Shown here piece by piece: positions 1-64,000 of a stretch of DNA of 64,000 nucleotides. The position numbers were made by a program, and so were the translations under genes. Numbering within the stretch: the first letter of the stretch is position 1; each line of letters begins with the position of its first letter. The notes beneath the pieces are model-generated. The model did no database searches and was not told where the DNA came from. It worked only from the letters and a program-made list of their open reading frames with translations. Origin of the DNA: Segatella paludivivens DSM 17968 = JCM 13650 (GTDB taxonomy: Bacteria; Bacteroidota; Bacteroidia; Bacteroidales; Bacteroidaceae); assembly GCF_000373185.1 (NCBI RefSeq), contig NZ_KB890671.1, forward strand, positions 1 through 64,000, in the 5' to 3' direction.

Positions 1-451
1 GCGATATAAATATACAAAATATTTGTCAAACATCCTAATATATAACGATGTAATTATCTGATTTATAGTTAATTACATATAAATTATAAGTAAAATATAT
101 AGGACTTATTTTAAAGCTTAAATTCAACTAAATTAGAGAAGAACCGAATCACTATACATATTTTAAGACCGTTACTGATAGTCTTTATATCTTCTGAAAT
201 CCTATACTGAAAAGGTTGACATCATTGTTAAAATGAAGTATAACTTTTCAGTATAAAGTAATCATGTATGATCATGTATGATTCATGTATGATATGGCAT
301 ATACATACATTAGTAAACGTATTGACTATGATAGACTTACGTTAAAAATGTATGTTATGTATGTTATTTTTCTTTTTTCAGCAGATTAAAATCTACTACC
401 AAACTAGTAGTAATCGTTGAATCTACTGACTTATGAACAGCACCTAAACTC
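1..451. other. AT-rich intergenic region at window start
   Basis: No gene is supported here. It holds an inverted repeat at 203-217 and 242-255 (TATACTGAAAAG against CTTTTCAGTATA, with one bulged base and a 24-base loop), and three tandem copies of a 10-11 base unit ATCATGTATG at 261-291. A related TATGTTATG doublet lies near 350-366. The region is downstream of the minus-strand barrel gene, so the hairpin may help end that transcript, but it has no strong T-run. Confidence 0.5.
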
Positions 452-1051
452 TTAAAAATGATAATATATTGATGCTACAATATCATGGATGTGTTTGGTG
501 TCAGAGAAATTTGGACGTTGCTTGGCAACATTAAACAACCCTGCATTTCCTTCAATTCCTATACGGAACTTACCAGTCTGATACATGATGCTAGGTTGTA
601 TTCCAATATTGAAGTTTTTAATTTTGTCTGTAGAGGGGGGAGTTGGAGCGTCAGGCATCACGTCATAATAGTATTGGTCGTTTTTAACACAGAAAGATAA
701 TACTGGACCTAGTCCTAGCACCCAAGCGTTATTTCCTTCCTGAATATGATATTGCATTATTATAGGAATATCAAGGAAGGTGAACCCGTCATCATCATCC
801 CCAGCGTTAGAGGAGAATGGTCTAACGACATCTTGACGTATAGCAACACCTGGCATAATAGACAACTTATCTGAAAGATAGTAGTTAAGTCCATAGCCCA
901 TTTTTATGGACATACCAGTCTCTGTATCTCCAGAAGTATTGTCTATAAATAATCCACCAGACACATAAATGTTATGCTCAAACTTCTTTTCCTGAGCATT
1001 TGATGTTATGCTTGTAAGCATTAACAAAGTGGTTAAAATAATAAGTCTCAT
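452..1051 (-). CDS. Outer-membrane beta-barrel protein (porin-like)
   Basis: The 199-residue protein starts with a cleavable signal peptide (hydrophobic residues 3-15, then TSNAQEKK). The rest has alternating aromatic/hydrophobic strands and ends in an aromatic-rich strand closing with Y-H-F, the usual C-terminus of a barrel inserted by the BAM complex. It fits the small Bacteroidetes outer-membrane beta-barrel families of about 200 residues, whose roles are mostly unknown. It begins 19 bases after the murF stop on the same strand, so the two are probably co-transcribed, although no functional link to MurF is implied. Substrate or partner cannot be read from sequence. Confidence 0.75.
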   Translation of the reverse strand: MRLIILTTLLMLTSITSNAQEKKFEHNIYVSGGLFIDNTSGDTETGMSIKMGYGLNYYLSDKLSIMPGVAIRQDVVRPFSSNAGDDDDGFTFLDIPIIMQYHIQEGNNAWVLGLGPVLSFCVKNDQYYYDVMPDAPTPPSTDKIKNFNIGIQPSIMYQTGKFRIGIEGNAGLFNVAKQRPNFSDTKHIHDIVASIYYHF

Positions 1052-1070
1052 ATTTAGTTTTACTTATAAA

Positions 1071-2387
1071 TTATAGTAGCTCTGGTATCTGAAAAAGTTT
1101 TATACCGTTGGAACCTTTTATTAGTATGTAATAACCCTCTGGACGTTTTTTAGCAATCTCTTTTTTCACTTCTTCAACATCTTTGAATTTGCGGTAATCT
1201 GTATCTGTTTCCCCGAATTCATCACCAACAAGCCAGATTTCTTTAAAACCGTATTCTTTCAGTTTGTCGACAATTTTTTGGTGCTCTACCATTGAAACAT
1301 CACCTAGTTCGCGCATGTCTCCTAATATAGCCATCTTCTTGTCAACATCCATTACTTTGAAGTTATCAATTGCTGCAGCCATGCTTGAAGGGTTGGCATT
1401 ATAAGCATCAACAATCAGTTTATTGTATTTTGTAACATCAAGTTGGCTTCTGTTGTTGTCAGGAGTATATTCTTCTAAAGCTTTGTTTATCATTTTGGCT
1501 TCCACCCCGAAATGCAAACCTATTGTTATAGCAGCTAGCATGTTATCAATGTTATAAGCTCCGATAAGATGAGTCTGAACCTCGTAGGTCTTTACCTTAG
1601 AATCGGTAGATGAAAGATCTGTCCAACAGAATTTTAGAAATGGTGCACAACTGATAACCTCGCCGTTAACATTGGCGTCATCAGTCTGACCATAACTTAC
1701 AATACGGTTAAATTCCCTTTTCTGTGCCATTTCCACTAAGTCATCGTTACTCTCATTGAGGAACAATAGACAATCATGTTCTTTTAAAAAATCATACAGT
1801 TCTCCCTTTGTCTTCTTTACGCCTTCAAAGCTTCCGAATCCCAGCAAATGGGCACGACCTACATTGGTAATCATACCGCATGTAGGTTCAACATATTCCA
1901 CGAGTTTCTGTATGTCTCCGGGGTGGCTTGCGCCCATTTCTACAACAGCTATATTGTGATTACTGTCAAGACGCAGCAAAGTCTTTGGTACGCCTACATC
2001 ATTATTGAAGTTGCCCTCGGTATGCATGACATTATATTTTGTAGCCAATACCGCAGAAACAAGTTCCTTAGTGGTAGTCTTTCCGTTTGTACCGGTAATG
2101 CCAATAACAGGAATATCGAAATGTCTTCTGTGCTCTCTTGCAATTTCCTTGAATGTATTGAGACAGTCGTCAACGAGAATAATATTGTCGTTTCCAGCCA
2201 CAGCATATTCCTTTTCATCAATGATAGCATAAGAACATCCCTTCTCCAGAGCTGCCTCGGCAAACTTGTTGCCGTTGAATGACTCACCCTTCAATGCAAT
2301 GAAAATACTGTCTTTAGGACAAGTCCTACTATCAGTAGTAATACAAGGATGCTGCTGGTAGATTTTATACAATTCTTTTATATCCAT
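1071..2387 (-). CDS. murF: UDP-N-acetylmuramoyl-tripeptide--D-alanyl-D-alanine ligase
   Basis: MurF adds D-Ala-D-Ala to the UDP-MurNAc tripeptide, the last cytoplasmic step of peptidoglycan precursor synthesis. The 438-residue protein has the Mur ligase ATP loop GITGTNGKTTTKE at about residues 96-108, an N-terminal substrate domain with TTDSR near residue 20, a VVEMGASHPGDI segment typical of MurF, and the C-terminal domain with DAYNANPSSM. Length is normal. A Bacteroidetes promoter lies 25-55 bases upstream, back to back with that of folP. Its substrate dipeptide would come from Ddl, encoded at 15.3 kb. Confidence 0.95.
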   Translation of the reverse strand: MDIKELYKIYQQHPCITTDSRTCPKDSIFIALKGESFNGNKFAEAALEKGCSYAIIDEKEYAVAGNDNIILVDDCLNTFKEIAREHRRHFDIPVIGITGTNGKTTTKELVSAVLATKYNVMHTEGNFNNDVGVPKTLLRLDSNHNIAVVEMGASHPGDIQKLVEYVEPTCGMITNVGRAHLLGFGSFEGVKKTKGELYDFLKEHDCLLFLNESNDDLVEMAQKREFNRIVSYGQTDDANVNGEVISCAPFLKFCWTDLSSTDSKVKTYEVQTHLIGAYNIDNMLAAITIGLHFGVEAKMINKALEEYTPDNNRSQLDVTKYNKLIVDAYNANPSSMAAAIDNFKVMDVDKKMAILGDMRELGDVSMVEHQKIVDKLKEYGFKEIWLVGDEFGETDTDYRKFKDVEEVKKEIAKKRPEGYYILIKGSNGIKLFQIPELL

Positions 2388-2412
2388 GTCGTATATGTTT
2401 CTTTTATGATTG

Positions 2413-2442
2413 CAAAGTTACATTTTTTTCTTTTAAGACAAA
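2413..2442 (-). promoter_or_regulatory. Predicted murF promoter
   Basis: On the minus strand TTTG is followed after 18 bases by TAACTTTG, matching the Bacteroidetes primary sigma factor consensus TTTG-N19-TAnnTTTG. The -7 box is 26 bases from the murF ATG. Confidence 0.7.
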
Positions 2443-2481
2443 TAATCTGCTAATTATTTATTGCTAATATTGGAATTTTAA

Positions 2482-2513
2482 TTTGGATAATAGTCAAAAA
2501 TATGATAACTTTG
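2482..2513 (+). promoter_or_regulatory. Predicted folP promoter
   Basis: TTTG at 2482-2485 and TAACTTTG at 2506-2513 are 20 bases apart, the Bacteroidetes promoter form. The -7 box lies inside the longest possible folP frame, so translation cannot begin at the upstream ATG 2502 on this transcript. The start should be at ATG 2520 or 2529. Confidence 0.75.
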
Positions 2514-2528
2514 CATGGTATGAAATAT

Positions 2529-3365
2529 ATGGACTATACAATTAATGTTCGTGGAAGGTTGATAGACCTTTCGACTCCCAAAGTAATGGGAATACTTAAC
2601 TGCACTCCTGACAGTTTTTATGTCGGAAGCAGAAAGCAGACTGAGCGTGAAATTCTGGAAAGAGCTACTCAGATTGTGGAGCAGGGCGGTGACATTATCG
2701 ATATAGGAGCATTCTCTACACGTCCAGGTGCAAAGGAAGTTAGTGAGGAAGATGAGACGGAAAGACTGCGATATGCACTTGGTATAGTAAGGCATGAATA
2801 TCCCGATATTCCTATTTCTGTTGATACTTATCGTCCTCTTGTAGCAAAAAAGTGCATCACTGAATGGGGTGCAGATATAATAAACGATGTGAGTGAAGGC
2901 GGAATAACCGGTATCGTTAATACTCTGATAAGCGAAACTGGCAGTATGTTTGATGTTGTTGGTGAATTGAAAGTACCATATATATTGATGTCGGTAAAAC
3001 CCAATATTCATGATATGGTGATAGCCTTTGCTGATGAGGTACAACAGTTGCGAGACCGAGGTGCAAAAGATATAATCCTTGATCCCGGCTTTGGCTTCGG
3101 AAAAACATTGGAACAGAACTATGCTATTTACGCAGAAATGGAGAAACTGCAAGTATTTGAACTTCCTATACTTGTTGGTATATCAAGAAAGAGCATGATT
3201 TTCAAACTGCTAGGTGGAGATCCTACCACGGCTCTAAACGGAACAACGATTCTCAATACTATTGCTTTGCAGAAAGGTGCCGGAATATTGCGAGTGCATG
3301 ACGTAAAAGAAGCAATTGAAACTGTAAAAATTGTGTCTGAAATGCGGAAGTCAACTCAAAGCTAA
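2529..3365 (+). CDS. folP: Dihydropteroate synthase
   Basis: DHPS condenses 6-hydroxymethyl-dihydropterin pyrophosphate with p-aminobenzoate in folate synthesis and is the sulfonamide target. Family motifs are present: MGILNCTPDSFY near the N-terminus (Cys where Val is common), DIGAFSTRPGA, SVDTYRP, and DPGFGFGKT. The frame is open from ATG 2502, but a promoter -7 box occupies 2506-2513, so ATG 2529 (MDYTINVRG) is chosen; ATG 2520 would make an almost leaderless message. The length, about 278 residues, is typical. The gene is followed 19 bases later by dacA, a pairing I recall from other Bacteroidetes. Confidence 0.93.
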   Translation: MDYTINVRGRLIDLSTPKVMGILNCTPDSFYVGSRKQTEREILERATQIVEQGGDIIDIGAFSTRPGAKEVSEEDETERLRYALGIVRHEYPDIPISVDTYRPLVAKKCITEWGADIINDVSEGGITGIVNTLISETGSMFDVVGELKVPYILMSVKPNIHDMVIAFADEVQQLRDRGAKDIILDPGFGFGKTLEQNYAIYAEMEKLQVFELPILVGISRKSMIFKLLGGDPTTALNGTTILNTIALQKGAGILRVHDVKEAIETVKIVSEMRKSTQS

Positions 3366-3384
3366 CATATAATAATATTTACAA

Positions 3385-4161
3385 ATGCTTTTTGAATTTG
3401 GAATAAAAGATATAATCGACATCTTTCTTGTCGCACTGATATTATACTACCTTTATCGATTGATGAAGGAAAGTCGCTCGTTGAATATCTTTATCGGTGT
3501 TATGGTGTTTGTAATAGTGTGGCTTTTTGTAAGTCAAGTGCTTGAAATGCGCTTGTTAGGATCTATACTTGACAAATTCGTGAGTGTTGGTGTTATCGCC
3601 ATGATTGTTCTTTTTCAAGAGGAAATACGTAAATTTCTTTATACACTAGGCGCACATCAGCGAATAAGACAATTCGCCCGTTTGTTTACGTCTAGCAAAA
3701 GTGATAAGGATATAGAGGCTACCAGAATAACTATAATGCCAATCGTTATGGCTTGTATGAGTATGTCTAAGGGAAAAATAGGTGCTTTGATTGTTATAGA
3801 GCGAGGTGCACCGCTTGATGACATTATTGATACAGGTGATGTTATAGATGCTAATATTAATCAGCGACTTATAGAAAATATATTTTTCAAGAATTCTCCA
3901 CTCCATGATGGTGCGATGATTATATCTAATAAAAGAATTACGGCTGCAGGATGTATATTGCCTGTAAGTCATAATAGAGATATACCTAAAGAGTTAGGAT
4001 TGCGTCACCGTGCTGCTATGGGAATAAGTCAGGAAAGTGACGCGATAGCAGTTGTAGTGAGTGAAGAAACTGGAAGAATTAGTGTAGCTGTCAAGGGACA
4101 ATTTCATTTGAGATTGTCAGCAGAGGAGCTTGAGAGCATTTTAACCCGCGAAATAGACTGA
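3385..4161 (+). CDS. dacA: Diadenylate cyclase (c-di-AMP synthase), CdaA type
   Basis: The 258-residue membrane protein makes cyclic di-AMP from two ATP. Residues 1-75 hold about three transmembrane helices, as in CdaA/DacA, followed by a short coiled linker and the DisA_N (DAC) domain. Catalytic motifs are visible: LHDGAMII (the DGA motif) near residue 173 and GLRHRAAMG (the RHR motif) near residue 206. It lies just after folP and is probably co-transcribed with it. It is the only cyclic dinucleotide enzyme in the window; no c-di-AMP phosphodiesterase is seen. Confidence 0.93.
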   Translation: MLFEFGIKDIIDIFLVALILYYLYRLMKESRSLNIFIGVMVFVIVWLFVSQVLEMRLLGSILDKFVSVGVIAMIVLFQEEIRKFLYTLGAHQRIRQFARLFTSSKSDKDIEATRITIMPIVMACMSMSKGKIGALIVIERGAPLDDIIDTGDVIDANINQRLIENIFFKNSPLHDGAMIISNKRITAAGCILPVSHNRDIPKELGLRHRAAMGISQESDAIAVVVSEETGRISVAVKGQFHLRLSAEELESILTREID

Positions 4162-4202
4162 TTTTATATTTTTTTATCCTTAACCAACTCCTCGTTTTCA
4201 AT

Positions 4203-4219
4203 TAATTTTGCTAATTTTG
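4203..4219 (+). promoter_or_regulatory. Possible pta-ackA promoter -7 elements
   Basis: Two overlapping TAATTTTG boxes (4203-4210 and 4212-4219) match the Bacteroidetes -7 consensus upstream of pta. No clear TTTG element is seen 19-20 bases upstream, so this is tentative. Confidence 0.35.
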
Positions 4220-4286
4220 CAAACTGTAAATAGCAATTTAAATATTTTATTTCGAAATTTATATATTATATACATATTAACAAACT

Positions 4287-5300
4287 ATGGACTTATTACA
4301 GCAAATAGTTGCGCGCGCTAAAGCTGACAAGCAGCGCATCGTGCTCCCAGAAGCTGAGGAGGAGCGCACTTTAAGGGCAGCCGATAAAGTTTTGGCTGAC
4401 GACATGGCAGAAATCATTTTGATTGGTAACCCTGACAACATCAAGAAACTTGCAAAAGAGTGGGGACTTGGAAGTATAGACAAGGCTACTATCATTGATC
4501 CTATGAACAACCCTAAGAGTGAAGAATATGCTGAAAAACTTGCAGAACTTCGCAAGAAGAAAGGTATGACAATTGAGCAGGCTCGTGAGCTGGTTACAAA
4601 AAATAATTTGTATCTCGGTTGTATGATTATAAAAACTGAAGGCGCTGATGGTCAGATTAGTGGTGCATTGAGCACTACTGGTGATACTCTTCGTCCTGCA
4701 CTTCAGATAATCAAGTGTGCACCAGGTGTTACATGTGTAAGCGGTGGATTACTTTTGTTCTCTCAGCAGAAAGAATTTGGCGAGAATGGTGTTCTTGTTA
4801 TGGGTGACGTTGCAGTTACACCAGTTCCTGATGCTAGGCAGCTTGCAGAAATCGCTGTTTGTACAGCTCAAACAGCAAAGACTATTGCTGGATTTGCTGA
4901 ACCTCGTGTAGCAATGTTGAGTTTCTCAACAAAGGGAAGTGCAAAGCATGAGGTTGTTGACAAGGTAGTTGAGGCAACAAGAATAGCTCATGAAATGGCT
5001 CCTGAATTGAAACTTGATGGAGAATTGCAGGCTGATGCAGCTCTTGTACCATCTGTTGCAGAGAAGAAAGCTCCTAATAGTGATATTGCAGGAAAGGCAA
5101 ATGTTCTTATCGTTCCAAACCTTGAGGTTGGAAATATTGGTTACAAACTTGCACAGCGTTTAGGTAATGCCGTTGCAATTGGTCCTGTACTTCAGGGTAT
5201 AGCGCGCCCAGTAAACGACCTTAGCCGTGGATGTACTGTTGATGACATCTATTACATGGTAGCAATTACAGCTTGTCAGGCTCAAGATGCAAAGAAATAA
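4287..5300 (+). CDS. pta: Phosphate acetyltransferase
   Basis: Pta interconverts acetyl-CoA and acetyl phosphate, and with AckA yields ATP and acetate, a main fermentation end product of these bacteria. The 337 residues match the short single-domain form without the N-terminal DRTGG regulatory region. Recognisable family segments are IVLPEAEEERTLRAA at the start, SGALSTTGDTLRPALQII in the middle, FSTKGSAKH and a C-terminal GPVLQGIARPVNDLSRG. ackA follows 20 bases after the stop, forming the usual pta-ackA operon. Upstream are two candidate -7 elements. Confidence 0.96.
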   Translation: MDLLQQIVARAKADKQRIVLPEAEEERTLRAADKVLADDMAEIILIGNPDNIKKLAKEWGLGSIDKATIIDPMNNPKSEEYAEKLAELRKKKGMTIEQARELVTKNNLYLGCMIIKTEGADGQISGALSTTGDTLRPALQIIKCAPGVTCVSGGLLLFSQQKEFGENGVLVMGDVAVTPVPDARQLAEIAVCTAQTAKTIAGFAEPRVAMLSFSTKGSAKHEVVDKVVEATRIAHEMAPELKLDGELQADAALVPSVAEKKAPNSDIAGKANVLIVPNLEVGNIGYKLAQRLGNAVAIGPVLQGIARPVNDLSRGCTVDDIYYMVAITACQAQDAKK

Positions 5301-5320
5301 AAATCATTAAATTAAAATAT

Positions 5321-6529
5321 ATGAAAGTTTTAGTTCTTAACTGCGGAAGTTCTTCAATAAAATATAAGTTTTACAATATGGATGATGAGTCTGTATTGGC
5401 ACAAGGTGGTGTTGAGCGTATTGGTCTTGACAATGCATTTATTAAGGTAAAACTTCCTAATGGGGAGAAAAAGCAGATAATGGCAGACCTTCCTACACAT
5501 AAGGAAGGCGTTAGCTTGGTATTCAAGTGCCTGCTTGATTCTGAAATAGGTGCAATAAAGAGTCTTGACGAGATTGATGCTGTTGGTCATCGTATCGTAC
5601 AAGGTGGTGACAAATACAAACAGAGTATCATTGTTGATAAGAGCGTTGAAGACGGCATAGAAGAACTTTGCGATCTTGCACCTGTTCATAATGCAGGACA
5701 CTTGAAAGGTATTCGTGCTGTAGATTCATTGATGCCTACAACACCTCAGGTTTGTGTATTTGATAATGCTTTCCATAGCACAATGCCAGACTATGCATAT
5801 CTTTATGCAGTACCTTATGAACTTTATCAGAAATATCACATACGTCGTTATGGTTTCCATGGAACGAGCCATCGTTATGTATCACAGCGTGTTTGTGAGA
5901 TTCTTGGTCTTGATATAAATAATTCTAAAATCATAACATGCCATATCGGTAATGGAGCAAGTGTTGCTGCAATACTTAATGGTAAGGTTATAGATACATC
6001 AATGGGGCTAACTCCTCTTGCTGGTCTTATGATGGGTAGTCGTTGTGGTGATATTGACGCATCTGCTGTTACTTACATCATGGATAAGCTCAACTTGAAG
6101 CCACAGGAAATGTCAAGCTATTTAAACAAGGAGAGTGGTGTGCTCGGTATTACCGGTATATCTAGTGATATGCGTGATATTGAAAACGCAGCTCATGAAG
6201 GCAACGACCGTGCACAGCTTGCGCTTAAGATGTACAATTATCGTATAAAGAAATATATTGGCGCTTATGTTGCTGCTCTTGGTGGTGTTGACGCTATTGT
6301 ATGGACAGCCGGTGTAGGTGAAAACCAGACCGATACTCGTGAAGAGGCTTGCGCTAATCTTGAATATCTCGGTATAAAGATTGATGTTGAGAAGAATGCA
6401 AAGATTCATGGTGATGAGGCTATAATCTCAACACCAGACAGTAAAGTAAAAGTTGTTGTTGTGCCAACTGATGAGGAAATTGTTATCGCTCGCGATACAA
6501 AGGAACTCGTTGAGAAAGCAGGCAAGTAA
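5321..6529 (+). CDS. ackA: Acetate kinase
   Basis: AckA converts acetyl phosphate and ADP to acetate and ATP. The 402-residue protein shows the ASKHA-fold motifs: VLNCGSSSIKYKF at the N-terminus, RRYGFHGTSHRYV, ITCHIGNGASVAAI and the GLMMGSRCGDID segment. The frame is open upstream into the end of pta, but ATG 5321 gives the family N-terminus MKVLVLNCGSSS and lies 20 bases after pta, so it is chosen. A clear terminator follows at 6549-6579, ending the operon. Confidence 0.97.
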   Translation: MKVLVLNCGSSSIKYKFYNMDDESVLAQGGVERIGLDNAFIKVKLPNGEKKQIMADLPTHKEGVSLVFKCLLDSEIGAIKSLDEIDAVGHRIVQGGDKYKQSIIVDKSVEDGIEELCDLAPVHNAGHLKGIRAVDSLMPTTPQVCVFDNAFHSTMPDYAYLYAVPYELYQKYHIRRYGFHGTSHRYVSQRVCEILGLDINNSKIITCHIGNGASVAAILNGKVIDTSMGLTPLAGLMMGSRCGDIDASAVTYIMDKLNLKPQEMSSYLNKESGVLGITGISSDMRDIENAAHEGNDRAQLALKMYNYRIKKYIGAYVAALGGVDAIVWTAGVGENQTDTREEACANLEYLGIKIDVEKNAKIHGDEAIISTPDSKVKVVVVPTDEEIVIARDTKELVEKAGK

Positions 6530-6548
6530 TTTAAGGATATACAACAAT

Positions 6549-6579
6549 AAGCCCTCTCCTTTAAGGAGTGGGCTTTTTT
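6549..6579 (+). terminator. Rho-independent terminator after ackA
   Basis: AAGCCC-T-CTCCT pairs with AGGAG-T-GGGCTT, followed by six T residues; it sits 20 bases after the ackA stop. Confidence 0.9.
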
Positions 6580-6587
6580 ATAATTAT

Positions 6588-7613
6588 ATGATGGATAAGA
6601 AGATCGTTACTTTCGGAGAAATTCTTTTGCGCTTGTCAAAGGAAAATAATTCCCGCCTTTCTCAGGGGAGGCAGTTTAATGGTGATTTTGGAGGCTCTGA
6701 AGCTAATGTTGCTGTCTCATTATCGGTATTAGGAGATAATGTGGAGTATGTGACTCGTGTCCCTGAAAGTCCTATGGGCAATGCTGCGTTGATGCATCTT
6801 CGTGAGTTTGGTCTTGATACAAGTCATATAGTAAAAGGTGGTGACCGTCTTGGCACATATTATTTTGAGTCGGCGGCATCTATGCGTAATTCCGTTGTTG
6901 CGTATGATCGCAATAATAGTTCCTTTTATAGTCTAAAACATGGAGATATTGACTGGGCTCCGATATTTGATGACGCAAAGATATTTCATTGTTCAGGTAT
7001 TACATGTGCTATGAGTAGAGATGCCTTGGATACAACGTTTGATGCATTGGAACTGGCAGAGAGAATGGGAGTTGAAATTACATGTGATATCAACTACCGC
7101 AAGAATCTTTGGCATTACCCTGGAGCAAATGCAAAGGCGACTCTCCATAAACTGATGGAATATAGTTCATTTATATTCGGTGATCAGAATGAATGGGAAG
7201 TCGGCAGTTCTTTGAAACATATACCTTTTGAGGCAATGGACTCTTCGTATAAAATTGACGAGGATGCTTATATTGCTTATTTCAAAGAATTACAGAAACA
7301 GTTTCCACGATGCAAGCGTATGTTGATAGCTTTGCGCAATCAGATAGCGTCAAGCCATCATACTCTTACAGGAGTGCTTTATTCAGAAGGTAAACTATAT
7401 AAGACTAAGATCTATGATATTAATCCTGTCGTAGATCCTATGGGATGTGGCGATGCTTTTGTAGCTGCATTTATTCATGCCCGTATGAAATGGGTTGATG
7501 ACGATCAACGTTGTCTTGATTTCGCGATAGCAGCCTCTGCCATAAAAAATACCATTATTGGCGACCAGAATCTAGCAATAGAAGATGAAATAATAGAAGT
7601 GATGAATCACTAA
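6588..7613 (+). CDS. kdgK: PfkB-family sugar kinase, probable 2-dehydro-3-deoxygluconokinase
   Basis: The 341-residue ribokinase-fold protein probably phosphorylates 2-keto-3-deoxygluconate from uronate catabolism. It begins KIVTFGEILLRLS and has the FGGSEANVAVSLSVLG sugar-binding region and the C-terminal anion-hole/catalytic segment DPMGCGDAFVAAF (family form DTTGAGDAF, with Asp as base). The open frame extends back across the ackA terminator, so the start is ATG 6588 or 6591. KDG kinase is the best family match; another ketose or gluconate kinase is possible. No kdgA aldolase or uronate isomerase lies next to it. Such a role would suit the GH28-like proteins at 48-56 kb. Confidence 0.75.
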   Translation: MMDKKIVTFGEILLRLSKENNSRLSQGRQFNGDFGGSEANVAVSLSVLGDNVEYVTRVPESPMGNAALMHLREFGLDTSHIVKGGDRLGTYYFESAASMRNSVVAYDRNNSSFYSLKHGDIDWAPIFDDAKIFHCSGITCAMSRDALDTTFDALELAERMGVEITCDINYRKNLWHYPGANAKATLHKLMEYSSFIFGDQNEWEVGSSLKHIPFEAMDSSYKIDEDAYIAYFKELQKQFPRCKRMLIALRNQIASSHHTLTGVLYSEGKLYKTKIYDINPVVDPMGCGDAFVAAFIHARMKWVDDDQRCLDFAIAASAIKNTIIGDQNLAIEDEIIEVMNH

Positions 7614-7635
7614 CGATTTACTTCATTATATAAAA

Positions 7636-7686
7636 TAAAAAAGTCATACGATGAAAGGTTTAACCTTATCATGTATGACTTTTTTG
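7636..7686. terminator. Bidirectional terminator between convergent genes
   Basis: A long hairpin, AAAAAAGTCATAC paired with GTATGACTTTTTT, with an inner AAGGTT/AACCTT stem. A-run and T-run flank both sides, so it can end transcripts from the sugar kinase (+) and the barrel fragment (-). Confidence 0.9.
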
Positions 7687-7714
7687 TTTTTAGCTAAATA
7701 CTTACTGAAGTAGT

Positions 7715-8986
7715 CTAGTAGATAATTCCTACACAGACTCCAAATGTGTATTTGTTGTATGCTGTATTTTCATATTTCTTAGTCCTCAGATAATTACCAT
7801 ATATTTTAGCAAACCAATTTGATGTAGTTCCCTTAATAGTTATAGGATGCTCATAACTCAATTCTCCGTGCACGAAACCATAGTCAACTGCATAATATTT
7901 CATATCAGGTAACAGAACACCTTGTGCGTATTCATTTGTATTGTCAGCTAGATTGATACTGTTGCGTGTAGAGAAACTATATCCTGCACTGAGGGCATAT
8001 CCAAGTCCAGTGTTGCATAAGTCCATACCTTCTTCAAATGCGATGTTTAAGCGTCCGTATTTTAGTTCTGAAGTATTAAGAAGATACTTGTTGCTTACAT
8101 TATTATAGTTAGCTATGAATCCCATGTAAGCAAATATTCTGTCTTTATAAGGAATGCTCATTCTATAATGTGCATCAAGATTTAAAACTCTTATCTGATA
8201 TCGCTTATTAAACTTAATCTGAGTATCATATCTATATGAATTGAAACCTGTTACAGAGTCTGTGTTGATAATCAGTTTCTGTCTGTATTCATCAGCAAAT
8301 CCCTCTTCGTAACTTGCTTTAAGATCTATCTGATGAATTAATTTTCCAGTTGTCAGTCTATTTTGTGATTGTAAACCATATATGTAATTGTAGTAGTGAC
8401 CAGGACTATACTTATATACGCCGAGTACACTCTCACTTCCACGCTGGATGCTTATACTATTTAGTGAATTTAAAACATTACCTTTATATCCATAAGATAT
8501 TTCTGCACCAAAGTTCTGGTTTACCCATTCACGGCTGAAACTTCCGTAACCACCAGTTGTGCCGTTTGCATTCTCAAGTCCGCTCATCAAATAATATTTC
8601 AATGTAGCGTCAGTCTGCACGGTTGTTACATTCTGTATTTTCTCTTTGCGTCTGTTATACCATGCTGCAAGTCCGATACTGCTGTTACCGAAGTTATATA
8701 TTGCAGACGGAGTGAGTTTATATTCAAGAAGTTCTGATCTTGATCTAGGATCACGTAGACGACTTAAATCACCTAGGTTGTAATCAATGCGTGCACCAAA
8801 GTTCCATTTCCCAATTTTTGTAGTACCAATAGCCGCAGTGAGATTTATATTCTGGAAATCGTAGTTTCCATATACTGACGAACCGCTGAAATAAGGGTCA
8901 CTGTTGTATGGGCGAACAACGTCAGCCCAAGCACGATCTTTCGTTTTACCGTTGTTGAAATCAAACTTACCAATACTAATATTATC
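7715..8986 (-). pseudogene. 5'-truncated outer-membrane beta-barrel protein
   Basis: The minus frame is open for 423 codons from just after a TAA at 8987-8989 down to 7715, and its translation is one continuous run of beta-barrel strands (for example SIGKFDFNNGKTKDRAW at its N-terminal edge, then many alternating aromatic strands and a C-terminal FGVCVGIIY). There is no ATG, signal peptide or ribosome site at the 5' edge; the first possible start is an internal GTG at 8620, in mid-barrel. It therefore looks like a barrel gene that lost its 5' end. It resembles Bacteroidetes barrels of about 500 residues that I associate with DUF6850; that name is a recollection. Confidence 0.6.
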
Positions 8987-9131
8987 TTATTTTTTGCAAA
9001 TGTATTAAAATATATTAATGTCAACAATATCTCAATGTAGGTATTTTTGTATTTAATGTCGTTTTTAACGTTTCATATTTGCAAAATACTCTTTTAATGC
9101 TTAATGATATTACCAAAAAGTAGCTAATGTT

Positions 9132-9162
9132 TTTGTTGGTTTCAAATATTATATTAACTTTG
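9132..9162 (+). promoter_or_regulatory. Predicted promoter of the DUF59 gene
   Basis: TTTG at 9132-9135, a 19-base spacer and TAACTTTG at 9155-9162 match the Bacteroidetes consensus exactly; the ATG is 24 bases downstream. Confidence 0.75.
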
Positions 9163-9185
9163 CAAGAAACCATAAGGAAAGATTT

Positions 9186-9506
9186 ATGACACAGACAGAA
9201 AAAACCAAGATAGAAGAACATATAGTAGATGTGTTAAAGACTGTTTACGATCCAGAGATTCCTGTAAATATATGGGACTTGGGTATGATATACAAAATAG
9301 AAGTTCAAGACGATGCTAGTGTGGAATTGGATATGACGTTTACTGCACCAAATTGTCCTGCTGCTGATTTTATCCTTGAGGATGTTCGTACGAAGGTTGA
9401 AAGTGTAGACGGTATTACTTCTGCCAATGTTAATCTCGTTTTTGAACCTGCTTGGGATCAAAGTATGATGACGGAAGAAGCTCGTGTAGAACTGGGTTTT
9501 GAATGA
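9186..9506 (+). CDS. DUF59/MIP18-family metal-sulfur cluster assembly factor
   Basis: The 106-residue protein matches the MIP18/DUF59 family (SufT, YitW, PaaD N-terminal-like) that assists Fe-S cluster maturation. The family core is visible: VYDPEIPVNIWDLGMIYKIEV (here residues 18-38), MTFTAPNCPAADFILEDV with the conserved Cys, and a C-terminal VFEPAWDQSMMTEEARVELGF. It is probably the free-standing SufT/YitW-like protein annotated in Bacteroidetes beside SUF genes, although no suf genes lie here. The next gene starts 26 bases downstream, so both likely share one message. Confidence 0.85.
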   Translation: MTQTEKTKIEEHIVDVLKTVYDPEIPVNIWDLGMIYKIEVQDDASVELDMTFTAPNCPAADFILEDVRTKVESVDGITSANVNLVFEPAWDQSMMTEEARVELGFE

Positions 9507-9531
9507 TAATAGAAATTTAGATAAAGTGATT

Positions 9532-10299
9532 ATGAGAAAGAATGTTTATTTTCTCTCAGATGCCCATCTTGGATCATTGGCAATAGAGCATCCGCGTATG
9601 CAGGAAAGACGCCTTGTTCGTTTCCTTGATAGCATAAAAGATAAAGCTTCTGCTATATATCTATTGGGAGACATGTTTGACTTTTGGGATGAATACCGTT
9701 ATGTCGTACCAAAAGGATATACACGCTTCTTGGGTAAATTGAGCGAACTATCAGACAGTGGAGTCGAAATCCATTTCTTTACTGGTAATCATGACCTTTG
9801 GACTTATGGATATCTTGAGGAAGAGTGTGGGCTAATTGTTCACAAGAAACCTGTCACTACTGAAATATATGGTAAGGTGTTTTTTTTAGCTCATGGTGAT
9901 GGACTCGGAGATCCTGACAATAAATTCAAGATATTAAGGAAGATTTTTCATAACCGTACGTGCCAGAAGTTGCTTAATTTCTTTCATCCTCGTTGGGGAA
10001 TGGCTTTGGGACTAAACTGGGCAAAGCATAGTCGCATAAAACGTATTGATGGCAAAGAGGTTCCTTTTATGGGTGAGGACAAGGAGTATCTTGTACAGTT
10101 CACTAATGAATATATGGCTAACCATAATAATATAGATTATTTTATCTATGGTCATCGACATATAGAATTGGACCTGAATTTGAGCAAGAAAGTTAGAATG
10201 CTTATCCTTGGTGACTGGATATGGCAGTTCACTTATGCCGTATTTGACGGTGAACATATGTTTATGGAACAATATGTAGAAGGTGAGACCGAGTTTTAA
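9532..10299 (+). CDS. lpxH: UDP-2,3-diacylglucosamine diphosphatase (LpxH-like)
   Basis: This calcineurin-like metallophosphoesterase, 255 residues, should release UMP from UDP-2,3-diacylglucosamine to give lipid X in lipid A synthesis. The metal-binding motifs are all present in order: SDAHLG, LLGDMFDFWDEY, FTGNHDLW, AHGDGLG and YGHRHIEL. The frame can be extended to a TTG at 9499 overlapping the previous gene, but ATG 9532 gives the normal N-terminus MRKNVYFLSDAH. The protein follows the DUF59 gene on the same strand and is convergent with radC, with only a short gap between them. Confidence 0.85.
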   Translation: MRKNVYFLSDAHLGSLAIEHPRMQERRLVRFLDSIKDKASAIYLLGDMFDFWDEYRYVVPKGYTRFLGKLSELSDSGVEIHFFTGNHDLWTYGYLEEECGLIVHKKPVTTEIYGKVFFLAHGDGLGDPDNKFKILRKIFHNRTCQKLLNFFHPRWGMALGLNWAKHSRIKRIDGKEVPFMGEDKEYLVQFTNEYMANHNNIDYFIYGHRHIELDLNLSKKVRMLILGDWIWQFTYAVFDGEHMFMEQYVEGETEF

Positions 10300-10318
10300 A
10301 AAAGCGGTCTTATCTTTT

Positions 10319-11005
10319 TTACAGTTTGCCGCTTTCACGATATGAATAATATTTCCCGTCTGTTATTATAACGTGATCGAGGAAATATATACGCATTAAT
10401 TCGCAGGCATTTTTAACTCGTTTCGTAAGTTGATCATCTGGTCCGCTTGGAAATGGATTGTTGCTTGGATGATTATGGCATAGCGCAATCACGGTAGTAT
10501 TGCAGAGTAAAGCCTCTTTCAATATTATTCTAATGTCAACAGCTGTTTCACTTATGCCTCCATGACTGATACGCATAATCTTTATCAGTTTGTAGTTTTG
10601 ATTAAGCATCATAGCCCATGCCTCTTCAACATCAAGATCCTGCATTCTTGGGTGCATGTAGTCATATATCGCCGATGCAGAGCTGATGTTTTGACGCTCT
10701 TCAGCCTTTTCCAATGATCGTCTTTTTCCTAGTTCGCATGCTGCGAGTATAGTTATCGCTTTAGCGGGACCTAATCCGTTATATTCTTCGAGTTGTTGAA
10801 TACTTAGTTTTCCTAATGTGTTTAGATTGTTGTTGCAATCGTTTAAAACTCGTTTCATTAAGTCGACAGCACTCTCATTGGTGTTTCCGCTTCCAATCAG
10901 AATGCCTAATAATTCAGCATTGCTGAGGGAGTCGGCACCAAGTCTTTCTAGTTTTTCTCGTGGGCGATCTTCAAGTGCCCAATTAGTTATAGATAGTTTT
11001 TCCAC
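10319..11005 (-). CDS. radC: RadC-family JAMM protein
   Basis: The 228-residue protein has an N-terminal helix-hairpin-helix-like UPF0758 region (EYNGLGPAKA near residues 74-82) and a C-terminal JAB/MPN metalloprotease-like domain. The JAMM residues are visible as HNHP at 177-180 and Asp190, with a conserved Glu upstream near 164; the usual Gly after HNHPS is Asn here. RadC was named for DNA repair, but its biochemical role remains unsettled. It starts 5 bases after the glycosyltransferase stop, so the two are transcribed together. Confidence 0.92.
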   Translation of the reverse strand: MEKLSITNWALEDRPREKLERLGADSLSNAELLGILIGSGNTNESAVDLMKRVLNDCNNNLNTLGKLSIQQLEEYNGLGPAKAITILAACELGKRRSLEKAEERQNISSASAIYDYMHPRMQDLDVEEAWAMMLNQNYKLIKIMRISHGGISETAVDIRIILKEALLCNTTVIALCHNHPSNNPFPSGPDDQLTKRVKNACELMRIYFLDHVIITDGKYYSYRESGKL

Positions 11006-11010
11006 TTTTA

Positions 11011-12060
11011 TTATTTGTAGAATGTTTTTTTGTATGCGCTAAATTCGTCTTTTCCTCTTACGCAACGTTTCCACCAGGAATTAATGAAACCGCAACCGTA
11101 ACCTGTTAGTTGTACGTAAGCCGCGACAATACTCAGCAGACCCACTTTTATACTTTTGTTTACCTTTGTGGAGTCAGCGAAAATCAGTAGGCAATACAGT
11201 ATGATAGGCAACGCTGCACATAAAGTCATGACGTAACCTGCTGTTTGCCATTTCCCTTCATCTGCAGTCAGCATAGTAATGATTCCTGAAATGCATAATG
11301 TAAAAAGGAACATCATTCCGACTGTGAATACCATTGGTAGCAGATGTACCAGTTTCAAAGACTCTGGATATTTCTTATAAAGGTTTATGCGCGCGATACC
11401 GCTATTGAAAACCTGTCTCCAGAATTTATTGAAGTCAGTGCGTCGTTTGTGCCATACCCATGCATCAGGAAATAGTCTACATTTATATCCGGATTTGAAA
11501 ATGCGTATGCTAAAATCTATATCTTCACCGAAACGCATATCACTAAAGCCGTTTAACTTGCTGTAAACATCTCGCTTTATTCCCATGTTGAATGAGCGTG
11601 GATAGAATTTATCCAGTTTCTTCTTTCCTCCGCGTATTCCTCCTGTTGTGAAAAAGCTTGTCATGGAATATGATATAGCTTTTTGAGTGTCGGTAAATGA
11701 ATCGTGTGCACGGTCCGGACCTCCGAAAGCATCAGCATCATTGTTATTGATTTCATCGCCAATGGCTTTGATGTAATTCTCTGGAAGCACAACGTCACTG
11801 TCAAGGATTATTAGATATTCACCATTAGCTCTCTGTGCTCCGTAGTTTCTGCTTTGTCCAGGACCACTATTCTCTTTCATGAAATACTTTAAATCAAGTT
11901 TTTCTGAATACTTGTCGCAGATATCTTTACACGTAATCTTTGAACCGTCTTCGATAATAACGACTTCAAAGTCAGTTAAAGTCTGTATTGTGAGGCTTTC
12001 GAGTAGTTCGTCAACTTCGTTAGGGCGATTGTAAACAGGTACTATTATTGAGTATTTCAT
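11011..12060 (-). CDS. Family 2 glycosyltransferase, membrane-associated
   Basis: The 349-residue protein has an N-terminal GT-A domain (YSIIVPVYNRPNEVDELL; DSD at 87-89 as the metal-binding motif; SGPGQSRNYGA before it) and an ED-containing acceptor segment FGEDIDFSIRI. Two or three transmembrane helices follow from about residue 240. It probably uses a nucleotide sugar to modify a cell-surface glycan or lipid; donor and acceptor cannot be inferred. No other envelope-glycan genes are adjacent. It lies between efp and radC on the same strand and is separated from efp by a hairpin-forming repeat. Confidence 0.85.
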   Translation of the reverse strand: MKYSIIVPVYNRPNEVDELLESLTIQTLTDFEVVIIEDGSKITCKDICDKYSEKLDLKYFMKENSGPGQSRNYGAQRANGEYLIILDSDVVLPENYIKAIGDEINNNDADAFGGPDRAHDSFTDTQKAISYSMTSFFTTGGIRGGKKKLDKFYPRSFNMGIKRDVYSKLNGFSDMRFGEDIDFSIRIFKSGYKCRLFPDAWVWHKRRTDFNKFWRQVFNSGIARINLYKKYPESLKLVHLLPMVFTVGMMFLFTLCISGIITMLTADEGKWQTAGYVMTLCAALPIILYCLLIFADSTKVNKSIKVGLLSIVAAYVQLTGYGCGFINSWWKRCVRGKDEFSAYKKTFYK

Positions 12061-12102
12061 AATTTATATATATAGAGAGTAACTAAGGTGCATAAAAGCA
12101 AA

Positions 12103-12165
12103 AAGGTAAAAAAGTAAACATTTTATGGTAGTATTTTTACTCCCATGTATTTACTTTTTCACCTT
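12103..12165. repeat. Intergenic inverted repeat / possible terminator
   Basis: AAGGTAAAAAAGTAAA at 12103-12118 pairs with TTTACTTTTTCACCTT at 12150-12165 (15 of 16 positions), loop 31 bases. It lies between efp and the glycosyltransferase, both minus strand, and may attenuate readthrough from efp. Confidence 0.55.
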
Positions 12166-12183
12166 AAAGTATTTGATTTTTAA

Positions 12184-12750
12184 TTATTCCTTTACGCGGC
12201 CTAAATAACTTCCGTCACGTGTGTCAACCTGAATAAGGTCACCTTCGTTGATGAAAAGAGGTACGCGAACTTCAACACCTGTTTCAAGAGTTGCAGGCTT
12301 TGTTGCGTTAGTTGCAGTATCACCCTTGATTCCAGGTTCGCTGTGAGCAACATGAAGATTAGTCTTTACAGGCATTTCAGCAAGTAGGATAGTGCCATCG
12401 GAAGTATCAGTAACAACTTCAACAATGTCGCTTTCTTTCATGAAGTCAACACCAGTAATCTGCTGCTTACCTACAGGAATCTGCTCAAAAGTCTCTTGGT
12501 TCATAAGAATCATTCCGGTAGTGTCTTCGTAAAGATATTGATAAGGACGGCGCTCAACGCGAACATCCTCAAGTTTGAAACCGACCTGGAATGTACGCTC
12601 AAGAACGCGACCATCAGCAACGTTCTTTAACTTTGTGATCATAACAGTGTTACCTTTTCCTGGCTTTCTGTGCTGAAAGTCAATACAAGTCCAAATCTTA
12701 CCATCCATGCGAATACATGTACCGATCTTAATTTCTTGTGAATTAATCAT
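12184..12750 (-). CDS. efp: Translation elongation factor P
   Basis: EF-P enters the ribosomal E site and relieves stalling at polyproline stretches. The 188-residue protein has the three-barrel fold: KOW-like N-terminal domain with the loop HRKPGKGNT, placing Lys32 at the tip where a modification or unmodified residue contacts the P-site tRNA, then the OB domains ending VDTRDGSYLGRVKE (the EF-P signature region). Length is standard. No modification enzyme (EpmA/EarP/YmfI type) is seen in the window. It diverges from rpmH, each gene having its own promoter in the 309-base gap. Confidence 0.97.
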   Translation of the reverse strand: MINSQEIKIGTCIRMDGKIWTCIDFQHRKPGKGNTVMITKLKNVADGRVLERTFQVGFKLEDVRVERRPYQYLYEDTTGMILMNQETFEQIPVGKQQITGVDFMKESDIVEVVTDTSDGTILLAEMPVKTNLHVAHSEPGIKGDTATNATKPATLETGVEVRVPLFINEGDLIQVDTRDGSYLGRVKE

Positions 12751-13059
12751 TATTGTATTTTTAATGTTTATAATTTCTTAAAACGTTTGATGCAGTGTTT
12801 ATAACTGAATTTCGACTGCAAAGTTACTATATTTTTATAAAAAAACATCAATTTGCAACTTAAAAAACTCTTAATTCTTTGGTATTTCGAAAATTATGAG
12901 TAATTTTGCAACCCAAAAGGTTTAAACTTGACTTTACAAAGTGTAGATATTATACTCAGAAGTGTTTTTAACTTTTAATTCAGAAGTGGAGGAATTGTAT
13001 GCGCGGATAGCTCCGACATCATTTACAAGCAATAAATAACAAAATAAATAAGTAAAAAA
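12751..13059. other. Divergent promoter region between efp and rpmH
   Basis: This 309-base gap has no gene. On the minus strand TAACTTTG (plus 12819-12826) is a probable efp -7 element, 69 bases from the efp ATG. On the plus strand a full promoter lies at 12878-12908, giving rpmH a leader of about 145 bases. That leader is long for a ribosomal protein gene and could hold regulatory structure, but I see no obvious stem. Confidence 0.55.
12878..12908 (+). promoter_or_regulatory. Predicted rpmH promoter
   Basis: TTTG at 12878-12881, spacer 19, TAATTTTG at 12901-12908: a full Bacteroidetes promoter match. Confidence 0.7.
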
Positions 13060-13215
13060 ATGAAAAGAACATTTCAGCCTCACAACCGCCGTCGTGTAAA
13101 CAAGCACGGTTTCCGCGAGAGAATGGCAACAAAGAATGGTCGTCGTGTATTGGCAACTCGCCGTGCTCGTGGTCGCAAGAAATTAACTGTATCTGACGAG
13201 AACCACGGTAAATAA
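13060..13215 (+). CDS. rpmH: 50S ribosomal protein L34
   Basis: A 51-residue basic protein begins [20 protein letters not shown] and continues with [21 protein letters not shown], the L34 signature. It binds 23S rRNA in the large subunit. The small size means it can be missed by length cut-offs, but the match is unambiguous. The C-terminal tail [10 protein letters not shown] is slightly longer than the common 44-47 residue form. A terminator hairpin follows at 13244. It is not near dnaA here; the efp-rpmH neighbourhood fits Bacteroidales. Confidence 0.97.
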
Positions 13216-13243
13216 TCCGTTGTTGGTCGCAGATCACGATAAG

Positions 13244-13279
13244 AAGCAGCAAAGAAAGTATTTTCCTTGCTGCTTTTTG
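13244..13279 (+). terminator. Terminator after rpmH
   Basis: AAGCAGCAA at 13244-13252 pairs with TTGCTGCTT at 13267-13275 followed by TTT; 28 bases after the rpmH stop. Confidence 0.8.
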
Positions 13280-13378
13280 TGTTATTAAGTTTTGTTGCCT
13301 TGCTTAGATTCTTATACCTTTAACTATCGTTGAAGATAGGCTGTACTTGGAATAAAAAATAAAAACTTTGTTATTTAT

Positions 13379-13409
13379 TTTGTTCTTCTCTCAACTTGCA
13401 TTATCTTTG
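13379..13409 (+). promoter_or_regulatory. Predicted promoter of the PASTA-rluD-ddl operon
   Basis: TTTG at 13379-13382, spacer 19, TATCTTTG at 13402-13409. The transcribed leader begins AAGATAAGGCTGTACTCGG, a near copy of 13332-13350 upstream (AAGATAGGCTGTACTTGG-like), so the leader contains a duplicated element. Confidence 0.75.
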
Positions 13410-13502
13410 CATAAGATAAGGCTGTACTCGGCGAAGCTATCAAGTAAATTTGATGTATTTAACTCGCTTGCAATATCTTAGCAATTAAATTAATGTATAT
13501 AA

Positions 13503-14201
13503 ATGGAGTCATCAGAATTCGTCAAGAAGTTTAAAAGCTGGTATCTGTGGAAGAATCTTCTAGCCATGGCTGCTGTCGTTATTGCGCTTTGCCTTGGTGT
13601 AAAGTTCGGGCTTGATGTATATACACATCATGGACAGTCTATTCCTATTCCTAATGTTAAGCATAAATTGTTTAGCGACGCAGAACGTATTCTTGATGAC
13701 GCAGGACTTCAAATTGTAGTCAGCGATACTGGATACGTTAAGAACCTTCCTCCAGATTGTATCCTTGAACAAACACCTGGACCTGGTGAAAGAGTTAAGG
13801 AAGGACATGTAATATATGTAACTGTCAACTCTCCTCATACTCCAACTATAACTCTTCCTGATGTCATTGATAATAGTTCTCTTAGAGAGGCTATGGCTAA
13901 GTTGACATCTATGGGATTTAAACTTGGTATGCCGCAATACATATCTGGTGAGAAAGACTGGGTATATGGTATTATGGTTCGTGGTCATCATGTGACGGCT
14001 GGTGATAGAATTTCTGTTGATGATAAACTTATCATACAAGTTGGTAATGGAAAACGAGATGCCGCTGATTCTGTTGACTATGTAGACCCAACTAGTCCTG
14101 ATGTGGATGAGAATAATGGAGATGTAGATGGATTCGAAGTTGTGCCTGGTTCTGAATCTACGGAACCGGAACATTCAGAATCAAACAAGACAACACCATA
14201 A
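13503..14201 (+). CDS. PASTA-domain membrane protein
   Basis: The 232-residue protein has a short cytoplasmic N-terminus, one transmembrane helix at about residues 19-38 (LLAMAAVVIALCLGVKFGL) and PASTA repeats outside: roughly 47-110 (IPNVKHKLFSDAERILDDAG ... VTVNS) and 115-180 (LPDVIDNSSLREAMAKLTSMG ... IQVGNG), then an acidic low-complexity tail. PASTA domains bind peptidoglycan fragments or beta-lactams in kinases and PBPs; no kinase or transpeptidase domain is present. It heads a run with rluD-like, ddl and an acyltransferase, an order I recall across Bacteroidales, consistent with a cell-wall role. Confidence 0.85.
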   Translation: MESSEFVKKFKSWYLWKNLLAMAAVVIALCLGVKFGLDVYTHHGQSIPIPNVKHKLFSDAERILDDAGLQIVVSDTGYVKNLPPDCILEQTPGPGERVKEGHVIYVTVNSPHTPTITLPDVIDNSSLREAMAKLTSMGFKLGMPQYISGEKDWVYGIMVRGHHVTAGDRISVDDKLIIQVGNGKRDAADSVDYVDPTSPDVDENNGDVDGFEVVPGSESTEPEHSESNKTTP

Positions 14202-14211
14202 AGAATAATAA

Positions 14212-15276
14212 ATGATTGAAGATATAAACGAAATTGAAGAATTTGAAACCGATGATCAACAACTCTATGAACATTGGAAGATAGAAGTTGATCCTGGGCA
14301 GACTCAGGTACGTATTGATAAGTTCCTTTCTGAGAAAAATCCGTATCAGAGTCGTAATAGAATTCAGCAGGCTGCCGAAACCGGATTTATCCGTGTGAAC
14401 GGAACGCCGGTTAAAAGTAACTATAAAGTACGTCCTAATGATGTGATAACTCTTGTGCTCGACCGTCCTAAGCATGATACAAGTATCGTTGCAGAGGATA
14501 TCCCGCTAGATATTGCTTATGAAGACGATGATGTCATCGTAGTTAATAAAAAGGCCGGCATGGTAGTTCATCCTGGAGCAGGAAACTTCACTGGTACTCT
14601 GATAAATGCTATTGCATGGTATTTGAAGGACTTGGAGGGCTTTGATGCGAATGATCCTGAAGTTGGACTTGTTCATCGAATAGATAAGGACACAAGTGGA
14701 CTTATTTTGGTTGCTAAAACAGCTGCTGCTAAGACTGCATTGGGAAAACAGTTCTTCGATAAGACCACACATCGTAGCTATAACGCACTAGTATGGGGAA
14801 ATGTTGTCGAAGACGAGGGTAGAATAGAAGGAAATGTTGCCCGTGATCCTAAAAACAGATTGAGAATGAAGGTATTTCCTGCCGACAGCGGAATAGGTAA
14901 AACGGCAGTAACTCATTACAGAGTTCTCGAACGTTTTGGATATACAACTCTTGTTGAATGTATACTAGAGACAGGGCGCACACATCAGATACGTGCTCAC
15001 ATGAAGAATATCGGTCATCCTTTGTTTGCAGATGAGACTTATGGAGGCAATGAGATTCTTCGCGGACAACGCAGCGGTACGTATAAAGCTTTTATTCAGA
15101 ATTGCTTTAAAACTTGTCCTCGTCAGGCTCTGCATGCTAAGACATTGGGCTTTATTCATCCTACAACAGGAAAGCAGATGGACTTTGATTCTGAATGGCC
15201 AGCTGATTTCGGTAGTCTCATTGAAAAGTGGAGAGGTTACATAAAAGGGACCACACAAGATACTTTTGCAGAATAA
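14212..15276 (+). CDS. rluD: RluA/RluD-family pseudouridine synthase
   Basis: The 354-residue enzyme isomerises uridine to pseudouridine in large-subunit rRNA. An N-terminal S4 RNA-binding domain (QVRIDKFLSEKNPYQSRNRIQQAAETGFIRVNG pattern, around residues 30-75, read in pieces) precedes the catalytic domain with the family motif GLVHRIDKDTSGLIL (catalytic Asp) near residue 155 and LETGRTHQIRAHM. The S4 domain plus RluA catalytic domain favour RluD or its Bacteroidetes equivalent. It starts 10 bases after the PASTA gene and ddl follows, so it is in the same operon. Confidence 0.88.
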   Translation: MIEDINEIEEFETDDQQLYEHWKIEVDPGQTQVRIDKFLSEKNPYQSRNRIQQAAETGFIRVNGTPVKSNYKVRPNDVITLVLDRPKHDTSIVAEDIPLDIAYEDDDVIVVNKKAGMVVHPGAGNFTGTLINAIAWYLKDLEGFDANDPEVGLVHRIDKDTSGLILVAKTAAAKTALGKQFFDKTTHRSYNALVWGNVVEDEGRIEGNVARDPKNRLRMKVFPADSGIGKTAVTHYRVLERFGYTTLVECILETGRTHQIRAHMKNIGHPLFADETYGGNEILRGQRSGTYKAFIQNCFKTCPRQALHAKTLGFIHPTTGKQMDFDSEWPADFGSLIEKWRGYIKGTTQDTFAE

Positions 15277-15293
15277 AAAAATATATAATAAAA

Positions 15294-16289
15294 ATGGAAA
15301 ATTTAAAGAGAAACATAGCCATTGTATGTGGTGGCGATTCATCAGAGCACGATGTATCTCTGCGCTCTGCTCAGGGACTGTACTCTTTCTTTGATAAGGA
15401 ACGTTACAATATTTATGTTGTTGACGTGAAGGGTACTGATTGGCATGTAAACTTTGATAACGGCGATACTGCTGAAATAGACAAGAATGATTTCTCGTTT
15501 GTTATGGCTGGTAAATCTGTTTATTTTGATTATGCTTATATCACTATTCACGGACAGCCAGGGGAAAACGGAGTAATGCAAGGTTATTTCGACCTTATAC
15601 ATCTGCCTTATTCTACAAGTGGAGTTCTTGTTGAAGCGATGACATTTGATAAGTTTGTGCTTAACAACTATCTTAGGGGCTTTGGCGTAAAGGTTGCAAA
15701 CAGCCTTCTATTGCGTCGTGGCGAACAGTATAACGAAGCTGAAATTGAAGAGAAGATAGGTATGCCTTGTTTTGTAAAGCCTGCCGCTGACGGAAGTAGT
15801 TTTGGAGTATCAAAAGTAAAGAATGCCGATCAGCTTGCTCCTGCACTTCGTGTTGCTTTTATGCAGAGCGACGAGGTGATGATAGAGGGCTTCTTGGAAG
15901 GAACCGAGATTTCTCAAGGTGTATACAAGACGAAGAATAAGTCTGTTGTTCTGCCTGCTACAGAAGTCGTTACAAAGAATGAATTCTTTGATTACGATGC
16001 TAAATATAACGGTCAGGTTCAAGAAATCACTCCTGCACGTCTCAATCCAGAGACTGCAGCCAAAGTTGCTAAAGAAACAAGCCGTATCTATGATATCCTC
16101 CATGCAAATGGTATCATTCGCATTGATTATATAATCTCTAAGGATAAAGAAGGAAACGATGTTGTGAATATGCTTGAAATCAATACTACTCCAGGTATGA
16201 CAGCAACAAGCTTTATTCCTCAGCAGGTTCGTGCAGCAGGTCTTGACATAAAGGACGTGCTTGGCGATATAGTTGAAAATCAATTCTGA
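15294..16289 (+). CDS. ddl: D-alanine--D-alanine ligase
   Basis: Ddl joins two D-alanines for the peptidoglycan stem peptide, the substrate that MurF (1.1-2.4 kb) adds. The 331-residue ATP-grasp protein has IAIVCGGDSSEHDVSLRSA at the N-terminus, CFVKPAADGSSFGVSKV for ATP binding, and the C-terminal MLEINTTPGMTATSFIPQQ metal- and substrate-binding segment. ATG 15294 is chosen because it gives the family N-terminus; the longer frame runs into rluD. It is downstream of the RluD-like gene and 4 bases from the acyltransferase start. Confidence 0.96.
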   Translation: MENLKRNIAIVCGGDSSEHDVSLRSAQGLYSFFDKERYNIYVVDVKGTDWHVNFDNGDTAEIDKNDFSFVMAGKSVYFDYAYITIHGQPGENGVMQGYFDLIHLPYSTSGVLVEAMTFDKFVLNNYLRGFGVKVANSLLLRRGEQYNEAEIEEKIGMPCFVKPAADGSSFGVSKVKNADQLAPALRVAFMQSDEVMIEGFLEGTEISQGVYKTKNKSVVLPATEVVTKNEFFDYDAKYNGQVQEITPARLNPETAAKVAKETSRIYDILHANGIIRIDYIISKDKEGNDVVNMLEINTTPGMTATSFIPQQVRAAGLDIKDVLGDIVENQF

Positions 16290-16293
16290 AAAT

Positions 16294-17445
16294 ATGATTA
16301 TACCAAAAGAGTTCGATGATATACGCCCTTGGGAGGAAGATGATCTCCCAGAGGCGTATGACAGATTGCTTTCAAATGAACAGTTTGAAAGCGTTTTAGC
16401 TTATTTGTATCCAGGTGTTCCATTTGATGTAGTTGCCAAGAAAATGCGCAGTTGTAAAAATGGTTATGAGTTTCAATTAGCTTTCAGTTATGATTTTGTT
16501 GGGAATGTTCTCAAGAAGGGAAGTACCGGATCTGAGATGGATTCTCAAAACATTGATAACACTAAGCGCTATACATTTGTAAGCAATCACCGTGACATCG
16601 TCCTCGACTCAGCGATATTAGATAAGTTCCTTATTGATGCTAAATTCACTACTACATGCGAGATTGCTATTGGCGACAACCTTCTTTCACTTCCTTGGAT
16701 AAAAGATTTGGTTAGAGTTAATAAGAGCTTTATAGTTGAACGTGGATTGCCTATGCGTCAGATGCTGATGTCAAGCAAACTATTGTCTGATTATATGCAT
16801 TTTGCTATCAATGAAAAGCATGAAAATATTTGGATTGCACAGCGTGAGGGTAGAGCTAAGGATAGCAATGATCGTACTCAGGAAGCTGTTTTGAAGATGA
16901 TGGCGATGGGCGGGAACGGCAGTATCGTAGAACGCCTTAAAAATTTGCATATAGTTCCTCTTGCTATATCTTATGAATATGATCCTTGTGATTTTCTTAA
17001 GGCCCGTGAGTTTCAACTGAAACGTGACATCGAAGGTTGGAAGAAAGAACCTCAGGATGATATCGTGAGTATGCAGACAGGTATCATTGGACATAAAGGA
17101 CACGTACATTATCAATGTGCTAAATGTATAGATGATTTTCTTGATACAATAGCGGTAGATGTTCCAAAGACTGATATATATAGAATTGTTGCTGAACATA
17201 TTGATAAATCTATATATAAGGGGTATATGCTTTATCCGGGTAACTATGTTGCTCTGGATATTCTTAATGGTGCTACAGACTTTGCAAACAAGTTCTATAC
17301 TCAAGAACAGAAGGCTCTGTTTGAGACTTATATAGCAGGTCAACTTGCAAAGATAGAACTTCCGTCTAAGGACGAAGACTTCCTTCGCGAACGCATGCTT
17401 ACAATGTATGCTAACCCATTGAGAAATTATTTATCCGTAAGATGA
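16294..17445 (+). CDS. Acyltransferase-like protein (glycerol-3-phosphate acyltransferase fold)
   Basis: The 383-residue protein contains VSNHRDIVLDSA near residue 95, resembling the HX4D catalytic motif of phospholipid acyltransferases although the spacing here reads H-x5-D, and IWIAQREGRAKDSNDRTQ near residue 185, like the EGxR glycerol-phosphate site with a Gln-Arg lead. I take it as the Bacteroidales 1-acyl-glycerol-3-phosphate acyltransferase-like protein that follows ddl. No transmembrane helix is evident. ATG 16294 avoids the overlap with ddl that the longer frame would need. Substrate is unproved. Confidence 0.7.
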   Translation: MIIPKEFDDIRPWEEDDLPEAYDRLLSNEQFESVLAYLYPGVPFDVVAKKMRSCKNGYEFQLAFSYDFVGNVLKKGSTGSEMDSQNIDNTKRYTFVSNHRDIVLDSAILDKFLIDAKFTTTCEIAIGDNLLSLPWIKDLVRVNKSFIVERGLPMRQMLMSSKLLSDYMHFAINEKHENIWIAQREGRAKDSNDRTQEAVLKMMAMGGNGSIVERLKNLHIVPLAISYEYDPCDFLKAREFQLKRDIEGWKKEPQDDIVSMQTGIIGHKGHVHYQCAKCIDDFLDTIAVDVPKTDIYRIVAEHIDKSIYKGYMLYPGNYVALDILNGATDFANKFYTQEQKALFETYIAGQLAKIELPSKDEDFLRERMLTMYANPLRNYLSVR

Positions 17446-18107
17446 AAAAAAACTTTATTATAATAAGTGTATTAGTAGCGTTTACTCTTTTTGGATGTAA
17501 GGAAGACAACTACGATAGCGGAGATGGAAAGTATTCATATATCAAGGCTGATTTTGTTGAGGCTCATACTGTTTCCACTAAAGAGATAAACTCTGTGATA
17601 ACTGATGATGGTGATTCTTTGGTGCTAAGTCCGCATGTTTCTGCAGACTGGGCTGCAAAGCCTGACTCTGATTATCGTGCGCTTTTATATTATTATAATA
17701 ATGTAGACAATAATACAACAACGGCATACAGCATTTCGCGTGTGCCCGTTGTTATATATCATCCTCTAAGCGATTTTAAGGAAATACATACGGATCCTGT
17801 TAACTTTGAAAGTGCATGGGTCAGTACAAATCGCAAATACCTTAATATCGGCTTTTATGTAAAGACTGGTCAGCAGGATGCATCTACAAATTCTCAAACC
17901 ATCTCAATTATTAATGATGGGGTGGTGTCGAAGTCTGACGGCACTCATGAATTGTGTCTTCGTATGTATCATGACCAAAACGGCATACCTGAATATTATT
18001 CAACAAAAGGCTATATAAGTATTCCAATAGCGAATTTAAAAGGCTATATCATACATCTCTCCATAAACACATATAACGGAATGATCACAAAGGACTTTGA
18101 AATTTAA
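17442..18107 (+). CDS. NigD-like lipoprotein
   Basis: The 221-residue protein has a lipoprotein signal (hydrophobic residues 4-16, then LFGCKED; lipidated Cys19) and a beta-rich body. The pattern (KADFVEAHT near residue 35, a low-homology middle and IPIANLKGYI near the end) fits the NigD-like family of Bacteroidetes, first named from a bacteriocin-associated nig locus. Function is unknown. It overlaps the acyltransferase stop by 4 bases (ATGA), so translation is coupled and it is the last member of the PASTA-ddl run. Confidence 0.65.
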   Translation: MKKNFIIISVLVAFTLFGCKEDNYDSGDGKYSYIKADFVEAHTVSTKEINSVITDDGDSLVLSPHVSADWAAKPDSDYRALLYYYNNVDNNTTTAYSISRVPVVIYHPLSDFKEIHTDPVNFESAWVSTNRKYLNIGFYVKTGQQDASTNSQTISIINDGVVSKSDGTHELCLRMYHDQNGIPEYYSTKGYISIPIANLKGYIIHLSINTYNGMITKDFEI

Positions 18108-18164
18108 AGACTTATTTATCATAAAAATCCCACCTTTGTTATAGCCTATACTGAATAATAAGCA

Positions 18165-19892
18165 ATGAAACATCTTGTAACATTTTTAATTCTAATTATT
18201 TGCCTTGTAGGTTGTACCAATAATGCACATAATGCAGAGTGGAGTAAAATAGATACTTGCATCCATAACTCTGATACAACAGCATTGACGTTATTACGTA
18301 AGATAGGTAATGATAAAGCTGATTTCACAAAAGCTGATAGAATGAGATACGAACTGTTGCTTGCTAGCGCACACAACAAGTTTTTTATCTCCATGAAATC
18401 AGACAGTGTAATGAATGATGTTGTTGATTATTATTCAGAGAATGGCAATGCCAATGAGCGTATGGAGGCAACATATCTTCTAGGATGCGTATATCGTGAC
18501 ATGGGAGATACACCTCTTGCAATTAAATATTATGAAGATGCAATAAAGTATGCTGATATATCGAATAAAGACTGCGACTTTTATACCTTGTCAAGAATTT
18601 ATGGACAGATGGGAGGTATATTTGAAGAACAAGACTCTTATAATATAATGCTTTCTTATTTTAAATTTGCTAGTAAATACGCATTCGTAGCAAAAGATAC
18701 ATTAGGATCTTTGTCATACTACAAAGATAAAGGCATGGCATATTATTTAATGGGTAAGTACGATTCTGTTTTTATAACAAATAAAAATGTACGCAATTTG
18801 TATCGTAGATATGGGTATAGAGAATTAGCTATTCTACCTTCTGATATAGAAATCTATATTTATCTTTTAAAAAAACAGTTTGTTAAGGCAAAATACTACA
18901 TGGATATTTCTCATAAGTATTTTAGTAAAACAAATATACATACTAATGAAAATGGTATTAATGAATATTATAAAGGTCTCTATTATTTAGGTATTAATAA
19001 AATCGACTCTGCAAAATATTTTTTTGAACACGAACTTTATACTTATAATGATTATAATAACAAGCAAGCGGCAGCTAAAGGGTTATTTAATTTATATAAA
19101 AAAGAGAAGAATGCTGATTCGATAGTAAAATATAGTGAACTATGGAACAATGCTGTTGATTCATCTTATGCACATATGTCAACGCGACATTTGCAACAGA
19201 TGCATGCTATTTTTAATTATAGCATGTATAAGGATTTGGCACAACAGAAAGAGTATCAACTGAAAATTAGAACAGCGCTTATTATTGTTATTATAATAGT
19301 GTTATTTTTGCTTTTCCTAATCATTTATATGCGAAACCGACTTCGTTTCAATAAAATAAAAGAACAAAATACAAGTTACGCATTTGATATCCTTACGCTG
19401 CGAAATAGAGAACAAGAATTATCTCGCACTCTTAAAAAGAAAGATTCACTGAATAATGAGTTTATAGATCGGCTTCACAATGAGATAGAGAGTCTGCAAG
19501 AAAAGCTATCATTACAGCAAAGTGATAAGTTGCGTCCGGACCAATGGGGAATGCGTGATGTCTTTTTTAATGCTCCTATTGTGAATTATTTGCATGCACT
19601 ATCTCAAAAGGGTCAAAATGCTTCATATTCTGATATTAAAACTTTGCGCTTACATTTTGAAAAATATGATAATGCGTTTTTGTCTTTTCTTATAACTAAG
19701 GGAAGTGTATTAAAAGAGCGTGAGTTCAGCCTTTGCCTTTTGACAAGATTAAGATTCTTACCTTCCGAAATGGCATGTCTATTGGATGTTTCTCCACAAG
19801 TTATAACTAATATTCGGGCCAAATTACTATTATCTCTTTACAACTTAAAAGGTGGAGCACAAAGTTTTGATGAGAAAATTAGAAAATCATAA
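18165..19892 (+). CDS. Membrane-bound TPR regulator with C-terminal helix-turn-helix
   Basis: The 575-residue protein begins with a lipoprotein-type signal (LIICLVGCTNN, Cys17). Residues 75-340 are helical with tetratricopeptide-like repeats (MEATYLLGCVYRDMGDTPLAIKYYEDAI is the clearest, read in pieces). A strong transmembrane helix at about 370-390 is followed by a coiled coil (about 395-460) and a C-terminal winged/LuxR-like helix-turn-helix (PSEMACLLDVSPQVITNIRAKLL). This outside sensor, cytoplasmic DNA-binding layout is a Bacteroidetes regulator type. The exported genes just downstream at 20.0 and 20.7 kb are plausible targets, which is inference. Confidence 0.75.
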   Translation: MKHLVTFLILIICLVGCTNNAHNAEWSKIDTCIHNSDTTALTLLRKIGNDKADFTKADRMRYELLLASAHNKFFISMKSDSVMNDVVDYYSENGNANERMEATYLLGCVYRDMGDTPLAIKYYEDAIKYADISNKDCDFYTLSRIYGQMGGIFEEQDSYNIMLSYFKFASKYAFVAKDTLGSLSYYKDKGMAYYLMGKYDSVFITNKNVRNLYRRYGYRELAILPSDIEIYIYLLKKQFVKAKYYMDISHKYFSKTNIHTNENGINEYYKGLYYLGINKIDSAKYFFEHELYTYNDYNNKQAAAKGLFNLYKKEKNADSIVKYSELWNNAVDSSYAHMSTRHLQQMHAIFNYSMYKDLAQQKEYQLKIRTALIIVIIIVLFLLFLIIYMRNRLRFNKIKEQNTSYAFDILTLRNREQELSRTLKKKDSLNNEFIDRLHNEIESLQEKLSLQQSDKLRPDQWGMRDVFFNAPIVNYLHALSQKGQNASYSDIKTLRLHFEKYDNAFLSFLITKGSVLKEREFSLCLLTRLRFLPSEMACLLDVSPQVITNIRAKLLLSLYNLKGGAQSFDEKIRKS

Positions 19893-20011
19893 TCAAAATA
19901 TCTTTTTGCTTTCTTTGCATATACTGTTCATTATCAGTAGTTTACAAAAAACGTGTAAAATATGTAAAGGTTAAAATCAATAATATCTAAGTCCTTTCTT
20001 ATCATTTTTAA

Positions 20012-20019
20012 TATATTTG
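20012..20019 (+). promoter_or_regulatory. Predicted -7 element before the DUF3244-like gene
   Basis: TATATTTG matches TAnnTTTG, 27 bases before ATG 20047. It overlaps the alternative TTG start 20017, which rules that start out if this promoter is used. Confidence 0.6.
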
Positions 20020-20046
20020 CACTACAAAATAATAACGCAAATAATT

Positions 20047-20418
20047 ATGAAAAGGCTTTTAACTTTCTTTTTTTTCATTTGTACTGCTACTATATCTGTA
20101 GTGGCAAATAATGGGGTGAAAGGTAATGTAATTGATTTGACATGTACGGTTATAGATCCAAGACCCACACCCGTCACTCGTGCACCTCAAGTCATGCCGA
20201 TTGTAAGTGTTGAAGGAAACACATTGTTTTTAAATAATAGTTTTTTTCAAGATATAGTTGTTCAGATACAAGATAATCAAGGAAATATTGTTTATTATGT
20301 TAATGTACCATATGGTATTAATTCTATTGCAATTCCAACATCAGTATCTGATGGAGAATACCAACTTTTTTTGAAAACGTCAACGCAAATATATGAAGGG
20401 ACTCTAATACTACAATAA
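20047..20418 (+). CDS. Small exported protein, DUF3244-like
   Basis: The 123-residue protein has a signal peptide (MKRLLTFFFFICTATISVVANN) and one beta-sandwich-like domain (SVEGNTLFLNNSFFQDIVVQIQ and VPYGINSIAIPTSVSDGEYQLFL, each split here from longer strands). This looks like DUF3244, small Bacteroidetes exported proteins with an Ig-like fold and no known function. ATG 20047 was chosen over the upstream TTG because a promoter -7 box overlaps the latter. It lies 154 bases after the TPR/HTH regulator, a possible regulator-target arrangement. Confidence 0.65.
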   Translation: MKRLLTFFFFICTATISVVANNGVKGNVIDLTCTVIDPRPTPVTRAPQVMPIVSVEGNTLFLNNSFFQDIVVQIQDNQGNIVYYVNVPYGINSIAIPTSVSDGEYQLFLKTSTQIYEGTLILQ

Positions 20419-20729
20419 GTATTCTTCAGAATATGTAAATAGTATGTATCATTTCATAGAAACCAGTAGTAGTATAATGAATAGAGAAATGATGGTAAAT
20501 AGTTATTCGCTCAAATTATAAGCTTTCAAAACTGGTGATAATATAGACTTACTTAACCTATATATATATATACATTTAAAAAGTGAATATCCTGACAGGA
20601 AGTGGTGAAAATCCTTTCTGTCGGATATTTTTTTAAACGGAAAATGCTAATTATAATCTGGAGTTAAAATGGACAATATATAAATGTTTTTTAAGTAGCA
20701 TTTTATAATTACAGTAGATATAACTAAAT
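20419..20729. other. Intergenic region with terminator
   Basis: This 311-base gap holds no gene. The only structure seen is the terminator hairpin at 20587-20634; the remainder is AT-rich, and no convincing promoter was found for the lipoprotein gene at 20730. Confidence 0.5.
20587..20634 (+). terminator. Terminator after the DUF3244-like gene
   Basis: ATATCCTGACAGGAA pairs imperfectly with TTTCTGTCGGATAT and is followed by seven T residues. Confidence 0.75.
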
Positions 20730-21647
20730 ATGAAACCAAAGTTACTTTTATTATCAGCCTTAGCCATTACTATTCAGTATTCTTGTAATGAAGTCGAAGA
20801 CCAAAGTGTTAGACCACAGACAAAGGAAACTATAAAAACGGACTCTGTTAAGGCTGATAGTACTAGTGATTCTTTGGACTGGTATCATTTGGAAAACGTG
20901 AAGCCGCTAGACTATAATTTTTATACAGACCGTATACCTGTTTACGATGTAAGTTATAATAATATTTATGTAGGTAACATATTATACGTAGATGCATCAA
21001 CATTACAATCTCCTAAATTTGTTAGTGGTATTAATTATTTGGAAAAGTTAGATATAATCTGTGAATATGATGCAAACTTTTTATCAGTAACAGACCTGCC
21101 GTCTTATGAAGTTACTCATAATATAATAAATAAACTTCCTAATGATATTGAACAAAACAACGTTTTTAGTACCTCATCTCCAGAAAAACTAAACTCTCTT
21201 AAAGCTCTTCATTTTTATAGTGAAGCCAAATTTGGAATGCCTTTGGATGAAGTTTTCTTCTCAGATGGATATAAAAATCATTCAAAGGATAATCGTGAAT
21301 TTCAGCTTTATATGCTTTATCTGAATGTCTGCCACGTGTGCATGGATTATCCTATGGGTAAACTGTTAAGCAACAATTTTTCTGATGAAGAAAAGGCTAA
21401 TATGGGGATCATTAGTAGTATTAATATTGGCAAAACGGGCTATATGATTATTGACAGTGATAATAATTGTGTAATAATCACGTTCGAATCTGATGGCAAA
21501 GCTATTATTACTAGAGGTGGGATAGAACTTAAATCATCTTTTTCAACATTATTCAGCCAACAGAAATTAAGACTTATTGATTATAATATTCAAAGGCTCT
21601 CTGATTATGCATTAACTGAATTAAAATACCATGTAGATATGCGTTAA
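20730..21647 (+). CDS. Lipoprotein of unknown function
   Basis: The 305-residue protein has a lipoprotein signal (KLLLLSALAITIQYSCNEVED; Cys19), a Ser/Asp/Lys-rich linker to about residue 50, then a globular region without a motif I recognise. A segment GIISSINIGKTGYMIIDSDNNCVIITFESDGKAIITRGGIE (about 225-265, quoted here in pieces as GIISSIN, GYMIIDSD and ITFESDGKA) is beta-rich. No catalytic residues can be named. It lies downstream of the TPR/HTH regulator and DUF3244-like gene and ends 8 bases before a dispersed repeat. No function is assigned. Confidence 0.7.
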   Translation: MKPKLLLLSALAITIQYSCNEVEDQSVRPQTKETIKTDSVKADSTSDSLDWYHLENVKPLDYNFYTDRIPVYDVSYNNIYVGNILYVDASTLQSPKFVSGINYLEKLDIICEYDANFLSVTDLPSYEVTHNIINKLPNDIEQNNVFSTSSPEKLNSLKALHFYSEAKFGMPLDEVFFSDGYKNHSKDNREFQLYMLYLNVCHVCMDYPMGKLLSNNFSDEEKANMGIISSINIGKTGYMIIDSDNNCVIITFESDGKAIITRGGIELKSSFSTLFSQQKLRLIDYNIQRLSDYALTELKYHVDMR

Positions 21648-21995
21648 TTGCAACCTACCAGAAAAAGTTTTTTTATGTCACTAATGTCACAAACCTTTTG
21701 TTTGTAAGGGCTGAGCGAGTGGCATTAAGTGACATTATCGGGATAAAAGTGACATTAAACAACAAATCACACCCGTTTCTGGCGATTTTTTCGCAATTAT
21801 GCTATTTGCATCATACATATTTGGGCTTATAAAGTTTTATCGAGCATAAAAACTAGACAGCTTGATCATCATGATTTATTCGCAAATGTATATAAGCAAT
21901 CTTATTTATAATGAAATTCATGTATCGCGGCGAATATGAAACTAGTTTTTTCGGTGTGCCTTTGAGTGATAAAGCCCTAATCACTATTCGATTGA
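21648..21995. other. Intergenic region with repeat copy A and short ORF
   Basis: Beyond the dispersed repeat (21655-21818), a 34-codon frame at 21911-22015 (starting MKFMYRGEYETSFFGV) has no recognisable family. It overlaps the start of the thioredoxin-fold fragment in another frame and may be debris from the same rearrangement. Confidence 0.4.
21655..21818. repeat. Dispersed non-coding repeat, copy A
   Basis: About 164 bases are closely similar (roughly 80 percent by eye) to the reverse complement of 47468-47636. Shared blocks include GAAAAAGTTTTTTTA, ACTAATGTCA, TAAGGGCT, GCGAGT, ATTAAGTGACATTATCGG, ATAAAAGTGACATTAAA and TTATGCTATTT. The element has repeated GTGACATTA motifs and no open frame. 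It begins 8 bases after the lipoprotein stop. Only two copies are in the window; the genome copy number is unknown. Confidence 0.75.
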
Positions 21996-22283
21996 ATGAC
22001 ATCCTCGAAAAATAAAGCCCTGCAACTTATATATTTAACAGATAGTTCTCTTAGTGAAGAATCTTACAAAAATATCGTAGATGATTATTTTAACGGAGAG
22101 AAAACGATTAGAGTTCCTGATTATTTGTTTGAAGATTTTAGAAGTATATTTAATGTTGATGTATTTCCTCATACCATTGATGTTCTGCCTGATGGAAAAA
22201 TAAATTCAAACTCTGCTATTAGAATAAATGGAACACAAGAATCAGAGAAAATGATCAGTAATTTTGAGAAAACATCAAACTAA
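21996..22283 (+). pseudogene. C-terminal fragment of a thioredoxin-fold protein
   Basis: The 95-residue frame reads like the second half of a TlpA/thioredoxin-like domain: a beta strand ALQLIYLTDSSLS, helix, then FRSIFNVDVFPHTIDVLPDGKI with the cis-Pro position (VFPHT) and the following strand and turn DGKI. The N-terminal half with the CxxC active site is absent, and a TGA precedes the ATG directly. There is no signal peptide, although such proteins are exported in Bacteroidetes. It therefore looks like a truncated remnant next to a dispersed repeat; a short independent gene cannot be excluded. Confidence 0.45.
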
Positions 22284-22337
22284 CTTTGAGAAGTGTGGGC
22301 ATAAGCTATTATGATTATTGTCCTTTATGATACAAAA

Positions 22338-22363
22338 TAAGCGAGATTAAATAATCTCGCTTA
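22338..22363 (-). terminator. Hairpin over the threonine aldolase stop codon
   Basis: TAAGCGAGATTA and TAATCTCGCTTA form a perfect 12-base stem with a 2-base loop, overlapping the stop codon at 22347. It probably ends the arginine/proline operon; the T-run is weak. Confidence 0.55.
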
Positions 22364-23369
22364 AAATATTTAGGTCTTTATCTGTTGTAGCCCATGAAGT
22401 TACAAAACGGCAAACGAAGTTTTGGGCGTCATAAGGTTCCCAATGGGTGAACATAACTTGTTGCTCAAGTTCTTTCATCTTGGCATTTGGAATTATAACA
22501 AACTGCTGATTCGTAGGTGAGTCGAGAAAGAAATTATAGCCTTTTGTCGCAAACATCTGCTTCATCTTTTCAGCCATTTCTATTGCATGTCTTGAAATCT
22601 CAAGATAAAGGTTGTCGGTAAACAAGGCATCAAACTGTATGCCGATAAGTCTACCTTTTGCCATTAATGCTCCATGCTGCTTTATCGTAGTGAAGAAATG
22701 CTTGGGTGCTCCATTTGGAAAAACTACAGCTTCTCCACACAATGCTCCAACCTTTGTGCCACCAATATAGAAAACATCACAATGAGAGGCAATGAATTGT
22801 AGGTCAACATCACTTTTTAGCGACATTATTCCATAACCCATTCTTGCTCCATCAATAAACAGATGAAGACTATACTCTTTGCAAACATTATATATATTGT
22901 TTATTTCTTCTGCTGAATAAATTGTTCCGTATTCGGTAGGATAAGTGATATATACCATTCCTGGTTGAGCAAGATGTTCTGTGCTTTCATCATTCACAAA
23001 CCAGTTCATGTAATCGCTTAATTCCTTTGCGCTCATCTTACCATCGTGAGCAGGAAGGTCTATTACCTTATGACCTGTAAATTCAACGGCTCCAGCCTCA
23101 TGAATATTGATATGACCTGTCTTTGCAGAAATCACAGCTTCATAGCTTTGCAACATACCGTCAATAACGGTCATGTTGGTCTGTGTTCCTCCACTAAGGA
23201 AATATATATCAGCTTTAGGTGCATTGCATACTTTGCGAATTTTGTCTTTTGCAGAGTCGCTCCATTCGTCGAAACCGTATGTAAGGCTTTGTTTAGAGTT
23301 TGTCTCTAGCAAGTGCTGCAAAACTTTTGGGTGAGCACCATTATTATAGTCACATTCAAAAGATATCAT
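22347..23369 (-). CDS. ltaE: Low-specificity L-threonine aldolase
   Basis: This PLP enzyme of the beta-eliminating lyase family cleaves L-threonine or allo-threonine to glycine and acetaldehyde. The 340-residue protein has MISFECDYNNGAHPKVL at its start, VYITYPTEYGTIYS, LFIDGARMGYG (Asp contacting the PLP ring) and FYIGGTKVGALCGEAVVF, where the Lys binds PLP. ATG 23369 is chosen because the upstream ATG 23399 would overlap the argF' end. It is last in the minus-strand arginine/proline block, an odd partner, possibly only for shared transcription. Confidence 0.88.
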   Translation of the reverse strand: MISFECDYNNGAHPKVLQHLLETNSKQSLTYGFDEWSDSAKDKIRKVCNAPKADIYFLSGGTQTNMTVIDGMLQSYEAVISAKTGHINIHEAGAVEFTGHKVIDLPAHDGKMSAKELSDYMNWFVNDESTEHLAQPGMVYITYPTEYGTIYSAEEINNIYNVCKEYSLHLFIDGARMGYGIMSLKSDVDLQFIASHCDVFYIGGTKVGALCGEAVVFPNGAPKHFFTTIKQHGALMAKGRLIGIQFDALFTDNLYLEISRHAIEMAEKMKQMFATKGYNFFLDSPTNQQFVIIPNAKMKELEQQVMFTHWEPYDAQNFVCRFVTSWATTDKDLNILSEII

Positions 23370-23385
23370 ATAATCATTTTTATTA

Positions 23386-24348
23386 TTATAAACTTTCAAG
23401 CATACGTTTCATCACAACTTCTGCACTAATCTCACGATTGGCTGCTTCTGGAATAACTAAACTGTGGTCACTTTCTATCACGTCGTCAGTAACAATAAGT
23501 CCTCTTCTTACAGGTAGACAGTGCATAAAATAGCCGTTGTTAGTCCAACTCATGTGCTCTGTGTCTACAGTCCAAGAAGGATCTTTGTTGATAATCTTTC
23601 CATAATCAGCAATATTGGCCACACCAGGACAGCTCCAGTTCTTCGCATATATGAAATCGGCATTTTCAAAAGCCTTTTTCTGATTGTATTCAATCTTGGC
23701 ATTTCCAGCAAACTTTGGATCAAGTTCGTATCCCTCAGGATGAGTGATTACAAAATCAACGTCTGCGGCATTCATCCACTGTGCAAAACTGTTAGGAACA
23801 GCCTGTGGAAGACTCTTGCAATGAGGAGCCCAAGAAAGAACAACTTTTGGACGAGCCGTTTGCTTATATTCCTCAATAGTGAAGAGGTCGGCAAAAGCCT
23901 GCAAAGGATGAACAGTCGCTGTTTCCATTGCAAATACAGGACGTCCGCTATATTTTACGAATTGATTTACAATTGTTTCAGCGTAATCAAAATCTCTGTC
24001 GCTGAGACCTGCAAACGAACGGATTCCTATGATGTCGCAATAGCTTCCCATTACAGGAATGGCTTCGAGAAGATGTTCGCTCTTGTCTCCGTCCATAATC
24101 ACTCCACGTTCAGTTTCTAGTTTCCATGCACCTGCATTGACATCTAGCACAATTACGTTCATGCCAAGATTCATTGCAGCCTTCTGTGTTGACAGACGTG
24201 TGCGCAATGAATTATTAAAGAATATCATCAGCAAGGTTTTATTTTTGCCGAGTTCCTGATAACCGAAACGGTTGTTTTTTATTTCTTTTGCCTCAGCCAA
24301 AGCATCGTTAAGATTCCCGAGGTCTTCAACATTAAAAAAAGTCTTCAT
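23386..24348 (-). CDS. argF': N-acylornithine carbamoyltransferase (ArgF')
   Basis: The 320-residue protein belongs to the ArgF' group that carbamoylates N-acylated ornithine instead of free ornithine. It has a phosphate-loop variant FNNSLRTRLST (residues 44-54), METATVHPLQ, and the C-terminal FMHCLPVRRGLIVTDDV. In Bacteroides fragilis the enzyme uses N-succinylornithine, with Pro90 as the specificity residue, where Xanthomonas acetylornithine carbamoyltransferase has Glu; this is recalled. Here position 90 in DGDKSEHLLEA is Ser. Citrulline release would need an acyl hydrolase not present here. It follows proA by 12 bases. Confidence 0.9.
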   Translation of the reverse strand: MKTFFNVEDLGNLNDALAEAKEIKNNRFGYQELGKNKTLLMIFFNNSLRTRLSTQKAAMNLGMNVIVLDVNAGAWKLETERGVIMDGDKSEHLLEAIPVMGSYCDIIGIRSFAGLSDRDFDYAETIVNQFVKYSGRPVFAMETATVHPLQAFADLFTIEEYKQTARPKVVLSWAPHCKSLPQAVPNSFAQWMNAADVDFVITHPEGYELDPKFAGNAKIEYNQKKAFENADFIYAKNWSCPGVANIADYGKIINKDPSWTVDTEHMSWTNNGYFMHCLPVRRGLIVTDDVIESDHSLVIPEAANREISAEVVMKRMLESL

Positions 24349-24360
24349 ATTCTATTGATT

Positions 24361-25608
24361 TTATGATCTGATCTGTCCGTGTCCTTCAATAAGCCATTTG
24401 TAGGTTGTTATTTCTTCAAGTGCCATTGGTCCACGTGCCCCCAATTTCTGAGTGCTAATGCCTATTTCTGCTCCAAGTCCAAATTGTGAACCATCAGTGA
24501 AACTAGTTGGTACATTTACGTAAACGCAAGCAGCATCAACCAATGTCTGGAATTTGTGTTGTGCATCAATATCTTCAGAAATGATACTTTCACTGTGTCC
24601 ACTGCCATATTCGGCAATATGTTGAATCGCTTCATCTATAGAGTCGACAGTCTTTATACCCATCTGCATACTCAACCATTCTGTATCCCATATATCTTGA
24701 GTTATTTGTTTCAGAAGGCTGTCTGGATAGTGTCCTTTTAAAGCATTGAAAGCTTTTTCGTCAGCATGGATAATCACTTTGCTTTCAGCAAGTTTACTAC
24801 AAATTTTAGATAAGTCATTCAATCTGCTGCTGTTAATGATAAGAGTATCTAAAGCATTGCAGACACTGCACCTACGGCATTTGGCATTATGGATGATGTC
24901 TTTTGCGATTTCAGAGTCTCCGCTCTTGTCGAAGTAGCAATGAACAACTCCAGCACCAGTTTCAATGACGGGTATTTTAGCAGTATCACGTACAAAGTTT
25001 ATCAATCGTTTGCTTCCTCGTGGAATACATAAATCTATATATCCAACCGCTGTTAGCATTTCGGCTGTAGCTTCATGGGTTGCTGGTAGCAATTCTACGA
25101 TATCTGTGTTGATGTTGAATTTCTTAAGTACCTCATGTATAACTTTGATGGCAGCCTTGTTGGATTCATCTGCGTCTTTGCCACCTTTCAGAATACACGA
25201 GTTTCCACTCTTGAAACAAAGAGAAAATACATCGAAAGTAACATTTGGACGAGCTTCATAAATCATTCCAATAACGCCAAACGGTACACTAATCCTACGC
25301 AAATGCAATCCGTTGTCAAGTATTTTCTCTTTAAGAATTCTTCCTAAAGGAGAAGGTAATGTACTGACGTGCCTCATATCAGCTGCAATATCTTGCAAGC
25401 GTTTTGCATTGAGTTGCAGACGGTCGTACATAGGATCGCCTTTGTCCATGCGAGCCAAATCAAGTGCATTGCTCGCTATCAGCTGCGGAATATTGCTTTC
25501 AATGCTGTCGGCAACAGCCAGCAGTATCTCTTTGCGTTTCTCGTCGCTGATGGTGGCAAGCGTCTTGCTAGCGTCTTTTACTTTCTTGAATGTATCTGTA
25601 AGTTCCAT
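24361..25608 (-). CDS. proA: Glutamate-5-semialdehyde dehydrogenase
   Basis: ProA reduces gamma-glutamyl phosphate to the semialdehyde in proline synthesis. The 415-residue protein of the aldehyde dehydrogenase fold has [19 protein letters not shown], the catalytic-Cys region [14 protein letters not shown], and a C-terminal [21 protein letters not shown] typical of ProA. proB lies 7 bases upstream, giving the usual proB-proA pair that channels the labile phosphate. It is inside a block that also makes arginine, which shares glutamate as precursor. Confidence 0.96.
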
Positions 25609-25615
25609 AGCTTAT

Positions 25616-26689
25616 TTACTGTTCCATATACAAATAATCATAGTGTATAAGCGGTTTCAAATCGTGTGCTCCGATATTTTCCTTCGCTTCAGAAGAAGAA
25701 TATCCACTTCTGCCAACGGCAATGATTTCGTTATTACTTCCCACGACGTTTATAATATCGTTCTCCTCAAAGTCACCTTCAATAGAAGTTACTCCGACAA
25801 GCAAAAGACTCACCGCTTTGTCACCTTTCAGAGCATCTTCGGCATTCTTGTTTATGTGAACAATACCCTTTGCGAAACTTTCGCTATGGGCAATCCATTT
25901 CTTAACCTGTGATGCCGGGTTAGGATTAGGACGGAATTCCGTGTGCATAGTCTCTTGAGGCTTTGTAGCTATGTCTATAAGAATATTGTTTGTCTTTCCG
26001 TTTGCGATAATAACCCTTATGCCTTCTTCTGCTACTTTTTTAGCTATATTCGTCTTTGTAATCATACCACCGCGTCCGAATCCACTTTTGCTATCCTGAA
26101 TGTATTCGCCAAGATCACGGTCGTAGTTAACCAACGGTATAACTCGTGTGTTAGGACTCTTTGGGTCACCGTTGAAAATACCATCTACATTGCTCAGAAT
26201 AATCAACGTGTCAGCATCTATCATTGATGCAATAAGTCCTGAAAGTTCATCATTATCGGTAAACATCAGTTCTGTAACACTCACGGTATCGTTCTCGTTT
26301 ACAATAGGAATAACATCGTTTTCAAGCATTACAGTCATACAGGCACGTTGGTTCAAATACTCGCCACGAGTGGAAAAACTGTCTTTCATGGTGAGCACCT
26401 GACCTATATGCATGTTGTATTCACGAAATAAATCGTAGTAAAGTCCAACGAGTTTCACCTGACCGATTGCTGAAAATAGCTGTCTCTGTCCCACAGAATC
26501 CAGTTTGCGATTGATTTTAAGTTCATCACGACCGCAAGCCATTGCTCCCGAAGAAACAAGGATTACCTCAAAGCCGTTGCGCTTCATCCATACAATCTGG
26601 TCTACTATGGCAGACATTCTTGTTACATCAAGTTTACCATCGTCGCGAGTAAGCACATTGCTACCCACCTTTACTACAATTCTTTTCAT
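25616..26689 (-). CDS. proB: Glutamate 5-kinase
   Basis: ProB phosphorylates L-glutamate for proline synthesis. The 357-residue protein has the amino-acid-kinase domain (VVKVGSNVLTRDDGKL at the start, ILVSSGAMACGRDEL, and SDTD-like IVNENDTVSVTEL, GRGGMITKTNIAKKV) and a C-terminal PUA domain from about residue 270 (GIVHINKNAEDAL to EIIAVGRSGYSS). Proline feedback inhibition is usual for the PUA-containing type. It starts 19 bases after the acyl-CoA ligase on the same strand and is followed by proA. Confidence 0.96.
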   Translation of the reverse strand: MKRIVVKVGSNVLTRDDGKLDVTRMSAIVDQIVWMKRNGFEVILVSSGAMACGRDELKINRKLDSVGQRQLFSAIGQVKLVGLYYDLFREYNMHIGQVLTMKDSFSTRGEYLNQRACMTVMLENDVIPIVNENDTVSVTELMFTDNDELSGLIASMIDADTLIILSNVDGIFNGDPKSPNTRVIPLVNYDRDLGEYIQDSKSGFGRGGMITKTNIAKKVAEEGIRVIIANGKTNNILIDIATKPQETMHTEFRPNPNPASQVKKWIAHSESFAKGIVHINKNAEDALKGDKAVSLLLVGVTSIEGDFEENDIINVVGSNNEIIAVGRSGYSSSEAKENIGAHDLKPLIHYDYLYMEQ

Positions 26690-26708
26690 GTTTTCTCTAT
26701 CTCAATAT

Positions 26709-28385
26709 CTATTGTTTATTGTCCTTTTGTCGAATTTCAACTCGGCGAATCTTGCCAGAAATAGTCTTTGGCAATTCATCAACAAACTCAATGATACGAG
26801 GGTATTTGTAAGGAGCAGTCTCATGCTTCACATGATCCTGTAATTCCTTTACCAAGTCGTCACCGGCTTTATCCTTGTATTCATCTGAAAGTACGACTGT
26901 TGCTTTGACCACCATACCACGTATAGGGTCAGGTACACCTGTTATTGCACATTCTACAACGGCAGGATGAAGCATCAGTGCATTCTCAACCTCGAATGGA
27001 CCTATACGATAGCCAGAACTCTTTATAACGTCGTCTGTGCGACCAACAAACCAAAAGTAACTGTCCTGATCTCTCCAAGCCATGTCTCCGGTGTGATAAA
27101 CACCGTCGTGCCATGCTTCTTTGGTCTTTTCCTCGTCACGGTAATAACCCTTAAACAATCCTATAGGTTTCTCATCACCTATGAGTATGCATATTTCGCC
27201 CTTCTCACCGTCTTCACATTCAGTGCCGTCAGGTCTTAATAGTCTTACGTCGTATTGAGGATTAGGCTTTCCCATAGAACCTGGTCTTGGTTTAACCCAA
27301 GGAAAAGTTCCTAATGTCATCGTTGTCTCGGTCTGTCCGAATCCCTCGTATACAGTAACTCCTGTGAGTTCCTTGAACTTGTCTGCAACAGACGGATTCA
27401 TTGCTTCTCCAGCAGTTGTGCACCATTCCAAACTACTCAAATCGTATTTTGAGAAGTCTTCACGTATGATGAAACGATAAATAGTAGGAGGTGCGCAGAA
27501 AGAAGTGATATGATATTTTTCCATCTGTCTCATTATCTTCTCAGCTGTAAACTTCTCATGATCATAAACGAATACCGCAGCACCAGCAAACCATTGTCCG
27601 TAGAGTTTACCCCATACAGCTTTACCCCAACCTGTATCAGCAACAGTAAGATGAAGGCTATTCTCGTTCAGATTATGCCAAAAAACTCCTGTTGTGAGGT
27701 GTCCGAGTGCATATAGATAATCATGAGCAACCATCTTTGGTTCACCACTTGTTCCGCTGGTGAAATACATCAGCATTGTGTCCTCGTTGGTGTTCACGTT
27801 TTCTGGGCGTTTGAACTCTGGAGCATTTATCCATTCTTTATGCCAATCGTGGAATCCTTTTGGTATAGTTTTGTCATATTCTGACATTGAATTTACTGCT
27901 ACAAGCAGTTTTACAGATGGACTTTCAGACATTGCGCTTTGAATCTGTGTCGTAACATATTCATCATTAGCACATATAATCGCCTTTACACTCGCACTCT
28001 CGTTGCGGTAAATAATATCTTGCTTTGTCAGCATGTGAGTGGCAGGAATGGCAATAGCGCCTATTTTGCACAAAGCCATCATAGATAGCCACCACTGATA
28101 ATGTCGTTTCAGAATAAGCATCACTTTATCACCTCTGCCTATTCCTAGGCTCATGAGATAAGCTGCTGTGCGATCTGTTTGCTCCTTAAATTCTTTAAAG
28201 GTTGTTTTTACTTCTTCGCCACGCTCACTAGTCCACAGTAGAGCAAGTTTATCTGGCCTTTCTTCAGCCAAAACGTCCATTACATCGTATGCGAAGTTAA
28301 AATTCTCAGGTATTTTGAAATGCAGATTCTTCTCGAAGTCTTCTTCAGACACGAATGAAGTCTGTGTTAAAAATCTTTCTAACAT
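26709..28385 (-). CDS. AMP-forming acyl-CoA ligase
   Basis: The 558-residue protein is an ANL-superfamily enzyme that activates a carboxylic acid with ATP and CoA. It shows the P-loop motif YFTSGTSGEPKMV, the adenine-binding EGFGQTETT, GVYHTGDMAWRD, and the C-terminal lysine region KTISGKIRR. The N-terminal region resembles the medium-chain/acetyl-CoA synthetase-like group of Bacteroidetes; substrate length is not readable. It follows the XRE-cupin regulator by 14 bases, and this pair recurs in Bacteroidales in my memory, so that regulator may control it, possibly by binding a product. Confidence 0.85.
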   Translation of the reverse strand: MLERFLTQTSFVSEEDFEKNLHFKIPENFNFAYDVMDVLAEERPDKLALLWTSERGEEVKTTFKEFKEQTDRTAAYLMSLGIGRGDKVMLILKRHYQWWLSMMALCKIGAIAIPATHMLTKQDIIYRNESASVKAIICANDEYVTTQIQSAMSESPSVKLLVAVNSMSEYDKTIPKGFHDWHKEWINAPEFKRPENVNTNEDTMLMYFTSGTSGEPKMVAHDYLYALGHLTTGVFWHNLNENSLHLTVADTGWGKAVWGKLYGQWFAGAAVFVYDHEKFTAEKIMRQMEKYHITSFCAPPTIYRFIIREDFSKYDLSSLEWCTTAGEAMNPSVADKFKELTGVTVYEGFGQTETTMTLGTFPWVKPRPGSMGKPNPQYDVRLLRPDGTECEDGEKGEICILIGDEKPIGLFKGYYRDEEKTKEAWHDGVYHTGDMAWRDQDSYFWFVGRTDDVIKSSGYRIGPFEVENALMLHPAVVECAITGVPDPIRGMVVKATVVLSDEYKDKAGDDLVKELQDHVKHETAPYKYPRIIEFVDELPKTISGKIRRVEIRQKDNKQ

Positions 28386-28399
28386 TTTCTAATTCTTAT

Positions 28400-28954
28400 T
28401 TAGTTTACAACACAAAGAAATTTAGCCGGTTCATTTTCCAGCGCTCTCATGCAGTGAGGTACTTTGGCATCAAAGTAGATGCTGTCACCTTTTTTAAGAA
28501 CTAGAACTTTCTCGTCAATAGTGAGTTCTAACACACCTTCAAGTACAAAGTCAAATTCCTGACCGTCGTGTGTATTCTTGTTGTTTTTCTTATCCCCAGG
28601 CATTGGGTCTACCTGCACGAGGAATGGATCCATTTTTCTTCCTTTGAATCCGCTTGCAAGAGTCTGATACATGTATTTGTCTCCACGATCAATTTCAGGA
28701 GCCTGTTTGTCTCTTGTAAGATAGTAACTGTTCATGCGTGGTTCTTCTCCGAAAAGGAGAACATCCAAGTCGATTCCGTAACGTTTTGAAATCTTAGATA
28801 GTCGATAGACGGAGGGGTCAGCTTCGCCAGCCTCAATCTTCAAGTAGTGCTCAACGGTTATTCCGCAGAGTTTTGCAACTTCTTCTTTAGGAATGTTTAG
28901 CACATCGCGAAGACCTCTCAGTCTCTCTCCAATTTGTTTTATTGATTCTTCCAT
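28400..28954 (-). CDS. XRE-type helix-turn-helix regulator with cupin domain
   Basis: The 184-residue protein has an N-terminal Cro/CI helix-turn-helix (IGERLRGLRDVLNIPKEEVAKLCG, about residues 7-30, continuing to YLKIEAGEADPSVYRLSKIS) and a C-terminal cupin_2 beta barrel (about 115-182: HDGQEFDFVLEGVLEL and GDSIYFDAKVPHCMRAL). The cupin probably senses a small ligand or metal. It lies directly before the acyl-CoA ligase. The upstream minus-strand sequence includes TAATTTTG (28983-28990) as a possible -7 box. It divides the block into argR-proC and proB-ltaE halves. Confidence 0.85.
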   Translation of the reverse strand: MEESIKQIGERLRGLRDVLNIPKEEVAKLCGITVEHYLKIEAGEADPSVYRLSKISKRYGIDLDVLLFGEEPRMNSYYLTRDKQAPEIDRGDKYMYQTLASGFKGRKMDPFLVQVDPMPGDKKNNKNTHDGQEFDFVLEGVLELTIDEKVLVLKKGDSIYFDAKVPHCMRALENEPAKFLCVVN

Positions 28955-29105
28955 AATTAATGGGTTGATAATTTCGTTACGCCAAAATTACGAAAACTTT
29001 TGTTATTAATGTATTTCAAGAGCTTTTAATTTCCAAGCAATGCTAATTAAATTTTTAATTATGCTCAAATGCTCATTAATGTGCAATCTTTTATTGCTTT
29101 ATCTT

Positions 29106-29891
29106 CTATTTCAGACCAGCCTTCAGTCCACGGATCACAGCACTTGTAAATCCAGCGTGTTCCATTTCGTTTAGCCCCTTAATGGTTAGTCCACCAGGTG
29201 TTGTAACCTTGTCTATTTCGGCTTCTGGGTGATTGCCATTAGCTTGAAGCAGTTCTACTGCTCCTTTTACCGTCTGCAAAACGATGTCTTTGGCAATGTC
29301 AGCCTTAAATCCAAGTTCAACTCCACCTTCAGATGCTGCCCTGAAATATCTCATAGCGTATGCAATTCCGCAACTTGCCAGTGTTGTTCCTGCACCAAGA
29401 TGCTGTTCGTCGGTAAGATAAGTCTGTCCAACATTATCGAATATACCTTTCACCATGTTTGTCTGCTCATCACTGGCATTACATGGTACAATGAAAGTCA
29501 TACTAGCCTTAACAGCTATTGCTATGTTTGGAATTATTTGGAATATAGCTGGTTTTTCTTCCCCCTTTGCAGCCCATTCAAACAGTTGTGCGGAAGAAAT
29601 TGCAGCAGCCATGTTAATAATAATCTGCTTTTTGTAATCAAGTATAGGTTTAATTTCTTCTATTACTTTTTCAACAAGCCAAGGTTTCACAACAATAGCT
29701 ACGATGTCTGCGTCTATTGCGGCAACCTTGTTGTCTGTAGTGATGCTTGCGCCCAAAGAGGCGAATTTTTCAAGCTTGTCTGTATGCGGGTTCGCAACAG
29801 TAACGTCGGCAGCATTTATGCTTTCGCTTTTCAGCAATCCTTCAGCAAATGCTCCGCCCATTGCGCCTGCACCAATTATTGATATTTTCAT
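29106..29891 (-). CDS. proC: Pyrroline-5-carboxylate reductase
   Basis: ProC makes L-proline from pyrroline-5-carboxylate with NAD(P)H. The 261-residue protein has the Rossmann motif SIIGAGAMGGAFAEGLL at the N-terminus, VVKPWLVEKVI and the C-terminal VTTPGGLTIKGLNEMEHAGF signature. It starts 7 bases after argD and completes a full proA/proB/proC set in the window, split by the regulator-ligase pair. The close argD linkage may reflect shared glutamate semialdehyde chemistry. Confidence 0.95.
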   Translation of the reverse strand: MKISIIGAGAMGGAFAEGLLKSESINAADVTVANPHTDKLEKFASLGASITTDNKVAAIDADIVAIVVKPWLVEKVIEEIKPILDYKKQIIINMAAAISSAQLFEWAAKGEEKPAIFQIIPNIAIAVKASMTFIVPCNASDEQTNMVKGIFDNVGQTYLTDEQHLGAGTTLASCGIAYAMRYFRAASEGGVELGFKADIAKDIVLQTVKGAVELLQANGNHPEAEIDKVTTPGGLTIKGLNEMEHAGFTSAVIRGLKAGLK

Positions 29892-29898
29892 GATGTTC

Positions 29899-31041
29899 CT
29901 ATAATTCGTTTAACACAGTTTCAAGACGTTGTATGAAGTCATCCACATTGTCTCTTGTGAGACATAATGGTGGCAGAATTCTTAAAATGTCGGTTGATGC
30001 ACAACCAGTGAAACAATGCTGCTCGTAGATTAGTTTGCTTCTTACTTCCTTATGCGGAATGTCAAGAACAACACCAACCATAAGACCTTGTCCGCGTACG
30101 CTCTTAATGTGTGTTGTGCGCTGTTGCAGCTGTTTAAGTTCATCCATGAGATATTCACCCACTAAGTGAGCATTTTCAACAAGTCCTTCTTTCTCAAACA
30201 CATCTAGTACAGCAAGAGCTGCAGTGCATCCTAGATGGTTACCTCCGAAAGTGGTTCCGAGCTGTCCGTAGACAGGCTCAAAGTCTGGTGAAATAAGTAT
30301 ACCGCCCATTGGAAATCCGTTGCCGATACCTTTGGCTACAGATATAATGTCAGGACGAATGTCCAACCATTGATGAGCGAAGAATTTTCCACTTCGTCCG
30401 TATCCACATTGGATTTCGTCACAAATAAGTATGGAGCCGTATTTTTTGCAGGCCTTCTGTAATCCCTTTGCAAATTCAGGCGTAACCATGTTTACACCAC
30501 CTACACCCTGAATGCATTCAATTATACATGCGCATACATCACCCTTTGCTAGTTCTGCTTCCCAAGCTTCAAGGTCGTTTAGAGGAAGAAATGTTACATG
30601 GTTATTATCATTTATCGGAGCTATGATTTTTGGATTATTTGTCACCTCTACAGCGAGAGATGTTCGTCCGTGAAAAGCCTTTTCAAATGACAGTACACGC
30701 TTGCGACCGTTTTTGAATGAAGCTAGTTTCAGGGCGTTTTCATTGGCTTCTGCACCACTGTTGATAAGAAAAAACTGATAGTCTTCATATCCGCTTATCT
30801 TTCCAAGTCGTTCAGCCAGTTCCACTTGCAACTTGTTAATTACAGAGTTGCTGTAGAAACCAAGAGTATTAAGTTGCTTTGTCATCATCTCAACGTAGTG
30901 AGGATGACAATGTCCGATACTAATTACGGCATGTCCACCGTAAAGATCAAGATATTCTTGACCTTTGTCATCCCAAACATTTACTCCTTTACCTTTGACT
31001 ATATTTATGTCAAATAGCGGATACACATCAAATAGTTTCAT
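29899..31041 (-). CDS. argD: Acyl-ornithine aminotransferase
   Basis: ArgD transaminates N-acylglutamate semialdehyde to N-acylornithine using PLP. The 380-residue class III aminotransferase shows NSGAEANENALKLA, ICDEIQCGYGRSGKFFA (Asp at the PLP nitrogen), SVAKGIGNGFPMGGILI with the Schiff-base Lys, and TFGGNHLGCTAALAVL. Length is a little shorter than the enterobacterial form. Given the ArgF' enzyme it probably works on succinylated rather than acetylated intermediates; this is inference. It follows argC by 18 bases in the same operon. Confidence 0.94.
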   Translation of the reverse strand: MKLFDVYPLFDINIVKGKGVNVWDDKGQEYLDLYGGHAVISIGHCHPHYVEMMTKQLNTLGFYSNSVINKLQVELAERLGKISGYEDYQFFLINSGAEANENALKLASFKNGRKRVLSFEKAFHGRTSLAVEVTNNPKIIAPINDNNHVTFLPLNDLEAWEAELAKGDVCACIIECIQGVGGVNMVTPEFAKGLQKACKKYGSILICDEIQCGYGRSGKFFAHQWLDIRPDIISVAKGIGNGFPMGGILISPDFEPVYGQLGTTFGGNHLGCTAALAVLDVFEKEGLVENAHLVGEYLMDELKQLQQRTTHIKSVRGQGLMVGVVLDIPHKEVRSKLIYEQHCFTGCASTDILRILPPLCLTRDNVDDFIQRLETVLNEL

Positions 31042-31059
31042 GTTTTTTCTCTCCTTATA

Positions 31060-32061
31060 TTAAAATGCAGAAGGCTTTAGTTTCAAGCCTATTGTCTGGT
31101 CAATGCCAAACATAATATTCATATTCTGTACAGCCTGTCCAACAGCGCCTTTCAATAGGTTGTCTATGCAGGATGTGACTAGCAGTTTATTATCTATCTT
31201 TTCGCAATGCACTAGAGCCTTGTTAGTGTTTACAACCTGCTTTAGGTCTAGTGGCTTGTCTACATAATGCGTAAACTTTGCATTCTTGTAGAATTCCTTA
31301 TATCCATTCACAATCGTGTCGATATCAACATCAGTCTTTATAACTTCAGTTGCAAAAATTCCTCTAGCAAAATCGCCACGATAGGGGATGAAGTCAATGC
31401 TTGCATCAAGATAGCTTTGTACCTGTTTTAAGCTTTCCTTTATTTCTGGTATATGTTGGTGTTTAAACGCTTTGTATATGCTTATGTTGTTGTTACGCCA
31501 AGAAAAATGAGTAGTTGATCCTGGCTTTTGGCCAGCTCCAGTGCTACCTGTTATGGCATTCACTGCTACATCATCGTTTATTAATTGCATCTTTGCGGCT
31601 GGAAGTAGTCCCAACTGTATGCAGGTTGCGAAGCATCCTGGATTGGCTACATGATTTGTATGTGCAATCTTATTTTCATTTATTTCAGGAAGTCCGTAAA
31701 CGAAGTCGTGAGATTTGGAAGTTGGATGCTGTGTGTGGACATTATTCTCAGGTTGTAATCTGAAGTCCTGGGCTAAGTCTATCACCTTTACTCTTTCGGG
31801 AATGTCGTGTTCGCTCATGAAGGCCTCACTCTTTCCATGTCCGAAACAGAAAAATACTACGTCAACTTCATCAAAATTTGTTTCTGTAGTAAACTCTAAT
31901 TCTGTTTCTCCGTATAATCCTTCATGAACGTCGGCAACAAGGTTCCCCGCATTACTTTCACTGTTGGCAAAAACAATTTTAGCCTCAGGGTGATTTAGCA
32001 GAAGGCGAATAAGTTCGCCTCCTGTATAGCCCGCAGCTCCAAGTATTCCAATTCTAATCAT
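31060..32061 (-). CDS. argC: N-acyl-gamma-glutamyl-phosphate reductase
   Basis: ArgC reduces N-acylglutamyl phosphate to the semialdehyde with NADPH. The 333-residue protein has GILGAAGYTGGELIRLLLNHPEA at the start (given here in part: AAGYTGGELIRLL), the catalytic-Cys motif ANPGCFATCIQLGLLP, and the C-terminal LLKGAVGQAVQNMNIMFG. It lies 2 bases after the PspC gene and 18 before argD. argB, which would supply its substrate, is not in the window. Confidence 0.95.
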   Translation of the reverse strand: MIRIGILGAAGYTGGELIRLLLNHPEAKIVFANSESNAGNLVADVHEGLYGETELEFTTETNFDEVDVVFFCFGHGKSEAFMSEHDIPERVKVIDLAQDFRLQPENNVHTQHPTSKSHDFVYGLPEINENKIAHTNHVANPGCFATCIQLGLLPAAKMQLINDDVAVNAITGSTGAGQKPGSTTHFSWRNNNISIYKAFKHQHIPEIKESLKQVQSYLDASIDFIPYRGDFARGIFATEVIKTDVDIDTIVNGYKEFYKNAKFTHYVDKPLDLKQVVNTNKALVHCEKIDNKLLVTSCIDNLLKGAVGQAVQNMNIMFGIDQTIGLKLKPSAF

Positions 32062-32063
32062 AT

Positions 32064-32255
32064 CTAATATTTCCTAGGTACAATCAACCATGCAATTATG
32101 TACAGAATTACACCGCTGAAAATTGTTGTTACGGTGAAAAACGCATACACAAGTCTTACTAATGTGGGGTCAAGGTCAAAAAACTCTGCAATTCCACCAC
32201 ATACTCCAGCAATAACACGATCGCTTGAACGATAAATTTTTCTTTCGTTTGACAT
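32064..32255 (-). CDS. PspC-domain small membrane protein
   Basis: A 63-residue protein with RKIYRSSDRVIAGVCGGIAEFF (quoted: SSDRVIAGVCGGIAEFF) followed by a transmembrane segment, about residues 36-58, matching the PspC domain of phage-shock and anti-sigma proteins. It contains almost only the domain. In Bacteroidetes short PspC proteins are common, with unknown role. It sits 2 bases before argC and 103 bases after argG, so it is carried on the arginine message, an unexplained partnership. Confidence 0.85.
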   Translation of the reverse strand: MSNERKIYRSSDRVIAGVCGGIAEFFDLDPTLVRLVYAFFTVTTIFSGVILYIIAWLIVPRKY

Positions 32256-32358
32256 ACTTCTTTTCTTTTTATGTTTATTTTAATTTAGACGTTCCCATAA
32301 TTTGAAAAGTTGCAGTCATATACTTTATTTATATAAATAATCTCGCTTGAAGCAGACA

Positions 32359-33558
32359 TTATCTCATTTCGTCTGGATGCATTCCGTAGTAAACTCTTAG
32401 AGGTGTGGAACTTACCTTTATAAATCCCTTTGCATCTTCGGCTGTCCATCCGTGTTGCATCTCTCCATATTCTCCAAGTTTTGACTTGGTGAGGTCATCT
32501 TTAGAGTCTATTCCAACTGTTTGAAAGCCATAAGGACGTAGTTTGAGAATTGCAGTACCGTTAACGTTGCGTTGTGATGATGTTAACATAGCCTCAATAT
32601 CCGGCATTACAGGCTCAAGATACTGACTCTCGTGCAGGAACATTCCATACCAGTTACCTATTTGGTCTTTCCAATACTGTTGCCATTTACTCAAAGTGCT
32701 CTTTTCTAGCAATCTGTGAGCTTCAATTATAAGTTTAGGGGCTGCTGCTTCAAAACCAACACGTCCTTTTATTCCGATAATTGTGTCGCCAACATTGCAG
32801 TCTCTGCCGATAGCATAAGCTGCACCAATTTCTTCGATTTTTTGAATTGCTTGTATCTTGTCAGAGAATTTTTCTCCGTTGACAGCTGTAATTTCGCCTT
32901 TCTCAAAAGTGATTTTTAGTTCGCTTTCATCTTTTTTAGTCACATGTTTCAGATAAGCTTCTTCTGGAAGTCCCTGTGTCGGATCTAGAATTTCACCGCC
33001 ACATATACTTGTCCCCCAAATACCAACGTTGTAGCTGTATTTAAGTTTTGTGAAGTCGGCAAAGAAACCATGTTCATTAAGATAGTCTACTTCTTCCTTT
33101 CTAGTTAGAGCCTTGTCACGTGTTAGTGTGATAATCTCAACACCTGGTGCCATTACAAGGAATGTCATGTCGAAACGAATTTGATCGTTACCTGCGCCAG
33201 TACTACCATGGGCTATTGCATCAGCACTAATCTCATTGGCGTATCGCGCAATGGCTATAGCTTGGAAAATACGCTCAGAACTTACTGATATTGGATAACA
33301 GTTGTTACGCATTACATTACCGAAAATCATGTATTTGAGACTTTTCTCGTAATATTCCTTCGTAACGTCAATTGTGATATATTTCACAGCGCCCAACTTA
33401 TATGCGTTTTCCTCATTTTTCTTCAGCTGTTCTTCGCTGAAACCGCCTGTGTTAGCGCATGCAGCATAAACATCCCATCCGTCTTGGGTGAGTTTCATAA
33501 CTGTATATGATGTGTCAAGACCTCCTGAAAAGGCGACAACTACTTTCTTGTTTGCCAT
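32359..33558 (-). CDS. argG: Argininosuccinate synthase
   Basis: ArgG joins citrulline and aspartate with ATP. The 399-residue protein has the PP-loop VVAFSGGLDTSYTVMKL near residues 6-22, the AHGSTGAGNDQIRFD segment and WGTSICGGEILDP. It belongs to the Bacteroidetes form, whose C-terminal region (QRNVNGTAILKLRPYG, TSSQRNVNG) differs from the enterobacterial one. It starts 18 bases after the GNAT gene. argH, which would cleave the product, is not in the window. Confidence 0.95.
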   Translation of the reverse strand: MANKKVVVAFSGGLDTSYTVMKLTQDGWDVYAACANTGGFSEEQLKKNEENAYKLGAVKYITIDVTKEYYEKSLKYMIFGNVMRNNCYPISVSSERIFQAIAIARYANEISADAIAHGSTGAGNDQIRFDMTFLVMAPGVEIITLTRDKALTRKEEVDYLNEHGFFADFTKLKYSYNVGIWGTSICGGEILDPTQGLPEEAYLKHVTKKDESELKITFEKGEITAVNGEKFSDKIQAIQKIEEIGAAYAIGRDCNVGDTIIGIKGRVGFEAAAPKLIIEAHRLLEKSTLSKWQQYWKDQIGNWYGMFLHESQYLEPVMPDIEAMLTSSQRNVNGTAILKLRPYGFQTVGIDSKDDLTKSKLGEYGEMQHGWTAEDAKGFIKVSSTPLRVYYGMHPDEMR

Positions 33559-33576
33559 AATTCCTTAATTTAATAA

Positions 33577-34167
33577 TCAGTCATCTATATTCTTGATTTT
33601 TTCCAATATGTCTGCTGGAAGCTTTGCGGGTAAATCCCTTTCAGGGTCGAAGAGCATAGCTGTACAAATACAGTAGCGACGATTTGTACGGTGTAGAACA
33701 TCGGAGTTTATACATCCCTCGCATCCTCTCCAGAAACTCTCGTCATCTGTAAGGTCATTGAATGTGACAGGAAGATATCCGAGTTGTGTATTCATCTTCA
33801 TTACAGCAGAACCGCTTGTAAGAGAGAATATCTTTGCGTGTGGCCATCGCTTTCTAGCCAAAGTGAATGTTACATTCTTGATTTTTTTTGCAAGTCCAAG
33901 ACCACGAAAGTCCGGATGAACTATCAATCCTGATGTTGTTACATATTGTTTGTTTCCCCAAGTTTCAATATAACTGAATCCTGCAAACTTCTCACCTTGG
34001 AGGGCAATAACCGCTTTGGTTTCCCTCATCTTAGTTGCAACGTATTCTGGTGAACGCTTAGCGATACCTGTTCCGCGCACTTTAGCTGCTTCCGCAATAG
34101 TTTCTAGTATGATGTCGACGTACTTGATATGGCTTTCGTCGGCAACCATTACCTTGATTTCTTCCAT
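33577..34167 (-). CDS. GNAT acyltransferase, probable N-acylglutamate synthase
   Basis: The 196-residue protein has a GNAT acyl-CoA-binding core (VTTSGLIVHPDFRGLGLAKKIK, about 75-96, read in pieces) and a Cys-rich C-terminal half (CEGCIN, RRYCIC) that plain GNATs lack. The arginine pathway needs an enzyme that acylates glutamate; no argA or argJ is in this operon, and this gene lies between argR and argG. I recall that the Bacteroides thetaiotaomicron homologue (BT3761) was linked to this step by genetics. Acetyl- versus succinyl-CoA use is unknown; ArgF' suggests succinyl. Confidence 0.7.
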   Translation of the reverse strand: MEEIKVMVADESHIKYVDIILETIAEAAKVRGTGIAKRSPEYVATKMRETKAVIALQGEKFAGFSYIETWGNKQYVTTSGLIVHPDFRGLGLAKKIKNVTFTLARKRWPHAKIFSLTSGSAVMKMNTQLGYLPVTFNDLTDDESFWRGCEGCINSDVLHRTNRRYCICTAMLFDPERDLPAKLPADILEKIKNIDD

Positions 34168-34242
34168 TTTTTTACTCTTCTGTATTCATATCCCATTCTG
34201 AATTATGTTCAGTGGGATCATAATTTTTTGGTCTTTTTCTTC

Positions 34243-34713
34243 TTAGAGACTTATAATTCCGTTAAGACTATCTTTTACATCTTCTGGACTTGCGCCTTCT
34301 TTTATTACTATAAATATGGTGTCGTCACCAGCAATAGTTCCGATAATCTGTGGAATATCGCTACTATCTATATTATACGCGATACTACTTGCATATCCAG
34401 GGCGTGTCTTGATAATACCCATATTACCAGAAAAGTTAATAGAAACAAATCCAGGAGTCTGCATCATCTCTGTTGGAGACAGTGGTTTGTGTATGCGCTT
34501 GTACATCGTTTCATTTGGAAGTACGTAGACATATTTGCCATTCATACTTGCAGCTTTTGCAACTTTCAACTGCTTAAGGTCGCGGCTCAATGTAGCCTGG
34601 GTTAGCAGGAATCCCTCAACCTTGAGTGCCTGCAACACTTCTTCCTGATTACTTAGCTCCTTACTTGAAATGAGCATCTTCAGGGCTTCTAATCTGCTAG
34701 CTTTTACTTTCAT
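34243..34713 (-). CDS. argR: Arginine repressor
   Basis: The 156-residue protein has an N-terminal winged helix (SRLEALKMLISSKELSNQEEVLQAL, then TQATLSRDLKQLKVAK) and a C-terminal hexamerisation and arginine-binding domain with a GTIAGDDTIFIV segment (the GTIAGDDT motif that contacts arginine). It is first in the arginine block, so autoregulation is likely. The promoter just upstream contains an 11-base direct repeat spaced 22 bases apart, a candidate operator. Activity as repressor or activator is inferred from the family. Confidence 0.93.
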   Translation of the reverse strand: MKVKASRLEALKMLISSKELSNQEEVLQALKVEGFLLTQATLSRDLKQLKVAKAASMNGKYVYVLPNETMYKRIHKPLSPTEMMQTPGFVSINFSGNMGIIKTRPGYASSIAYNIDSSDIPQIIGTIAGDDTIFIVIKEGASPEDVKDSLNGIISL

Positions 34714-34729
34714 ATCGTGTATTTTTATT

Positions 34730-34762
34730 CAACTTTATGTTTGCAAATATACAACTTTATGT
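34730..34762 (-). promoter_or_regulatory. Direct-repeat candidate operator at the argR promoter
   Basis: CAACTTTATGT occurs at 34730-34740 and again at 34752-34762 on the plus strand, starts 22 bases apart (about two helical turns). The minus-strand -7 box TATATTTG (34743-34750 on the plus strand) lies between the copies. On the minus strand the proximal copy runs on as GTTGAATAAAAATA, resembling half an ARG box. Binding by ArgR is inference. Confidence 0.5.
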
Positions 34763-34775
34763 ATTAACTTCCAAA
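34743..34775 (-). promoter_or_regulatory. Predicted argR promoter
   Basis: On the minus strand TTTG, a 20-base spacer and TATATTTG match the Bacteroidetes consensus, 30 bases upstream of the argR ATG. Confidence 0.7.
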
Positions 34776-35058
34776 CAATTTTGCATAAAAATAATGTAAA
34801 GAGTGCTATTTTGTCATTTTTAGCCGCTTTTTGAACATAAATATACATACATATTGTATATTTACACTTATAATAGTTATGCATTATTTGTATAATACTA
34901 TCTAAATTATCTCTATTTTTACAATTTACACCTTGTATTATTTATTAAGCTGACTTTCTAATATAAAATCCAGCCTCACTTAATAAAAGCATTTTAATAA
35001 ATAGTATAAATATAATTTGTAGCTTGATGTGTATTTAGTAGGGTAGATTGTATGGCAT
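34776..35058. other. Non-coding gap upstream of argR
   Basis: AT-rich sequence between the argR promoter and the terminator at 35059. I see no gene, tRNA or repeat in it. Confidence 0.4.
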
Positions 35059-35097
35059 AAAAATAGGGAGAGTGTTTTGAACACTCTCCCTATTTTT
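35059..35097. terminator. Strong bidirectional terminator
   Basis: AAAAATAGGGAGAGTGTT pairs perfectly with its complement around a 3-base loop TTG, with flanking A and T runs. It lies 78 bases after the M23 peptidase stop on the minus strand. Confidence 0.92.
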
Positions 35098-35174
35098 ATT
35101 TAATGCCTAAGTTTATCTTAGGTTGGGTAATTCTTAAATGTATCTTTATATAATAATAAAGCGAAAAATTTGTC

Positions 35175-36125
35175 TTATGAATATCTTAGGATTTGTCCTG
35201 GACGTACGTGTGATTTTGAACTTAAATGGTTCAACTGACAAATTTTATCAACACTCACACCACGTTTTTTAGAAATAGACTGTATTGTTTCACCAGCCTT
35301 AACTTTGTGATAGAGTATTTCTGCACTGTTTTCCTGAATATGCCCAGTATATTTGCCAAGTTCGCCATCCTGTACTAGATCACGGGTGTAGCCACCGTTA
35401 CCAATCTTGCCACGAATACGTGTAGCATCAGCAGATTCTCTGTCGTATGTATTTGAATTATAAACGAAATAGTCTCCTGTTACATCCTGGTTGCGGAAAT
35501 CAAACATTAATGCTGGATTAAGAGCTACTCCACATAGACGAGTCTCAAAGTGTAAATGTGAACCGGTACTTCTACCTGTATTTCCACCTAATCCAATAAC
35601 TTCACCTGCTCTTACTGTTTGGTTTTCTGAAACTAGTTGCTCTGAAAGATGTCCGTAAATAGTTTCCAATCCGTTAGCGTGTCTAATAACAATGTATTTT
35701 CCATAGCCTGCAGCTTCATATCTAACGATTCTTACTTTTCCGCTGAATGCAGCGCGAATAGAATCACCGATATAAACCTTTATGTCAAGTCCCTTATGTG
35801 GGCGTCCCCAACGACTTCCAAAGTTGCTTGTTACAACTCTACTTGGGGTAGGCATGCAGAAATGTCTTAAATCAATTTTAAAAGAATCAGGCATTTCTGT
35901 TTTGTGATGTGCGTATCTGTTGTCCCAATCATTATATAAGTCTGCTGCTGGGGACTGAACTTTTTCTCGCTCAATAATGCTCTTCAATGCCAATGTGTCG
36001 ACTGCTTTCATCTTTCGGTCTATCGGAGCCTGACGTGCCAAGAGATCTTGACCGTGGGACGGTATTGCCGTTAGCGCGAACAGTGCGACTATGTAAAATT
36101 TACTAATATTCCTTTTTAAATTCAT
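35175..36125 (-). CDS. M23 peptidase with LysM domain
   Basis: The 316-residue exported protein has a signal peptide (residues about 8-25, ALTAIPSHGQ), an M23 lysostaphin-like domain around 95-200 with zinc motifs HKGLDIKV (HxxxD) and HLHFETRL (HxH), and a C-terminal LysM domain at about 270-315 (VKAGETIQSISKKRGVSVDK). It should cut peptide cross-links of peptidoglycan, anchored by LysM. LysM at the C-terminus after M23 is a common Bacteroidetes arrangement. It is monocistronic, ended by a strong terminator. Confidence 0.9.
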   Translation of the reverse strand: MNLKRNISKFYIVALFALTAIPSHGQDLLARQAPIDRKMKAVDTLALKSIIEREKVQSPAADLYNDWDNRYAHHKTEMPDSFKIDLRHFCMPTPSRVVTSNFGSRWGRPHKGLDIKVYIGDSIRAAFSGKVRIVRYEAAGYGKYIVIRHANGLETIYGHLSEQLVSENQTVRAGEVIGLGGNTGRSTGSHLHFETRLCGVALNPALMFDFRNQDVTGDYFVYNSNTYDRESADATRIRGKIGNGGYTRDLVQDGELGKYTGHIQENSAEILYHKVKAGETIQSISKKRGVSVDKICQLNHLSSKSHVRPGQILRYS

Positions 36126-36346
36126 AATCTGATTTTTAGGTTTAAAACCACTAATGGATCAATAAAGAAATTAATCCAAATGGAATTAACGATGGACGGA
36201 AAATGAACACCGTTAAATATCAAAAGCGTTACAAAGATAGCAAAAATATTGCAAAGTTGTTTCTCTATTAACGTATTTTATTGCACTTTTAACAATCTGT
36301 TTGCTACCGTCGGATAGCAATTCAGCCCCCTAAGAATCAATGTGTG

Positions 36347-38449
36347 CTATGATATTGCAGCCCAATTCACATTAGTTTTTCTTAACTCTTTTAGTCTGTT
36401 CCAAAGCAATTTGTATTCTATTTTTTCGCATGTAGGGTCATTATCTATTATTTTTTGAGCTTCATCACGTGCCATTTGCACTATCTGACCGTCACGCGCA
36501 ATGTCTGCTATTTTAAGATCGAAAGCTATTCCGCTTTGCTGTGTACCCTCAAGATCTCCGGGACCACGTAGTTTTAAGTCGGCTTCGGCAATTCTGAATC
36601 CATCGTTTGTGTCGCACATGATGTCTATTCGCTTGCGTGTTTCCTCGCTAAGTTTGTAACTTGTCACAAGAATGCAGAAAGATTGTTTTGCTCCACGTCC
36701 CACGCGTCCACGAAGCTGATGTAGTTGCGAAAGTCCGAATCTCTGTGCGTCAAGAATTACCATTACCGATGCGTTGGGAACGTTTACTCCTACTTCGATA
36801 ACCGTTGTCGCAACAAGAATTTGAGTATCCCCGTTTACGAACTTGCGCATTTCCTCTTCCTTCTCTTTAGATTTCATCTTGCCATGAACCTTACTTATAT
36901 TAAACTCTGGAAATATTTCTTTAAGTGATTCATAACCGTTTTCCAGATTCTTGAGGTCGGTTTTTTCATTTTCTTTAATCAAAGGAAATACAATGTATAC
37001 CTGCCTTCCTTGGTTAATCTGTTGACGTATTCCACTATACAAACTTGTCATCTGTGTGTCAAATTTGTGTGTTGTTACTATAGGCTTTCTACCTGGTGGG
37101 AGTTCGTCTATTACGCTCACGTCAAGATCACCATAGATGGTCATAGCCAAAGTTCTCGGAATAGGGGTCGCTGTCATAACTAGCATGTGTGGAGGATTCT
37201 CGCTCTTCGCCCATAGTCTCGCCCTTTGTGCCACTCCGAACCGATGTTGCTCGTCGACTATAGCCAGACCAAGATGTGCGAATTGCACAGTATCTTCTAT
37301 TACAGCGTGTGTTCCGATAAGTATTTTTACATCGCCTTTTGCTAATCCCTCTAAAACATCTTTTCGTCTTTTTCCTTTAACGATTCCAGTAAGGAGTTCT
37401 ACGCGAATATTCATTCCAGCAAGAAATTCTTTTATGGTATTAAAATGCTGTTCGGCGAGTATTTCGGTCGGAGCCATTATACACGTCTGGAAATTGTTGT
37501 CAATAGCGATAAGCATAGAGAGCAGGGCTACTAATGTCTTACCTGATCCAACGTCACCTTGCAACAGTCTATTCATCTGTCTTCCGGCAGCCATATCTGC
37601 TCTAATCTCGTGCATCACCCTTTTCTGTGCTCCAGTGAGTTCAAACTTCAGGTTGTTCTTATAAAAATAGTTGAAGTTGCTACCTACGCGTTGGAATATG
37701 TAACCACGATATTTGCGACGATGATCGCTGGCATATCTAAGTATGTTGAGCTGAACATAAAACAGTTCCTCGAATTTCAGTCTTAACTGTGCATGTTGCA
37801 GTTCGTCAATACTCTTTGGATAATGGATGTCTCTGAAAGCGTTTTCACGTTCGATAAGATGTAACGGCACGGTTATGAATGGTGGAAGAGTTTCAGGCAA
37901 AGAACCTTTTGGAATTTTAGCAATCAGTGTTTTGGTTATTTTTTCTATAGCACGGCTCGTCATTCCGCAGTTCTTCATCTTTTCGGTAGTAGAGTAATAG
38001 GGCTGCATACCCATTTCTGAAAGTTGCAGATCCTCGGTTTTCTCTATCTCTGGATGAGCAAACTGATATCGACCACCATATACAGTAGGCTTGCCGAATA
38101 CAATGTATTCAGTACCAACCTTATATGTCTTATAAATGTATTGAGTACCTCGAAACCAGACTAAGTCAACAACTCCGTGACTGTCGGAGAAATGAGCCAC
38201 TATGCGTTTTCGCCTAGCACCCATTGCAAATTCCTCAAAACTAAGTATTCTTCCCTTTATCTGAACGAAAGGCATTGCACCGTTAAGTTCGTTAATATGA
38301 TATATCTTGCTGCGATCCACATATTTATATGGATAGTATTCCAGAAGGTCACGCCACGTTGCAATATTGAGTTCTTTACTCAATATCTCTTTTCGTTTCG
38401 GACCCACTCCGGGCAGATACATTATGTCTTGATCTAGAATACCAGTCAA
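36347..38449 (-). CDS. recG: ATP-dependent DNA helicase RecG
   Basis: RecG remodels stalled forks and Holliday junctions. The 700-residue protein has an N-terminal wedge/OB domain, then helicase motifs: [15 protein letters not shown] (Walker A), [10 protein letters not shown] (DEQH), [13 protein letters not shown], and in the second half [15 protein letters not shown] and [12 protein letters not shown]. Length is typical. Its ATG overlaps the ispD stop by 4 bases, so translation is coupled. A small hairpin at about 36299-36320 lies downstream, without a T-run. Confidence 0.96.
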
Positions 38450-39141
38450 AGTGTATGAATTTTATTTTGTTGTGATTTCAATAAAGCCTCTGCTACGATG
38501 ATGTCAAAAGGCGTCGTAATCTTTATGTTCTCACGGTTGCCTTCTACCATTGTAGCTTGGCAGCCAAGAGACTCGACGACTGATGCATCATCTGTAAATG
38601 ACTCTTGATAGTCGGCATTGTATGCTTGCTTCAGCAGTTGTATATCAAATACCTGAGGAGTCTGCACAATCCTATAGTCGCTACGCATAACATTTTTTCC
38701 ACCACCTTGCTTATCTACATATCTTATAGTGTCAGTAACAGGCATTACAGGAATAGCAGCGAAATCGTCTCTTGCTGTTTCAAAGCAATTGTCAATGACC
38801 TCTTTAGATACGAAAGGTCTCACTCCGTCGTGAATTCCTACAACTCCAATTTCTTCGTCAGGAATTGCAGCCAGTCCGTTTCGTGAAGATTCAAAGCGAG
38901 TTTCACCACCGTTGACAATTGTGTGGTTTACTTTAAAGCTGTGTTCTATGCACAGTTGCTTCCAATATTCCTGCTGACTTTGCGGAAGAACAAGGATGAT
39001 TCCCAATTCAGGATCGTATTCGTGAAATCTCTCAATTGTGCGCATGAGAATAGGTTTACCATCAATAGGGAGAAACTGTTTTGGAATATCAGCTCCCATT
39101 CTCATGCCTTTTCCTCCTGCAACAATAATAATGTAATCCAT
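38446..39141 (-). CDS. ispD: 2-C-methyl-D-erythritol 4-phosphate cytidylyltransferase
   Basis: IspD attaches CMP to MEP in the non-mevalonate isoprenoid pathway. The 231-residue protein shows [22 protein letters not shown] (quoted in part: AGGKGMRMG) for CTP binding, [14 protein letters not shown] and [10 protein letters not shown]. The C-terminal [13 protein letters not shown] segment is also characteristic. It overlaps recG by 4 bases and follows the DJ-1 gene by 3, giving one minus-strand operon with no shared pathway. No other isp gene is in the window. Confidence 0.94.
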
Positions 39142-39144
39142 CGC

Positions 39145-39711
39145 TTATTTATTCATTAAGTGGGCGTATTGCATCTTCTCTTGCAGGTCTTCGGTAGCCT
39201 TTTCGCCAATGAAGAAGCTCAGAATCTTATAAGCGTATGGCAATGTCGCAGCAGGTCCCTCACCGGTGATTATATTGCCGTCAATCTGGAATAGTTCTGC
39301 CGTATAATGTGCATCAATCATATATTTCTGAAAGCCTGGTGAGCATGTTGCTTTTTTACCTTTTAGCAGTCCAAGTCCTCCAAGTACCATTGGGGCGGCA
39401 CATATAGCACCTATTCGCTTTCCTTTTGCGTTTTGTTCAAGCAAAGCCTTTTTCAACAGTGTATGGTTGTTTAGGTTTGTTGCCCCAGGCATTCCTCCGG
39501 GCAAAAGCATCATGTCGGCATCGTCGAAGTTGCTAATGTCTTCAAATTTCAAGTCAGCCTTGATAGTTACTCCATGAGAAGTCTCAACAAGTTCACTTCC
39601 CGTAATACTTACGGTTTTAATGTCCACACCGCCTCTTCTGAGGATGTCAACGGGAGCCAGTCCTTCGATTTCTTCGAAGCCGTCTGCCAAAAATTCATAT
39701 ACTTTTGCCAT
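39145..39711 (-). CDS. DJ-1/PfpI-family protein
   Basis: The 188-residue protein has the DJ-1 fold with FLADGFEEIEGLAPVDIL at the start (Glu of the active site), a nucleophile region GKRIGAICAAPMVLGGLG with Cys in the ICAAP elbow, and GPAATLPYAYKILS near the end. Members act as deglycases or glyoxalases or as chaperones; the role here is unproved. It has its own promoter, abutting that of nadK, and heads an operon with ispD and recG. Confidence 0.9.
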   Translation of the reverse strand: MAKVYEFLADGFEEIEGLAPVDILRRGGVDIKTVSITGSELVETSHGVTIKADLKFEDISNFDDADMMLLPGGMPGATNLNNHTLLKKALLEQNAKGKRIGAICAAPMVLGGLGLLKGKKATCSPGFQKYMIDAHYTAELFQIDGNIITGEGPAATLPYAYKILSFFIGEKATEDLQEKMQYAHLMNK

Positions 39712-39738
39712 AGTTCTTAATTATTTTCTTTATATTTG
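39704..39738 (+). promoter_or_regulatory. Predicted nadK promoter
   Basis: TATATTTG at 39731-39738 matches the -7 element; TTTG at 39704-39707 is a possible -33 element although the 23-base spacer is long. The box directly abuts the DJ-1 -7 element. Confidence 0.5.
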
Positions 39739-39769
39739 CAAAAATAATAATAAAAATTGAAACAACAAA
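39739..39769 (-). promoter_or_regulatory. Predicted DJ-1 operon promoter
   Basis: On the minus strand TTTG (plus 39766-39769), a 19-base spacer and TATTTTTG (plus 39739-39746) match the consensus. It overlaps the start of nadK transcription. Confidence 0.65.
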
Positions 39770-39774
39770 ATATT

Positions 39775-40602
39775 ATGTCTGAACGTAAATTGGTATTTGC
39801 TGTTTTTGGCAATGAATGCAAGTGTGTCGAGATAGCACAATACATTGAGAGAATAGAAAAGTATTTAGACTGCCATAATGCCGACGTACTGATAGAACCT
39901 GTTGATTTCGATAATGCCGACTACGTGATATCTCTTGGAGGTGATGGAACGTTCCTTCGTGCTGCCAGTAAAGTTGGTGACCGTCAAATTCCAATTATCG
40001 GTGTGAACATGGGAAGATTAGGATTCCTCGCCGATGTTTTGCCTAGTGAGATTGAAGAGACGCTTGACAAAATGTTGGCAGGAAATTATATGATAGAAGA
40101 CCACACTGTGATAAAAATGGAGACTGACGGTGAACCTATTATGGGTAGCCCGTTTGCACTCAATGATATCGCGGTGTTGAAACTCGACTCTGCATCTATG
40201 ATTAGTATCAGGTCACATATAAATGGCGACTTCTTGGTTAATTATCAGGCTGATGGACTTGTAATTTCCACGCCTACGGGGAGCACTGCTTATAACCTTT
40301 CTAATGGTGGTCCGATAATTGTTCCTCAAAGTGGTAGTCTCTGTATTACTCCTGTTGCGCCGCATAGTCTTAACATCCGACCAATTGTAATCAATGATAC
40401 AAGCGTGATTGAGCTTGAAGTGGAATCACGTTCACATAATTTCCTGGTTGCTATTGATGGACGAAGTGAAAAACTTGATGAATGCACAAAACTTAGAATA
40501 ATCAAGGCTCCGTATTGCGTAAAGATCGTGAAGTTAAAAAATAAACGATATTTCTCTACGCTACACGAAAAAATGATGTGGGGAGCAGATACCAGACAAT
40601 AG
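39775..40602 (+). CDS. nadK: NAD kinase
   Basis: NadK phosphorylates NAD to NADP. The 275-residue protein has YVISLGGDGTFLRAA (the GGDGT motif), GVNMGRLGFLADV and a C-terminal STPTGSTAYNLSNGGPI and VAIDGR. The open frame can begin at TTG 39757, but ATG 39775 (MSERKLVFAVFG) is preferred. It diverges from the DJ-1 gene and is followed 26 bases later by an ABC exporter on the same strand. Confidence 0.95.
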   Translation: MSERKLVFAVFGNECKCVEIAQYIERIEKYLDCHNADVLIEPVDFDNADYVISLGGDGTFLRAASKVGDRQIPIIGVNMGRLGFLADVLPSEIEETLDKMLAGNYMIEDHTVIKMETDGEPIMGSPFALNDIAVLKLDSASMISIRSHINGDFLVNYQADGLVISTPTGSTAYNLSNGGPIIVPQSGSLCITPVAPHSLNIRPIVINDTSVIELEVESRSHNFLVAIDGRSEKLDECTKLRIIKAPYCVKIVKLKNKRYFSTLHEKMMWGADTRQ

Positions 40603-40628
40603 TGTGCCTCATAAGAATATTAAATGCA

Positions 40629-42299
40629 ATGAAATTAAAGAAACTACTCCGCATACCAGATTATAAATATGACACAAAGACTCTGCTGAAATGGCTTTGG
40701 CAGGCTTGGAGAGGTAATCAGCTGCAAGCTGTGCTTAATGCTTCTATTGGTTTGCTTTCTGTAGTTGTGAGTCTAGCTCAGGTGTGGGCAGTTAAACATG
40801 CTATAGATGTCGCTAGTGGTACGTTGGATGGTAGTATATATTGGTCTGTGGCTGTAATAGCCATGTTCATATTGTGTGATTTCGCATTAAATATTTCGGG
40901 AATCTGGGTAAAGAACATCCTTGGAATAAAAGCGCAGAACAAGATGCAACAGCGAGTTCTCGATCGTATTCTGCGCTCACAATGGCATGGAAGAGAAAGT
41001 CATCATTCAGGAGACGTACTAAATAGACTGGAGTTTGATGTTAACAATGTTGTTACATTTCTCACCGAAACCATTCCAAATACGTTGTCGGTGATTGCCA
41101 TGTTCCTAGGTGCATTCTTTTATCTGTTCTCAATGGATAAAATTCTGGCAGTAATTGTAATAGCCATATTCCCAATGTTTCTTGCTGTGAGTAAGATTTA
41201 TGTTGGACAGATGAGACGACTCACGCGTAAGGTGCGCGACAGCGATAGTAAGGTGCAAAGTGTATTGCAGGAAACTATTCAAAATCGCATGCTTATAAAA
41301 ACTCTTGAGAGTGATGATGTGATGGTCGGTAGATTAGAGAATACCCAAAGCGAACTAAGACAGAATGTAGTAAAGCGTACTAAGTTTAATCTTTTCAGCA
41401 ATCTCATTGTAAACTTTGGCTTTGCTTTTGGTTATCTTTTCGCATTTCTATGGGCTGCGCTAAGAATGTCTCTGCATACATTAACATTTGGAGGAATGAC
41501 GGCTTTTCTGCAATTAGTTAATAAAATACAGACTCCAGCAAGAAGTCTTACTAAGTTAGTACCAGATTTCGTCAGTGTGTTTACAGCTGTTGAACGATTG
41601 ATGGAATTGGAGGAAGATCCGCTGGAGGAGCAAGGTGAACCTATTGAAATGAAGTCGCCTTGTGGAATAAGATTGGAAAATGTAAGTTACGGATATTCAA
41701 ATAAGGATGGACACGTGATAGATAATCTCAGCTTTGATTTCACTCCAGGCAGTTGTACTGCGATACTTGGAGAAACTGGAGCCGGGAAAACCACTCTTGT
41801 ACGCTTAATACTAGCTTTGCTGCAACCTCAATCAGGTATTGTGTCAATTTACAATAAACAGCAATCTCAGTCGCTTTCACCATGTCATCGTTGTAATTTC
41901 GTGTATGTCCCGCAGGGTAATACCCTGATGAGTGGTACGATCCGTGATAATCTTCGTTTAGGAAAATTAAATGCTACGGATGAAGAAATACAAGAGGCAT
42001 TACATGAAAGTTGTGCCGACTTTGTGGAACAGTTGCCTGATGGATTAAATACGCTCTGTTCTGAACAGGGTGGTGGACTCAGTGAAGGACAAGCGCAGCG
42101 CATTGCTATTGCAAGAAGTCTGCTACGTGACCGTTCTATAATGCTTTTTGATGAAGCTACTAGTGCTCTAGATCCTGATACAGAGCGCCAACTTCTTCAC
42201 AACATATTAGCATGTCATGATAAGACCGTGATCTTTATCACACATCGTCCGGCCGTTATGAATTATTGTGATCAAACGTTGAAAATAGAGAAAATATAA
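40629..42299 (+). CDS. ABC exporter (transmembrane-ATPase half-transporter)
   Basis: The 556-residue protein has a six-helix transmembrane domain (about residues 25-310) fused to a nucleotide-binding domain: Walker A GETGAGKTTLV, Q-loop YVPQGNTLMSGT, signature LSEGQAQRIAIARS, Walker B SIMLFDEATSALD and the H-loop VIFITHRPA. It fits the MsbA/lipid-or-peptide exporter class and would work as a homodimer. Substrate is unknown. ATG 40629 is used in preference to the longer frame that overlaps nadK. Confidence 0.88.
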   Translation: MKLKKLLRIPDYKYDTKTLLKWLWQAWRGNQLQAVLNASIGLLSVVVSLAQVWAVKHAIDVASGTLDGSIYWSVAVIAMFILCDFALNISGIWVKNILGIKAQNKMQQRVLDRILRSQWHGRESHHSGDVLNRLEFDVNNVVTFLTETIPNTLSVIAMFLGAFFYLFSMDKILAVIVIAIFPMFLAVSKIYVGQMRRLTRKVRDSDSKVQSVLQETIQNRMLIKTLESDDVMVGRLENTQSELRQNVVKRTKFNLFSNLIVNFGFAFGYLFAFLWAALRMSLHTLTFGGMTAFLQLVNKIQTPARSLTKLVPDFVSVFTAVERLMELEEDPLEEQGEPIEMKSPCGIRLENVSYGYSNKDGHVIDNLSFDFTPGSCTAILGETGAGKTTLVRLILALLQPQSGIVSIYNKQQSQSLSPCHRCNFVYVPQGNTLMSGTIRDNLRLGKLNATDEEIQEALHESCADFVEQLPDGLNTLCSEQGGGLSEGQAQRIAIARSLLRDRSIMLFDEATSALDPDTERQLLHNILACHDKTVIFITHRPAVMNYCDQTLKIEKI

Positions 42300-42355
42300 A
42301 TATATTATGTGTCTAAGGCAACTTTTTGCCAAAGTCTCACGTCTAATGAAAGAAT

Positions 42356-43075
42356 ATGATTCACTTAAAAGACATTAATAAGACCTACCGTGGAGCACAG
42401 CCGTTGCATGTGCTTAAAGGCATCAACCTTGATATTGAGGAGGGAGAGTTTGTCTCTATAATGGGAGCTTCCGGTTCTGGTAAGTCCACGTTACTCAATA
42501 TTCTTGGTATTCTCGACAACTATGATAGTGGCGAGTATTTTCTCGGCGATACATTGATAAAAGACCTCTCAGAGACTCGTGCCGCAGAATATCGTAACCA
42601 CATGATTGGATTTATCTTTCAAAGTTTTAATCTTATTGGATTCAAAACTGCTGTTGAAAATGTAGAGCTACCTCTATTTTATCAGGGTGTTGGACGAAAG
42701 AAAAGACACCAGTTGGCAATGGAATACCTTGAACGATTGGGACTGTTACCATGGGCAGAACATTATCCTAATGAAATGTCGGGCGGACAGAAACAACGTG
42801 TGGCTATAGCGCGTGCGCTAATAACCCAACCAAGACTAATTCTTGCCGACGAACCTACTGGAGCTTTGGACAGCAAGACTTCTGTTGAGGTGATGCAACT
42901 GCTGAAAAAACTCAATGAAGAAGAACACAAAACGATTGTTGTGGTAACACATGAGAGTGGAGTTGCCAATGAAACAAACAAGATTGTGCACATCACCGAT
43001 GGACTTATTGGTAAGATAGAGGAAAATCTTGATCATCACGCTTCGCCATTTGGAATAAATGGAGTGATGAAATAA
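42356..43075 (+). CDS. MacB/LolD-type ABC transporter ATPase
   Basis: The 239-residue ATPase has Walker A GASGSGKSTLL, Q-loop FIFQSFNLIGFKTA, signature MSGGQKQRVAIARAL, Walker B LILADEPTGALDSKT and H-loop VVVTHESG, the pattern of the MacB/LolD/FtsE family. It starts 56 bases after the previous ABC gene. The two following MacB-type permeases and adaptor (43.1-46.8 kb) form a four-gene operon with it, so it powers a MacAB-like system. The substrate is unknown. Confidence 0.92.
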   Translation: MIHLKDINKTYRGAQPLHVLKGINLDIEEGEFVSIMGASGSGKSTLLNILGILDNYDSGEYFLGDTLIKDLSETRAAEYRNHMIGFIFQSFNLIGFKTAVENVELPLFYQGVGRKKRHQLAMEYLERLGLLPWAEHYPNEMSGGQKQRVAIARALITQPRLILADEPTGALDSKTSVEVMQLLKKLNEEEHKTIVVVTHESGVANETNKIVHITDGLIGKIEENLDHHASPFGINGVMK

Positions 43076-43088
43076 ATTGTGATTGCCT

Positions 43089-44348
43089 ATGCGTGATATT
43101 ATAACTGAAATATGGTCTACTGCCAAGCGCAACAAACTGCGCACCGCACTCACCGGCTTTGCTGTTGCGTGGGGAATCTTTATGCTTATATTTCTTCTTG
43201 GTGCTGGTAATGGACTTATCAATGCCACTGAACAAAACTCAGGTAAATTTCTTTCAAACTCTATGGTTGTGTATGGTGGTCGTACTTCTAAGCCTTACAA
43301 GGGATTGAAGGAAGGTAGAAGTATAGCTCTTAACAATAGGGATATGAAAACCACTGATGAAAGCTTTCGTGCGAATGTTGACAAGATGGGTGCAAGCATT
43401 CAGCAGAATGGTGTGAATATTTCTGTTGGCGATAATTATATCAGTACAACTTTGAGTGGAGTCTATCCAAATGAACAGCAAATTAATAAGATAGAAATGC
43501 TTCACGGCAGATATGTAAATGATATAGATAATTCCAATTCTAGAAAAGTTCTTGTTTTGAGTGAGGATCAAGCCAAGGAACTTATGCCGGGACATATTGA
43601 AGACCTTATAGGAAGATATGTAGATGTTGGACCGTTCGGTTTCAGAATCGTTGGTATATATAAGGCTGACCAAAGCGGACAAAATACTAATGCTTATTCT
43701 GCATTCAATACTGTGCGTACAATATATAATAGAGGTGATTCTACTGATGAAATCTCTTTCTCCTTTCATGGATTGAAAACTGAACAGGATAATGAAGCCT
43801 TCGAGAAGCGATATAAGGCAAAATTGAATACAAACCATAGTGCTGCACCTGATGATGGTGAGTCAATATGGTTGTGGAATAGATTTACACAGTCTTTGCA
43901 AATGGCAACCGGTACAAGTGTAATTCGTACAGCCTTGTGGGTTATCGGATTGTTTACGTTGTTGAGTGGTATAGTTGGAGTTTCAAATATAATGCTGATA
44001 ACTGTAAAGGAACGCACACGTGAGTTTGGCATTCGTAAGGCTATAGGCGCAAGCCCATGGTCTATATTGCGGCTTATTATTATAGAGAGTATCATTATCA
44101 CAACGTTATTTGGCTACATAGGAATGCTACTTGGTATAGCTGCCAATGAATATATGGATGCTACAATTGGTCACATGAAGGTTGACTCAGGCGTGTTTAC
44201 TGCAACTATGTTTGTAAATCCAACCGTGGGACTTGATGTTTGTATAAACGCCACATTAGTAATGATTATAGCTGGTACGGTAGCTGGACTTATTCCTGCA
44301 CGTAAGGCAGCTAAAATACGACCTATTGAGGCATTAAGGGCTGAATAA
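43089..44348 (+). CDS. MacB-type ABC permease (first of two)
   Basis: The 419-residue protein has one N-terminal membrane helix (TGFAVAWGIFMLIFLLGAG), a large periplasmic MacB_PCD domain and three C-terminal helices with the FtsX-domain motif GVSNIMLITVKERTREFGIRKAIGA. It lacks its own ATPase domain and pairs with the upstream ATPase. ATG 43089 is preferred to TTG 43083. It and the next gene share the layout but differ in sequence, suggesting a heterodimeric permease. Confidence 0.9.
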   Translation: MRDIITEIWSTAKRNKLRTALTGFAVAWGIFMLIFLLGAGNGLINATEQNSGKFLSNSMVVYGGRTSKPYKGLKEGRSIALNNRDMKTTDESFRANVDKMGASIQQNGVNISVGDNYISTTLSGVYPNEQQINKIEMLHGRYVNDIDNSNSRKVLVLSEDQAKELMPGHIEDLIGRYVDVGPFGFRIVGIYKADQSGQNTNAYSAFNTVRTIYNRGDSTDEISFSFHGLKTEQDNEAFEKRYKAKLNTNHSAAPDDGESIWLWNRFTQSLQMATGTSVIRTALWVIGLFTLLSGIVGVSNIMLITVKERTREFGIRKAIGASPWSILRLIIIESIIITTLFGYIGMLLGIAANEYMDATIGHMKVDSGVFTATMFVNPTVGLDVCINATLVMIIAGTVAGLIPARKAAKIRPIEALRAE

Positions 44349-44349
44349 T

Positions 44350-45594
44350 ATGAGATTAGACTTTGATACATACAAGGAAATCCTTGATACGCTGACGCGA
44401 AACAAGAGCCGTTCGTTTCTTACCGGATTCGGAGTGTTCTGGGGCGTGTTTATGCTTGTGGGACTTATCGGAGGTGGTAGTGGACTGAAAGAAATACTAT
44501 CTAATAATTTCGAGGGCTTTGCCACAAATTCTGCAATCGTCTTTGCCCAACCTACCACAAAGCCCTATGACGGTTATCGTAAAGGGCGTAAATGGAATAT
44601 GGATTATAACGATGTTAAAAGGTTGAAGGCTCAGGTTCCTGAACTAGACATTGTAACACCTATGCTTAGTGGATGGGGCAGTAAAGTAACCTTTAAAGAT
44701 AAAAAAACATCTTGCTCTGTAAAGGGCTTGCTTCCAGATTACGCAAAGGTAGAGTCTCCAAAACTTTATTATGGTAGATACCTTAATGACATGGACATGC
44801 AACAGCACCGAAAGGTGTGCGTACTTGGAAAGAAAATTTATAAGAATCTCTTTCCTGGAGGAGGTGATCCTTGTGGACAACTGGTGAGAATAGACTCTAT
44901 TTACTATTGTGTTGTTGGAATTGACTACAGCTCAGGAAACATAAGTATCAATGGTAGGGCAGAGGAGAGCGTTGTTATTCCGCTAACTCTCATGCAGAAG
45001 GCTTATAATTATGGAAATCAGGTTCACCTCATTTGTGTAACAGCTAAACGTGGTGTAAAGATGAGTACAATTACGCAGAAGATGAGAGATGTGATAGCTC
45101 GTTCGCATTCTGTTTCTCCGTCTGATGAAAAGGCGATAACTGTATTTAATACGGAGGTCATGTTTGGAATGCTCGATAATCTGTTTTCGGGTGTCAACTT
45201 CCTTATATGGCTTGTTAGCATTGGTACTCTACTTGCGGGTGCTATTGGCGTTTCCAATATTATGATGGTTACTGTGCGTGAACGTACTATAGAAATTGGT
45301 ATTCGACGTGCGATAGGTGCGACGCCAAAGAGCATACTTGGACAGATTATCAGTGAGAGTATCATCCTGACTTCAGTAGCTGGTATGAGTGGTATCTTTT
45401 TTGCAGTAGTGATTTTGCAATTAGCTGAAATGGCTAATACAACAGACGGCATTGTGACTTCACATTTCCAAATAGGCTTCTGGACAGCTATTGGTGCGGT
45501 CGTAATTCTCAGTATCCTTGGCGTATTAGCTGGATTGGCTCCTGCTTTCAGAGCAATGTCAATAAAACCGGTTGACGCCATGCGTGACGAATAA
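44350..45594 (+). CDS. MacB-type ABC permease (second of two)
   Basis: The 414-residue protein repeats the arrangement of its neighbour: N-terminal helix (TGFGVFWGVFMLVGLIGGG), periplasmic MacB_PCD domain and FtsX-type helices with GVSNIMMVTVRERTIEIGIRRAIGA. It starts 1 base after the first permease, so translation is probably coupled. Both permeases are of similar length, consistent with two unequal halves of a dimer served by one ATPase. The adaptor follows 30 bases later. Confidence 0.9.
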   Translation: MRLDFDTYKEILDTLTRNKSRSFLTGFGVFWGVFMLVGLIGGGSGLKEILSNNFEGFATNSAIVFAQPTTKPYDGYRKGRKWNMDYNDVKRLKAQVPELDIVTPMLSGWGSKVTFKDKKTSCSVKGLLPDYAKVESPKLYYGRYLNDMDMQQHRKVCVLGKKIYKNLFPGGGDPCGQLVRIDSIYYCVVGIDYSSGNISINGRAEESVVIPLTLMQKAYNYGNQVHLICVTAKRGVKMSTITQKMRDVIARSHSVSPSDEKAITVFNTEVMFGMLDNLFSGVNFLIWLVSIGTLLAGAIGVSNIMMVTVRERTIEIGIRRAIGATPKSILGQIISESIILTSVAGMSGIFFAVVILQLAEMANTTDGIVTSHFQIGFWTAIGAVVILSILGVLAGLAPAFRAMSIKPVDAMRDE

Positions 45595-45624
45595 TTTATA
45601 ATAAGAAATCAAGCATAAGAATAT

Positions 45625-46752
45625 ATGAAAAAGTATTTTAAGTTTATTGTCGCAGGCATTATTGCTTTGCTTTTTATAGGAACATTTGTTTTCCTTTGGG
45701 CTAAGTCACGTCCACAGGCTGTGGAATATGACGAGTTTACCCCTACCGTGAGAGATATCAGAAAGACAACTGTCGTTACTGGAAAGATTGAACCAAGAAA
45801 CGAGGTCAATGTAAAACCACAGATTAGTGGTATCATTACCCAGTTGATGAAGGAAGCTGGTCAGACAGTACAGGCTGGCGAGATAATTGCTAAAATAAAA
45901 GTAATTCCTGACATGGGGCAACTCAGTAGTGCGCAAGCTCGCGTCCGTCTTGCTGGTGTAAATATAAAGCAAACAAAGATTGATTATCTGCGTGAGAAGG
46001 CACTCTTTGATAAGGGACTCGTAAGCGCAGACGAATATGATAAGATTCGCCAATCTTATCGTCAGTCACAAGAGGAAGTAAGAGCTTCATCTGATAATTT
46101 GGAAGTTGTTCGTGACGGTGTTTCTCGTAGTAATGCCAACACGAGTTCAACGCTCATACGCTCAACAATCAGTGGACTTGTGCTTAATGTTCCAGTAAAA
46201 GTAGGAAATACTGTTATCTTGAGTAATACTTTTAATGACGGAACAACTATTGCAACTGTTGCTAACATGAACGATCTTATTTTCCGTGGAAATATTGACG
46301 AAACTGAAGTAGGAAGTCTTGTCACAGGAATGCCAATGAAGATTACTATTGGTGCTTTGCAGGATGAAAAGCTTGAAGCCAGTCTTGAATATATTTCTCC
46401 TAAGGCTGTTGAAAGCAATGGTGCTAACCAGTTTGAATTAAAGGCTGCTGTAAGAGGTGTCGATGGTAATAGAATTCGTTCAGGTTACAGTGCCAATGCT
46501 GAGATTGTACTTGCTCAGGCAAACCATGTATTGTCTGTTCCTGAGAGTGCTATCGAGTTTAAAGGCAACGCTACATATGTTTATGTCGTTAAAGTAAAAG
46601 GCAAGGACAAAACTTATGAGCGCCGTCGTGTTGTTACTGGTCTTAGTGATGGCATAAATATTGAAATAAAGAGTGGCATCACGCTGAAGGATAAAATACG
46701 TGGTCCAAAAAAAGTAGCTGATACTCCTGAAGAATCAGAGAATAAAGACTAG
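45625..46752 (+). CDS. Periplasmic adaptor of a MacAB-like efflux system
   Basis: The 375-residue membrane-fusion protein has an N-terminal membrane anchor (FIVAGIIALLFIGTFVFLW), a biotinyl-lipoyl-like domain (NVKPQISGIITQLMKEAGQTV), an alpha hairpin (ALFDKGLVSADEYDKIRQSYRQ region), and beta-barrel domains. It belongs to the RND/MacA adaptor family and should link the permeases to an outer-membrane channel, which is not in this window. It is last in the operon, followed by a terminator. A Lys/Asp/Glu-rich tail ends the protein. Confidence 0.9.
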   Translation: MKKYFKFIVAGIIALLFIGTFVFLWAKSRPQAVEYDEFTPTVRDIRKTTVVTGKIEPRNEVNVKPQISGIITQLMKEAGQTVQAGEIIAKIKVIPDMGQLSSAQARVRLAGVNIKQTKIDYLREKALFDKGLVSADEYDKIRQSYRQSQEEVRASSDNLEVVRDGVSRSNANTSSTLIRSTISGLVLNVPVKVGNTVILSNTFNDGTTIATVANMNDLIFRGNIDETEVGSLVTGMPMKITIGALQDEKLEASLEYISPKAVESNGANQFELKAAVRGVDGNRIRSGYSANAEIVLAQANHVLSVPESAIEFKGNATYVYVVKVKGKDKTYERRRVVTGLSDGINIEIKSGITLKDKIRGPKKVADTPEESENKD

Positions 46753-46773
46753 ACAATAAAGTCATAAATATAT

Positions 46774-46812
46774 AAATTCTTGTAAATTCTTAAAGAGTTT
46801 ACAAGAATTTTT
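46774..46812 (+). terminator. Terminator after the MacAB-like operon
   Basis: AAATTCTTGTAAA and TTTACAAGAATTT form a 13-base stem with an 11-base loop, then a T-run. Confidence 0.88.
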
Positions 46813-46851
46813 ATTTTAGTCACATTTGATTATATAATACAGTTCATCTCT

Positions 46852-46917
46852 GTATTTCTACTCATTCACATAGATTTGTCCCCCAGCACTTTTGGTTCTT
46901 CGTCAATTTAGGGGGGA
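46852..46917 (+). repeat. 66-base inverted repeat, left copy
   Basis: The reverse complement matches 47674-47739 at 64 of 66 positions (mismatches correspond to the single differences in GGGGG/GGGAG and ATGAG/ATGCG). Similarity stops abruptly at both ends. It includes GGTTCTTCGTCAATTT followed by GGGGGG, resembling in style the ends of some insertion sequences. Confidence 0.92.
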
Positions 46918-47156
46918 GTGACGATAAAATCGTAATCATACTAATATTTCGCGATTTTTTGCAAAATATACAGATATATACAGACACTTTTTCGCTTATG
47001 ATGGTCTTTACTCGTCATTATGTGCGCTATACTTCGCTATATATTTAGTTTTTATCTTAGAACCCAACTTTAAATATAGTGGTAATTGCCATCAATCTTA
47101 TTTTTGTAGTCTTCTTGATTATCGTTCGTTTACCTGCGCTATGTAATGTGTTTTTT

Positions 47157-47297
47157 CACGTTGGGTAATTTAATTACCCAACGTGTGTAATCGTGTTACT
47201 CACGTTGTGTAACACGATTGCCTACGTTGTGTAATAGGATTACACACATGCTGATGTAATCTGATTACACATATGCTAATGTAATCGAATTACACAA
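47157..47297. repeat. Tandem array of different palindromes
   Basis: At 47157-47185 CACGTTGGGTAATT and AATTACCCAACGTG form a perfect 14-base inverted repeat around one T. Then follow AATCGTGTTAC paired with GTAACACGATT, TGTGTAATAGGATTACACA, TGTAATCTGATTACACA and TGTAATCGAATTACACA, spaced about 24-26 bases apart with ACGTTGT- or ATGCTGATG-like linkers. Arm sequences drift from unit to unit while pairing is kept, so structure rather than sequence appears conserved. Confidence 0.8.
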
Positions 47298-47467
47298 AAT
47301 CTGCGAAAATTTAGGTAATAGTTACTGCACTCGGTTTCAATATATATTTCCATACTTCAAGTTCATTCTATCATATCTATATGTGTATGGAGTTGCTTTT
47401 TGTGAATTATCTATGCTGTTCATAAAGCTAGTAATGCTGTTCAATAACACTCCATCATCATAAAAAT

Positions 47468-47636
47468 GCATTATGTAAATAGCATAATTTGCAAAAAAAC
47501 GCAAAAAACAGGTGCGCTTTAGGGTTTAATGTCACTTTTATGCCGATAATGTCACTTAATGTTACTCGCTTAGCCCTTATAAATAAAGGGTTTGTGACAT
47601 TATGACATTAGTGGCATTAAAAAAACTTTTTCTAGT
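47468..47636. repeat. Dispersed non-coding repeat, copy B
   Basis: This block is the reverse complement of 21655-21818 at roughly 80 percent identity by eye, with a few short insertions or deletions, including the blocks TAATGTCACTTTTAT, CCGATAATGTCACTTAAT and AAAAAAACTTTTTCTAGTAG. It sits inside the inverted-repeat-bounded element, 37 bases before the right inverted repeat. Confidence 0.75.
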
Positions 47637-47673
47637 AGAGCTGTCTTTAACCGGAATAGGTTTATTGAGGATA

Positions 47674-47739
47674 TCCCCCCTAAATTGACGAAGAACCAAA
47701 AGTGCTGGGAGACAAATCTATGTGAATGCGTAGAAATAC
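47674..47739 (-). repeat. 66-base inverted repeat, right copy
   Basis: See the left copy; 64 of 66 positions match in reverse complement, separated by 756 bases. Confidence 0.92.
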
Positions 47740-47823
47740 TGAAATAAACTTTATAAAATTATTATTTTATTTTTAATAAGAATCATTATTTTGTCATAAA
47801 TGAAGAAAAACGCGAAAAGTTTG

Positions 47824-47852
47824 TTGCATTTTTAAAAAAATTGTTATCTTTG
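47824..47852 (+). promoter_or_regulatory. Predicted promoter of the first GH28-like gene
   Basis: TTG at 47824-47826 and TATCTTTG at 47845-47852 (18-base spacer); the ATG is 25 bases downstream. The box covers the alternative TTG start at 47841. Confidence 0.7.
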
Positions 47853-47876
47853 CCACGAAACTTTCAACATTTGTCC

Positions 47877-49214
47877 ATGATTCGCATTACGAGGAAAACA
47901 TTTTTACTAACTACCATATTCCTTGTCTTGACACTTTTCGTCAAGGCGGAGAGTGTTTATAACGTAATGTCTTATGGTGCAAAAGGTAATGGTGTTGCCG
48001 ATGATGCTTCTTCAATACAAAAAGCAATAGATAAATGTGAGCAAAGTGGTGGTGGAATTGTTTTGTTCCCATCTAATCATGTTTTTATTTCAGGTCCATT
48101 ACAGTTGAAGTCAAATGTAGAACTTCATCTCGAAACAACTGCTACACTGAAGGCCAATCCTGACGAGACGGTTTATCACATTAGCGCATTTGGAAAGAAC
48201 CAAGGTGAGGGCATGTTGTGGATATGGGCAAACAATGCTGATAATATTTCTATCACAGGAAAAGGATGTATCCATGGAAACGGAATAAGTTTTATGGGTA
48301 AGGACCTTAATGATAGTTATGAATTAAAGCCAGTGACAACTTTTGATCCGCGTCCCCATGTTCTTAGTCTTACAGATGTTCGCAATCTCACTATAAAGGA
48401 TGTTACAATACGTGAAGGCGCATATTGGACAGTGCATCTTATAGGATGTGACGGTGCTGTGATTGATGGAATAAACCTGCTTAACAACTTGAAAATCCGT
48501 AATGGCGACGGAATAGATATAGACCATAGTAAGAACATTCGCATTGCTAATTGCCACATCACAAGCGGTGATGATGCAATTTGTCTGAAGAATAGACGTG
48601 AATTTCAGCAATATGGTTCATGCCATGATATCGTGATTACCAACTGCGTAATGGCAAGTCGCAGCTGCACTGTTAAGATTGGATCTGAAAATATGGATTC
48701 CATTTACAATGTCACAGTTGATAATTGTATAATTAAAGGCAGCAATCGTGGACTTGGAATACAGAATCGTGACGAAGGAACAGTTACAAATGTGATGTTC
48801 TCTAATATCATCTTAGACTGTAGGTTGTGGAGTGACGTTTGGTGGGGAAAGGCTGAACCTATCTATGTTACGAGCTATCCACGTGCCAACGGCAATAATA
48901 AGGACGCTAACTGGCGATTCCCGAAGGGACAGACAGAGGGTCACTCTGGAGAAGTGAGCAATATTTACTTTAATAATATTGTTGCAACATCAGAGAATGG
49001 ATGTTTCATTGGTGGAGACACAAAAGACAAGGTCAACAACATTCACTTTAATAATGTAGTACTGAAAAAAACAAGACAAACAAAATATGACACGGGCATT
49101 TATGATAAGCGCCCATGCCGTGGAGATGGCTATATATATAATAATCTGGATGCTATAGTGACCGAGAACGTTGCGACTTTGGATACAACAGGCGTGAAAG
49201 CCTATGGATTCTAA
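47877..49214 (+). CDS. GH28-like parallel beta-helix glycosidase
   Basis: The 445-residue exported protein has a signal peptide (residues about 7-23) and a pectate-lyase-like N-terminus VMSYGAKGNGVADDASSIQKA. GH28-type acidic motifs are present: NGDGIDID at 209-216 and GDDAICLK at 231-238. The canonical GHG and RIK motifs are not: the corresponding positions read SCTVKIGSE (263-271) and RGLGIQ (291-296). It is therefore family-related, but polygalacturonase activity should not be assumed. It lies just before SusC/SusD, with its own promoter, so its substrate should be an exported glycan. Confidence 0.75.
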   Translation: MIRITRKTFLLTTIFLVLTLFVKAESVYNVMSYGAKGNGVADDASSIQKAIDKCEQSGGGIVLFPSNHVFISGPLQLKSNVELHLETTATLKANPDETVYHISAFGKNQGEGMLWIWANNADNISITGKGCIHGNGISFMGKDLNDSYELKPVTTFDPRPHVLSLTDVRNLTIKDVTIREGAYWTVHLIGCDGAVIDGINLLNNLKIRNGDGIDIDHSKNIRIANCHITSGDDAICLKNRREFQQYGSCHDIVITNCVMASRSCTVKIGSENMDSIYNVTVDNCIIKGSNRGLGIQNRDEGTVTNVMFSNIILDCRLWSDVWWGKAEPIYVTSYPRANGNNKDANWRFPKGQTEGHSGEVSNIYFNNIVATSENGCFIGGDTKDKVNNIHFNNVVLKKTRQTKYDTGIYDKRPCRGDGYIYNNLDAIVTENVATLDTTGVKAYGF

Positions 49215-49277
49215 TTTTTGTGGCGTTTCTTAATCTAATAGAAATATAAAATTAAGATTGCTGTAATATAACAGTGA

Positions 49278-49285
49278 TACTTTTG
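49278..49285 (+). promoter_or_regulatory. Possible susC-like gene -7 element
   Basis: TACTTTTG matches TAnnTTTG 38 bases before the ATG; a TTG at 49258-49260 is a weak -33 element. Confidence 0.45.
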
Positions 49286-49322
49286 CTCCTAAAATGATAC
49301 AATAACTTTTTAACAGACAATT

Positions 49323-52322
49323 ATGCGTAGAGTACAAAATCAAATCCGGAGAAACTGTAAGCGAGTCATCGCTTCAGCTTTGCTTCTATTCTTAAGTACA
49401 ATAGCATTTGCACAAAGTAAAATCACGGGTACCGTAAAGGATGCCAGTGGTGAACCACTTATTGGTGTAAGTGTTGTTGAAGTCGGAACAACAAATGGAA
49501 CTGTTACCGACATTGACGGTAACTATGTGTTGAATGTAAAGCCTGGAGCAAAGCTCAGGGTTTCTTATGTTGGATTTAATCCACAGGAAATAAAAGCTGG
49601 CAATAATAATCAGATTATATTAAAAGAAGACAATAAAACTCTTAATGAGGTGGTTGTCGTAGGTTACGGTACAATGCGCCGTAAGGATGTAACAAGTTCT
49701 ATCACTACAGTTAAGTCAGAAGATTTGAATGTCGGAGTTTTCTCTGATGCAGCAAGTATGTTGCAAGGAAAGGTCGCTGGTTTGGTGGTAACATCAAGTG
49801 GTGACCCTAACGGTTCTCCTAGTATAACTCTTCGTGGTGCATCTTCATTACGTACAGGAGATGCTATGCAGCCATACTATGTAATTGATGGTATTCCTGG
49901 TGTAGACATCTCTATGGTTGCTCCTGATGATATTGAGAGCATAGACGTACTTCGTGATGCTACAGCTACAGCTATCTATGGTTCAAAGGCAGCCAACGGC
50001 GTTATAATTATTACGACCAAGAGTGGTAAGAATGGTAAAGACCGTACAAGCGTAACATATTCTGGTTATGTAGCTTTTGACAATGCATTGAAGACATTGG
50101 ATATGGCTTCTGCTGATGACATTCGTAATTATGTAACAGCCAATAAATTGGATTATGCCTATGATGGTAAATCAAGTACAGACTGGCAAAAGCAAGTTCT
50201 TCGTACTGGCGTAAGCCATAATCATAATTTGTCTATTAATGGAGGTTCAAACAAGACTACTTATGTAGCTAGTGTAAACTTCGCTAATCGTGAGGGTGTT
50301 GTAGAGGGGTCAGGCATGAATCGTTTGAACGTTCGTTCTTTGATTACAACAAAAGTTCTTAAAGATCGTTTGGAACTTTCTGCAGGTGTAAATTCACTAT
50401 ACGCAAAACATAAGGGTGTAGCCAATGGATGGGATGGTGAGTCTGTCCTTGATGCGATGAACTATTATAATCCAACATTGCCAGTTAAAAATACTGATGG
50501 TACATGGTCTGATGGTTCTGGTTCACAAAACTATAATCCACTTTCTTTGATTAATGAGGATACTTCTGAGACAATGTACAAACGTATGCAGTTTATCGGT
50601 AAAGCAAGTCTTAAGATTATGGATGGCTTTGTTTGGAATATGAACTATTCTTATGATAATATGCAGAGTACATATAGTTCTTATGATTCTCATAATTCTC
50701 AGCTTCCTGGATTGAAAGATTACAATGGTCGTGCAACTCGTAATACATATTTTAATAATTCGCAGACTTTTGAAACTTTTGGAAACTATGATAAGACTTT
50801 CAATAAAGTTCACAAATTATCATTGATGGCGGGTTATTCTTGGGAAGAAAAAAATAATAATGACGGTTTCGGTCTAACAGTTCATAACTTCTTTGATGAT
50901 ATTTTGAAGTGGAATAATCTTACTTACGCTGGTGCTATTGACGGAATGCCTGCTATTCAAAGTGGAACAAAAGAAACTATTCGTAATATTTCTTTCTATG
51001 GCCGTTTGAGTTATTCTTATAATAGCAAATATATGCTACAGGCTACTATCCGTCGTGATGGTTCTTCAGTATTTGGTAGTGGTCACCAATGGGGAACATT
51101 CCCTTCAGTAAGTGCTGCTTGGAATATTACAGAGGAATCATTCATGAAAAATCAAAACGTATTTTCTAACTTGAAACTTCGTGTTGGTTATGGTGTCAGT
51201 GGTAACGCACTTGGATTTGGTGCTTATTCTGCAGTAAGTACTTATGGTTCATCAGGTTCTTATTTTACATATAATGGAAATAGCTATGTAACTCTAGGTG
51301 CAACAAAGTTGGCTAATCCAGATTTGAAATGGGAGACAACAGGCATGTTGAATATTGGCTTAGACTATGCTTTGGCTGGTGGTCGTATCAATGGATCTAT
51401 TGAATTCTATAATAAGAAAACAAAAGATTTGATTTGGGATTATCCAGTTTCTCCTTATATCTATCCATTTAATCAAATTGCTGCAAATGTTGGTGAAATA
51501 ACAAATAGAGGTGTTGAATTCTCATTGAATGCAACAGCAATAAAGACTAAGAGCTTCACTTGGAATACAACTCTTAACTTGTCACATAATGTGAATAAGG
51601 TAAATAAGTTGTCTAATGATTCTTATGAGACATCTACATTTGCACAGGGCGATCCTCGTGTAGCAGGCGTTTCTGCGAATGGTTTTACTCAGCGTATTAT
51701 GGAAGGCGAACCTCTTGGTACATTCTATACTTATGAGTTTGCTGGTTATGATGCTAATGGCAAGTCAACATATTATGTGCATGATGAAACAACAGGTAAG
51801 CGTACTGGTGAAGTAACAAATTCTCCAGCATACAAGGATCGTACTATTACAGGTTGTGCACAGCCTAAATTGAATCTTGGTTTGAACAATACATTTAATT
51901 ACAAGAATTGGAATGCCGACATGTTCTTCACGGGCGTATTCGGTAATAAAATTTATAATGGTACACGTGCTCATTACACAGCTCCAGACTTCTTCTCTGG
52001 TGGCAAGAATGTCTTGAAGGAATATGTTACCTCTCGTCCTGTTACTGATAACCTTTCAAATATTCCATCTGATCGCTACATTGAAAATGGAAGTTATCTT
52101 CGCTTGCAAAGTCTTTCAATTGGTTACACATTCCGTAAGTTTAATGATTGGATTCAATCAGCACAGGTTTATGTAACTTGCAATAATGTATTTACCATTA
52201 CAAGTTATAAGGGCCTTGATCCAGAAGTTAATTTGGGTGGAATTGATCCAGGTGTAGATTATCGTTGGAACAATTATCCTCACACACGTACATTCTTGAT
52301 TGGTATGAAAGTCAATTTCTAA
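49323..52322 (+). CDS. SusC-like TonB-dependent outer-membrane transporter
   Basis: The 999-residue protein imports oligosaccharides across the outer membrane with its SusD partner. After a signal peptide (about residues 12-31) comes a carboxypeptidase-like regulatory domain (KITGTVKDASGEPLIGVSV to VLNV, about 35-80), then the SusC plug (EVVVVGYGTMRRKDVT, ASMLQGKVAGLVV, LRGASSL, VLRDATATAIYGSKAANGVIIITTKSG) and a 22-strand barrel ending GMKVNF. No STN domain is present, so it is not an anti-sigma signalling form. SusD follows 18 bases later. Confidence 0.96.
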   Translation: MRRVQNQIRRNCKRVIASALLLFLSTIAFAQSKITGTVKDASGEPLIGVSVVEVGTTNGTVTDIDGNYVLNVKPGAKLRVSYVGFNPQEIKAGNNNQIILKEDNKTLNEVVVVGYGTMRRKDVTSSITTVKSEDLNVGVFSDAASMLQGKVAGLVVTSSGDPNGSPSITLRGASSLRTGDAMQPYYVIDGIPGVDISMVAPDDIESIDVLRDATATAIYGSKAANGVIIITTKSGKNGKDRTSVTYSGYVAFDNALKTLDMASADDIRNYVTANKLDYAYDGKSSTDWQKQVLRTGVSHNHNLSINGGSNKTTYVASVNFANREGVVEGSGMNRLNVRSLITTKVLKDRLELSAGVNSLYAKHKGVANGWDGESVLDAMNYYNPTLPVKNTDGTWSDGSGSQNYNPLSLINEDTSETMYKRMQFIGKASLKIMDGFVWNMNYSYDNMQSTYSSYDSHNSQLPGLKDYNGRATRNTYFNNSQTFETFGNYDKTFNKVHKLSLMAGYSWEEKNNNDGFGLTVHNFFDDILKWNNLTYAGAIDGMPAIQSGTKETIRNISFYGRLSYSYNSKYMLQATIRRDGSSVFGSGHQWGTFPSVSAAWNITEESFMKNQNVFSNLKLRVGYGVSGNALGFGAYSAVSTYGSSGSYFTYNGNSYVTLGATKLANPDLKWETTGMLNIGLDYALAGGRINGSIEFYNKKTKDLIWDYPVSPYIYPFNQIAANVGEITNRGVEFSLNATAIKTKSFTWNTTLNLSHNVNKVNKLSNDSYETSTFAQGDPRVAGVSANGFTQRIMEGEPLGTFYTYEFAGYDANGKSTYYVHDETTGKRTGEVTNSPAYKDRTITGCAQPKLNLGLNNTFNYKNWNADMFFTGVFGNKIYNGTRAHYTAPDFFSGGKNVLKEYVTSRPVTDNLSNIPSDRYIENGSYLRLQSLSIGYTFRKFNDWIQSAQVYVTCNNVFTITSYKGLDPEVNLGGIDPGVDYRWNNYPHTRTFLIGMKVNF

Positions 52323-52340
52323 TTATAAAGAGAAAATAAT

Positions 52341-53948
52341 ATGAATACAAATATAAAATTATTATTTGCAACTGGCATCCTGACTCTTGCTGTTGGTTGT
52401 ACCGACTTAGATGTTCCAGTAGCGTCTCAATATACAACATATCCAAGTAGTGAAATCGCTATTCAGGCTAAACTGGCCAACATATATTTCAAAATGAAAG
52501 ATTGCTTTGGTCGTCGATATATGGAGGCACAGGCTCTTTCTAGTGATGAAGAAACCGCTGTTGCATATAATGGTGGTTGGTTAGATGCTTATGCTTATGC
52601 TCATCCTAGTCTTCATGACTACACATACGAAGACGCTACTTTAGACTGGATGAATAATCTTGGAACAGGAACAGTAACTGCAAATGAAGTTATCAATAGT
52701 GATGCTGATGTTAAGTATGTTGCTCCAGCTCGTGCTATGCGTGCTTTCTTTGAGTTCATCATGATGGATTCTTGGGGTGATGCCCCTATCATTGATAATA
52801 CAGTAAAAGGTATTGATATTCGAGATCGTCAGCCTCGCGCAGATGTTGCAAGATATATAGAAAAAGAGCTTCTTGCAATAATTCCAGACCTTCCAACAGA
52901 TGTTAATGGAGATAATTATGGAAAGCCTTCAAAATATATGGCTGAGGCTCTGCTTGCCAAGTTGTATATCAACTGGCCTGTTTATACTGCTGCATCTGTA
53001 GATCAATATGATGCTGCAACAGCAAAGAATGAGAAGCTTGATGACTGTATCAAGATTTGTGATGATATCATTAAATCAGGTAAGTTTAATCTTGGTTCAA
53101 TGGCTTATCGCTTTAAGTTTGGTCCAAACAACTCTAGTTTGAAGGTTGAGGACTTCATTTATGTGATGCCTTATGATACCTATACAGCAACTGGTATGCA
53201 ATATGGTCGTGCACATTCTTATAAGGATGTGAAGAGCATGAATCCTAGTTACTATGGTATGAACCTTTCAAACTCTGGTGGTGGTTACATGACAGTTACT
53301 CCAGAATTCGCAAGTTTGTTTAATCTACCTGGTGATGAACGTAATAATTGTATCATCGGTGACACGGTTCATGTATATGATCCTACAACTCTTTTGCCAA
53401 CAAGTAAAGTTGCTCTTGACCAAACCGGTAAACCTTTGGTGCTTACAAAGAGTATTACTTTGATAAAGCAAGATGAAACTCTTGATGTTGGTGATAATTT
53501 AACAGGATGGCGTCAAGGTTATCGTCCAATAAAATTCTTTGTAACGAATGATGATTTCAAAAATGGACGTAACCAGTCTAATGACTTGCCAATATTCCGT
53601 TACGCTGATATTTTGTTAGAAAAGGCTGAGGCAATCACACGTGGCGGAACTGCTACAAATGGCGAGACAGCTCAGAGCTTGTTCAATCAGATTCGTTCTT
53701 ATGTAAAGGCCCCAACAATAGATCATAATCCAACTCTTCAGGAAATTTATGAGGAGCGTGGACGTGAGTTCTTTGATGAAAACTGGCGTCGTAATGATAT
53801 GATTCGTTTCGGTCATTTTGAAGATGAGTATTTCCCTCATTATAAGGGATTCCCAGGTGCAAACTTTGATAAGACTCGTCGAATCTTCCCAATACATAAG
53901 CAAGATCTTGATGTGAATCCAAGATGGAAACAGAACCCAGGTTATTAA
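52341..53948 (+). CDS. SusD-like glycan-binding lipoprotein
   Basis: The 535-residue surface lipoprotein has a lipobox ending LAVGC (Cys20) and the RagB/SusD fold: an N-terminal helical TPR-like half (AIQAKLANIYFKM, AMRAFFEFIMMDSWGDAP) and the C-terminal FRYADILLEKAEAITRGG and EERGREFFDENWRRNDMIRFG, then FPIHKQDLDVNPRWKQNPGY. It caps the SusC channel and binds the glycan. A hairpin after the gene may lower transcription of the downstream enzymes. Confidence 0.96.
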   Translation: MNTNIKLLFATGILTLAVGCTDLDVPVASQYTTYPSSEIAIQAKLANIYFKMKDCFGRRYMEAQALSSDEETAVAYNGGWLDAYAYAHPSLHDYTYEDATLDWMNNLGTGTVTANEVINSDADVKYVAPARAMRAFFEFIMMDSWGDAPIIDNTVKGIDIRDRQPRADVARYIEKELLAIIPDLPTDVNGDNYGKPSKYMAEALLAKLYINWPVYTAASVDQYDAATAKNEKLDDCIKICDDIIKSGKFNLGSMAYRFKFGPNNSSLKVEDFIYVMPYDTYTATGMQYGRAHSYKDVKSMNPSYYGMNLSNSGGGYMTVTPEFASLFNLPGDERNNCIIGDTVHVYDPTTLLPTSKVALDQTGKPLVLTKSITLIKQDETLDVGDNLTGWRQGYRPIKFFVTNDDFKNGRNQSNDLPIFRYADILLEKAEAITRGGTATNGETAQSLFNQIRSYVKAPTIDHNPTLQEIYEERGREFFDENWRRNDMIRFGHFEDEYFPHYKGFPGANFDKTRRIFPIHKQDLDVNPRWKQNPGY

Positions 53949-53966
53949 ACCTTACATAAAAGATTG

Positions 53967-53994
53967 ATAGGGGTAGAAAAAATCTGCCCCTATT
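53967..53994 (+). terminator. Hairpin after the SusD-like gene
   Basis: ATAGGGGTAGA pairs with TCTGCCCCTAT (one G-T pair), followed by a modest T-rich stretch. It may be a partial terminator reducing enzyme expression relative to SusCD. Confidence 0.6.
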
Positions 53995-54027
53995 ATTTAT
54001 TTAGAAAATACTATTAATGCTATATTT

Positions 54028-54765
54028 ATGAAAAAAACTATTATTTATTTATGTGCTGTTTGCGGTTTGCTGTCACTAGCACAACCAATATCTGCTAACG
54101 AAATAAATGAAAATGCGGATACAACAAACATTATGCTGGTAAAGCAATATGGAAGTTTCATTAAGGATGGACGCCCTGTACAATATTGTGCAGATAAAGG
54201 TTTGTTGATTATCGTTTCTCCAGGAAATGATTATACAAGACCTGTGATTGTGTTGCGCAACAAAACGGGTAAGGCTTTTGATTTTAAACCAGAGGGTATA
54301 AGTGTTCATGCTCTTGCAATGAAAGGCGTGAAGAGTAAGGACACACGTTATCTTACTACTGCGAAATACATTAAGGATGGAGGAAAAAAAGAAAATGTTG
54401 AAAGAGACTCTTTGCCAATCTATTCATATTCAAAATACATAAGTAAAGTACGTAACCAGCAAGCTTGGGGAAATGTACTTGGTGGACTGGCTGATGGTGC
54501 TATTGATGCAATGGCCTATAATCCTCAGTCAACTACTGATAGAATACTGTTGGATCAGAATAATGAACAGCGTTATAAAGAAAACGCTAAGGAAGATGAA
54601 GCCCAGATTAAGAAAATCGTAGACGGCTATTGGAAAGAAAATACTATATTTAATAATACAGAGCATTCTGGTTTTGTAGCTTTTAAAGGTGTAAAAACAG
54701 ATAATGTTATTTATTCAATATCCGTAAATGGTGAGAAATATGAATTTACATTCTATTTCAATTAA
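54028..54765 (+). CDS. Exported protein of unknown function within the PUL
   Basis: The 245-residue protein begins with a signal peptide (IIYLCAVCGLLSLAQPISANE). The mature part starts with beta-rich sequence (MLVKQYGSFIKDGRPVQYC and GLLIIVSPGNDYTRPVIVLRNKTG), has a helical, charged middle (NNEQRYKENAKEDEAQIKKIV) and ends in beta strands (VIYSISVNGEKYEFTFYFN). I recognise no family or catalytic motif. Its end overlaps the start of the next GH28-like gene by 26 bases, so it belongs to the locus and may assist glycan binding or enzyme localisation; that is inference. Confidence 0.7.
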   Translation: MKKTIIYLCAVCGLLSLAQPISANEINENADTTNIMLVKQYGSFIKDGRPVQYCADKGLLIIVSPGNDYTRPVIVLRNKTGKAFDFKPEGISVHALAMKGVKSKDTRYLTTAKYIKDGGKKENVERDSLPIYSYSKYISKVRNQQAWGNVLGGLADGAIDAMAYNPQSTTDRILLDQNNEQRYKENAKEDEAQIKKIVDGYWKENTIFNNTEHSGFVAFKGVKTDNVIYSISVNGEKYEFTFYFN

Positions 54766-56245
54766 GGGAATATTGCTATTTTTTATTTGCCTATTCATTG
54801 GTGATAATGTATCGTATGCAATAGTTCTTAATACGACAAAATTAAAGATAGCCAATGACGGTAATACATTATGCACGCTGCAATTGCAGCGTGCAATTGA
54901 TAGAGTCTGTAATAATGGTGGCGGCAGACTTGATGTAACTCCTGGTAAATATCTTACTGGGAGTATTATGCTAAAGAGTGGAGTCGAATTGCATCTTATG
55001 AACGGTGCTGTGATTCTGGGTAGTACCAATCCTAAAGACTATTATTCAATAAATGCTAAACCTACAGCAGACAAGCGCAATGATAATTCAAACATTGCGC
55101 TTGTGTTGGCTGATAACGCCGAGAATATCAGTATTACTGGTATTGGAACTATTGACGGTCAGGGATTGATACTTGCACTAAATATTGACAGTCTCTATCA
55201 TAAGGGAATGTTGAAAGATAATAATTATAATGTCAGACGAATGCGACCTAGTGAACAGGTACGCCCCAAACTATTCTATTTTTATAAATCAAAGAATGTC
55301 ACCGTTTCTGATTTGCAGTTGAAAAACAGTTCATGCTGGGGATTATCGTTCGACCTTTGTGTTAATTTAAATCTTAAAAATCTTAGTATCAATAATCGTG
55401 CATACTGGAATAATGACGGTATTGATATTGACGATTGCCAGCGGGTTAAGATATCAGACTGCGAAATTAATTCTGCTGACGATGCTATCTGTCTGAAATC
55501 TTATCATGCAAATTCTTCTTGCGTAGATGTAGATATTCAGCGATGTAACTTGAAAAGTAGTGCTAGCGGTGTTAAGTTTGGTACAGCTTCCTGGGGAGGT
55601 TTCAAAAATATTCATATAGCCGACATCAAAGTTTTAGATACATTCCGTTCGGCAATAGCTTTAGAGAGTGTTGATGGTGGTTGCATTGATAGCGTATGTG
55701 TTGAACGGATTAATGCCGTAAACACTGGTAATGCTATCTTTCTTAGACTTGGTCAGCGCGCAGGAAGCAAAAAAGGATGTATGAAAAACATTATTCTTCG
55801 TGATATTACTTGTACTATTCCTTTTGAAAGACCAGATAAAAATTATGATCTTCGTGGTCCGGAAGTTGATTTTTTCCATAACCCTTTTCCAAGTAGCATT
55901 TGTGGAATACCTGGCAACAAGATACAAAACGTTATGCTTGAGAATATCAATATAGTTTATCCAGGTAGGGCAACAATGGGAATGGCTTACGTTCCGTTGT
56001 GGCGTGCTGATAAGATAGACGAACAGATAAAGTCGTATCCCGAATTCTCAATGTTTGGAGAACTTCCTTCATGGGGCTTTTATGTGAGGCATGTTTCTGG
56101 GATAACTTTCAGCAATGTGAAATTGTCACTTGCTGATAATGATTTCCGTCCAGCAATTGTATTCGAAGATGCTGCCGACGTTACGTTGAAAGACGTTACA
56201 TTTCCAGGAGACAAAAGCCGACAAATATATTTCGTTGACAAATAA
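54740..56245 (+). CDS. GH28-like parallel beta-helix protein (second)
   Basis: The 501-residue exported protein has a signal segment (ILLFFICLFIGDNVSYA) and a beta-helix with GH28-type acidic motifs NNDGIDIDD (224-232) and SADDAICLKS (245-254). The canonical GHG is replaced by SASGVKFGTAS (274-284), and no RIK motif was found; this combination recurs in Bacteroidetes GH28-like proteins of unknown specificity, by my recall. The sequence is clearly different from the first GH28-like protein at 47.9 kb. ATG 54740 overlaps the preceding stop by 26 bases. Confidence 0.7.
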   Translation: MNLHSISIKGILLFFICLFIGDNVSYAIVLNTTKLKIANDGNTLCTLQLQRAIDRVCNNGGGRLDVTPGKYLTGSIMLKSGVELHLMNGAVILGSTNPKDYYSINAKPTADKRNDNSNIALVLADNAENISITGIGTIDGQGLILALNIDSLYHKGMLKDNNYNVRRMRPSEQVRPKLFYFYKSKNVTVSDLQLKNSSCWGLSFDLCVNLNLKNLSINNRAYWNNDGIDIDDCQRVKISDCEINSADDAICLKSYHANSSCVDVDIQRCNLKSSASGVKFGTASWGGFKNIHIADIKVLDTFRSAIALESVDGGCIDSVCVERINAVNTGNAIFLRLGQRAGSKKGCMKNIILRDITCTIPFERPDKNYDLRGPEVDFFHNPFPSSICGIPGNKIQNVMLENINIVYPGRATMGMAYVPLWRADKIDEQIKSYPEFSMFGELPSWGFYVRHVSGITFSNVKLSLADNDFRPAIVFEDAADVTLKDVTFPGDKSRQIYFVDK

Positions 56246-56253
56246 CTTATTTT

Positions 56254-58821
56254 ATGCGCCGTATCCAGTTTATTATATCATTATTTTTTGCGTTGTCTAT
56301 CCATGCGCAATACACAAAGTTTGTAGATCCTAAAATAGGCAGTGAAGGACAAGGACGTGTCTTTATTGGTCCCTCAATGCCTTATGGAATGGTTAAGCCT
56401 GGTCCTGATTGTGTATCAATGCCAAATGCCGGTTGGGAGAAAATGCCTGAAGCCGTAAAGGGTTTCAGTCAGACTCATGTTAGTGGAACAGGTGGAGGAC
56501 AGAAATACGGCAATATCCTTATCCAACCGTTTAAGGGAACAGCCTTTATGACAGAATATCCTCAGCATCGCAGTGCCGAGACAATGTCGTTGGGATATTA
56601 TTCTTGTGATTATGAAGAAGGTCCCCAGACAGAGATCACCACAAGTGAACGTTGTGCAATCTATCGTTTAAGAAACCTTGACGGCTTATTTGTCGACGCC
56701 CATACATTTCTAGGTATAGACACTATTCCCAACAAACGTGAGGCGCAGCAGTTTGTTGGCAGTGAGATAAATATAAATGGCGAGTATCAAATAACAGGAT
56801 ACTCCACAGTTAGAGGAGGTTGGAATAATGGTGGACCATATACAGTGTATTTCTGTCTTCAGAGCGATGTGCCGTTTAAGAAAAGTATGACCCAAGATAG
56901 CAAATATGCGTGGGTGATGTTTGATAAATCAACCGTGAATGTGAAGATTGGAATCTCTTTCGTTTCAACAGACAAAGCAAGACAGAATATCGTTAGTTGT
57001 GGATTTGATGACCAATTGGCGCATCTTCACAGTACGTGGAATGGTTTGCTCTCAAAGATTAAAATAAATGCATCTGAATTGCAGTCACGAATGTTCTATA
57101 CTGCACTTTATCATACAATGCTGATGCCTGTAGACCGAAGCGGTGAAAATCCTAACTGGACGGCTGTTCCGTATTATGATGATTACTATGCTATATGGGA
57201 TACCTATCGTACTTCGTCTCCGCTTATTACACTCCTTTCTCCACAAAGGCAGCGTGATATCGTGAACTCGCTCATAAACATATATGACAACGAAGGCTAT
57301 ATGCCAGATGCACGAAGTGGAAACTGCAATGGAAGAACACAGGGCGGAAGCAATGCCGATATTGTCATTGCCGACGCATTTGCTAAGGGACTCTCTGGTA
57401 TAGACTATGAACATGCATTCAAGGCAATGATAAAAGATGCCGAAGTGGCTCCCGTTGACGCTGAGAAGGAAGGGCGTGGAGGAATTGCAGAATATAATTC
57501 ATTGGGTTACATTCCTTATGGAATAGACCGTGCTGGGAACAGAACCGTAGAATACAGTTACGATGACTGGTGCATTGCGCAAGTAGCAAAAGGGTTAGGA
57601 TACAAAGCTCTCTATGATAAATATCTGAAGCGCTCAGGCAACTGGCGTAATCTATGGCGTAGTGATTATCAGTGGCATGGAATGCGCGGATTTATAATGC
57701 CTCGTGATGCCGATGGTAATTGGTTGGATTCTGTTGTATGGGGTAAATCCAAAGTCTATTATCCTCTTATTCCATATACTCCCGATACGAAGGTTGCACC
57801 GTGGTATATTCCTTGGTGGGGAACATTCTTCTATGAAGCCCTTTCGGCAGAATATAGTTTGAGTATTCCTCACGATGTAAAAGGACTTATTCAGGCTTGT
57901 GGAGGGAAGACACAATTTATAAAGCGACTTGACACATTCTTTGAAAACAATCATTATAATGTGGCTAATGAACCAAGTTTTATGACCCCCTATCTCTATC
58001 ATTGGGCAGATAGACCAGAACTTAGTTGCGAGCGCATTAGGCAGATTGTAAATGATAATTACAGTGATCGTCCCGATGGTCTTCCTGGTAATGACGATAG
58101 TGGGGCTATGTCTTCATGGTTAGTCTGGAATATGTTGGGACTTTATCCTGTTGCAGGTCAGAATCTTTATCTAGTAGGTTCACCGCTTATAAAGTCGTAT
58201 TCAATAGATTTGCCAAATGGCAGAACATTGGACGTTGACGCAAAAGGCGATAGATGGAAAATGAATTTCATCAGACATGAGGATATTCTCAAAGGTGGAA
58301 CATTGCACTTGCCTAATCATAATGCTGTGGCAAAGTCGCCGAAAACGAAAGAAACAGAAAGCACACGTGCTTTTAATTTATCAGCAAGTGCAACAACACA
58401 TCTTTGTAAATTTGTTCTTAACAGACAGTATCGAAACTGGATAGTGAAGTGTGATCTATCAAACAACGATACATTGCGACTTTTATGTAACAACTCGCTC
58501 TATTCCATCCCAAAAACTGTAATGGAGAATGCAGAAGGTTTCTGTTGGTATAGTCCACAGAAGGGTAGTAATATTTATAAATGCAATGAAACATTCCTTT
58601 TTATTTCATTCAAAGCTTTGAGTGAATTAAAACGTGACGGCATGTTTGTATATAATGGGATTACATGGCGAATGATCAATGCTGACGCAAATATCATTAC
58701 AGTTAAGGCTGATATAGACGGCACAATAATGAAAATTTCTACATCGGCAGAATTGCCATGGGTGTTAGAAATGCGCAATAACCCATTGGGAATAGATTGG
58801 AATTTGGAATTAAATGATTAA
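56254..58821 (+). CDS. GH92 family glycosidase
   Basis: The 855-residue exported protein has a signal peptide (FIISLFFALSIHAQ) and the GH92 N-terminus FVDPKIGSEGQGRVFIGPSMPYGMVKPGPD (read in pieces). GH92 enzymes are calcium-dependent inverting exo-alpha-mannosidases; the probable acid Glu573 in VANEPSFMTP and the Asp pair 614-615 in GNDDSGAMSSW, where the base is found, are present. A C-terminal extension of about 150 residues after the GH92 core is beta-rich. It lies 8 bases after the second GH28-like gene. Linkage specificity (1,2, 1,3, 1,4 or 1,6) cannot be read here. Confidence 0.9.
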   Translation: MRRIQFIISLFFALSIHAQYTKFVDPKIGSEGQGRVFIGPSMPYGMVKPGPDCVSMPNAGWEKMPEAVKGFSQTHVSGTGGGQKYGNILIQPFKGTAFMTEYPQHRSAETMSLGYYSCDYEEGPQTEITTSERCAIYRLRNLDGLFVDAHTFLGIDTIPNKREAQQFVGSEININGEYQITGYSTVRGGWNNGGPYTVYFCLQSDVPFKKSMTQDSKYAWVMFDKSTVNVKIGISFVSTDKARQNIVSCGFDDQLAHLHSTWNGLLSKIKINASELQSRMFYTALYHTMLMPVDRSGENPNWTAVPYYDDYYAIWDTYRTSSPLITLLSPQRQRDIVNSLINIYDNEGYMPDARSGNCNGRTQGGSNADIVIADAFAKGLSGIDYEHAFKAMIKDAEVAPVDAEKEGRGGIAEYNSLGYIPYGIDRAGNRTVEYSYDDWCIAQVAKGLGYKALYDKYLKRSGNWRNLWRSDYQWHGMRGFIMPRDADGNWLDSVVWGKSKVYYPLIPYTPDTKVAPWYIPWWGTFFYEALSAEYSLSIPHDVKGLIQACGGKTQFIKRLDTFFENNHYNVANEPSFMTPYLYHWADRPELSCERIRQIVNDNYSDRPDGLPGNDDSGAMSSWLVWNMLGLYPVAGQNLYLVGSPLIKSYSIDLPNGRTLDVDAKGDRWKMNFIRHEDILKGGTLHLPNHNAVAKSPKTKETESTRAFNLSASATTHLCKFVLNRQYRNWIVKCDLSNNDTLRLLCNNSLYSIPKTVMENAEGFCWYSPQKGSNIYKCNETFLFISFKALSELKRDGMFVYNGITWRMINADANIITVKADIDGTIMKISTSAELPWVLEMRNNPLGIDWNLELND

Positions 58822-58852
58822 TTTTGCAACCTAACAACATTATTTCCTCTTT

Positions 58853-61800
58853 ATGAAAAAGACCCTATCTTTATTGTTACTGCTTTTATGCTTCGTCAGT
58901 CTTTCTTATGCTCAGAAATCACGAGAGCAGATGGGCGGCGTTTACTATGCATACCAAGCTCCGCAAAATATCACCTACTCAAAAGTTCCTGAAGGCTATC
59001 ATGTATTCTATATTTCGCATTATGGTCGTCATGGTTCACGTTGGCTCCCATCTGACTCACGCTACGAATGGGTGAATAGTCAGTTTGCTGACGATTCTAA
59101 TCTTACAAAGTTAGGAAAGAGTCTTAAGAAACGACTTGCAAAAGTTTGGAATAACGCGAAGGGCAATGGTGGAAAACTCACAGCTCTTGGTGCTGCACAG
59201 CATCGTGGTATTGCCGATAGAATGTATGCTAACTTTCCAGAAGTATTTAATGGGAACAAAGTCACTGCACACGCTAGTATAGTGGGGAGATGTGTGAAAA
59301 GTATGCAGTCGTTCAGCGACGAACTTAATAAACTCATGAAGGGAGAGACAGCTGTTCAACAGACTGTTGATTCTGCTGATATGGTTTGGATCGCTAACGA
59401 GTCACCAGAACTGAGAGCTCTTTCTGCACGAACAAAAGTTAAGGCTTATATCAACGGACAACGTTTTGCAGCTGCATTGTTTAAAGATCCTTCAAAGATA
59501 TCAGATCCAGATAAACTTATGGGAGAGATTCATGCTATTGCTTCTGATATGCAGGATGTTGAGTTGAAGATAAGGTTTGACGATGTTATAAACGATGACG
59601 AATGTCGTGCCGTATACGAACAGAACAATGAGCGCATGTGGATTTGTAACGGTCAGTCTCCTGATAATTACAGTGCACCTTCACGTTCAGCATTTAGCCT
59701 TTGGAATGATATTGAGACTAAGGCTGATAATGCCGTTGCCAATGGTGGTACGTCTGCTGACCTCAGATTCGGACACGATACAGCATTGTATCATCTAATG
59801 TCGCTTCTAGGTATTTCAACTCTTTCTGATGAACGTGTTGATAAGATGGACGAGGTTGTTCCGATGGCTGCAAACTTGCAAATGATATTTTATACCAATG
59901 GTAAGAATGTTATTGTGAAGCTGATGCTTAATGAGCATGAAGTGAAACTTTTCGGACTGCGTCAGGAAAGTCCTTACTTTCAATGGGAGTCATTAAAGAA
60001 ATATGTACATAAGAGAATGCAGAATGCTTTGTTACATGGACAGATAGAGGCTATAAATACAATGGTGGGAACTGACTTTTCTGTTATCCGCAATGCCGGT
60101 GTTTATGGAAATGGTAAGGAGGAACACGGACAGACTCTACCTGCTGCATTTGAACCTAATGGAATGAACTTCTGGACTCCGCAGACACAAGATACAGAAC
60201 AAAAATGTCTTGCTCCTTATTATTATAGAGACAAGAAGTTTCAAGGATTCCGTGCAAGTCATTGGATGGTAGGTGGATGTACTCAGGACTATGGCTCTTT
60301 CACTCTTATGCCAGAAATGGACGTACTTCGCCTTAAACCGGAAGAGCGTGCTTCACGTTTCAGCCATGCAGATGAAATTTCTCATCCTGATTATTATTCT
60401 GTCGTACTGCCTGATGAACACCTTCAAGCTGAAATGACCGGAATGAGCCACACCGCAATGTTCCGTTTTAAGTATAATAAGAGTGGTAAAGCCTATTTCG
60501 TAGTAAATGCAAATAGTGACGAAAAAGAAGGCTTTATTGCTGTAGACACCGCAAAAAACTGCATTTATGGTTACAATCCAGTGCATCGTATTTATCAAGG
60601 TTGGGGTGAAAAGGCTGGTTTCAATGGCTGGTTTGCCGTGCAATTTGAGGATCCTATTGTGGAATATGGTGTTAAAGACTCTGTAGCTTACGTTGCTTTC
60701 GATGTAAATGAAGGCGACGAGATATTAGCCAAGGCGTCAACGAGTTTTGTTGACATGAAGGGCGTATTCAATAATATTGCTCAAGAAGTTCCACATTGGG
60801 AATTTTATGACACTCGTTGCCGTGTTGTCTCATCTTGGCAAAGCAAGTTAGCAAAAGTAATAGTAGGGTCTTCTGATACGGCTGCCGTAAACAAGTTCTA
60901 TGGCGCATTGTATCGTGCTAGTTTCCTTCCTCGTGCATTCAGTGACAAGGATGGTCGCTATCCGTCTTTCGCTGGTGGAAAGAAGATAATGCAACATTCT
61001 CTAGGGGCATTTGCCGGTAGACCAATCTATCGTCGCGTTTATCAGGATTTCTCAATGTGGGATACTTATCGTGCACTGTGTCCGCTGAATATTATAATTG
61101 ATAATAAAACAGGTGGTTATCTGCAAAGTCTTGTTGATATGTATCAGCAAGGTGGTTGGCTGCCAATATTCCCCGCATGGAATAGTTATACAGCTGCCAT
61201 GATTGGTGATCATTGCAGTGCAGCCCTTGCTGAAGGAATCGTGAAAAATGTAAGCGGATTTGATGAAAAGATTGCTTATGAAGCAATGCGCAAGAATGCC
61301 TTTGAGAGTCCTAAGACTTTTGAGGAATACAAGAATGGAATGGGACGCCGTGCCTTGAAAAACTATTTGAAGTATGGGTATATTCCAATGGAGGATAGTG
61401 TTATGGAGGCTTTTCATACGCACGAGCAGGTGAGCCGCACTCTTGAATATGCTTATGATGATTATGCCTTGGCTCAGGCAGCAAAGGTCTTGGGCAAGAC
61501 AGATGATTATAAATTGCTTATGAAGCGTGCTGCTAATTGGAAAAATGTTATTAATCCTGTTACCGGTTGGGCTGATGGACGCTATAAGAATGGTAAATGG
61601 CTTGGCAACAAGGATATCTTGAGTAGGGTGCCATTCATCACAGAGGGAGCAGCAATTCATTATTCTTTCTATGTTCCACATGATGTTTATGGATTGATTA
61701 AGGTTATGGGTGGAAAAGATAAATATGTGTCTAAATTGGATTACCTCTTTGGAATATCTAATGCTTCAGACGATTCTACCTTCACAAAATCATATTATTG

Positions 61801-62257
61801 GCATGGAAATGAACCGTGTCATCAGATTCCTTATATGTATGCCTATGCTGGAGAACCATGGAAGACTCAGCGAATAGTTCGCCACATCATGGATAAAGAA
61901 TATCTCGATGTTCCTGGTGGACTAAGCGGTAATGATGACGCTGGGCAGATGAGTGCATGGTATATGTTTTCGGCAATTGGATTTTATCCTGTTTGTCCTG
62001 CTTCACAATATTACGTAATTGGAACGCCTACATTCAAAAAAGTAACGATTGGTGAATTCGTAATAGAAGCAGAGAACGTTTCAGACAAGAATTTCTATAT
62101 ACAGAGTGCAACGTATAACGGAAAGCCTTATACTCATAACTACATTACTCACGAAATGGTGAAAGGAAATGGAGTGTTGAAATTTGTTATGGGACCAAAT
62201 CCTAATAAGAATTGGGGTAGTGCAAGCAACGATTGTCCACCTGACTTAATGAAATAA
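58853..62257 (+). CDS. Histidine acid phosphatase-GH92 fusion enzyme
   Basis: The 1134-residue exported protein has two enzyme domains. After a signal peptide (LSLLLLLLCFVSLSYA) comes a histidine-acid-phosphatase domain, about 25-405: SHYGRHGSRW with the catalytic RHGSR at 59-63, the conserved Arg in VGRCVKSM near 146 and the second motif FGHDTAL with HD at 308-309. The rest, about 412-1134, is a GH92 domain with GNEPCHQ (Glu987) and GNDDAGQMSAW (Asp1028-1029). Both sets of catalytic residues look intact. It starts 31 bases after the first GH92 gene. Coupled removal of phosphate and mannose from a phosphorylated glycan is inference. Confidence 0.88.
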   Translation: MKKTLSLLLLLLCFVSLSYAQKSREQMGGVYYAYQAPQNITYSKVPEGYHVFYISHYGRHGSRWLPSDSRYEWVNSQFADDSNLTKLGKSLKKRLAKVWNNAKGNGGKLTALGAAQHRGIADRMYANFPEVFNGNKVTAHASIVGRCVKSMQSFSDELNKLMKGETAVQQTVDSADMVWIANESPELRALSARTKVKAYINGQRFAAALFKDPSKISDPDKLMGEIHAIASDMQDVELKIRFDDVINDDECRAVYEQNNERMWICNGQSPDNYSAPSRSAFSLWNDIETKADNAVANGGTSADLRFGHDTALYHLMSLLGISTLSDERVDKMDEVVPMAANLQMIFYTNGKNVIVKLMLNEHEVKLFGLRQESPYFQWESLKKYVHKRMQNALLHGQIEAINTMVGTDFSVIRNAGVYGNGKEEHGQTLPAAFEPNGMNFWTPQTQDTEQKCLAPYYYRDKKFQGFRASHWMVGGCTQDYGSFTLMPEMDVLRLKPEERASRFSHADEISHPDYYSVVLPDEHLQAEMTGMSHTAMFRFKYNKSGKAYFVVNANSDEKEGFIAVDTAKNCIYGYNPVHRIYQGWGEKAGFNGWFAVQFEDPIVEYGVKDSVAYVAFDVNEGDEILAKASTSFVDMKGVFNNIAQEVPHWEFYDTRCRVVSSWQSKLAKVIVGSSDTAAVNKFYGALYRASFLPRAFSDKDGRYPSFAGGKKIMQHSLGAFAGRPIYRRVYQDFSMWDTYRALCPLNIIIDNKTGGYLQSLVDMYQQGGWLPIFPAWNSYTAAMIGDHCSAALAEGIVKNVSGFDEKIAYEAMRKNAFESPKTFEEYKNGMGRRALKNYLKYGYIPMEDSVMEAFHTHEQVSRTLEYAYDDYALAQAAKVLGKTDDYKLLMKRAANWKNVINPVTGWADGRYKNGKWLGNKDILSRVPFITEGAAIHYSFYVPHDVYGLIKVMGGKDKYVSKLDYLFGISNASDDSTFTKSYYWHGNEPCHQIPYMYAYAGEPWKTQRIVRHIMDKEYLDVPGGLSGNDDAGQMSAWYMFSAIGFYPVCPASQYYVIGTPTFKKVTIGEFVIEAENVSDKNFYIQSATYNGKPYTHNYITHEMVKGNGVLKFVMGPNPNKNWGSASNDCPPDLMK

Positions 62258-62297
62258 AGAATCTAAAGGGGAAATAAGATTCAGAACAACACTATAC

Positions 62298-62344
62298 AAA
62301 GAAGCCTTGAAAAGTTATTTTCTACTTTTCAAGGCTTCTTTTTT
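62298..62344. terminator. Bidirectional terminator between GH92 fusion and GH97
   Basis: AAAGAAGCCTTGAAAAGT pairs with ACTTTTCAAGGCTTCTTT around an 8-base loop and is followed by T residues; it sits between convergent genes. Confidence 0.92.
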
Positions 62345-62356
62345 TATTGATTAAAC

Positions 62357-64000
62357 TTAACGACGAACGACTGCTACAAAACCTCCTCTAGGCAAACAAT
62401 CAATTTTAAGAGTTTGCTGGGCGTTTTTAGCTGCATCGATGGCAAAACTTCTTCCATCGGGACCATCTGTGAAGAGTGCAAATGTCTTGGCGTTTGGTGC
62501 AAGTTGCGTTGGATTAAATGTCAACGTCAGCTTTTGGTCGGTTCCATTAATACCTCCTACATACCAAGTATTGCCTTTTCTTCGTGCAATAACTACTGAA
62601 GTTCCAGGGTATCCGCTCAAGAAGCGAGTTTCATCCCATACGGTAGGTAAAGTAGCAAACAACTTTTTTACCTGTGCAGGCATTGCTTCATAAGCTGAAG
62701 GACGGTCTGGATTATGTAGCAAAGCCGACTCAAACAAAATAGGAAGAGCCAGTTCATGTGCATGTGTGGTGATATGAGGATACTGAGAATCAGTAAAAGT
62801 TCCTGGAGTGTAGTCCATTGAGCCTACTATATTTCGAGTAAATGGTAGAGTGGCATTATGGCTAGCAGCAGCCTTAGTCATCTTTCCATTGTTGTTGTAC
62901 CATTCAGCACCATAAACAGCTTCGGTCGTCATAAGGTTCGGATAGGTGCGTTGCCATCCACGAGGCAGGGTCGCTCCATGAAAAACCACCATCAAATGAT
63001 GACGAGCTGCCGATTTAAGAATGTCGATACATAGATTCATGTCTTGTGCGTCGTCACCTTTAAAAAAGTCTACCTTGATGCCTTTGACACCTATCTTTTC
63101 CAACCAAGAGAATTCTTTTTCTCTCTTGTCGGAGTCATTAAGTCTATAAAAAGGACCAGGAGCTCCATTGCTCACCCAATTCATACTAGAATTGTACCAT
63201 ACCATTATTCCTATCTTCTTTGAGTTTGCATAGGCAACAGCATCTTCAACATTACCACCATTGCCCATTTCGTCCCATTCTGCATCGATCAAACTATAAG
63301 GCCAATGCATATCAACTGCCAAATCAATGTATTCTTTTACTCTCTTAAAGTCGCGTGAACCATGATTATAAGCCCAATAAATCCAAGACACACTTCCTGG
63401 ATGAATCCAATCAGTCTTTTTCAGAACATTTGGGTCTGCAACATCGGTCACTCTTGTAGACTGAACTATCGTAGCCAAGTTGCCAGCTAGTACAACACGC
63501 CACGATGATTCCCACTTGTCACCTTGGGTAGATTGTGAAGGATCAGCAAATTCCACATGGTAAGCGTCTGGTTTGGTTTGGTTGTTCAATCGAGATGCAC
63601 AATGATTGTAGGTGATGTTTGATTCGGTGAGGAATAGATATAGTCCGTTTGATATTTCCATCAATGCAGGATAAGCCCATAGACGATTGTTTGGTCGGTT
63701 GGCATCATATCCAGCTGTGGTAAGGGGATAAAAAGCTTCATAGCTATCTGGAATATATTTTTGTATCCAACGTTTAGTGCCTTCAGCGATAGGATAGACT
63801 GTTAAATCTTTGAGAATTTTCTCGTCTTGTGAAGTCTTTATTTGATAACGGAAAGCCATACCATCGTTGGCAAGTTTGAAGACAACCGAAAGCACCTGCT
63901 GATTGGCATTGACAAAGTTTATTGTTTGCTCTGTTTCTGTCTTTGTGCTATGCGTTTGCTTTCCTTCTAAAAGTGTATAATCAATCTTGTTCTTTTTACT
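62357..64000 (-). CDS. GH97 family glycosidase, partial at right edge
   Basis: The minus frame is open from the window edge at 64000 to its stop at 62357, about 547 residues of a longer protein; the N-terminus lies outside. The catalytic barrel has SLIDAEWDEMG, GVKGIKVDFFKGDDAQDMN (Asp in KVDFF), HGATLPRGWQRTYPNLMTTEAVYGAEWY, and a C-terminal beta domain. The KVDFF Asp favours the retaining alpha-galactosidase type over the inverting SusB-type alpha-glucosidase, by analogy with the two characterised Bacteroides GH97 classes as I recall them. It is convergent with the GH92 operon and may or may not belong to the same locus. Confidence 0.85.
   Translation of the reverse strand, partial: SKKNKIDYTLLEGKQTHSTKTETEQTINFVNANQQVLSVVFKLANDGMAFRYQIKTSQDEKILKDLTVYPIAEGTKRWIQKYIPDSYEAFYPLTTAGYDANRPNNRLWAYPALMEISNGLYLFLTESNITYNHCASRLNNQTKPDAYHVEFADPSQSTQGDKWESSWRVVLAGNLATIVQSTRVTDVADPNVLKKTDWIHPGSVSWIYWAYNHGSRDFKRVKEYIDLAVDMHWPYSLIDAEWDEMGNGGNVEDAVAYANSKKIGIMVWYNSSMNWVSNGAPGPFYRLNDSDKREKEFSWLEKIGVKGIKVDFFKGDDAQDMNLCIDILKSAARHHLMVVFHGATLPRGWQRTYPNLMTTEAVYGAEWYNNNGKMTKAAASHNATLPFTRNIVGSMDYTPGTFTDSQYPHITTHAHELALPILFESALLHNPDRPSAYEAMPAQVKKLFATLPTVWDETRFLSGYPGTSVVIARRKGNTWYVGGINGTDQKLTLTFNPTQLAPNAKTFALFTDGPDGRSFAIDAAKNAQQTLKIDCLPRGGFVAVVRR

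Follow-up and report, generated by a model that had tools for sequence, protein, structure and literature searches.

The fusion gene and its locus

The window, which is the whole 64,000-nucleotide stretch analysed, encodes an exported protein that joins a histidine acid phosphatase (HAP) to a complete GH92 glycosidase. The earlier note had read the gene in this way, and Pfam searches agree. His_Phos_2 is matched at 27.1 bits against a gathering threshold of 23.6 (E 3.4e-6, best stretch 304-360), Glyco_hydro_92N at 139.3 bits (cut-off 34.5) and Glyco_hydro_92 at 504.1 bits (cut-off 24.6). The fusion is real, as both catalytic sets lie within one frame. The RHGSR, HD, Glu987 and double-Asp motifs all lie at the residues where the note had placed them, and RHGSR and HD are invariant in the 10 aligned fusions. 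The signal peptide was judged by eye from the sequence, with a putative cleavage site between MKKTLSLLLLLLCFVSLSYA and the following Q, and suggests a periplasmic protein. The features of the gene are as follows.

58853-62257, + strand: fusion gene, single frame of 1134 aa with signal peptide
58853..58912, + strand: signal peptide, read as type I, periplasmic
58916..60067, + strand: HAP domain of MINPP type, residues 22-405 (PF00328, 7r5y match, model)
59027..59041, + strand: RHGSR motif, residues 59-63, with His60 the expected nucleophile (alignment)
59774..59779, + strand: His308-Asp309, proton-donor motif HD as in 7r5y (alignment)
60053..60745, + strand: junction and GH92 N-terminal domain, residues 401-631 (PF17678, 2.3e-40 over 419-631; junction alignment)
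60770..62197, + strand: GH92 catalytic domain, residues 640-1115 (PF07971, 5.5e-151)
61643..61645, + strand: Glu931, predicted GH92 general acid, equivalent to Glu533 of BT3990 (alignment to 2wvx)
61811..61813, + strand: Glu987 in HGNEP, aligned with a Gln of BT3990; not the acid
61934..61939, + strand: Asp1028-Asp1029, the latter the predicted general base, equivalent to Asp644 of BT3990 (alignment to 2wvx)

Eight proteins at 47.8-64 kb were scanned with Pfam: two GH28, SusC, SusD, two GH92 (one of them fused), GH97 and one without a match. With an adjacent SusC/SusD pair and glycoside hydrolases, the region has the composition of a polysaccharide utilization locus. Its other genes are these.

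47841..49214, + strand: GH28a (Pfam); likely start at a Met 36 bases downstream
49323..52322, + strand: SusC-like TonB-linked outer-membrane protein (Pfam)
52341..53948, + strand: SusD-like protein (Pfam)
54028..54765, + strand: 245-aa protein with a signal-like N-terminus and no Pfam match
54728..56245, + strand: GH28b (Pfam)
56254..58821, + strand: second GH92, GH92b (Pfam)
62357..64000, - strand: GH97, alpha-galactosidase-like (Pfam); frame open at the window end

GH28a keeps its aspartates and lacks both the His of SHG/GHG and the RIK motif that are usual in GH28; we take these missing motifs to be the ones that bind a second uronate. A relative of GH28b in genome G025 (L040) is fused to a GDPD phosphodiesterase. 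The 245-aa protein was itself tried as a GDPD and gave no match. GH92b, the separate GH92 enzyme that had already been recognized in the locus, has a C-terminal domain that is also found ahead of two unfused HAPs (L087 and L088). The homologue of the GH97 in genome G024 measures 638 aa. The single NAGLU and single HGSNAT matches of the window genome are adjacent to each other, on another contig than the fusion. This HGSNAT matched heparan-alpha-glucosaminide N-acetyltransferase structures at 2.1e-27, and the aligned His, presumably the catalytic one, is kept.

The two catalytic halves

By fold and sequence, the phosphatase half is of the inositol polyphosphate phosphatase (MINPP) type, with a predicted activity to match. 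In a sequence search it matched PDB 7r5y at 1.4e-42 over residues 28-390. An AlphaFold2 model built from 48 sequences reached a mean pLDDT of 93.2 and a pTM of 0.91, and its Foldseek comparison (6.5e-28) returned MINPPs at all of ranks 1-32; superposition on the Prevotella structure 7R5Y gave a VIA Z of 47.0 and an rmsd of 2.2 over 374 residues. A full-length model of the fusion, for which 10 sequences were used, had a low mean pLDDT of 59.5. At the proton donor, the fusion has HD in place of the HAE tripeptide, which is presumably the motif of wild-type BtMINPP. The Prevotella enzyme likewise has HD, so HAE does not define the whole MINPP subfamily. At the positions of BtMINPP R275-Q276, the fusion keeps the arginine (R261) and differs at M262. 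This methionine is found in all 21 of the fused and locus HAPs compared, and 24 of the 27 other HAPs have Trp at this position.

The GH92 half aligns with BT3990 (2wvx) so that E931 corresponds to Glu533 and D1029 to Asp644, numbers obtained by counting from the 2wvx chain positions; the excerpted text of PMC10167667 assigns these two residues as acid and base. The catalytic set named in the earlier note therefore stands in part: Asp1029 is retained as the predicted base, and the role of acid passes from Glu987 to Glu931, within ITEG. The loop that carries His584-Glu585 of the BT3990 +1 subsite is a gap in the fusion, which hence lacks this mark of BT3990-type alpha-1,2-mannosidases.

Distribution, descent and recurring partners

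The intact fusion was found in seven of the 60 genomes searched, including the window's own. Orthologous frames in the other six, namely G024 (listed as one contig) and five more, share 49-93% identity over the phosphatase domain, indicating that the fusion is not an accident of assembly. A sweep of the phylum recovered the whole junction in only one of 395 genomes, again the window's; 11 others match on the GH92 side only. We refer to the fused GH92 and its orthologs as GH92c.

In the HAP tree, which skipped four partial pieces (L011, L040), the fused HAPs formed one clade (18 rows, 17 different; support 100/100), nested with four unfused HAPs from corresponding loci (22 rows in all, 100/98) and separate from 26 rows of other HAPs that form a clade of their own. 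Two further sequences, L013 and L015, fall just outside the 22-row clade and do not belong to the 26-row one. This topology shows, at the level of sequence, that the fused phosphatase shares descent with HAPs encoded near unfused GH92. In the GH92c tree, from which seven short pieces were skipped, the fused domains were split into separate groups: six, the window's among them, joined ten unfused domains with weak support (80/78), and L085 grouped elsewhere with eleven others, two of them unfused (93/92). The two trees taken together are compatible with either one fusion event or two. Two proteins, L095 and L096, keep linker sequence at their N-termini and resemble former fusions from which the phosphatase has been lost.

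In other Bacteroidaceae, GH92c and HAP are separate genes that share a locus (L086, L087, L088, L092, L120 and L122) with an unusual GH28, NAGLU and HGSNAT, sometimes in a five-gene run; L120 has the compact arrangement GH92b-NAGLU-HGSNAT-GH92c-GH28a-HAP. NAGLU was present in 45 of the 55 genomes that encode a GH92c ortholog vs 127 of 344 other genomes. Genus membership confounds such counts in part, yet within the window's genus the difference holds (6/7 vs 4/26, p 0.001). NAGLU lies within 20 kb of GH92c in 18 of those 45 genomes, leaving 37 of the 55 in which it is absent or not that close. As a control, 30 other GH92 matches came from genomes for which a NAGLU position was listed, and none of them had NAGLU within 20 kb (p 2e-5); the same held for all 89 among the matches listed when this restriction was lifted. 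The 30 come from 24 genomes, G313 included. Where NAGLU is present, an HGSNAT homolog sits next to it in 35 of the 45 genomes; both match the solved proteins of those names. GH28a is the gene most often encoded near GH92c, within 20 kb in 26 of the 55 genomes; a close GH28a was found in 32. All five genes occur together in 8/55 and four of five in 11/55, counting only fused and close HAPs (at least 41% identity to L088) and omitting more distant ones.

Module genes are also joined in further ways, as GH28a-HAP-GH92c (L084), GH92c-GH28a (L097 and L119) and GDPD-GH28b (L040). Genus g41 departs from this pattern: its GH92c is joined to pectin-type domains, namely GH28 and GH88/105 (L117 and L118), suggesting a wider pectic role. 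Other HAP fusions occur in the window's genus. A GDPD or metallophosphatase gene was detected by BLAST, with one reference each, in 5 of 31 GH92c loci (L040, L085, L088, L093 and L094). Some loci have GH97, GH43, GH127, GH27-type and GH35 neighbours, which suit plant galactose and arabinose.

Candidate substrates and known systems

The partners GH28, NAGLU and HGSNAT point to an alpha-linked uronic acid and an alpha-linked glucosamine. Among common substrates known to us, only the glycosyl inositol phosphorylceramides (GIPCs) of plants offer every enzyme of the module a bond to cut. We put at about even the chances that the fusion trims the head groups of GIPCs. The broader claim, that the module is the first dedicated bacterial system for dismantling them, with NAGLU, HGSNAT, GH92, an inositol-releasing GH28 and a MINPP specific for glyco-inositol phosphates, repeatedly fused, falls somewhat short of even. 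According to the portions of PMC8099651 available, GIPCs have the structure GlcNAc(a1-4)GlcA(a1-2)inositol-1-phosphoceramide, of which versions with GlcN, Man, Ara and Gal exist, and make up as much as 40% of total sphingolipids; an excerpt of PMC12039476 ranks them first in abundance among plant plasma-membrane sphingolipids.

We infer the substrate, the activities and the order of steps as follows. The substrate would be Man or GlcN(Ac) in alpha linkage to GlcA, which is itself alpha-linked to inositol-1-phosphate. Where present, a GDPD or metallophosphatase would open the phosphodiester to ceramide, and SusC/SusD would import the phosphorylated oligosaccharide. The GH92 half would then cut off a terminal alpha-mannose; a terminal alpha-glucosamine would be N-acetylated by HGSNAT and cut by NAGLU. 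GH28a would free the uronic acid from inositol, and the MINPP-type half would take the phosphate from the inositol at the opposite end. Candidates for the Man, GlcN(Ac), uronic acid and inositol phosphate bonds all exist in the window genome.

In favour of a GIPC substrate are the MINPP type, the clade of fused and locus HAPs, the association with NAGLU, HGSNAT and GH28a, the motifs missing from GH28a, and the further fusions. Against it count the placement of NAGLU and HGSNAT outside the window's own locus, the many GH92c genomes without a close NAGLU or GH28a, and the scarcity of GDPD or metallophosphatase genes. The pectin-type fusions of g41 speak against a role confined to GIPCs. All the GH28 enzymes known to us attack galacturonic acid or allied pectic residues, none of them glucuronic acid, and the proposed step would therefore demand a novel specificity of GH28a. 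A membrane lipid would also be an unusual SusCD substrate, and its head group would have to be freed first.

Four other readings compete with this one. The phosphatase half could be a mere phytase that gathers phosphate, incidentally fused to a GH92 serving pectin-associated glycans; this is rather unlikely, even though MINPPs are phytases, the 7r5y structure contains a myo-inositol hexakis compound, and both g41 and the other HAP fusions of the genus would fit, because the fused and locus HAPs form their own clade with changed residues (M262) and stay with GH92c, often also with GH28a. Another candidate substrate is GPI anchors, or fungal GIPC and mannosyl-inositol glycolipids: alpha-Man, alpha-GlcN and inositol phosphate all occur in GPI, to be trimmed by GH92, HGSNAT with NAGLU, and the phosphatase, and the window locus, like some of the others, encodes two GH92 enzymes. 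To our knowledge, however, GPI contains no uronic acid, yet GH28a is so frequent a partner and is fused in L084, L097 and L119, which makes this substrate unlikely.

Phosphomannan or mannose-6-phosphate N-glycans, which the earlier note had favoured, would have the phosphatase clear Man-6-P ahead of the mannosidase. GH92 is indeed an alpha-mannosidase family, and one of its members, CcMan5, cuts Man-P-Man (as cited in the part of PMC5930347 consulted). However, a phosphatase most similar to inositol polyphosphate phosphatases suggests inositol phosphate rather than mannose-6-phosphate as its target, the alpha-1,2-mannosidase His-Glu motif is absent, no endo-mannanase was found among the eight window proteins scanned, and GH28, NAGLU and HGSNAT would be left unexplained; we therefore rejected this as the main reading and regard it as improbable. 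Least probable is a substrate from the lipopolysaccharide core of enterobacteria, in which GlcN-a4-GalA-a3-heptose carries phosphates. GalA is the sugar typical of GH28 substrates, GlcN on GalA would require HGSNAT and NAGLU, and GH92 could act on the manno-configured heptose, but the phosphatase is of MINPP type, no Kdo-type hydrolase was named among the Pfam-scanned proteins and the GH97, GH43, GH127, GH27-type and GH35 neighbours favour plant sugars.

On the GIPC reading, the fusion may belong to a system for eating abundant plant membrane lipids, which, given their abundance in the plasma membrane, are swallowed by every plant eater. If true, five or six genes would become testable enzymes for the removal of GlcN(Ac), Man, GlcA and phosphate, GH28 would gain a new activity and MINPP phosphatases a new job, and tools for GIPC glycan analysis would follow. 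Even with another substrate, the NAGLU-HGSNAT-GH92-GH28-HAP module and its fusions make up a coherent degradation pathway, to which no known substrate can be assigned with certainty. No description of GIPC breakdown by gut bacteria was found among the papers listed in searches of the open-licence PMC literature; in the portions available, PMC9246714 deals with inositol lipids made by Bacteroidetes and PMC8791184 with bacterial lipid synthesis.

Among known systems, the MINPP of Prevotella sp. CAG:617 (7R5Y), of which we found no description in the open-licence PMC literature, shares the fold, RHGxR and HD with the fusion, at only 28-30% identity; the fusion phosphatase differs in being joined to GH92 and in its separate clade. 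The Bacteroides thetaiotaomicron MINPP (4FDT and 9QYx entries) has the fold and RHGxR in common and differs at M262. With the GH92 alpha-mannosidases BT3990, BT2199, BT3130 and B035DRAFT_03340/7ZGM, the fusion shares both GH92 domains, the acid and the base, whereas it has no alpha-1,2 His-Glu +1 motif and carries an N-terminal phosphatase. Added domains are also found in the multi-domain GH92 of Neobacillus novalis (7NSN), where, in the excerpted text of PMC10167667, they are CBM32 and other noncatalytic domains rather than a phosphatase. A search of the open-licence PMC literature found no description of GH92 joined to a histidine acid phosphatase. The yeast alpha-mannan PULs of Bacteroides bring together SusCD, GH92 enzymes and a phosphatase, as does the window locus, in which the eight proteins scanned include no GH76 or similar enzyme and the phosphatase is of MINPP type. 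Finally, HGSNAT followed by NAGLU is a step of lysosomal heparan sulfate breakdown; adjacent homologs of both recur in the module, where they are partnered with GH28, GH92 and MINPP and not with glycosaminoglycan lyases or sulfatases.

The fusion protein and its distribution

The reading frame under study encodes both enzyme halves in a single polypeptide:

58853-62257, forward strand: fusion protein of 1134 aa, an N-terminal histidine acid phosphatase (HAP) half and a C-terminal GH92 half

Its N-terminus is a signal-peptide-like stretch ending in YAQ, as judged by eye. The earlier note had read the protein as this fusion from its motifs, all of which lie where it placed them, and Pfam searches bore the reading out: His_Phos_2 exceeded the gathering score (3.4e-6), and Glyco_hydro_92N (2.3e-40) and Glyco_hydro_92 (5.5e-151) were both matched. 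Against solved structures, the phosphatase half matched 7r5y, a Prevotella multiple inositol polyphosphate phosphatase (MINPP), over residues 28-390 (1.4e-42), as well as the B. thetaiotaomicron MINPP, while the GH92 half matched 7zgm, 2wvx and further GH92 enzymes. The proposal that Glu987 is a GH92 catalytic residue did not survive alignment to the reference enzyme BT3990 (2wvx), which has a Gln there; Glu931 and Asp1029 occupy the positions of its acid Glu533 and base Asp644. These roles are given in PMC10167667 and PMC5930347. The fusion lacks the loop bearing the His584-Glu585 pair, which drives alpha-1,2 specificity.

Frames of more than 1000 aa matching the phosphatase half were found in seven of the 60 genomes searched: the window's own (G000), G024 (a single contig), G006, G020, G009, G031 and G013; three relatives with names are Prevotella genomes from metagenomes. 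Nine other full-length fusions are 55-96% identical to the window protein, and no catalytic residue varies among the 10 aligned. Among the broken copies (the L040/L041 set), that of G025 has split frames, with assembly errors possible, and G016, on one contig, retains only a remnant. Of 399 genomes of the family, 9 matched a junction profile on both sides; in a phylum-wide set of 395, the window's own genome was the only one to do so. Given this narrow distribution, the fusion appears to be a feature of certain Bacteroidaceae lineages, with the unfused ortholog of its GH92 half (GH92c) more widespread.

Relationship of the phosphatase half to MINPPs

The phosphatase domain model, built from 48 sequences, was confident (pLDDT 93.2, pTM 0.91). 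Its Foldseek matches 1-32 were all MINPPs, headed by 7R5Y (6.5e-28), to which VIA-align superposed 374 residues (Z 47.0, rmsd 2.2). Z-scores were 45-46 for BtMINPP entries, 32-33 for fungal phytases and about 23-25 for general acid phosphatases. On the predicted fold and the sequence matches, the phosphatase half is MINPP-like.

In the HAP tree, the fused HAPs formed one clade of 18 rows (17 different sequences; support 100/100), which joined four unfused HAPs of equivalent loci in a 22-row clade (100/98). The remaining HAPs, including 7r5y, fell in a 26-row clade, except for the L013 and L015 rows, placed just outside the 22-row clade. When 21 members of the latter were aligned against 27 other HAPs, M262 was present in 21/21 and R261 in 19/21, versus Trp at these positions in 24/27 and 11/27 of the others. 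The two align with BtMINPP Q276 and R275, both mutated by the depositors of 9QYV and 9QYW; the Arg is common to BtMINPP.

Further phosphatase architectures were observed, the first three in the same genus and with HAP domains that fall outside the clade to which the window's fusion belongs:

L043:4485-7202, HAP-GH28 fusion
L042:6716-9544, HAP and 5'-nucleotidase
L044:8364-10664, DUF3089 and, after it, a HAP match
L087:3177-4907 and L088:13109-14845, unfused HAPs with an N-terminal domain of ~190 aa partly matching the C-terminal region of GH92b, the separate second GH92

Gene neighbourhood and partner genes

The window locus runs GH28a, SusC, SusD, a 245-aa protein, GH28b, GH92b and the fusion, with a GH97 gene on the opposite strand.

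54028-54765: 245-aa protein without a Pfam match; among the fetched loci, its one BLAST match was in G024, a near relative, at 98% identity; L046 begins downstream of this gene

In other Bacteroidaceae, unfused GH92c often lies beside GH28a, and in some of them also with a separate HAP, an alpha-N-acetylglucosaminidase (NAGLU, GH89) and a heparan-type glucosamine acetyltransferase (HGSNAT). L120 has the tight run GH92b-NAGLU-HGSNAT-GH92c-GH28a-HAP, and L121 the same run without GH92c. L085 combines the fused protein with GH28a, NAGLU, GDPD, GH92b, SusD and, by coordinates, HGSNAT. Other fusions join GH28a-HAP-GH92c (L084, with a frame break within GH92), GH92c-GH28a (L097, L119) and GDPD-GH28b (L040). 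Sensor histidine-kinase-like proteins, perhaps locus sensors, lie between GH92b and the HAP-GH92 fusion in L036 (Pfam) and in L038, L040 and L080 (BLAST).

GH92c orthologs (profile match E <=1e-50) were retrieved from 55 of the family's 399 genomes. NAGLU occurs in 45 of these 55 and in 172/399 genomes overall, hence in 127/344 of the others; HGSNAT-family matches, weak paralogs counted, occur in 43/55. In 18/55 genomes NAGLU and GH92c are at most 20 kb apart, as against 0/89 for NAGLU and other GH92 among the matches listed for both families. Restricted to genomes with a NAGLU position among the matches listed, the comparison is 18/45 versus 0/30 (Fisher p 2e-5). Of the 45 NAGLU genomes, 35 have an HGSNAT within 4 kb of a NAGLU. 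A close GH28a match is present in 32/55 genomes, within 20 kb of GH92c in 26/55; all five genes occur together in 8/55 and four of five in 11/55. The window's genome carries one NAGLU and one HGSNAT match, neighbours on contig C24, which match solved alpha-N-acetylglucosaminidases (6.2e-132) and heparan-alpha-glucosaminide N-acetyltransferases (2.1e-27), respectively.

Candidate substrate

The pairing of NAGLU and HGSNAT on alpha-glucosamine is known from heparan breakdown, and by analogy suggests a terminal alpha-glucosamine or its N-acetyl form. GH92 suggests alpha-mannose, GH28 an alpha-uronosyl bond and the MINPP-type phosphatase an inositol phosphate. GH28a keeps the aspartates (NGDGID, SGDD) and lacks the His and R-I-K that in polygalacturonases help to bind the next galacturonate; its leaving group may therefore be other than uronate.

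GPI anchors lack uronic acid, and inositol is missing from the enterobacterial LPS core, which contains GlcN-GalA and phosphate. The analysis shows the fusion, the fold and the gene associations; beyond these, we infer that a likely substrate source is plant glycosyl inositol phosphorylceramide (GIPC), given in PMC8099651, PMC9113257, PMC12201980 and PMC11907402 as GlcNAc(a1-4)GlcA(a1-2)inositol-1-phosphoceramide, with GlcN, Man, Ara and Gal forms; in PMC12039476 the bond of GlcA is alpha-1,4. The leaf form Man-GlcA-Ins-P would need exactly the set of three domains that L084 fuses. The head group would be freed from ceramide by GDPD or metallophosphatase, where present, imported via SusC/SusD and dismantled in the periplasm, the fusion keeping together in one protein a mannosidase and an inositol phosphatase that would each attack one end of the same small molecule. 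Two triple fusions carry a pectin-type domain set, which counts against a GIPC-only view:

L117:2176-6876 and L118:1003-5715, GH28-GH88/105-GH92c, ~1570 aa, genus g41

In the open-licence PMC literature we found no description of a HAP-GH92 fusion or of a GIPC utilization locus. The component families are already known; as far as our searches of this literature go, the fusion architecture and the gene module are new combinations of them.
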